From a virus, in IMG/VR virus record IMGVR_UViG_3300008266_000622, positions 1-20,658 of that record: a stretch of 20,658 nucleotides of DNA; one strand, written 5' to 3'. The notes under the pieces are model-generated. The model worked only from the letters and a program-made list of their open reading frames with translations, made no database searches and had not been told where the DNA came from. The stretch's first letter is position 1, and the number at the start of each line of letters is the position of its first letter. Below, one piece after another: positions 1 through 20,658 of this stretch. Made by a program: the position numbers and the translations under genes.

Positions 1-1164
1 TTCGTCTTTGCTAATGTCGAATAGGAAAGCATCGTAAGTATACAATACTAATTTAGTTTTATGACCTTTTATTATTGGTAATATATCTTGTAATATTAAA
101 ATGTTTTGTGATGTTTCTAAATTTTGGACCCAATAGTTAAATAACTTTTGAGGACCCATATTAGGTAATTGTTCTTTATAGAATCTATGATTAGATATAG
201 GACATTCAATATAACCCTCAGTATTAAACTGTTCCCATAAATTATCTATCAATGTTTGGGTTTTAGAGAAAAATTCTAAATGTTTATAATCATCAAAAAT
301 ACCTCCATACAATTGTTTAAAGGTAAGTTCTTTACTTACTTTATAATCTACTCCATAAAGTTGAGCCATATGTTCATGTATTGACTCTTCTCCAAAACTA
401 TAACCAATCTGTTTAGCAATTAAAGTTGGGTGATAAGAATCAATATCAATATCAACAAATCGTCCATTTGCTGAAACAAAAGCTTGTCTACTTCCATCTT
501 TAGGTAACGCAGCAAAATTGATACCATTAAAACTATTTGATGGTCTTTTAGTTGTAGTATCCACATTATACTGCGAGTAAATCACATTACCCTTTATTGA
601 ATGGGAGGTATTGTGAGGTGTGAAGTAATCGTCTATACGCGATGTATTCACGTTAATACCGCTTGACTCTATGGTATAGAAACACTCTATTGCTTTATTA
701 TAAAATTCTGAGTGTGGAGTAAAGTTTATTTGGGTAAAATACTCTTCACAACGTTCATAATGTTTAGCAATGGGAATAAATTTATTTATATCATTTCGGT
801 TTGGATATTGCCTATGATAGTAATTATAAATTGGAAATGATAAATTCTCTATATTGATAGGAGAATGTATTAAATTCTTTTTATTTAAGAAATACATACT
901 TGTTTTCTTATCCCTAACAAATACTTCTTTATAACTTGATATAAATTTTTTAACTTGCTGAAATGGAATAGAAAACGATTCATTATGAAAAATAGGAATA
1001 ATATATCCTTTTTTATCACCTTCAGGTCTAATATAGACTAATGAAACATCATTTAAGGCGGGATGTATTAGGTTATGATTTAGAATAAGTTCAACAAAAC
1101 ATCTGTTAGTTTGCTGTTGAGCAAACTCCTCAAATTGATGTTGACTTTCTATTAAATAATACAT
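1..1164 (-). CDS. Compact family A DNA polymerase-like protein (3' end outside window)
   Basis: Probable replicative or accessory DNA polymerase acting in the host cytoplasm. The 388 visible residues run without a stop to the left edge. The start ATG at 1164 is the first after an in-frame TGA. Residues 1-145 may be a reduced exonuclease-like region, with no clear catalytic set. Residues 163-172 (YTIESSGINV) match the 'ME-x-GI-x-V' entry to the Pol I polymerase domain. T205-K-R-P-S209 matches the T-G-R-L/P-S motif. Motif A is around D240 (DIDSYHPTLIA). Motif B/O-helix is K278-E-L-T-F282-K-Q-L-Y286-G, with the spacing of E. coli K758/F762/Y766. Motif C is Y-T-Y-D378-A-F-L-F-D. Only about 35 residues separate the GINV and RPS motifs, where Pol I has about 110, so the thumb seems largely absent. 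An AAAGG lies two bases before the ATG, too close to be a normal ribosome site. It follows the tail genes by 45 bases. Family assignment is by motif reading only. Confidence 0.72.
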   Translation of the reverse strand, partial: MYYLIESQHQFEEFAQQQTNRCFVELILNHNLIHPALNDVSLVYIRPEGDKKGYIIPIFHNESFSIPFQQVKKFISSYKEVFVRDKKTSMYFLNKKNLIHSPINIENLSFPIYNYYHRQYPNRNDINKFIPIAKHYERCEEYFTQINFTPHSEFYNKAIECFYTIESSGINVNTSRIDDYFTPHNTSHSIKGNVIYSQYNVDTTTKRPSNSFNGINFAALPKDGSRQAFVSANGRFVDIDIDSYHPTLIAKQIGYSFGEESIHEHMAQLYGVDYKVSKELTFKQLYGGIFDDYKHLEFFSKTQTLIDNLWEQFNTEGYIECPISNHRFYKEQLPNMGPQKLFNYWVQNLETSQNILILQDILPIIKGHKTKLVLYTYDAFLFDISKDE

Positions 1165-1209
1165 AACCTTTATTTCTCATAACATACTAAAAACTTACTT
1201 TATTCCAAG

Positions 1210-1758
1210 CTAAGGTTTTTCTTTGTAATATTGTGTCCAATTTTCTTTTAAATAAACACTTAAACCATATGCTCTTGATCTTTGTTCTGTTAGTTCAGTT
1301 ATATTTTTATTTGTTTGAGCAACTTTAGTTATATCGCCTGTCAATTCCCAAATTAAAGAAAATGTTTTATTAGTTTTCCAAGCTACACTAGGGTCCTTTT
1401 GGTCAAATAAGTCTTTAGTAGCTTTAGAAATTTCTACAAACAAAGGTTGGTTCAATCTTAAACTAAAATAACGCATAAAACTTCCATTTTTATAGTCTTG
1501 TTCTGTAGGGAGTAAAGGAGAATAAGGAGTTGAAGAAGCTTCAGAACTTTGTAAGGGTAAATTATTAGAAGAAACAGGAAATATTTCTTGGGTAGTTGGG
1601 TCATCAGGAGTTTTCCCAGAAAAAAATTTTCCATTATATAATTTATAGTAAGACCCCACATAAGGAGATGAATCTTTAGTAACAAAAGATAATTGAGGAG
1701 TTCCCCTGTTACTAGCATATAAACCAGTTTGAATTTTATTTTTTGGAATGTAAGCCAT
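1210..1758 (-). CDS. Phage protein of unknown function, 182 aa
   Basis: Function not recognised. The protein has no signal peptide or membrane segment. Residues about 36-56 hold a G-x-YYK-x4-GK-x-FSGKTPDDP stretch rich in Gly, Tyr and Lys. A Ser/Pro-rich linker follows at about residues 60-85, and then an acidic/basic C-terminal half with NGSFMRYFSLR and a charged end (WTQYYKEKP). The start is ATG at 1758, preceded by an A/T-rich leader and no Shine-Dalgarno. It lies 14 bases after the second hub-like gene, so it is probably co-transcribed with the tail cluster and may be a minor virion or tail-completion protein. That role is inferred from position alone. Its end is 45 bases before the polymerase-like gene. 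Confidence 0.75.
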   Translation of the reverse strand: MAYIPKNKIQTGLYASNRGTPQLSFVTKDSSPYVGSYYKLYNGKFFSGKTPDDPTTQEIFPVSSNNLPLQSSEASSTPYSPLLPTEQDYKNGSFMRYFSLRLNQPLFVEISKATKDLFDQKDPSVAWKTNKTFSLIWELTGDITKVAQTNKNITELTEQRSRAYGLSVYLKENWTQYYKEKP

Positions 1759-1772
1759 AGTTTAAATTATAA

Positions 1773-4700
1773 TTAACGAGTTGAGCTGTATGAATAATTT
1801 GGGGCAATAAATTTGGCGTCTATAGTTTCAATAGGTCTAATTACACCTTCTACTTTACCTGTATCTACTTTGTGTATGTTTAATTTAACTTTATCACTAC
1901 TATTACCTTCTATTACTCCAATTGTTCTTTTAGTTTTATCATACCATACTACTATACCTATATGATCATGAATATGACCTCGATTATAATTAAAAGTAAC
2001 CATGTCTCCAGGGTATATTTGAGTAGTAGAGTTTACAAATTGAGCTAAACCTAGGTTTTGGAAGTTAGTAAAAGTACTAGGGCAATAACCAGCTGTTATG
2101 GTTTGGCGTTTCCAATCATTAAAATATTTTTTATTAATACCGTCTATAGTTGAATCAAATTTAGCTAAATCTTGATAGGCGGCTTTATAACATAAAGTTG
2201 TAAAGAAATTACACCAATGCTCACCACTATCCCAACCTACAACTCTTGACCCTATTTGAGCCTGGAAATCAGCATTACTAAACGATTGATTACTTCCAAT
2301 TTCTTTAATATTTTGGCTATTCCAGTATTGAGCTACTTCAACTATTCTTTTTCTGATAGCTGAAAGACCTTCGGTGCTGACTGGAGGGTTATCAGTTATG
2401 TTATTTCTGTTTTCAGTGTTGGTAGGGCTACTGGTAGTGGTACTAAGTGGAGTTTCTATGACTTCAATTTTAGTTAAAAATTTAGCTGATTTTAAGTCTG
2501 GGGCACCTAAGCTGTCTAGTGTGGTAATCCAGCCTTTATCATCTATTTTATGGGTTACACCCCGGTTTATAAATTTAATAGAATTTCTATAATTTAAGGG
2601 TAGGATTTCATCATTAATAGTATATGACTCAAATAATTTTATACCACTAATCCCATCCATAGTTAGATTTAGGTTAGTAGGAATAAACCCAATACCAGGT
2701 ATATTTTCATCTTTAGTAAATTTTCCTATTTCGTATTTGTATAAATCTACTAATGCTTGTTTTCCTATGTTAATTTCATTATCATTAATATTACCATCAT
2801 TAATCTTAGCATTTAAACTAGCTCTAAATTCTATATTACTAACATATGCATTTAAAGTATTTTCTGCTGTTAATGTTTTGTCTATTCTGCTGGATTTAGA
2901 GGTGATGATTCTATCTGTATAACCAATGTTGAGTCGGCTTAATGCTACTGCATCTTCCCCAACTTTATTAGCATTTGCTTGTGCAGCAACGGTAATCTGA
3001 GTGGCAAAATTGTTAGTTAATTCAGTTTTAAGTTGAACATCTGTTACAAAGCTACCTTGTCCGTTAGATGTTTCACCTTTCCTTGCAGTATTTTGTACTA
3101 GATTGATGTTAATCTTAGTAGGTTTCATGTTTGGGTTTTTGTTGGTGTATGACTTGGTTGTCTTTATATCTTTAGCGTATTTCTCTTGACCAGGGGGGAT
3201 GTTGTAATCTTGAATGTAGAGCATATTGGCATCCTCATTATGTACGACTTTATAATTGTTTATATGACCAGTAGCAGCTTGGATACCCCCCATAATATCC
3301 TGGATGAAATCAAATACGGATAGTTTTCCATCTTCATCGATGTGGTTTACTAGTGTAGAAGAAATAAAATCCATATTTACTAAAATATGCATAAATTTTC
3401 CTAGAAATGGATATTTGGTTCTAAATCCTGGTTTTATGCGGCGTATGTTATTGTATTGCACATCCCCAGAAGTATTAACTTCGTCATCTCCTGTTTCTGC
3501 AATTGTAACTTTAGTATAGACTGTTTCTCTAACTAATTTTACTTTTATTTCATTAGCACTAGAAGCTAAGGCACTGGTACTGATGTCTACTATATCAAAT
3601 CTTGTGTTATATTGTTGATTAAGTTGCTCAAGTTCTTGTTGGGTTACAAGAGTTCCTGAAGTTTCAGTGTATGTATCACCATTGTCAAGGGTTTGATATG
3701 CACGGCCAGTACCCGTAGCATTAGTAGATTGAATTACAGAATTCATATCATCTTGGCTAATAGCTCCTGCAGCTCCATTAATTTGGGTTAGCTGGTTGTA
3801 TTTAGCTTTTTGAGCATCCGTAAGCCCAATGTTGTTATTTTCAGGTACAGGCTTATATATAACTTTAGAAGTATAAGCAACTTGGGGAGTAGAAGTATTA
3901 CTTGCTACTACGGATGCAGGTTTTAATAAGCAGACCTTAGGATCTACACTAATTTGTTTAGGAATAGTAAAACACAGGTTTTCTTCATAGTCGTAGTCTA
4001 TGTAAAATATAGGTTGGTATGTATTAGTAGAATTATTTTTAGTAGTATCATATTTCAATAAATATGACTCTATAATCCTTAACAATGTTCCTAATTTTAT
4101 GTAATAAAATACACCTCCAGTTGCTGTTCCTTCGGGGTTAGTAGTTATAATATTAAAGTTAGCCCTGTAACCCTCTTGTTTTACCAATACATGATTTTCT
4201 TTACTAAAATTTTCTTCAGGGTCAACATAATTAGGAGAAGTTAAATTATACTCAGCTTGTCTTTGAGTAATTGTTGCTATGTTGGTAGTGCATAAGCTGG
4301 AGCGGTTATCAGTATCAGATGCTTCAAACCCATCCATTTCTCCTGTAGGGTCAACTTGGGCGTCAATTTCTCTTTTGATAGCAAATAAAATCTGGTTAAG
4401 TGTAGATTTGTTTTTGTTTGCCATTACCGGAGGCAATTGATCGGTACTAACTGAAAGATTAGTACCATTATTAGTAGAGCCAGTAGGTAAGGTTTGGGCT
4501 TCAAATGGTGTTAGGGTCAGGGTTGTAGCTTCAGTCGTGGCGGTGTTTGATGGGTAGTTAATATTAACTTTTAAGGATTCTATAATATCTCCTGTTCCTC
4601 TTAAGTGTAATGTTATATCAAAACCCCCATCTTTCCTGTATGACCAAGTAAAGTTGGTTACGTACCCTAAAAATCCGTCGTAATTACCTCCAGTTTTTTC

Positions 4701-5414
4701 TCTAGTTTCTTCTATTAAATCTAAAATAGTTTCTTGAGTAGAACTTCCTTGAAAAAATTTTTTATATGCTCCTGATTGAGGAATATTGGTAATTAATTCT
4801 TTTTTGTTGTTAAAATACATGCTATGGCCCCATTCTAGCAAAACACTATACTTAAGTCTTAAATACAATGCATCTATAATTTTAAATTGGGCTAGGTTAT
4901 GACATACAATTTGAACTGTAGCTTCTCTAACAGAACCCTGTTGGCCTATGGGTTTAATGTCTGCTGATAAAATACCTGGGGCAGGTGTGTATCCGTATGC
5001 AGTGTAATCTAAGGGGAAAACGGTGTAACTACTATCAATAGTAGGTAATCCTATAGCTGGGGTGTAACCATATGCTACTGCAGGTGGAAAGTTGGGGTTT
5101 CTAACACCTCCAGTTGTTACACCTGTTTCATTCTGAGCATCTCGGGAAAAATCAAGTTTAAGTGCTCCTTGTAATACTGAGGTTTGAGCTAAGCGGTCTT
5201 TTGTAAGACTAAGTAATCCACCAAGTTCTTTAGCCTTGGCTTCATCAATATCTACTCCAGAAGCTAATCTAATCCAGGGTGTTTTGTTAGTGATGTATAT
5301 TTGGGTGTCTCTATCATATTTGTCAAAATTAGGAGATAACTTTTCTTGCCTAATTTTTATTTGTTCATCTACCCAAGGTGAGAAACTTTCACCAAGTATA
5401 TTTCTTTTTAACAT
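1773..5414 (-). CDS. Baseplate hub-like protein with C-terminal CHAP peptidoglycan hydrolase, 1213 aa
   Basis: Probable baseplate hub or central-spike protein with a lytic domain that cuts peptidoglycan during DNA injection. Residues 1-988 are closely similar to residues 1-987 of the adjacent upstream gene, from the shared MLKRNILGESF start. They include a repeated AYGYTPA motif, the segment PAPGILSADIKPIGQQGS and LEWGHS. A Ser/Thr/Asn-rich linker (about 989-1015) leads to a CHAP domain of about 180 residues. Candidate catalytic residues are Cys1068 (EHWCNFF), His1151 (HDHIGIVV) and Glu1169/Asn1171 (VIEGNSS). CHAP domains are amidases or endopeptidases; which bond is cut cannot be read here. 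The start ATG follows a leader with AAATTTAAAT and no Shine-Dalgarno, as in the paralogue. The hub role rests on size, position after the LysM-like gene and the fused hydrolase. The N-terminal fold is not proven. Confidence 0.8.
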   Translation of the reverse strand: MLKRNILGESFSPWVDEQIKIRQEKLSPNFDKYDRDTQIYITNKTPWIRLASGVDIDEAKAKELGGLLSLTKDRLAQTSVLQGALKLDFSRDAQNETGVTTGGVRNPNFPPAVAYGYTPAIGLPTIDSSYTVFPLDYTAYGYTPAPGILSADIKPIGQQGSVREATVQIVCHNLAQFKIIDALYLRLKYSVLLEWGHSMYFNNKKELITNIPQSGAYKKFFQGSSTQETILDLIEETREKTGGNYDGFLGYVTNFTWSYRKDGGFDITLHLRGTGDIIESLKVNINYPSNTATTEATTLTLTPFEAQTLPTGSTNNGTNLSVSTDQLPPVMANKNKSTLNQILFAIKREIDAQVDPTGEMDGFEASDTDNRSSLCTTNIATITQRQAEYNLTSPNYVDPEENFSKENHVLVKQEGYRANFNIITTNPEGTATGGVFYYIKLGTLLRIIESYLLKYDTTKNNSTNTYQPIFYIDYDYEENLCFTIPKQISVDPKVCLLKPASVVASNTSTPQVAYTSKVIYKPVPENNNIGLTDAQKAKYNQLTQINGAAGAISQDDMNSVIQSTNATGTGRAYQTLDNGDTYTETSGTLVTQQELEQLNQQYNTRFDIVDISTSALASSANEIKVKLVRETVYTKVTIAETGDDEVNTSGDVQYNNIRRIKPGFRTKYPFLGKFMHILVNMDFISSTLVNHIDEDGKLSVFDFIQDIMGGIQAATGHINNYKVVHNEDANMLYIQDYNIPPGQEKYAKDIKTTKSYTNKNPNMKPTKININLVQNTARKGETSNGQGSFVTDVQLKTELTNNFATQITVAAQANANKVGEDAVALSRLNIGYTDRIITSKSSRIDKTLTAENTLNAYVSNIEFRASLNAKINDGNINDNEINIGKQALVDLYKYEIGKFTKDENIPGIGFIPTNLNLTMDGISGIKLFESYTINDEILPLNYRNSIKFINRGVTHKIDDKGWITTLDSLGAPDLKSAKFLTKIEVIETPLSTTTSSPTNTENRNNITDNPPVSTEGLSAIRKRIVEVAQYWNSQNIKEIGSNQSFSNADFQAQIGSRVVGWDSGEHWCNFFTTLCYKAAYQDLAKFDSTIDGINKKYFNDWKRQTITAGYCPSTFTNFQNLGLAQFVNSTTQIYPGDMVTFNYNRGHIHDHIGIVVWYDKTKRTIGVIEGNSSDKVKLNIHKVDTGKVEGVIRPIETIDAKFIAPNYSYSSTR
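2451..5414 (-). repeat. Tandem paralogous repeat, copy 2 (shared hub region)
   Basis: This is the downstream copy of a direct repeat of about 3 kb covering the N-terminal ~988 codons of the two hub-like genes. Similarity begins in the leader, where both copies have an AAATTTAAAT tract before ATGTTAAAAAG, and stops abruptly after the VEVIET codons, where the hydrolase linkers begin. Most differences are third-position changes. Short indels lie near codons 60-95, 350-420 and 540-690. Confidence 0.9.
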
Positions 5415-5450
5415 AAATTATTTAAATTTAATTTTTAAGTATAAGAGTTA

Positions 5451-8400
5451 TTAATTTATCTTAATTATGTCCTGAATTTTAGAGTTATATTGTATGTTAA
5501 TTCCATTGTATTTGAAGAATCCTAGTATAAAACTTAAATAATTATTATTATTGCGAGCACCAGTAGCATATATTTTTAGATATGTACCTAATTCACCTTG
5601 ATAATTTTCATTAAGTGGAGCAACACATCCTATTGCTTGACTATCAGTTGCTTTTATGTTGTATTGTCCAAATTTGTGGTGACCTCTTGTTCTAGTTGGG
5701 TCTCCTGCTTCTCTTATATAGGTACTTTGCAAATTTGCTGCAGCACTTAAACTACCAATACTATTAGTAGCCCCAGAATCAGTATTACCTATATTACCCG
5801 GATTTTTAGTTGTGTAGGCTTTACTTCCAGGATAATAACCTTCAACAATTGCCTGGGCTATCATTAATAATTTTATTCCTCTGGAGAGATTGTTATAGTT
5901 TGTTTCTATTATTGGGAGATATTCTTCATAAATATATTGTTGGTTTTTAGCTTTAATATCCCACAATTTAACACCAGCTTTTATTCCTGGGTTTTTATCT
6001 TTAAATTCTTTAGGTACAGCTTTTGATGAGTCTGAAGGTGTGATGTTTGAACAATCACCCGAAGGTGCTGTGGTGGAAGATCCAGTATTACTTCCTCCTC
6101 TATTAGTACTAGGTAAAGTTTCTATGACTTCAACTTTAGTTAAAATTTTAGTTGATGTTAAGTCGGGGGCGCCTAGACTATCTAGTGTAGTAACCCAACC
6201 TTTGTCATCTATCCGGTGTGTAACTCCTTTATTTATAAATTTAATAGAATTTCTATAATTTAAAGGCAATATTGTATCATTGATTGTATATGACTCAAAT
6301 AATTTTATACCGCTAATCCCATCCATGGTTAAATTAAGATTAGTAGGGATAAATCCAACGCCTGGGATGTTTTCATCCTTAGTAAATTTTCCTATTTCGT
6401 ATTTATATAAATCTACTAATGCTTGTTTCCCCACATTAATCTCATTATCAGTAATAGTTCCATTATTGATTTGAGCATTTAGGTAGGCTCTAAATTCTAT
6501 GTTGCTAACATATGCATTTAAAGCATTTTCTGCTGTTAAAGATGCATCTATTTTGCTAGATTTAGTAGTAATAATTCTATCTTTATAACCAACATTAAGT
6601 CGACTTAGTGCTACTGCATCTTCTCCAACTATGTTACCATCAGCTTGTGCAGCTATAGTAATCTGAGTGGCAAAATTGTTAGTTAATTCAGTTTTAAGTT
6701 GAACGTCTGTTACAAAACTGCCTTGACCATTAGATGTTTCTCTTGCAGGTGCTGTGTTTTTTACTAAGTTAATATTAATCTTAGTAGGTTTTGTGTTAGG
6801 GCTAAGGTTAGTGTAACTTTTTTTAGTAGTTGCATTTTTAGTAGCCTCTTTTAAATTACTAGCATACTTTTCTTGACCTGGGGGGATGTTATAGTCCTGG
6901 ATGGAGAGTGAATTAGCATCTTCATTATATATGATTTTGTAATTATTTATATGTCCCGTAGCGGCTTGAATTCCTGATAAGATGTCCTGGATGAAATCAT
7001 ATACTGATAGTTTTCCATCTTCATCAATGCGATTCACCAGTGTAGAAGAGATAAAATCCATATTTACTAAGATGTGCATAAATCTTCCTAGGAAAGGATA
7101 TTTAGTTCTGAATTCTGATTTTATACGACGTATATTATTATACTCTGTATCTTCAGAAGCATTAATTTCTTCACCTCCAATTTCATTAGCAGTAGCTTTG
7201 GTGTAAACTCTTTTTTGAACTAATTTTACTTTTATTATATTAGCACTAGATGCTAAAGCATTAATACTAATATCTACTTGATCAAATTTTTCATTGTATT
7301 GCTGGTTAAGTTGTTCTACTTCCTGTGGAGATAGGGGTGTTCCTGCAGTTTCAGTGTATGTGTTGCCATTATCAAGGGTTTGATATGCTCCTCCAGTACC
7401 ACTAGAGTTTGTAGATTGGGTAATGCTATTCATGTCATCTAAAGTAACATCACCTCCATCTTTAGTTAATTGACTATATTTAGCTTTTTGAGCATCAGTA
7501 AGAGTACCACCATTTTCAGGTATGGGTGTAACAACTATTTTAGAAGTATAATAAGTTTGGGGAGTAGAAGTATTACTTGCTACTACAGATGCAGGTTTTA
7601 ACAAACAAACTTTAGGGTCTATACTAATTTGTTTAGGGATAGTAAAACACAGATTTTCTTCATAATCATAATCTATATAGAATATGGGTTGATATGTGTT
7701 TTTAGAATTATTTTTAGTAGTATCATATGTTAACAAATATGATTCTATAATTCTTAACAATGTTCCTAATTTTATGTAATAAAACATTGAATACGTACCT
7801 GTTTCTCCAGGATTAGTAGTTATATTGTCAAATTTAGCTCTATATCCTTCTTGTTTTACTAATACATGATTTTCTTTACTAAAATCTTCTTCTGGGTCAA
7901 TATAATTAGGGGCAACTAGGTTATACTCGGCTTGTCTTTGAGTAATAGCAAATATATTAGTAGTACATAAACTAGAAAGATTATCTGTAGCTGAAATTTC
8001 AAATCCATTCATTTCCCCGTTATTAGCATCAATTTCTCTTTTGATAGCAAACAAAATCTGGTTAAGCGTAGATTTGTTTTTGTTTGCTAATACAGAAGGT
8101 AGTTGTTCTGTGCTGATGGAAAGATTAGCACCATTGTTGGTAGAGCCGGTGGGTAAGGTTTGGGCTTCTAATGGTGTTATAGTTAAGGTTGTAACCTCAG
8201 TTGTACTAGTATTTGATGGGTAGTTGACATTGACTTTTAATGACTCTATAACATCTCCCGTACCTCTTAAATGTAAAGTTATATCAAAACCTCCGTCTTT
8301 TCTATATGACCAAGTAAAGTTAGTTACATATCCTAAAAAACCATCATAATTACCTCCTGTTTTTTCTCTGTTTTCTTCTATTAAATCAAGAATGGTTTCT

Positions 8401-9077
8401 TGGGTTGAATTAGTACTAAAGAATTTTTTATATGCTCCTGATTGAGGAATATTGGTAATTAATTCTTTTTCATTGTTAAAGTATATACTGTGGCCCCATT
8501 CCAGTAAAACACTGTATTTTAATCTTAGATATAACGCATCTATAATTTTGAACTGAGCTAAATTGTGGCATACTAATTGAACTGTAGCTTCTCTAACAGA
8601 ACCTTGTTGACCTATAGGTTTAATATCAGCCGATAAAATACCAGGAGCAGGAGTGTAACCATATGCAGTGTAATCTAAAGGGAAGGTAGTGTAATTAGCA
8701 TTGAGGGTAGGTAATCCTATAGCTGGGGTGTAGCCATAAGCCACAGCTCGGGGGGTAGTAAGATTTCTAACACCTCCAGTTGTTACACCTAAATTAGCAA
8801 TATCTCCTGTTGAAAAATCAAGTTTAAATGCTCCTTGAAGCACCGAAGTTTGGGCTAAAAGATCTCCATTAAGTTCTTGGACTCCAAGTTCTTGAGCTTT
8901 AGAACTATTAATGTTTACCCCAGAAGCTAATCTAATCCAAGGTGTTTTATTAGTAATATATATTTGGGTGTCTCTGTCGTATTTGTCAAAATTGGGAGAT
9001 AATTTTTCCTGCCGGACATTTATTTGTTTGTCTACCCAAGGTAAAAAACTTTCACCAAGTATATTTCTTTTTAACAT
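5451..9077 (-). CDS. Baseplate hub-like protein with C-terminal muramidase/transglycosylase-like domain, 1208 aa
   Basis: Paralogue of the next gene downstream: residues 1-987 align almost end to end with it. The C-terminal 220 residues are unrelated to the partner's CHAP domain. After a Gly/Ser/Thr-rich linker (about 988-1017) comes a region with a candidate catalytic Glu1079 in AQAIVEGYYPGSKAY, followed by KNPGNIGN. This is the arrangement seen in phage muramidases and structural lytic transglycosylases ('E...NNPGNI'). The domain probably cleaves the glycan strand near the cell wall while the hub is being driven through it. Differences from the paralogue in the shared part are largely synonymous or conservative, so both copies look functional. 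The gene starts 13 bases after the LysM-like gene and ends 36 bases before its paralogue. The enzyme class is assigned by motif only; a glucosaminidase of the same fold is possible. Confidence 0.8.
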   Translation of the reverse strand: MLKRNILGESFLPWVDKQINVRQEKLSPNFDKYDRDTQIYITNKTPWIRLASGVNINSSKAQELGVQELNGDLLAQTSVLQGAFKLDFSTGDIANLGVTTGGVRNLTTPRAVAYGYTPAIGLPTLNANYTTFPLDYTAYGYTPAPGILSADIKPIGQQGSVREATVQLVCHNLAQFKIIDALYLRLKYSVLLEWGHSIYFNNEKELITNIPQSGAYKKFFSTNSTQETILDLIEENREKTGGNYDGFLGYVTNFTWSYRKDGGFDITLHLRGTGDVIESLKVNVNYPSNTSTTEVTTLTITPLEAQTLPTGSTNNGANLSISTEQLPSVLANKNKSTLNQILFAIKREIDANNGEMNGFEISATDNLSSLCTTNIFAITQRQAEYNLVAPNYIDPEEDFSKENHVLVKQEGYRAKFDNITTNPGETGTYSMFYYIKLGTLLRIIESYLLTYDTTKNNSKNTYQPIFYIDYDYEENLCFTIPKQISIDPKVCLLKPASVVASNTSTPQTYYTSKIVVTPIPENGGTLTDAQKAKYSQLTKDGGDVTLDDMNSITQSTNSSGTGGAYQTLDNGNTYTETAGTPLSPQEVEQLNQQYNEKFDQVDISINALASSANIIKVKLVQKRVYTKATANEIGGEEINASEDTEYNNIRRIKSEFRTKYPFLGRFMHILVNMDFISSTLVNRIDEDGKLSVYDFIQDILSGIQAATGHINNYKIIYNEDANSLSIQDYNIPPGQEKYASNLKEATKNATTKKSYTNLSPNTKPTKININLVKNTAPARETSNGQGSFVTDVQLKTELTNNFATQITIAAQADGNIVGEDAVALSRLNVGYKDRIITTKSSKIDASLTAENALNAYVSNIEFRAYLNAQINNGTITDNEINVGKQALVDLYKYEIGKFTKDENIPGVGFIPTNLNLTMDGISGIKLFESYTINDTILPLNYRNSIKFINKGVTHRIDDKGWVTTLDSLGAPDLTSTKILTKVEVIETLPSTNRGGSNTGSSTTAPSGDCSNITPSDSSKAVPKEFKDKNPGIKAGVKLWDIKAKNQQYIYEEYLPIIETNYNNLSRGIKLLMIAQAIVEGYYPGSKAYTTKNPGNIGNTDSGATNSIGSLSAAANLQSTYIREAGDPTRTRGHHKFGQYNIKATDSQAIGCVAPLNENYQGELGTYLKIYATGARNNNNYLSFILGFFKYNGINIQYNSKIQDIIKIN
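6117..9077 (-). repeat. Tandem paralogous repeat, copy 1 (shared hub region)
   Basis: This is the upstream copy of the ~3 kb direct repeat paired with 2451-5414. It ends at the same Val-Glu-Val-Ile-Glu-Thr boundary, after which the two genes diverge completely into different hydrolase domains. A block of about 47 identical bases (6658-6704 against 2992-3038) lies inside otherwise diverged flanks. Confidence 0.9.
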
Positions 9078-9090
9078 AACTCATTTAAAT

Positions 9091-9387
9091 TTAATTCAAA
9101 TCATCGTAATTAGATATTACAACTGCGGGATTAGGAGGGATTCTAATTTGGGTTCCTAAAGGTATAAATAAAGAATTTTGAGGTAAACTTTCATTAGCAA
9201 TTGAGATAACCCACCATAATGAAAAATCAGTATAATACTGATTTGCTAGTGTATCAAATCTATCACCATCTGTTGTTATGACGTATATATCATTAACAGA
9301 CAAAGGGATTCTGGGGTATTTGTTATCTTTATAATAACGAATACCTGTTGAAGTTTTAATTATAGGTATGTTTTGGTATCTATTCAT
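9091..9387 (-). CDS. LysM-like baseplate protein (gp53/gpX-type), 98 aa
   Basis: Small baseplate protein of LysM type, probably holding the baseplate or hub together at the tube end. Residues about 30-85 read as a LysM-like unit: a V-x-D-I-Y-V-I-T start, then GDRFDTLANQYYTDFSLWWVI and a closing PLGTQIRIPP. LysM-type domains occur in T4 gp53 and in the small gpX-type tail proteins of other contractile phages. In tails of this kind they sit next to the hub gene, as here. The gene begins 14 bases after the 599-aa gene and ends 13 bases before the first hub-like gene, so translation is probably coupled. The ATG at 9387 lacks a Shine-Dalgarno. The LysM-like fold is fairly clear; the exact counterpart in T4 is inferred. 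Confidence 0.75.
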   Translation of the reverse strand: MNRYQNIPIIKTSTGIRYYKDNKYPRIPLSVNDIYVITTDGDRFDTLANQYYTDFSLWWVISIANESLPQNSLFIPLGTQIRIPPNPAVVISNYDDLN

Positions 9388-9401
9388 TAAATTCTCATTT
9401 A

Positions 9402-11201
9402 TTATCCAATATACCCCTGTCTATTAGAAACTGGAGTAAAATTATGTACTGGGGTAAAGGATAAATCTACTTCTATTAGTTTAGGGAGTTTTTTTACATC
9501 ATTTAAAGGAGCCCCTAAAGCATCTCTTCCTATTTCCCATCCTCCTTCAAATGAAGGTTTTAATCCAATATTAGTTATAATTCCAGGTACATCATTTAAA
9601 TAATCTCCTACTCTTAAATTTACAAAATTTCCTCTCATATAACCATAATTAGAATAACTTGGAGCAGTAACACCTACTAAATAATTTAATTTCTCATATA
9701 GAGGCTTCATTTCTGAAAATGAGTGAGCATATATAGTGAATGATAATGAAACATCCCTAGAAAACCCGCTGTATTTATAAAAATTTTCAGCTCTTCCAAT
9801 ATATTTAAAAGACTGCCAATCTGCTTTAAAACTATCAGACATATTGTTTAAATATGCTCTAAAAAATAAAAACCAATCCGCATCACCATTAGATGAATCA
9901 TTATTTAATATTTGAAAATAAAATGGAATTAAATCCTGATTTTTAAGGTTTATTAAATCGTCAATTTCAGAAGGTGAAAGATTTTCAGGATTAAAACCTT
10001 TTATATCTAGTTTATTTATACTATCATATGAAAGAGTTTTACCAATTGGATTTAACTCAGCTGCTTTTTGAGCATCAAGAGTAAAATTTGTAGGTACATT
10101 TTCACCATATGTTTTATTTCTATTAAAAACAGTATAATCTGTGTATGGTAAAACCTGTTTACTAGGATCATTAGTAAAATTAGGGTCTATAGACTCATTA
10201 ATAGCTTTTCTAAAATCTTTAGGGGTAAGTCTAAATTCTCTAACAATATTACTTAATCCAGCTACCCCGGGTAGGGTAGAATCGGGGTCAAGGTATTGGC
10301 TTAGAATACTAGTACTAAACACATATGTGTTATTGTCTTGAGGTCTTAAATTTGTAGGGCTATAATTGTTAGTTCTATCACGAGGAGAACCATATCCTGT
10401 TCCATCAATTCTAACTCGAGTTTTGCCTAAAAAACCTAAGGTATTAGGACCTCCTCTATATGAGTAAATATATTCTCCATTTTGAGTATCTATATCATAC
10501 TCGGATTCGGCATAGCGTAGTTCTTTAGCAGTAAGAGAATTAATACCTATTTGTTTACTTTTATATATTAAAACTAATCGGTTTCCTGAGTTGCCAAGAT
10601 TATTTTCATTTTCAAGTGTAACTCTACCATATCCTCTTCTATCAAAATCTAAAGGATTTAAATCTGTTTTATCTAAATGGAATCCAAACGCATTACCCCC
10701 AGCTTGAAGCACAGTTGAATAGGGCACATATACTCTTCTACCACCCCCTGGAGCGTTAGCGCGAGTTCTTTCTAAGAGATTTTGTTTGACTGAAAATAAA
10801 AGGCCAGATACATTTTTAGTATCAAATAAAAATCTACCAACCCTTAAAGCATCTGTAGGGACAGGAGCATCTAAATCAAATGGATTAGTTTGAATTCGTG
10901 CGGCAAGATTGACATTGATGGTATCAAAAGGGTTAATGGTAAAAGTATTAAGCTGGAGGATGTTAGCTTCAAATCCTATATTAATTCCGGTACGGCTACT
11001 AGCTATATTAGCATTAGTAGTATTAAGAGCACCCTGTCTTAAGAAAAAGTCAGGGGCTCTTAATGCAAAATTCGTTCCGGATTCATCAGTGTAATCAGGT
11101 ATAGGGACAACTATGTACGGCTGGCTAGAGTCGTTGTTGTATTTTAGAGATCTATAAGCAGTCTCTAAGCCCCCTTCTATAACACCTTTGAGTAAACCCA
11201 T
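9402..11201 (-). CDS. Probable baseplate/tail-tube junction protein, 599 aa
   Basis: Structural protein, probably at the baseplate end of the tail tube. No signal peptide or membrane segment is seen. Residues 1-130 hold the N-terminal MGLLKGVIEGG and an NPFDTINVN segment that suggests a virion scaffold role. The C-terminal 160 residues contain RDVSLSFTIYAHS, then PLYEKLNYLVG, VPGIITNIGLKPSFEGGWEIG and LIEVDLSFTPVHNFTP. This beta-rich pattern (a strand, a helix-like segment packing against it, and a closing strand with 'V-x-L-x-F-x-PVH') resembles tube-like domains in tube-initiator and terminator proteins such as T4 gp48/gp54 or gpU-type proteins. The assignment to a baseplate-tube junction also follows from its place between the tape measure and LysM-like genes. 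It is longer than gp48 or gp54 and could instead be a hub component. Spacing to its neighbours is 14 and 25 bases. Confidence 0.65.
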   Translation of the reverse strand: MGLLKGVIEGGLETAYRSLKYNNDSSQPYIVVPIPDYTDESGTNFALRAPDFFLRQGALNTTNANIASSRTGINIGFEANILQLNTFTINPFDTINVNLAARIQTNPFDLDAPVPTDALRVGRFLFDTKNVSGLLFSVKQNLLERTRANAPGGGRRVYVPYSTVLQAGGNAFGFHLDKTDLNPLDFDRRGYGRVTLENENNLGNSGNRLVLIYKSKQIGINSLTAKELRYAESEYDIDTQNGEYIYSYRGGPNTLGFLGKTRVRIDGTGYGSPRDRTNNYSPTNLRPQDNNTYVFSTSILSQYLDPDSTLPGVAGLSNIVREFRLTPKDFRKAINESIDPNFTNDPSKQVLPYTDYTVFNRNKTYGENVPTNFTLDAQKAAELNPIGKTLSYDSINKLDIKGFNPENLSPSEIDDLINLKNQDLIPFYFQILNNDSSNGDADWFLFFRAYLNNMSDSFKADWQSFKYIGRAENFYKYSGFSRDVSLSFTIYAHSFSEMKPLYEKLNYLVGVTAPSYSNYGYMRGNFVNLRVGDYLNDVPGIITNIGLKPSFEGGWEIGRDALGAPLNDVKKLPKLIEVDLSFTPVHNFTPVSNRQGYIG

Positions 11202-11226
11202 ACATACAAATAAAATTTAAATGCAA

Positions 11227-11532
11227 TTAGTTATTGTTAGGTAAGAAAGTATCTTCATACTTAGCTGGGGCAACAGTGCCTTTATCAAGTTGTGAAGGTG
11301 AAGGTAAAGGGTTGGCTTCCAGACCGTCATTATACGCTGCCCAATCTCTAAGTACATCTGCCTCATGATATCCAGCTGTTGAGTATCCAAAATCTCCATC
11401 ATAAGTACCATGTAATTTTGATTGGGGAGTAGATGCTACTAAAGTTGGAGAAGTAGTTGCAGTTGCTTCACCTTGAAGTAGTGAGCCTCGTGAATTGAAT
11501 AAGTCTAAAATTCCTGAAAGTGGTTTTGCCAT
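11227..11532 (-). CDS. Small tail-cluster protein of unknown function, 101 aa
   Basis: Function not recognised. It is a short hydrophilic protein, low in Cys and rich in Ser, Thr, Pro and Ala. It opens with MAKPLSGILDLFNSRGSLL, which could form a short amphipathic helix, followed by a mostly extended Ser/Thr/Pro stretch, a YDGDFGYSTAGYHEADVLRD segment, and a Pro-rich tail ending in NNN. It sits between the tape measure and the 599-aa gene. The upstream gap of 54 bases holds one copy of the conserved ATATTTATAA element, so it may open its own late transcript for the baseplate genes. The start ATG at 11532 is followed by GCx, as in most genes here, and has no Shine-Dalgarno. Confidence 0.75.
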   Translation of the reverse strand: MAKPLSGILDLFNSRGSLLQGEATATTSPTLVASTPQSKLHGTYDGDFGYSTAGYHEADVLRDWAAYNDGLEANPLPSPSQLDKGTVAPAKYEDTFLPNNN

Positions 11533-11569
11533 GTTCTTATGTTTTTAAAGTTAATAAAAAATATTTTAT

Positions 11570-11579
11570 TTATAAATAT
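11570..11579 (-). promoter_or_regulatory. Candidate late-promoter motif ATATTTATAA upstream of the 101-aa gene
   Basis: The coding strand reads ATATTTATAA, followed by ATAAA, so this copy also contains TATAAATA, the T4 late-promoter core, in the direction of transcription. It lies about 38 bases before the ATG at 11532. It is an exact copy of the 10-mer found in three other gaps. Confidence 0.45.
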
Positions 11580-11586
11580 TAGCAAA

Positions 11587-14500
11587 TTAAGCTCTTGATG
11601 TGTTTATGTTTTGAATTGTAGCAAATTCTCTACCATCAAGTGTAATTTTAGAAGGAGTACTAGAATATTGAGCGTACATATCCTTATGTTCTTTATTTAC
11701 TTGTAACAACTGGTCTAATTTTGTTAATAAAGCAGTTAATTCTGCTGTGTTATTAGTTATAGTAGAAACTCCATTATTGTTTGTTGTTATATTAGAAGTA
11801 GCGACAGGAGCAGCTACTAATTTAGTTTCAAGAGTATTATTTAATGGTGTAGGTTGAAGATTATTATTAGTAGTTAAATAATTTTCTTCTTTAATCTTTT
11901 GAGTTTCAGAATTAACTACATCATCAACAAATACTTTATTAATTGTACTTAAAAGAGATGAGGTTAAATTTGCTTTATTTAAAGTACTAGTAGCACTTAA
12001 TTTATTAGTACTATCAGATATTTTGTTTAATGAAACATACATATCTTTAAATACTTCTGAGGAGTTTTTGCCTAAGAAAATTTCGTTTTTATCTACTTTA
12101 GCTATACCTTCTTGAAGTACTGAACCACCTTCTGCAAGTTTTGGAGTTGTTGTAGATTTATATAAATCGTAATTTGATTTATTAAACGCAGAGTCTTTTG
12201 AATCTTTTGTTACAGAATTTAAATTATCTAATATAGTTCTTCCAGTATTTGCTATTGTCTCAGCTGCAACTACAGGGCCAACAAGAGGCAAGAGATTTAA
12301 ATTAGCAGCTTTTATGTCTGAAGTAATTTTGGTTTTAAAAAGATTAGTAAGTAAATTTATTGAATTAGATGAAGATGTCTGTTTTTGTTGTGTTTGCTGA
12401 GTTTGGATTTGGGTGTCTTTACTAATATTTTTGGTTTCCTGTACTGATTGGTTTAGTTTTTCAAAATTTGCAATATCAGTGGTTGTTTTGTCTAAAGTTT
12501 TAGTTGCACTTAGTTTATTAGTAGTATTATTAGATATTTTATCTAATGAAATAGACATAGATTTTAATGTCTCTAATGAATTTTTACCTAGGTATACTTC
12601 ACCTGTATCTACTTGAGCCATACCTCCTTTGGTTACTAAACCACCATCTGCAAGTTTTGGAGGTTGGGTTTTAGTTTCTTCTGGGGTTTGGTTTAGATCA
12701 TAAAGTGCTTTTCCACCAATGCCTGCACTAGCTATACCGCCTATTGCTCCTCCTATAAATGGGATTATGCCTGCAGCGTCTTTAGCAACGCTCATAATAA
12801 GCTGAGTTTCTAAAATTTTAGCAATTTTAGTTAATAGAGTAACTTGGGTAGAAGAAGATTTAGTTTGAGTAGCTGCGGTTTTTTCTTCTCTAGCACTTCT
12901 AGCTTCATTTATAGCTTTATTCTCTTGGTTTGATTTTTTAAGTTCCTCATTTGATTTTCTAAGTTCTTCTATTTGTAATTGTGAAGTTTCAGTTAACTTA
13001 GATACAGAAGCATTTAATTGTTGAGACTCTTCGGGTGAAGAAGGCATTCCTAAAGAAGAAGTAGCAGTAACAGATTGTGCAGAAGCAACAATTGGGTTAG
13101 ATGCAGATGGAAGAGGAGACTCTTTAACTAAATCAGTACCTACTTTTATAGGGCGACCTTTTGAAGCATCATATACTTGATCATTACCATCTAATTGTAC
13201 TTCTCCAAAATCTCCACTTAATGTTACTCCTTTTTTACGGTCAATCTTAGCATCCTTAACAGTATATTGGGATTTAGCTTTAGAAGTTTCAGAATGCATT
13301 GCTGCTGCGGCAACTGCTATACCTGCACCTATAGCTAAAGCTCCAAGTCCTAAGGTAACTGCGGATGCGGTGGTTATAGCAGATATAGCAAGAGCAGCAG
13401 CAGATAAAGCTGCTGCTGCTAAATTATAGACCATAGGGAGCATAGCTATCCCTAAACCAACTAATATTCCTTTTAATAAAGTGGTATTACTTAATAAAGT
13501 AGCAAATCCACTTAGCATTGATCCTAAAGGACCATCTACTATACTAACAAATACATCTTTTAATTTTTCAACAGCAGCAGCAAAACGTTCTTGAGTACTA
13601 GCTTGATCCATCATAACATCTAATTGGCCTTCACCAAGCATTTTAGCTGCTTTTTCTTCACCATATCTTTGTTTAGCAAACTCATAAGCATTTTTTTCTT
13701 CTTCACTTAATGAACGTCCTAATTTGCTTAATGCCTCTTGTTCTACTAATGAATTAGCTAATTCTTCTCTTGACATACCAACAGCTTTAGCATATGCTTC
13801 CTGTTGGATGCGGTTCATTTTAGTGAATTCAGCTGAGCCTCCAATTTCTTTGTTGATTTCTTCGGCCATTGAGCCAATATCACCCATTAAGGCATAATAA
13901 CGAGCATTTTCAAGGTTAATTTCTTTACCTGTTAATAACTCAGCTTCTAGTTCGGCTGTAATAGAGCTTTCAAATTGCAATAATGAATTAGCAATTTTAT
14001 CTGCTTGTTCTAAATTAATACCTAATTCTTTAACTTTAACAGCAGCTTTAGCCAATGCTTCTGGGGTGGCGCCTAATGACAATTTAATTGCGTTAGAAAC
14101 ATTAGCAGTTTCTTTCATTAACTGCTTAATATTAATAGACAATCCTTTTTGGATGGCTAATGCTTTACCAGCACCCATAAAACCAGCAACAGTATCTTCA
14201 ACACTTCTACCAGTAGCCATTGATATTTTATTAATACCAATTAATTCTTCATTAGTAAATCCAGCTTGTTCTCTTAATTTAGTAAAGGTTTCTAAATCCT
14301 TTTCAGCTATTTTAACATTAGCTCCTAAATTTTGACTAATAGCTAAATAACTTTCTCCTAATTTTTTAGTAGTTACAAAAGTTGAATCTGAATTTTTAGC
14401 TATGTTTGCAAATTGTTCATTAACCTTAAGGGCTTCACCATAACTGATGTTCATACCTTTGGCTAATTTCCCAGCATTGCTATCAATAGTCTTAAATGCA

Positions 14501-15801
14501 TCTACCAATTGAGTTACAGCAAACGTAGCTAAAGATATAGGATTAGTTAAGTTCTGGAATAGGGAACTACCCATTGATTTTATACCTTTACCTAAAACAG
14601 CAATATGTCCACTTATACCAGCATACTGAGCATTTTGAGCTGCTAGTTGACCAAGAGTAACTTTATTTTGGTTGTTTATTTGGGCTTTTTGGTGAAGTTC
14701 TCTGTCTTTTTCACTAATAGTATTTTTAAGAGCTTCTAATTCTAATACTTGATTTTTTAGGGTACCACCAAATCTTGTTTTTATCTGTGCATCAGTAAAT
14801 TTTCCTCGATTTTTAGCTATTTCTTCTTCAAGGAACTTTTCACGTTCTAAATTTTGAAGAACTTGAGTATAACCTTTAGATTCTAACTCCTGTTGAGTTC
14901 GTTCTATGCTGTTTCTTAAATTAGCTTCCTCACTGCGTTTTTTTACAATCTTAGATGAGAACTCTTCCATTTCGGAAGTAGCCTGACTAATGCCTAAAAT
15001 TTGTGATAACTTACCAAACCCTAATTTGTCTAAAGCAGTACCTAAACCTGCTATAATTGATCCACCTAATCCTAATAATGAATTTTGTTCCTTAATTTCA
15101 GCTTGGATTCGAAGTATAGTTTTTTCAATTGCTCTAAAATTTTCATCTACACCTTGTTCTATACCAGGCATTTCAGCAAGGTATCCTTTAGCTTTAACAA
15201 GTTGAATATTTATATTCTTAAGCTGGCGCTCTAGGCTATTATTTTCTTTATTGAGTTGTTTTAATTGGTTTTCTTCTTGTTTGTTTAATCCTCGGCGTGT
15301 TTGCTTTTGTTTTAAAATTTCAATTTCATGATCAACCCTTGCTTTATCATAATTTTTAAATTGAGATTCACGCTCTAATCTTTCTTTATCTTGTTCTAAT
15401 ACTTCTTTAGAATTAATTAAATTTTGCCTTTGTATAGCTAATTTTTCTTGAAGTTTTTTAAGATCTTTTTCATTTAAATCTACTATACTTTTTTGGTGAA
15501 GTTGTAGTTTTTCAGCTACAGAAATAATACCTTTATATGCTCTAGTAGTTATAGTAACTCCTGAAGAAGCATTTCCTAATTCTGAAACGAGGTTTTTAAA
15601 GGTTTTTAGGGAATCAGAAATATCATCAGTAAGATCATGATATTCGTCTCTTAAAAGAGCAAGTTGTCGTTTAGCAGTTGCCGTAGAAGCAATTCGATTT
15701 GCTTCTTGTTTAGCCGCTGCTTCTTGTAAACCCTCTATAATTTGTAAATACTTAATCAGTTCTTGTACTTCAGCAGAACTAAGTTGATTTTGTGCAGCCA
15801 T
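11587..15801 (-). CDS. Tail tape measure protein, 1404 aa
   Basis: Sets tail length and is ejected through the tube during infection. It is by far the longest single protein of the tail core and follows the tube and chaperone genes. Residues 1-375 are Glu/Lys/Gln-rich and strongly coiled-coil in character. A short hydrophobic patch lies near 400-435. Residues about 440-730 are an alpha-helical region with the 'LGESYLAISQNLG / TGRSVEDTVAGFMGAG' style typical of phage tape measures. A long Ala/Gly/Leu hydrophobic stretch at about 760-833 could span or disrupt the inner membrane. The C-terminal third contains two diverged copies of a unit with a hydrophobic Gly/Pro segment and a LADGG/LAEGG motif (see repeats). 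The final part is Asn/Thr-rich. Start ATG at 15801; leader without Shine-Dalgarno but with the ATATTTATAA element. No endopeptidase domain was noticed. Confidence 0.92.
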   Translation of the reverse strand: MAAQNQLSSAEVQELIKYLQIIEGLQEAAAKQEANRIASTATAKRQLALLRDEYHDLTDDISDSLKTFKNLVSELGNASSGVTITTRAYKGIISVAEKLQLHQKSIVDLNEKDLKKLQEKLAIQRQNLINSKEVLEQDKERLERESQFKNYDKARVDHEIEILKQKQTRRGLNKQEENQLKQLNKENNSLERQLKNINIQLVKAKGYLAEMPGIEQGVDENFRAIEKTILRIQAEIKEQNSLLGLGGSIIAGLGTALDKLGFGKLSQILGISQATSEMEEFSSKIVKKRSEEANLRNSIERTQQELESKGYTQVLQNLEREKFLEEEIAKNRGKFTDAQIKTRFGGTLKNQVLELEALKNTISEKDRELHQKAQINNQNKVTLGQLAAQNAQYAGISGHIAVLGKGIKSMGSSLFQNLTNPISLATFAVTQLVDAFKTIDSNAGKLAKGMNISYGEALKVNEQFANIAKNSDSTFVTTKKLGESYLAISQNLGANVKIAEKDLETFTKLREQAGFTNEELIGINKISMATGRSVEDTVAGFMGAGKALAIQKGLSINIKQLMKETANVSNAIKLSLGATPEALAKAAVKVKELGINLEQADKIANSLLQFESSITAELEAELLTGKEINLENARYYALMGDIGSMAEEINKEIGGSAEFTKMNRIQQEAYAKAVGMSREELANSLVEQEALSKLGRSLSEEEKNAYEFAKQRYGEEKAAKMLGEGQLDVMMDQASTQERFAAAVEKLKDVFVSIVDGPLGSMLSGFATLLSNTTLLKGILVGLGIAMLPMVYNLAAAALSAAALAISAITTASAVTLGLGALAIGAGIAVAAAAMHSETSKAKSQYTVKDAKIDRKKGVTLSGDFGEVQLDGNDQVYDASKGRPIKVGTDLVKESPLPSASNPIVASAQSVTATSSLGMPSSPEESQQLNASVSKLTETSQLQIEELRKSNEELKKSNQENKAINEARSAREEKTAATQTKSSSTQVTLLTKIAKILETQLIMSVAKDAAGIIPFIGGAIGGIASAGIGGKALYDLNQTPEETKTQPPKLADGGLVTKGGMAQVDTGEVYLGKNSLETLKSMSISLDKISNNTTNKLSATKTLDKTTTDIANFEKLNQSVQETKNISKDTQIQTQQTQQKQTSSSNSINLLTNLFKTKITSDIKAANLNLLPLVGPVVAAETIANTGRTILDNLNSVTKDSKDSAFNKSNYDLYKSTTTPKLAEGGSVLQEGIAKVDKNEIFLGKNSSEVFKDMYVSLNKISDSTNKLSATSTLNKANLTSSLLSTINKVFVDDVVNSETQKIKEENYLTTNNNLQPTPLNNTLETKLVAAPVATSNITTNNNGVSTITNNTAELTALLTKLDQLLQVNKEHKDMYAQYSSTPSKITLDGREFATIQNINTSRA
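11930..12360 (-). repeat. Tape measure C-terminal repeat unit 2
   Basis: Second copy of the unit at about residues 1148-1290: NLLTNLFKT, hydrophobic NLLPLVGPVVAAETIA, TPKLAEGGSV, KVDKNEIFLGKNS, then LNKISDSTNKLSATSTLNK. Identity with unit 1 is strongest over the LAEGG to NKLSAT part. A further short LLTKLDQLL near the C-terminus may be a remnant of a third unit. Confidence 0.72.
12455..12850 (-). repeat. Tape measure C-terminal repeat unit 1
   Basis: Codes for about 130 residues (around 983-1115) of the tape measure protein: LLTKIAKI, a hydrophobic IIPFIGGAIGGIASAG segment, PPKLADGGLV, QVDTGEVYLGKNS, then LDKIS..NKLSATKTLDK. It matches unit 2 in order and wording. The ADGG...V...GEV...K pattern resembles the conserved 'ADGG-x-V...A-x-VGE-x-G-x-E' motif common near the C-termini of tape measures. 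Confidence 0.75.
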
Positions 15802-15820
15802 GTTTTAATAAAAGTATATA

Positions 15821-15830
15821 TTATAAATAT
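15821..15830 (-). promoter_or_regulatory. Candidate late-promoter motif ATATTTATAA upstream of the tape measure gene
   Basis: Exact copy of the intergenic 10-mer, followed on the coding strand by TATATACTTTTATTAAAAC and then the ATG at 15801. The motif ends about 20 bases before the start codon and lies inside the 44-base gap after the small chaperone-like ORF. Confidence 0.42.
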
Positions 15831-15845
15831 TAAAGACTACCAAAT

Positions 15846-16145
15846 TTAGTATTTAGGAGGTTGCTTTAATCTGCCCTTAAATTGGTCTGGGAGTTGGATT
15901 TTGCCCTCACGGATAGCTTTGGTTTGAGAAATTAAATCTTTTGGCGCGTTATTATTATTCTTTTCTTCGTAGTATTCTTTCATCTTACGAAATACAAATT
16001 TACGAAGCCACATAGGCATGTTGTAGATTGTTTCCCAATCATAGCCACCTTGGCCATGAAACACCATCTCATGAATTTGAGTAAATAAATTAATCCTATA
16101 ATCCCGAGCTAGCTCAGGCGTCAGGCCAAAAAAAGTTAAGTCCAA
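15846..16145 (-). CDS. Small tail assembly chaperone-like ORF (gp51-position), 99 aa, overlapping the gp26-like gene
   Basis: Probable partner of the gp26-like protein in tail or baseplate assembly. The 99-codon frame overlaps the end of the upstream gene by 32 bases and has no ATG at its head: the first possible start is TTG at 16145. The next ATG would remove 26 residues, including the conserved-looking FFGLTPELARDYRINLFTQIHEM. The body is helical and aromatic (YDWETIYNMPMWLRKFVFRKMKEYYEEKN), then a basic, Pro-rich end (GRLKQPPKY). Its place directly before the tape measure is that of the second frame of G/GT-type tail chaperones, which is usually reached by frameshift. In T4, gene 51 follows gene 26. 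A run of seven T (16128-16134) lies in the overlap. So this may be expressed as a C-terminal extension rather than as a free protein. Confidence 0.7.
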   Translation of the reverse strand: MDLTFFGLTPELARDYRINLFTQIHEMVFHGQGGYDWETIYNMPMWLRKFVFRKMKEYYEEKNNNNAPKDLISQTKAIREGKIQLPDQFKGRLKQPPKY

Positions 16146-16845
16146 CTGGAATGTTGACTTTTGTGTCGCTTCCTTCGGGAAAAAAGGTCAGATCAACGTC
16201 TGGCTGTACCTCCCTTATGTACTCCCTTAACGCCTTGGAGTCACGGGCTAACAAATACTTGTCTACAAATTCTCTAATGTGTGGGTTTTCTGTATTTCCT
16301 TCAACAGAAGTAATCATGTACTTTAAACGAGTTGACAACTCAGGTACATTATTTTTATAAATCTTCTTTAAACCTTCTAACTCAGCATTGATTTTTTTCT
16401 CATCAGCACTTGTTAACAACTTAAATGTAATATCTATTTTAGTTGAAGGAAGAGTAAACTTAAACTCATTTACACCTGGGTTGTAGAGGTGCTCAAGTAT
16501 AGGTTTGTTATCAATTGTAGAAAGATCAACTGTTTGTTCTTCACCACCCCACATAAAGGTATAATCTTTACCATAACCCAAAATACGAGCAGCCACTAAT
16601 AATGCGTTTTTATCGCCTACAATCAAATCATCATACTTTACATCGGAAACGATGAGTGATTTAACTAACTCGTCTAATACTGTGCCTTTTTGGATATATG
16701 ATTGGTTGGTTAAAATATCTTCTTCCCTTGCGGTCATATATTTCATTTCAATTGTACCACTTGAAAGAGGATTTTCTTTAGGGTATACTAAACCCTTTGA
16801 AGGTAAGTCCACAACTTCTGTTGGGACATTAAATTTGTTTTCCAT
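16114..16845 (-). CDS. gp26: gp26-like baseplate hub assembly / tail chaperone protein, 243 aa
   Basis: Tail or baseplate assembly factor of the T4 gp26 type, probably cytoplasmic. The opening LPSKGLVYPKENPLSSGTIE, then MKYMTAREEDILTNQSYIQKG and the GDKNALLVAARILGYGKDY segment are the family's recognisable features. The C-terminus NFFWPDA ends at a TGA that lies inside the next ORF. I place the start at ATG 16845 (MENKFNVP). A longer reading up to 16911 would begin at TTG inside the stem of a transcription terminator and would add a meaningless Phe-rich leader. It is the first gene after that terminator, so it should have its own promoter. Because it directly precedes the tape measure and overlaps a second short frame, it occupies the position of the G protein in lambda-type chaperone pairs. 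Confidence 0.82.
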   Translation of the reverse strand: MENKFNVPTEVVDLPSKGLVYPKENPLSSGTIEMKYMTAREEDILTNQSYIQKGTVLDELVKSLIVSDVKYDDLIVGDKNALLVAARILGYGKDYTFMWGGEEQTVDLSTIDNKPILEHLYNPGVNEFKFTLPSTKIDITFKLLTSADEKKINAELEGLKKIYKNNVPELSTRLKYMITSVEGNTENPHIREFVDKYLLARDSKALREYIREVQPDVDLTFFPEGSDTKVNIPVGLNFFWPDA

Positions 16846-16892
16846 AAATAATTTTGTTATAACGTTTTTGTTTGTCCTATATACATATATGA
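16846..16892 (-). promoter_or_regulatory. Probable promoter region for the chaperone-tape measure operon
   Basis: These 47 bases lie between the terminator and the gp26-like start and must carry any promoter that drives the downstream genes independently of read-through. The coding strand shows TATATGTATATAGG and, closer to the gene, a palindromic GTTATAAC. No copy of the ATATTTATAA element is present. No single box can be chosen with confidence. Confidence 0.3.
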
Positions 16893-16894
16893 AG

Positions 16895-16929
16895 AAAAAA
16901 AAAGCTCGCAAAAAATGCGAGCTCTTTTT
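16895..16929 (-). terminator. Rho-independent terminator after the tail tube gene
   Basis: An 8-base perfect stem, AGCTCGCA paired with TGCGAGCT (16903-16910 and 16916-16923), encloses a 5-base loop. Read on the minus strand it is followed by eight to nine T. It begins about 20 bases after the tube stop codon. The opposite strand also has five T after the stem, so weak bidirectional action is possible. Confidence 0.9.
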
Positions 16930-16949
16930 ATAGTATTTAGCTTTAAATC

Positions 16950-17438
16950 TTAGTAGTTCAATATAGCATAGTCCATACCTACAGTCATAGTAATGTTTAC
17001 TGCTGTATTTTCTGTATCGTAGCTATAATCACCAAAGTTAGCATCTTTAATAAATGCGCCTACAAGTACCCATTGGCTTACAATATCACCTACAGGACCT
17101 AAAACGTTAAGTTCAAGTCGCTTTTTGTAGAAATCAGAGTAACCATCTCTACCTGTTACAGATTCGTGTGATAAACGAACCCATTCCATGATTGTCTGTG
17201 CACCAGAAGGAGTAATTGGGTCAAATAATGTCATAGTCACATCACCCCAAGTGGTTTTACCCTTAACTTTTCTTTGAACGTTGATGTGATTTAATATTAC
17301 TTCACCTTGTTGTAAATTTACAGCGCTCATACCTTTGATCATATAAGCGGGTACGTTATCCAATGACACCTGGAACCTATGGGGTTGTTTAGGTTCAAAT
17401 GGTTCAAAGAACATTTCATCGTAATTTAATATTGCCAT
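16950..17438 (-). CDS. gp19: Tail tube protein (gp19-like), 162 aa
   Basis: Major tail tube subunit. It forms the hexameric rings of the inner tube inside the contractile sheath. The length matches the T4 gp19 family (about 163 aa). Features in order: PKQPHRFQVSLDNVPAYMIKG near residues 17-37, the polymer-interface loop INVQRKVKGKTTWGDVTMTL at about 53-72, then DPITPSGAQTIMEWVRL, and the closing strand ENTAVNITMTVGMDYAILNY. The gene follows the sheath by 47 bases, the standard sheath-tube order, and is itself followed by a strong terminator. Start ATG at 17438 has an A-rich leader without Shine-Dalgarno and an ATATTTATAA element about 22 bases upstream. This suggests its own late transcript, in keeping with the high copy number needed. 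Confidence 0.95.
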   Translation of the reverse strand: MAILNYDEMFFEPFEPKQPHRFQVSLDNVPAYMIKGMSAVNLQQGEVILNHINVQRKVKGKTTWGDVTMTLFDPITPSGAQTIMEWVRLSHESVTGRDGYSDFYKKRLELNVLGPVGDIVSQWVLVGAFIKDANFGDYSYDTENTAVNITMTVGMDYAILNY

Positions 17439-17459
17439 TTTCTTAGTTTTTTTATTTGT

Positions 17460-17469
17460 TTATAAATAT
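17460..17469 (-). promoter_or_regulatory. Candidate late-promoter motif ATATTTATAA upstream of the tube gene
   Basis: Exact 10-mer in the 47-base gap between sheath stop and tube start, followed on the coding strand by ACAAATAAAAAAAC and then the ATG at 17438. Confidence 0.45.
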
Positions 17470-17485
17470 GTTATTTGTTAAAACC

Positions 17486-19204
17486 TTATGCAGGGAAAGT
17501 AGCACCTGTTGGAGTAATATTAAAGTCGAGGTAAATAAATTCAGCTGTTTTAGTTGGCTGTAAGTATATTTGACCTATCAACTCATTTCTGTCAATCACT
17601 TCAGCAGAGTTATTAGTACCATCCATTACTACTTTAAAGGCATACAAACCTTGACGTTGTTGAACTGATTCAAGGTATGGGATAACTTGTGCTAAGAAAA
17701 TATTTCTTGTAGTTTGTGTATTTTGTTCAAATACCAAGTTAGTAGCAATTCTAGAAATATAAGACTTAAGTACAATCAACAAGCGACGAACATTTACACG
17801 ATCAAGAGCCGAAGGCTTACGTTGTAATGTTTTCTGACCATAAACTGCAGTACCAGTACCTGGGAATGAAGCTAATGGGTTAACATTGCTGAGGTATAAC
17901 TCATCACGTTGGGCTACACTTAATTTGTATTCAGCGCGGATTACTCTGGTTAAGCCACCTCTGTTAATACCTGCAGGTGCGAACCAAGGCTCAGCAACAC
18001 TGTCGTTAAACGCATATACTCCTGGGATAAATGTTGAGGCTGGAGCCCAAACTGTTCTACCAGTAGTAGTGTCTCTAGTAGAAACCCAAGGCCAATAAGT
18101 AGCAGCATATGAAGTATCTAAGTTATTAGCTTGAGCAGTTGCAGAACTAACTGTTCCACCGTAGTTTAACAAATCAAGTACATAAATATTATCACCTCTG
18201 TTTTGAGTGTTTTGGATAATGGTATCAATCTTAGCGCCATGGGTACCTAAACTGTAGATCAGACCAGGAGTATAGAGAGCATTAAATTTATAGTCGTCAT
18301 TAGACATCAAAGCAATAGCATTTGTGTAACTACCAGCTGTTAATCCTTGAGTATTGTTTTCAGTAATATCACTATAGAATTTAACCCCAGCTATAATATC
18401 ACCTGTAGCACCAGCAAATGCACCTGTTTGAGCTATTGGTAAAGAAGCAGTGTATGAAGCAACTGCAATTTGACCTGCTGAATTAAGGTAATTAGGGGTT
18501 GGGTTGTTTACTGATTTGACTCTTACGTATCTTGAGCGGTTAGCATAATCACCAGTAATATTTAATTGGTTATTAACTACATCATAATTAAATGCATAGT
18601 TACCAATTACTGCTTCAATGTAATTTGAAGCAAGTGGGTCTAATGATATTTGAGTCCATTGCTCTAAAACAATGGGGCTATTAGTATTGTCATCACCTCT
18701 TCTAATTAACAAGGTAAATGTACCTGAAGAAGTATTTGGTGATACGATTTCCCAACGTAAGTTGTTAACTGATCCGCTTACTAAGCCTCCTTTTGAGTCT
18801 TGAGCACCTGCACTGTTCATAATAACACCTTCAGAAAGTGTTTCTAATTCAAATGCAGGTTGGTTAGCAGCAGCTGTGCTTGAAGAAATAGCAGCAGTAG
18901 CAGGAGCCCATTCTAATGAATTTGATACTACACGAGTAATCATCAATGTTTCACCACCATTTTGGAAGTAGTTAAAAGCAGCAATGGATGTAAAGTAAGA
19001 ATAAGGAGCACCACCGCTAATAAGAAGATCACCAAATGTGGCTGCAAAATCACTATAAGTAGTTACTAGAGTAGGGACACCAATAGGACCTCTAACTGTA
19101 GGGCCTATGATGGCTGCTCCTACAGCGGGGGGTCGTTGGTTTATAAAGGATGTATCATTTTCTCTTGCTAATACACCCGGGGAAAGTAAAACGTTAGTCG
19201 CCAT
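17486..19204 (-). CDS. gp18: Contractile tail sheath protein (gp18-like), 572 aa
   Basis: Sheath subunit that surrounds the tube and contracts to drive it through the envelope. The N-terminus is diagnostic: LLSPGVLARENDTSF, then AAIIGPTVRGPIGVPTLV, TYSDFAATFGD, and a FNYFQNGGETLMITRVV segment. The variable surface domain lies at about residues 110-290. The C-terminal core (about 440-572) has RRLLIVLKSYISRIATNLVFE, TRNIFLAQVIPYLESVQ and the closing IYLQPTKTAEFIYLDFNITPTG strand that links subunits. It is shorter than T4 gp18 (659 aa), consistent with smaller protruding domains. It is followed by the tube gene. The start ATG at 19204 lies behind a 68-base gap with a one-mismatch copy of the conserved promoter-like element. 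Confidence 0.96.
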   Translation of the reverse strand: MATNVLLSPGVLARENDTSFINQRPPAVGAAIIGPTVRGPIGVPTLVTTYSDFAATFGDLLISGGAPYSYFTSIAAFNYFQNGGETLMITRVVSNSLEWAPATAAISSSTAAANQPAFELETLSEGVIMNSAGAQDSKGGLVSGSVNNLRWEIVSPNTSSGTFTLLIRRGDDNTNSPIVLEQWTQISLDPLASNYIEAVIGNYAFNYDVVNNQLNITGDYANRSRYVRVKSVNNPTPNYLNSAGQIAVASYTASLPIAQTGAFAGATGDIIAGVKFYSDITENNTQGLTAGSYTNAIALMSNDDYKFNALYTPGLIYSLGTHGAKIDTIIQNTQNRGDNIYVLDLLNYGGTVSSATAQANNLDTSYAATYWPWVSTRDTTTGRTVWAPASTFIPGVYAFNDSVAEPWFAPAGINRGGLTRVIRAEYKLSVAQRDELYLSNVNPLASFPGTGTAVYGQKTLQRKPSALDRVNVRRLLIVLKSYISRIATNLVFEQNTQTTRNIFLAQVIPYLESVQQRQGLYAFKVVMDGTNNSAEVIDRNELIGQIYLQPTKTAEFIYLDFNITPTGATFPA

Positions 19205-19243
19205 GTTATTAAATTGTTTTAATTGTTTTTAATTGGGGTTTGT

Positions 19244-19253
19244 TGATAAATAT
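19244..19253 (-). promoter_or_regulatory. Candidate late-promoter motif (ATATTTATCA variant) upstream of the sheath gene
   Basis: One-mismatch copy of the intergenic 10-mer, reading ATATTTATCA on the coding strand, about 40 bases before the sheath ATG. The 68-base gap is otherwise A/T-rich and contains two similar AATTAAAA blocks near the start. Confidence 0.38.
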
Positions 19254-19272
19254 CCTAAAAAGACTCAAAAAA

Positions 19273-19521
19273 CTAGGCGCTTACGAATTCTCCCTTTTCT
19301 AAATTGATGGTTCCGTCACCATATTTATCTTGGAGTTGTTTGCCTAAAACTTCTTCTTTTTGTTTTAGTTTTTCGTATTCAAGTTTTAGTTTTTGTTTTA
19401 TAGATTCTAATTCTTGAAATTGAATTTCAATAGTACCAAATTTGTCTATTAAAGTAAATCTGTCTTGTTGTACTATTTTTAATTGTGTAATCTCTTCTTG
19501 GGTTAAAACTTTTGTTTCCAT
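19273..19521 (-). CDS. Small coiled-coil phage protein, 82 aa
   Basis: Function not recognised. Residues 1-70 are almost continuously helical and charged, with heptad-like Leu/Ile/Phe spacing (EEITQLKIVQQDRFTLIDKF, then IQFQELESIKQKLKLEYEKL), which predicts a parallel or hairpin coiled coil. The end has a turn and a short DGTINLEKGEF stretch, which could be a beta hairpin. There is no signal peptide or membrane segment. Its position just before the sheath gene suggests a small structural or assembly role in the tail. Other phages carry short coiled-coil proteins with a similar 'LTQEE...IDKFG...GDGTINLE' outline, recalled and not checked here. Start ATG at 19521 has an exact ATATTTATAA element 11 bases upstream. 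Confidence 0.8.
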   Translation of the reverse strand: METKVLTQEEITQLKIVQQDRFTLIDKFGTIEIQFQELESIKQKLKLEYEKLKQKEEVLGKQLQDKYGDGTINLEKGEFVSA

Positions 19522-19532
19522 ATTTTAATTTA

Positions 19533-19542
19533 TTATAAATAT
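19533..19542 (-). promoter_or_regulatory. Candidate late-promoter motif ATATTTATAA upstream of the 82-aa gene
   Basis: Exact copy of the 10-mer filling most of the 21-base gap between the stop of the 68-aa gene and the ATG at 19521. The spacing to the start (11 bases) is the shortest of the five, so it would give a very short or leaderless-type transcript if it is a -10 element. Confidence 0.4.
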
Positions 19543-19749
19543 TTAAGGATTTCCTGGAAAATCTGGAGGTGTTGATAAAGGACTATAAAATATTCCTTCT
19601 GATGTTTCATACCAGTCCCCATATCCTACCATTTCAGTAGTATCTTCTATCATTAAATCATGATCTCCAGGGTATTGATATGGGGTATTACTATCCCATA
19701 CTACAACATCAATTACATAATTTGATTTTATTATTGCCCATCTAGCCAT
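19543..19749 (-). CDS. Small tail-fibre-associated protein, 68 aa
   Basis: Not firmly recognised. The protein opens MARWAIIKSNYVIDVVVWD, continues with NTPYQYPGDHDLM, a GYGDWY motif, and ends in a Pro-rich EGIFYSPLSTPPDFPGNP. This 'A-x-I...V.N-x-I-x-WD...P...G-x-x-Y...G-x-F-x-P-x-x-PP' outline is common in short proteins next to phage tail-fibre genes, where they may be fibre accessory or assembly proteins. It lies 13 bases after the glycine-rich fibre gene, so co-translation with the fibre is likely. No membrane segment. ATG at 19749 has an AT-only leader. Confidence 0.75.
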   Translation of the reverse strand: MARWAIIKSNYVIDVVVWDSNTPYQYPGDHDLMIEDTTEMVGYGDWYETSEGIFYSPLSTPPDFPGNP

Positions 19750-19762
19750 ATTAATTTATTTT

Positions 19763-20658
19763 TTAGTAATATTCAAAAATTAAAACAAAACCATCACCAC
19801 CTCTACCTCCGGTTCCACTTACAGTGCCAACAATAGTAGCTCCTCCTCCACCACCACCAGCAGCCATACTTCCAGATCCTCCATTACCAGCTGAAGCAGC
19901 TGGAGAAGGTCTTCCTCCTGCACCACCATGTCCTCCAGTTCCAATAGAGGCACCAAAAATTAAATTGCTACCACTATAGGAAAGTAAATGACTTATATCA
20001 ATAACAGGAGCTCCATTCTGTCCAACCCCACCAGGTGCTATTCCTGGGGACCCAGATTGTATTAAAGAAGTATAATTATAGATTGCTGAGCCAGATCCAC
20101 CACTCCCAGAAATATTAGTATTTGTTATTCCTCCTCCTCCACCTCCACCAGCTAATAATCTAGAACCATTAAAAGCACTACCTGCGCTAGCACCTGTAGT
20201 TGTTGTTCCTGCAGCACCATCAACACCTGAGTAATAAAAAGGAGGGTATGGGTTAGGAACTGTAGGGGATGTGGGAGCTACATTAGTGCCTGCAAGGCCA
20301 GGGGTTGTGGTTCCACCACTACCTGATGCGCCACCTATACCTCTTAAAAGAACAGTTGATCCTGAGGCGAATGTACTGTTTGCTCCAACATTTCCATTTC
20401 CGCCTGTGAAAGTAATAGATCCAGACCTTCCTGCTCCTCCACTTCCTCCTGCTCCTACAGTTACAGTATAACTACCTGTTGTTAATGAAGATGAAGAAAA
20501 ATAAGCTATGTTTATGCTACCACCAGCTCCTCCTCCTCCTCCAGCTCTGTTGGAGTTAGCTACACCTAATCGCCCACCACCACCACCACCTCCACCACCA
20601 GCGCATACTACTTTTATATATTGTATACCTGAGCCTGTAGGGTAAGTGTAAGTTCCTG
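19763..20658 (-). CDS. Glycine-rich tail fibre / tail-tip adhesin (5' part outside window)
   Basis: The reading frame is open from the right edge to TAA at 19763-19765 and gives 297 residues. These are the C-terminal part of a larger protein. It contains repeated poly-Gly runs (up to eight in a row near 20580-20600) separated by Ser/Thr/Ala-rich segments, with a GIQYIKVVCAGGGG entry and a final GGRGGDGFVLIFEYY. This is the layout of glycine-rich receptor-binding domains that fold as packed polyglycine-II helices, as in the gp38-type adhesins of T-even phages. The entry and exit strands match the usual 'I.V.v.GaGGGGG ... G.V.I.EY' frame. Loops between Gly runs are the likely receptor contacts. 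The small 68-aa gene follows it. Which host receptor is bound cannot be read. Confidence 0.8.
   Translation of the reverse strand, partial: GTYTYPTGSGIQYIKVVCAGGGGGGGGGRLGVANSNRAGGGGGAGGSINIAYFSSSSLTTGSYTVTVGAGGSGGAGRSGSITFTGGNGNVGANSTFASGSTVLLRGIGGASGSGGTTTPGLAGTNVAPTSPTVPNPYPPFYYSGVDGAAGTTTTGASAGSAFNGSRLLAGGGGGGGITNTNISGSGGSGSAIYNYTSLIQSGSPGIAPGGVGQNGAPVIDISHLLSYSGSNLIFGASIGTGGHGGAGGRPSPAASAGNGGSGSMAAGGGGGGATIVGTVSGTGGRGGDGFVLIFEYY

Follow-up and report, generated by a model that had tools for sequence, protein, structure and literature searches.

Two hub genes in one tail operon

The window, by which we mean the whole stretch of DNA analysed, is a 20,658-base virus record that is itself probably a fragment, and its main genes all lie on the minus strand. 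In order of transcription they encode sheath, tube, a gp26-like protein, the tape measure, a 599-aa protein, a LysM/gp53-like protein of 98 aa, hub A, hub B, a 182-aa protein and a polymerase-like product. The two large hub ORFs, first noticed in a sequence-only reading, were confirmed at their positions. The features discussed here are as follows.

9402..11201, minus strand: baseplate protein of 599 aa
9091..9387, minus strand: LysM/gp53-like baseplate protein of 98 aa, directly upstream of hub A
5451..9077, minus strand: hub paralogue A, 1208 aa, transcribed first; scaffold plus lytic-transglycosylase-like C-terminal domain
6120..9077, minus strand: hub scaffold of A, residues 1-986, from the AF2 model and fold search
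5454..6080, minus strand: enzyme domain of A, residues 1000-1208, lysozyme/lytic-transglycosylase-like
5841-5843, minus strand: Glu1079 of A, catalytic candidate (NPGN at residues 1092-1095)
5415..5450, minus strand: 36-nt gap between A and B
1773..5414, minus strand: hub paralogue B, 1213 aa; hub scaffold plus CHAP-like C-terminal domain
1776..2441, minus strand: linker and CHAP-like domain of B, residues 992-1213
2211-2213, 1962-1964 and 1902-1904, minus strand: Cys1068, His1151 and Asn1171 of B, active-site candidates
1210..1758, minus strand: protein of 182 aa, also found 3′ of the hub in closely examined relatives

The 182-aa and 98-aa neighbours, together with the order of the tail genes, place A and B in the tail operon. 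Here the hub follows the tape measure and the LysM/gp53-like protein, which is the position of a gp27/gpD/VgrG-type hub. The related loci L001, L012 and L108 have the same gene order, as does Flavobacterium phage immuto as far as it is annotated. No family in Pfam or the PHROG profiles matched the 599-aa protein, which is probably of the tube-initiator or junction type. The bases preceding the start of B, TTAAATTTAAAT, repeat those preceding the start of A, so the leader was copied together with the gene. The window phage is contractile-tailed and probably a phage of Bacteroidota/Flavobacteria.

Two further observations concern the neighbourhood. The polymerase-like gene (window 1-1164), 3′ of the tail operon, matches a PHROG profile weakly (E 0.15). 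Its conservation in close relatives is 90-98%, while the hub and the 599-aa gene vary among them. A 99-aa minus-strand ORF that lacks an ATG overlaps the gp26-like ORF at its end, in the +1 (or -2) frame (window 15846-16187 and 16114-16911). A AACTTTTTTT run in this overlap is conserved in four phages (the window, L001 at 2887, L012 at 2723 and L108 at 2332). The arrangement resembles the programmed frameshifts of tail assembly chaperones, and the predicted fusion would read LNFFGLTPEL.

A shared hub body with two different enzymes

Proteins A and B are paralogous copies, 82.3% identical in amino acids and 80.3% in nucleotides over 978 aligned codons. Their alignment ends at VEVIET, the very point at which the sequence-only reading had a shared N-terminal body switch to different enzymes; past it identity falls to chance level and the domains are unrelated. 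The body shows an NG86 dN of 0.110 (dN/dS 0.12) and a dS of 0.943, a dS that gives no age for the adjacency of A and B, and none if the pair arose by joining with a relative's hub. With dN at 0.11 and dS at 0.94, purifying selection has acted on both bodies, as had been proposed. Identity at third positions is only about 0.48-0.75 throughout the length, so neither copy is an assembly echo of the other. An assembly artefact was also considered and rejected: the copies are 80% identical in DNA, further pairs exist, and the hubs of L108 and L278 are identical across samples.

The hub cores of the two copies are 85-93% identical. A set of 151 single hubs has 55 near-invariant residues; A and B each retain 54 of these and lack the same one, and neither copy carries signs of decay.

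Direct comparison with Pfam and PHROG hub profiles gave no match for the shared body. We therefore turn to structure. An AlphaFold2 model of A was built on 64 family members (model residue n corresponds to protein residue n+8), and its hub part is well predicted. In the fold search the best 48 rows, with Z from 7.2 to 12.0, were all tail hubs, VgrG-type spikes or injection-system hubs, and the first unrelated row had Z 5.8. The best match was the A-1(L) hub (8kea, Z 12.0), and the others include T4 gp27 (1k28_D, 10.7), Mu gp44 (10.6), the T5 tail-tip protein, pyocin R2 and phi812. The gp27-like core of A comprises residues ~43-283 and ~908-974 with a large insertion between them, and the same insertion occurs in B. 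The predicted structure thus assigns the shared body to the gp27/Mu gp44/VgrG-type hub fold, and the earlier assignment of this region to a hub or baseplate fold is borne out.

About ten other loci have hubs with an enzyme of the same group as that of A. Glu1079 and NPGN1092-1095 are invariant in 12 aligned sequences of this family, whose members match PHROG tail injection transglycosylase/endolysin with best E-values of 1e-10 to 1e-15; the window domain itself has no direct Pfam or PHROG match. In the full-length AF2 model the C-terminus of A is mostly below pLDDT 50, and the enzyme domain was folded separately. For this model, of pLDDT 68, the best rows were lytic transglycosylases, chitinase and goose lysozyme, at modest Z values of at most 6.8. 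The enzyme of A looks like a glycan cutter of the lytic-transglycosylase/lysozyme kind. At L165 the hub gene has no enzyme, and an A-type enzyme is encoded by an ORF of its own (3132-3794, 220 aa) that overlaps the end of that gene.

The end of B matches a PHROG endolysin (E 1.7e-6), and its enzyme has seven relatives on other hubs. Cys1068, His1151 and Asn1171 are invariant in nine aligned sequences of this family. Pfam CHAP is matched by four of the nine, the window domain not among them, with a best E-value of 9.5e-5. By these features the enzyme of B looks like a CHAP-like amidase or endopeptidase, a cutter of peptide. Direct sequence searches with both enzymes in PDB, phages and viral contigs gave no match, and the relatives of both surfaced only via hub loci. 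The residue numbers first given for Glu1079, Cys1068 and His1151 were correct. The resemblance of the two C-termini to glycan- and peptide-cleaving enzymes gains support from motifs, from PHROG and Pfam matches in relatives and from the model.

Enzyme exchange and tandem hubs in related phages

Related phages normally have one hub in the same gene order. In L001, for example, sheath, tube and polymerase-like gene share 89-98% identity with those of the window, whereas the hub shares 52-55% and has a different C-terminus. The tails of 147 hubs, trimmed of hub sequence, form about 31 sequence clusters; this number is approximate, as cluster 1 merges amidases with the CHAP group through L155. Cluster representatives match Phage_lysozyme2, Phage_lysozyme, VanY/M15, M23, Amidase_2, CHAP, DUF2272 and DUF5675 in PHROG or Pfam. 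Unrelated enzymes are often found on hubs of 71-99% identity, and 13 distinct hubs are enzyme-less, with fewer than 60 residues beyond the hub. On sequence comparison, the hub C-terminus behaves across the phage family as an exchangeable enzyme cassette.

The clearest case is a very recent cassette swap between L240 (9998-13051) and L241 (9998-13048). These hub proteins are 99% identical up to a Gly/Ser linker and carry unrelated enzymes beyond it, one M23-like and the other M15-like by motif; DNA identity resumes at the gene end.

Hubs split in two adjacent genes were also seen, at two different points, the enzyme, where present, lying on the second piece. In the first type (L127, L142, L145, L147, L153, L157 and L162) the N part has ~715-840 aa and the C part ~310-370 aa. 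In the second type (L148, L234, L269, L307, L308 and L311) the first piece has ~340-400 aa.

The sequence-only reading had proposed a search of related phages for the same kind of pair, and full-length tandem hubs do recur, in L012, L108, L277 and L275. These four pairs besides the window make up 8 of 159 distinct complete hubs; L276 is the same contig as L108, and L278 comes from another sample with hubs identical to those of L108. A search of genome contigs gave two loci, neither of them tandem. Because tandem pairs are rare, two enzymes are not generally needed, a point against the two-cut reading proposed below.

How far have the copies diverged within these pairs? Identity between copies is 57% in L108, 59% in L277, 56% in L275 and 38%, over the aligned parts, in L012, where the second copy is shorter than the first. 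Comparison of L108 with L277 gives 91% and 82% identity within slots and 57% across slots, with dN/dS of 0.13 and 0.21 in the hub part. This slot-wise inheritance under purifying selection indicates that in at least one case the two copies were retained together. In quick trees the window pair falls in one clade among single hubs and the L108/L277/L275 group in another, so their duplications were independent. The L012 copies group together on long branches, and their sister relation is unsure. Counting L108, L277 and L275 as one, though L275 may or may not share the L108 duplication, and L012 as another, there are at least two tandem lineages besides that of the window.

The first gene of the pair is lysozyme- or transglycosylase-like in the window, L012, L108 and L277, and in L275 by motif only. 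The second carries a CHAP-like domain in the window and an M15-like or DUF5675 domain in the other pairs. This order, glycanase first, is suggestive; it is not significant and, with about three independent pairs, could be due to chance. Second hubs ending in DUF5675 occur at L108 (14812-15618), L275 (12989-13606) and L277 (15599-16270), and the L275 end has a weak Tlde1 match as well. DUF5675, a family of unknown function, is possibly an L,D-transpeptidase-like wall enzyme, which would hint at its role.

A proposed double cut at injection

Since the shared body has a true hub fold, enzymes are swapped freely and pairs occur in at least two other lineages, the window pair is probably a working double-cutter and no accident. 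In the mechanism that we propose, the hub C-terminus beyond its flexible linker would serve as a socket, its cell-wall hydrolase being exchanged through recombination. On this reading the hub gene underwent duplication, or came to lie in tandem with the hub gene of a close relative, and the two copies now carry different enzymes. The A domain would cut the glycan strand and the CHAP-like domain of B the peptide. Both products would be present in virions and enter the baseplate hub, most simply as mixed trimers, and the tail tip would open the wall by two complementary cuts at injection, the phage benefiting from attack on both bonds. On balance we lean towards this reading, in which paralogous hubs with different enzymes both take part in the baseplate hub.

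More tentative is the proposal that the hub is hetero-oligomeric, an asymmetric trimer of two paralogues with different wall enzymes, and that such hubs arose repeatedly in one phage family; this we regard as possible. The contractile-tail hubs known to us are homotrimers. Two subunit types cannot sit symmetrically in a trimer, which counts against a mixed hub. With random assembly and equal expression, one quarter of virions would be expected to have a hub of a single type.

Foremost among the other explanations is that the tandem is transitory, a step in cassette exchange. A second hub with a different enzyme would be acquired alongside the first, both would be expressed meanwhile without special benefit, and recombination between them would later delete one, so that one hub remains, now with a new enzyme. 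Rampant exchange and rare tandems fit such a route, and the copies form a direct repeat able to collapse. However, the L108/L277 pair has persisted through divergence to 91% and 82% with dN/dS of 0.13-0.21, and constraint on both copies in the window is strong; we consider a mere intermediate unlikely.

Ranking below it, and improbable in our view, is the use of A and B as alternative hubs, each virion having a homotrimer of one kind, so that a burst contains two kinds of particle as bet-hedging over hosts or wall types. Each copy is indeed a complete hub with the family-invariant residues, and the slot-wise inheritance in L108 and L277, with 57% identity across slots, would fit copies that no longer mix. 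The window copies, however, are 82% identical, and 85-93% in their cores, so that mixing seems hard to avoid, while their adjacency with a 36-nt gap suggests joint expression. The least probable explanation is a division by place, one paralogue forming the central hub and the other lying at a different baseplate site or being a loosely attached or soluble virion lysin: the ~38% identity of the L012 copies (aligned parts) with a shorter second copy, the enzyme-less hubs and the separate overlapping A-type ORF of L165 agree with it, but both window copies have the same near-invariant hub residues and the same insertion.

The two-cut reading can be compared with known systems. T4 has one hub and one enzyme, the lysozyme being in a separate spike protein. 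In T4, too, a gp27-type hub fold holds a lysozyme at the tail tip (1k28_D, Z 10.7). The hub of phage immuto (MW353175, annotated carboxypeptidase) is of the same family and gene position as those of the window and ends in an M15/VanY-type domain by motif and annotation, but immuto has a single hub gene with one enzyme. The closest structural match, gp15 of Anabaena myophage A-1(L), combines two lytic activities in a single polypeptide that forms a homotrimer (PMC10966104; PDB 8kea). Like the window hubs it belongs to a contractile tail, has a gp27-like barrel and adjoins a LysM protein; its two enzymes lie in one chain, whereas the window has one enzyme per hub paralogue in two genes, and neither hub polypeptide there contains two lytic domains.

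In Bacillus phage 0305phi8-36, the available text of PMC2147016 describes gp147 as a conserved gp27-type hub domain to which exchanged wall-degrading domains are attached; several enzymes lie in one gene, and that text describes no duplicated hub. Tail-associated lysins of Gram-positive phages are likewise tail proteins in which wall-cutting domains form modules, in some cases two per chain; they come from other phages and other hosts, and the accessible portion of PMC10194240 reports no paralogous pair. As hubs that combine two lytic activities in one polypeptide are known (PMC10966104, PMC2147016), dual-bond attack from the hub is not new in itself; the sequence-only reading had overlooked these hubs, as well as the cassette nature of the hub C-terminus. 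What is new here is the division of two lytic activities between two hub paralogues. In the literature searched, with most subscription papers outside its scope, we found no description of tandem hub paralogues that bear different enzymes.

With such a natural pair, two hub paralogues whose enzymes complement each other, one can ask whether a phage mixes its hub subunits and what makes it necessary to break two bonds at injection. The phage family as a whole is a natural catalogue, with about 31 clusters of wall-cutting domains on one scaffold and a clean joint at the linker, and is useful for understanding how virions adapt to the cell walls of their hosts.
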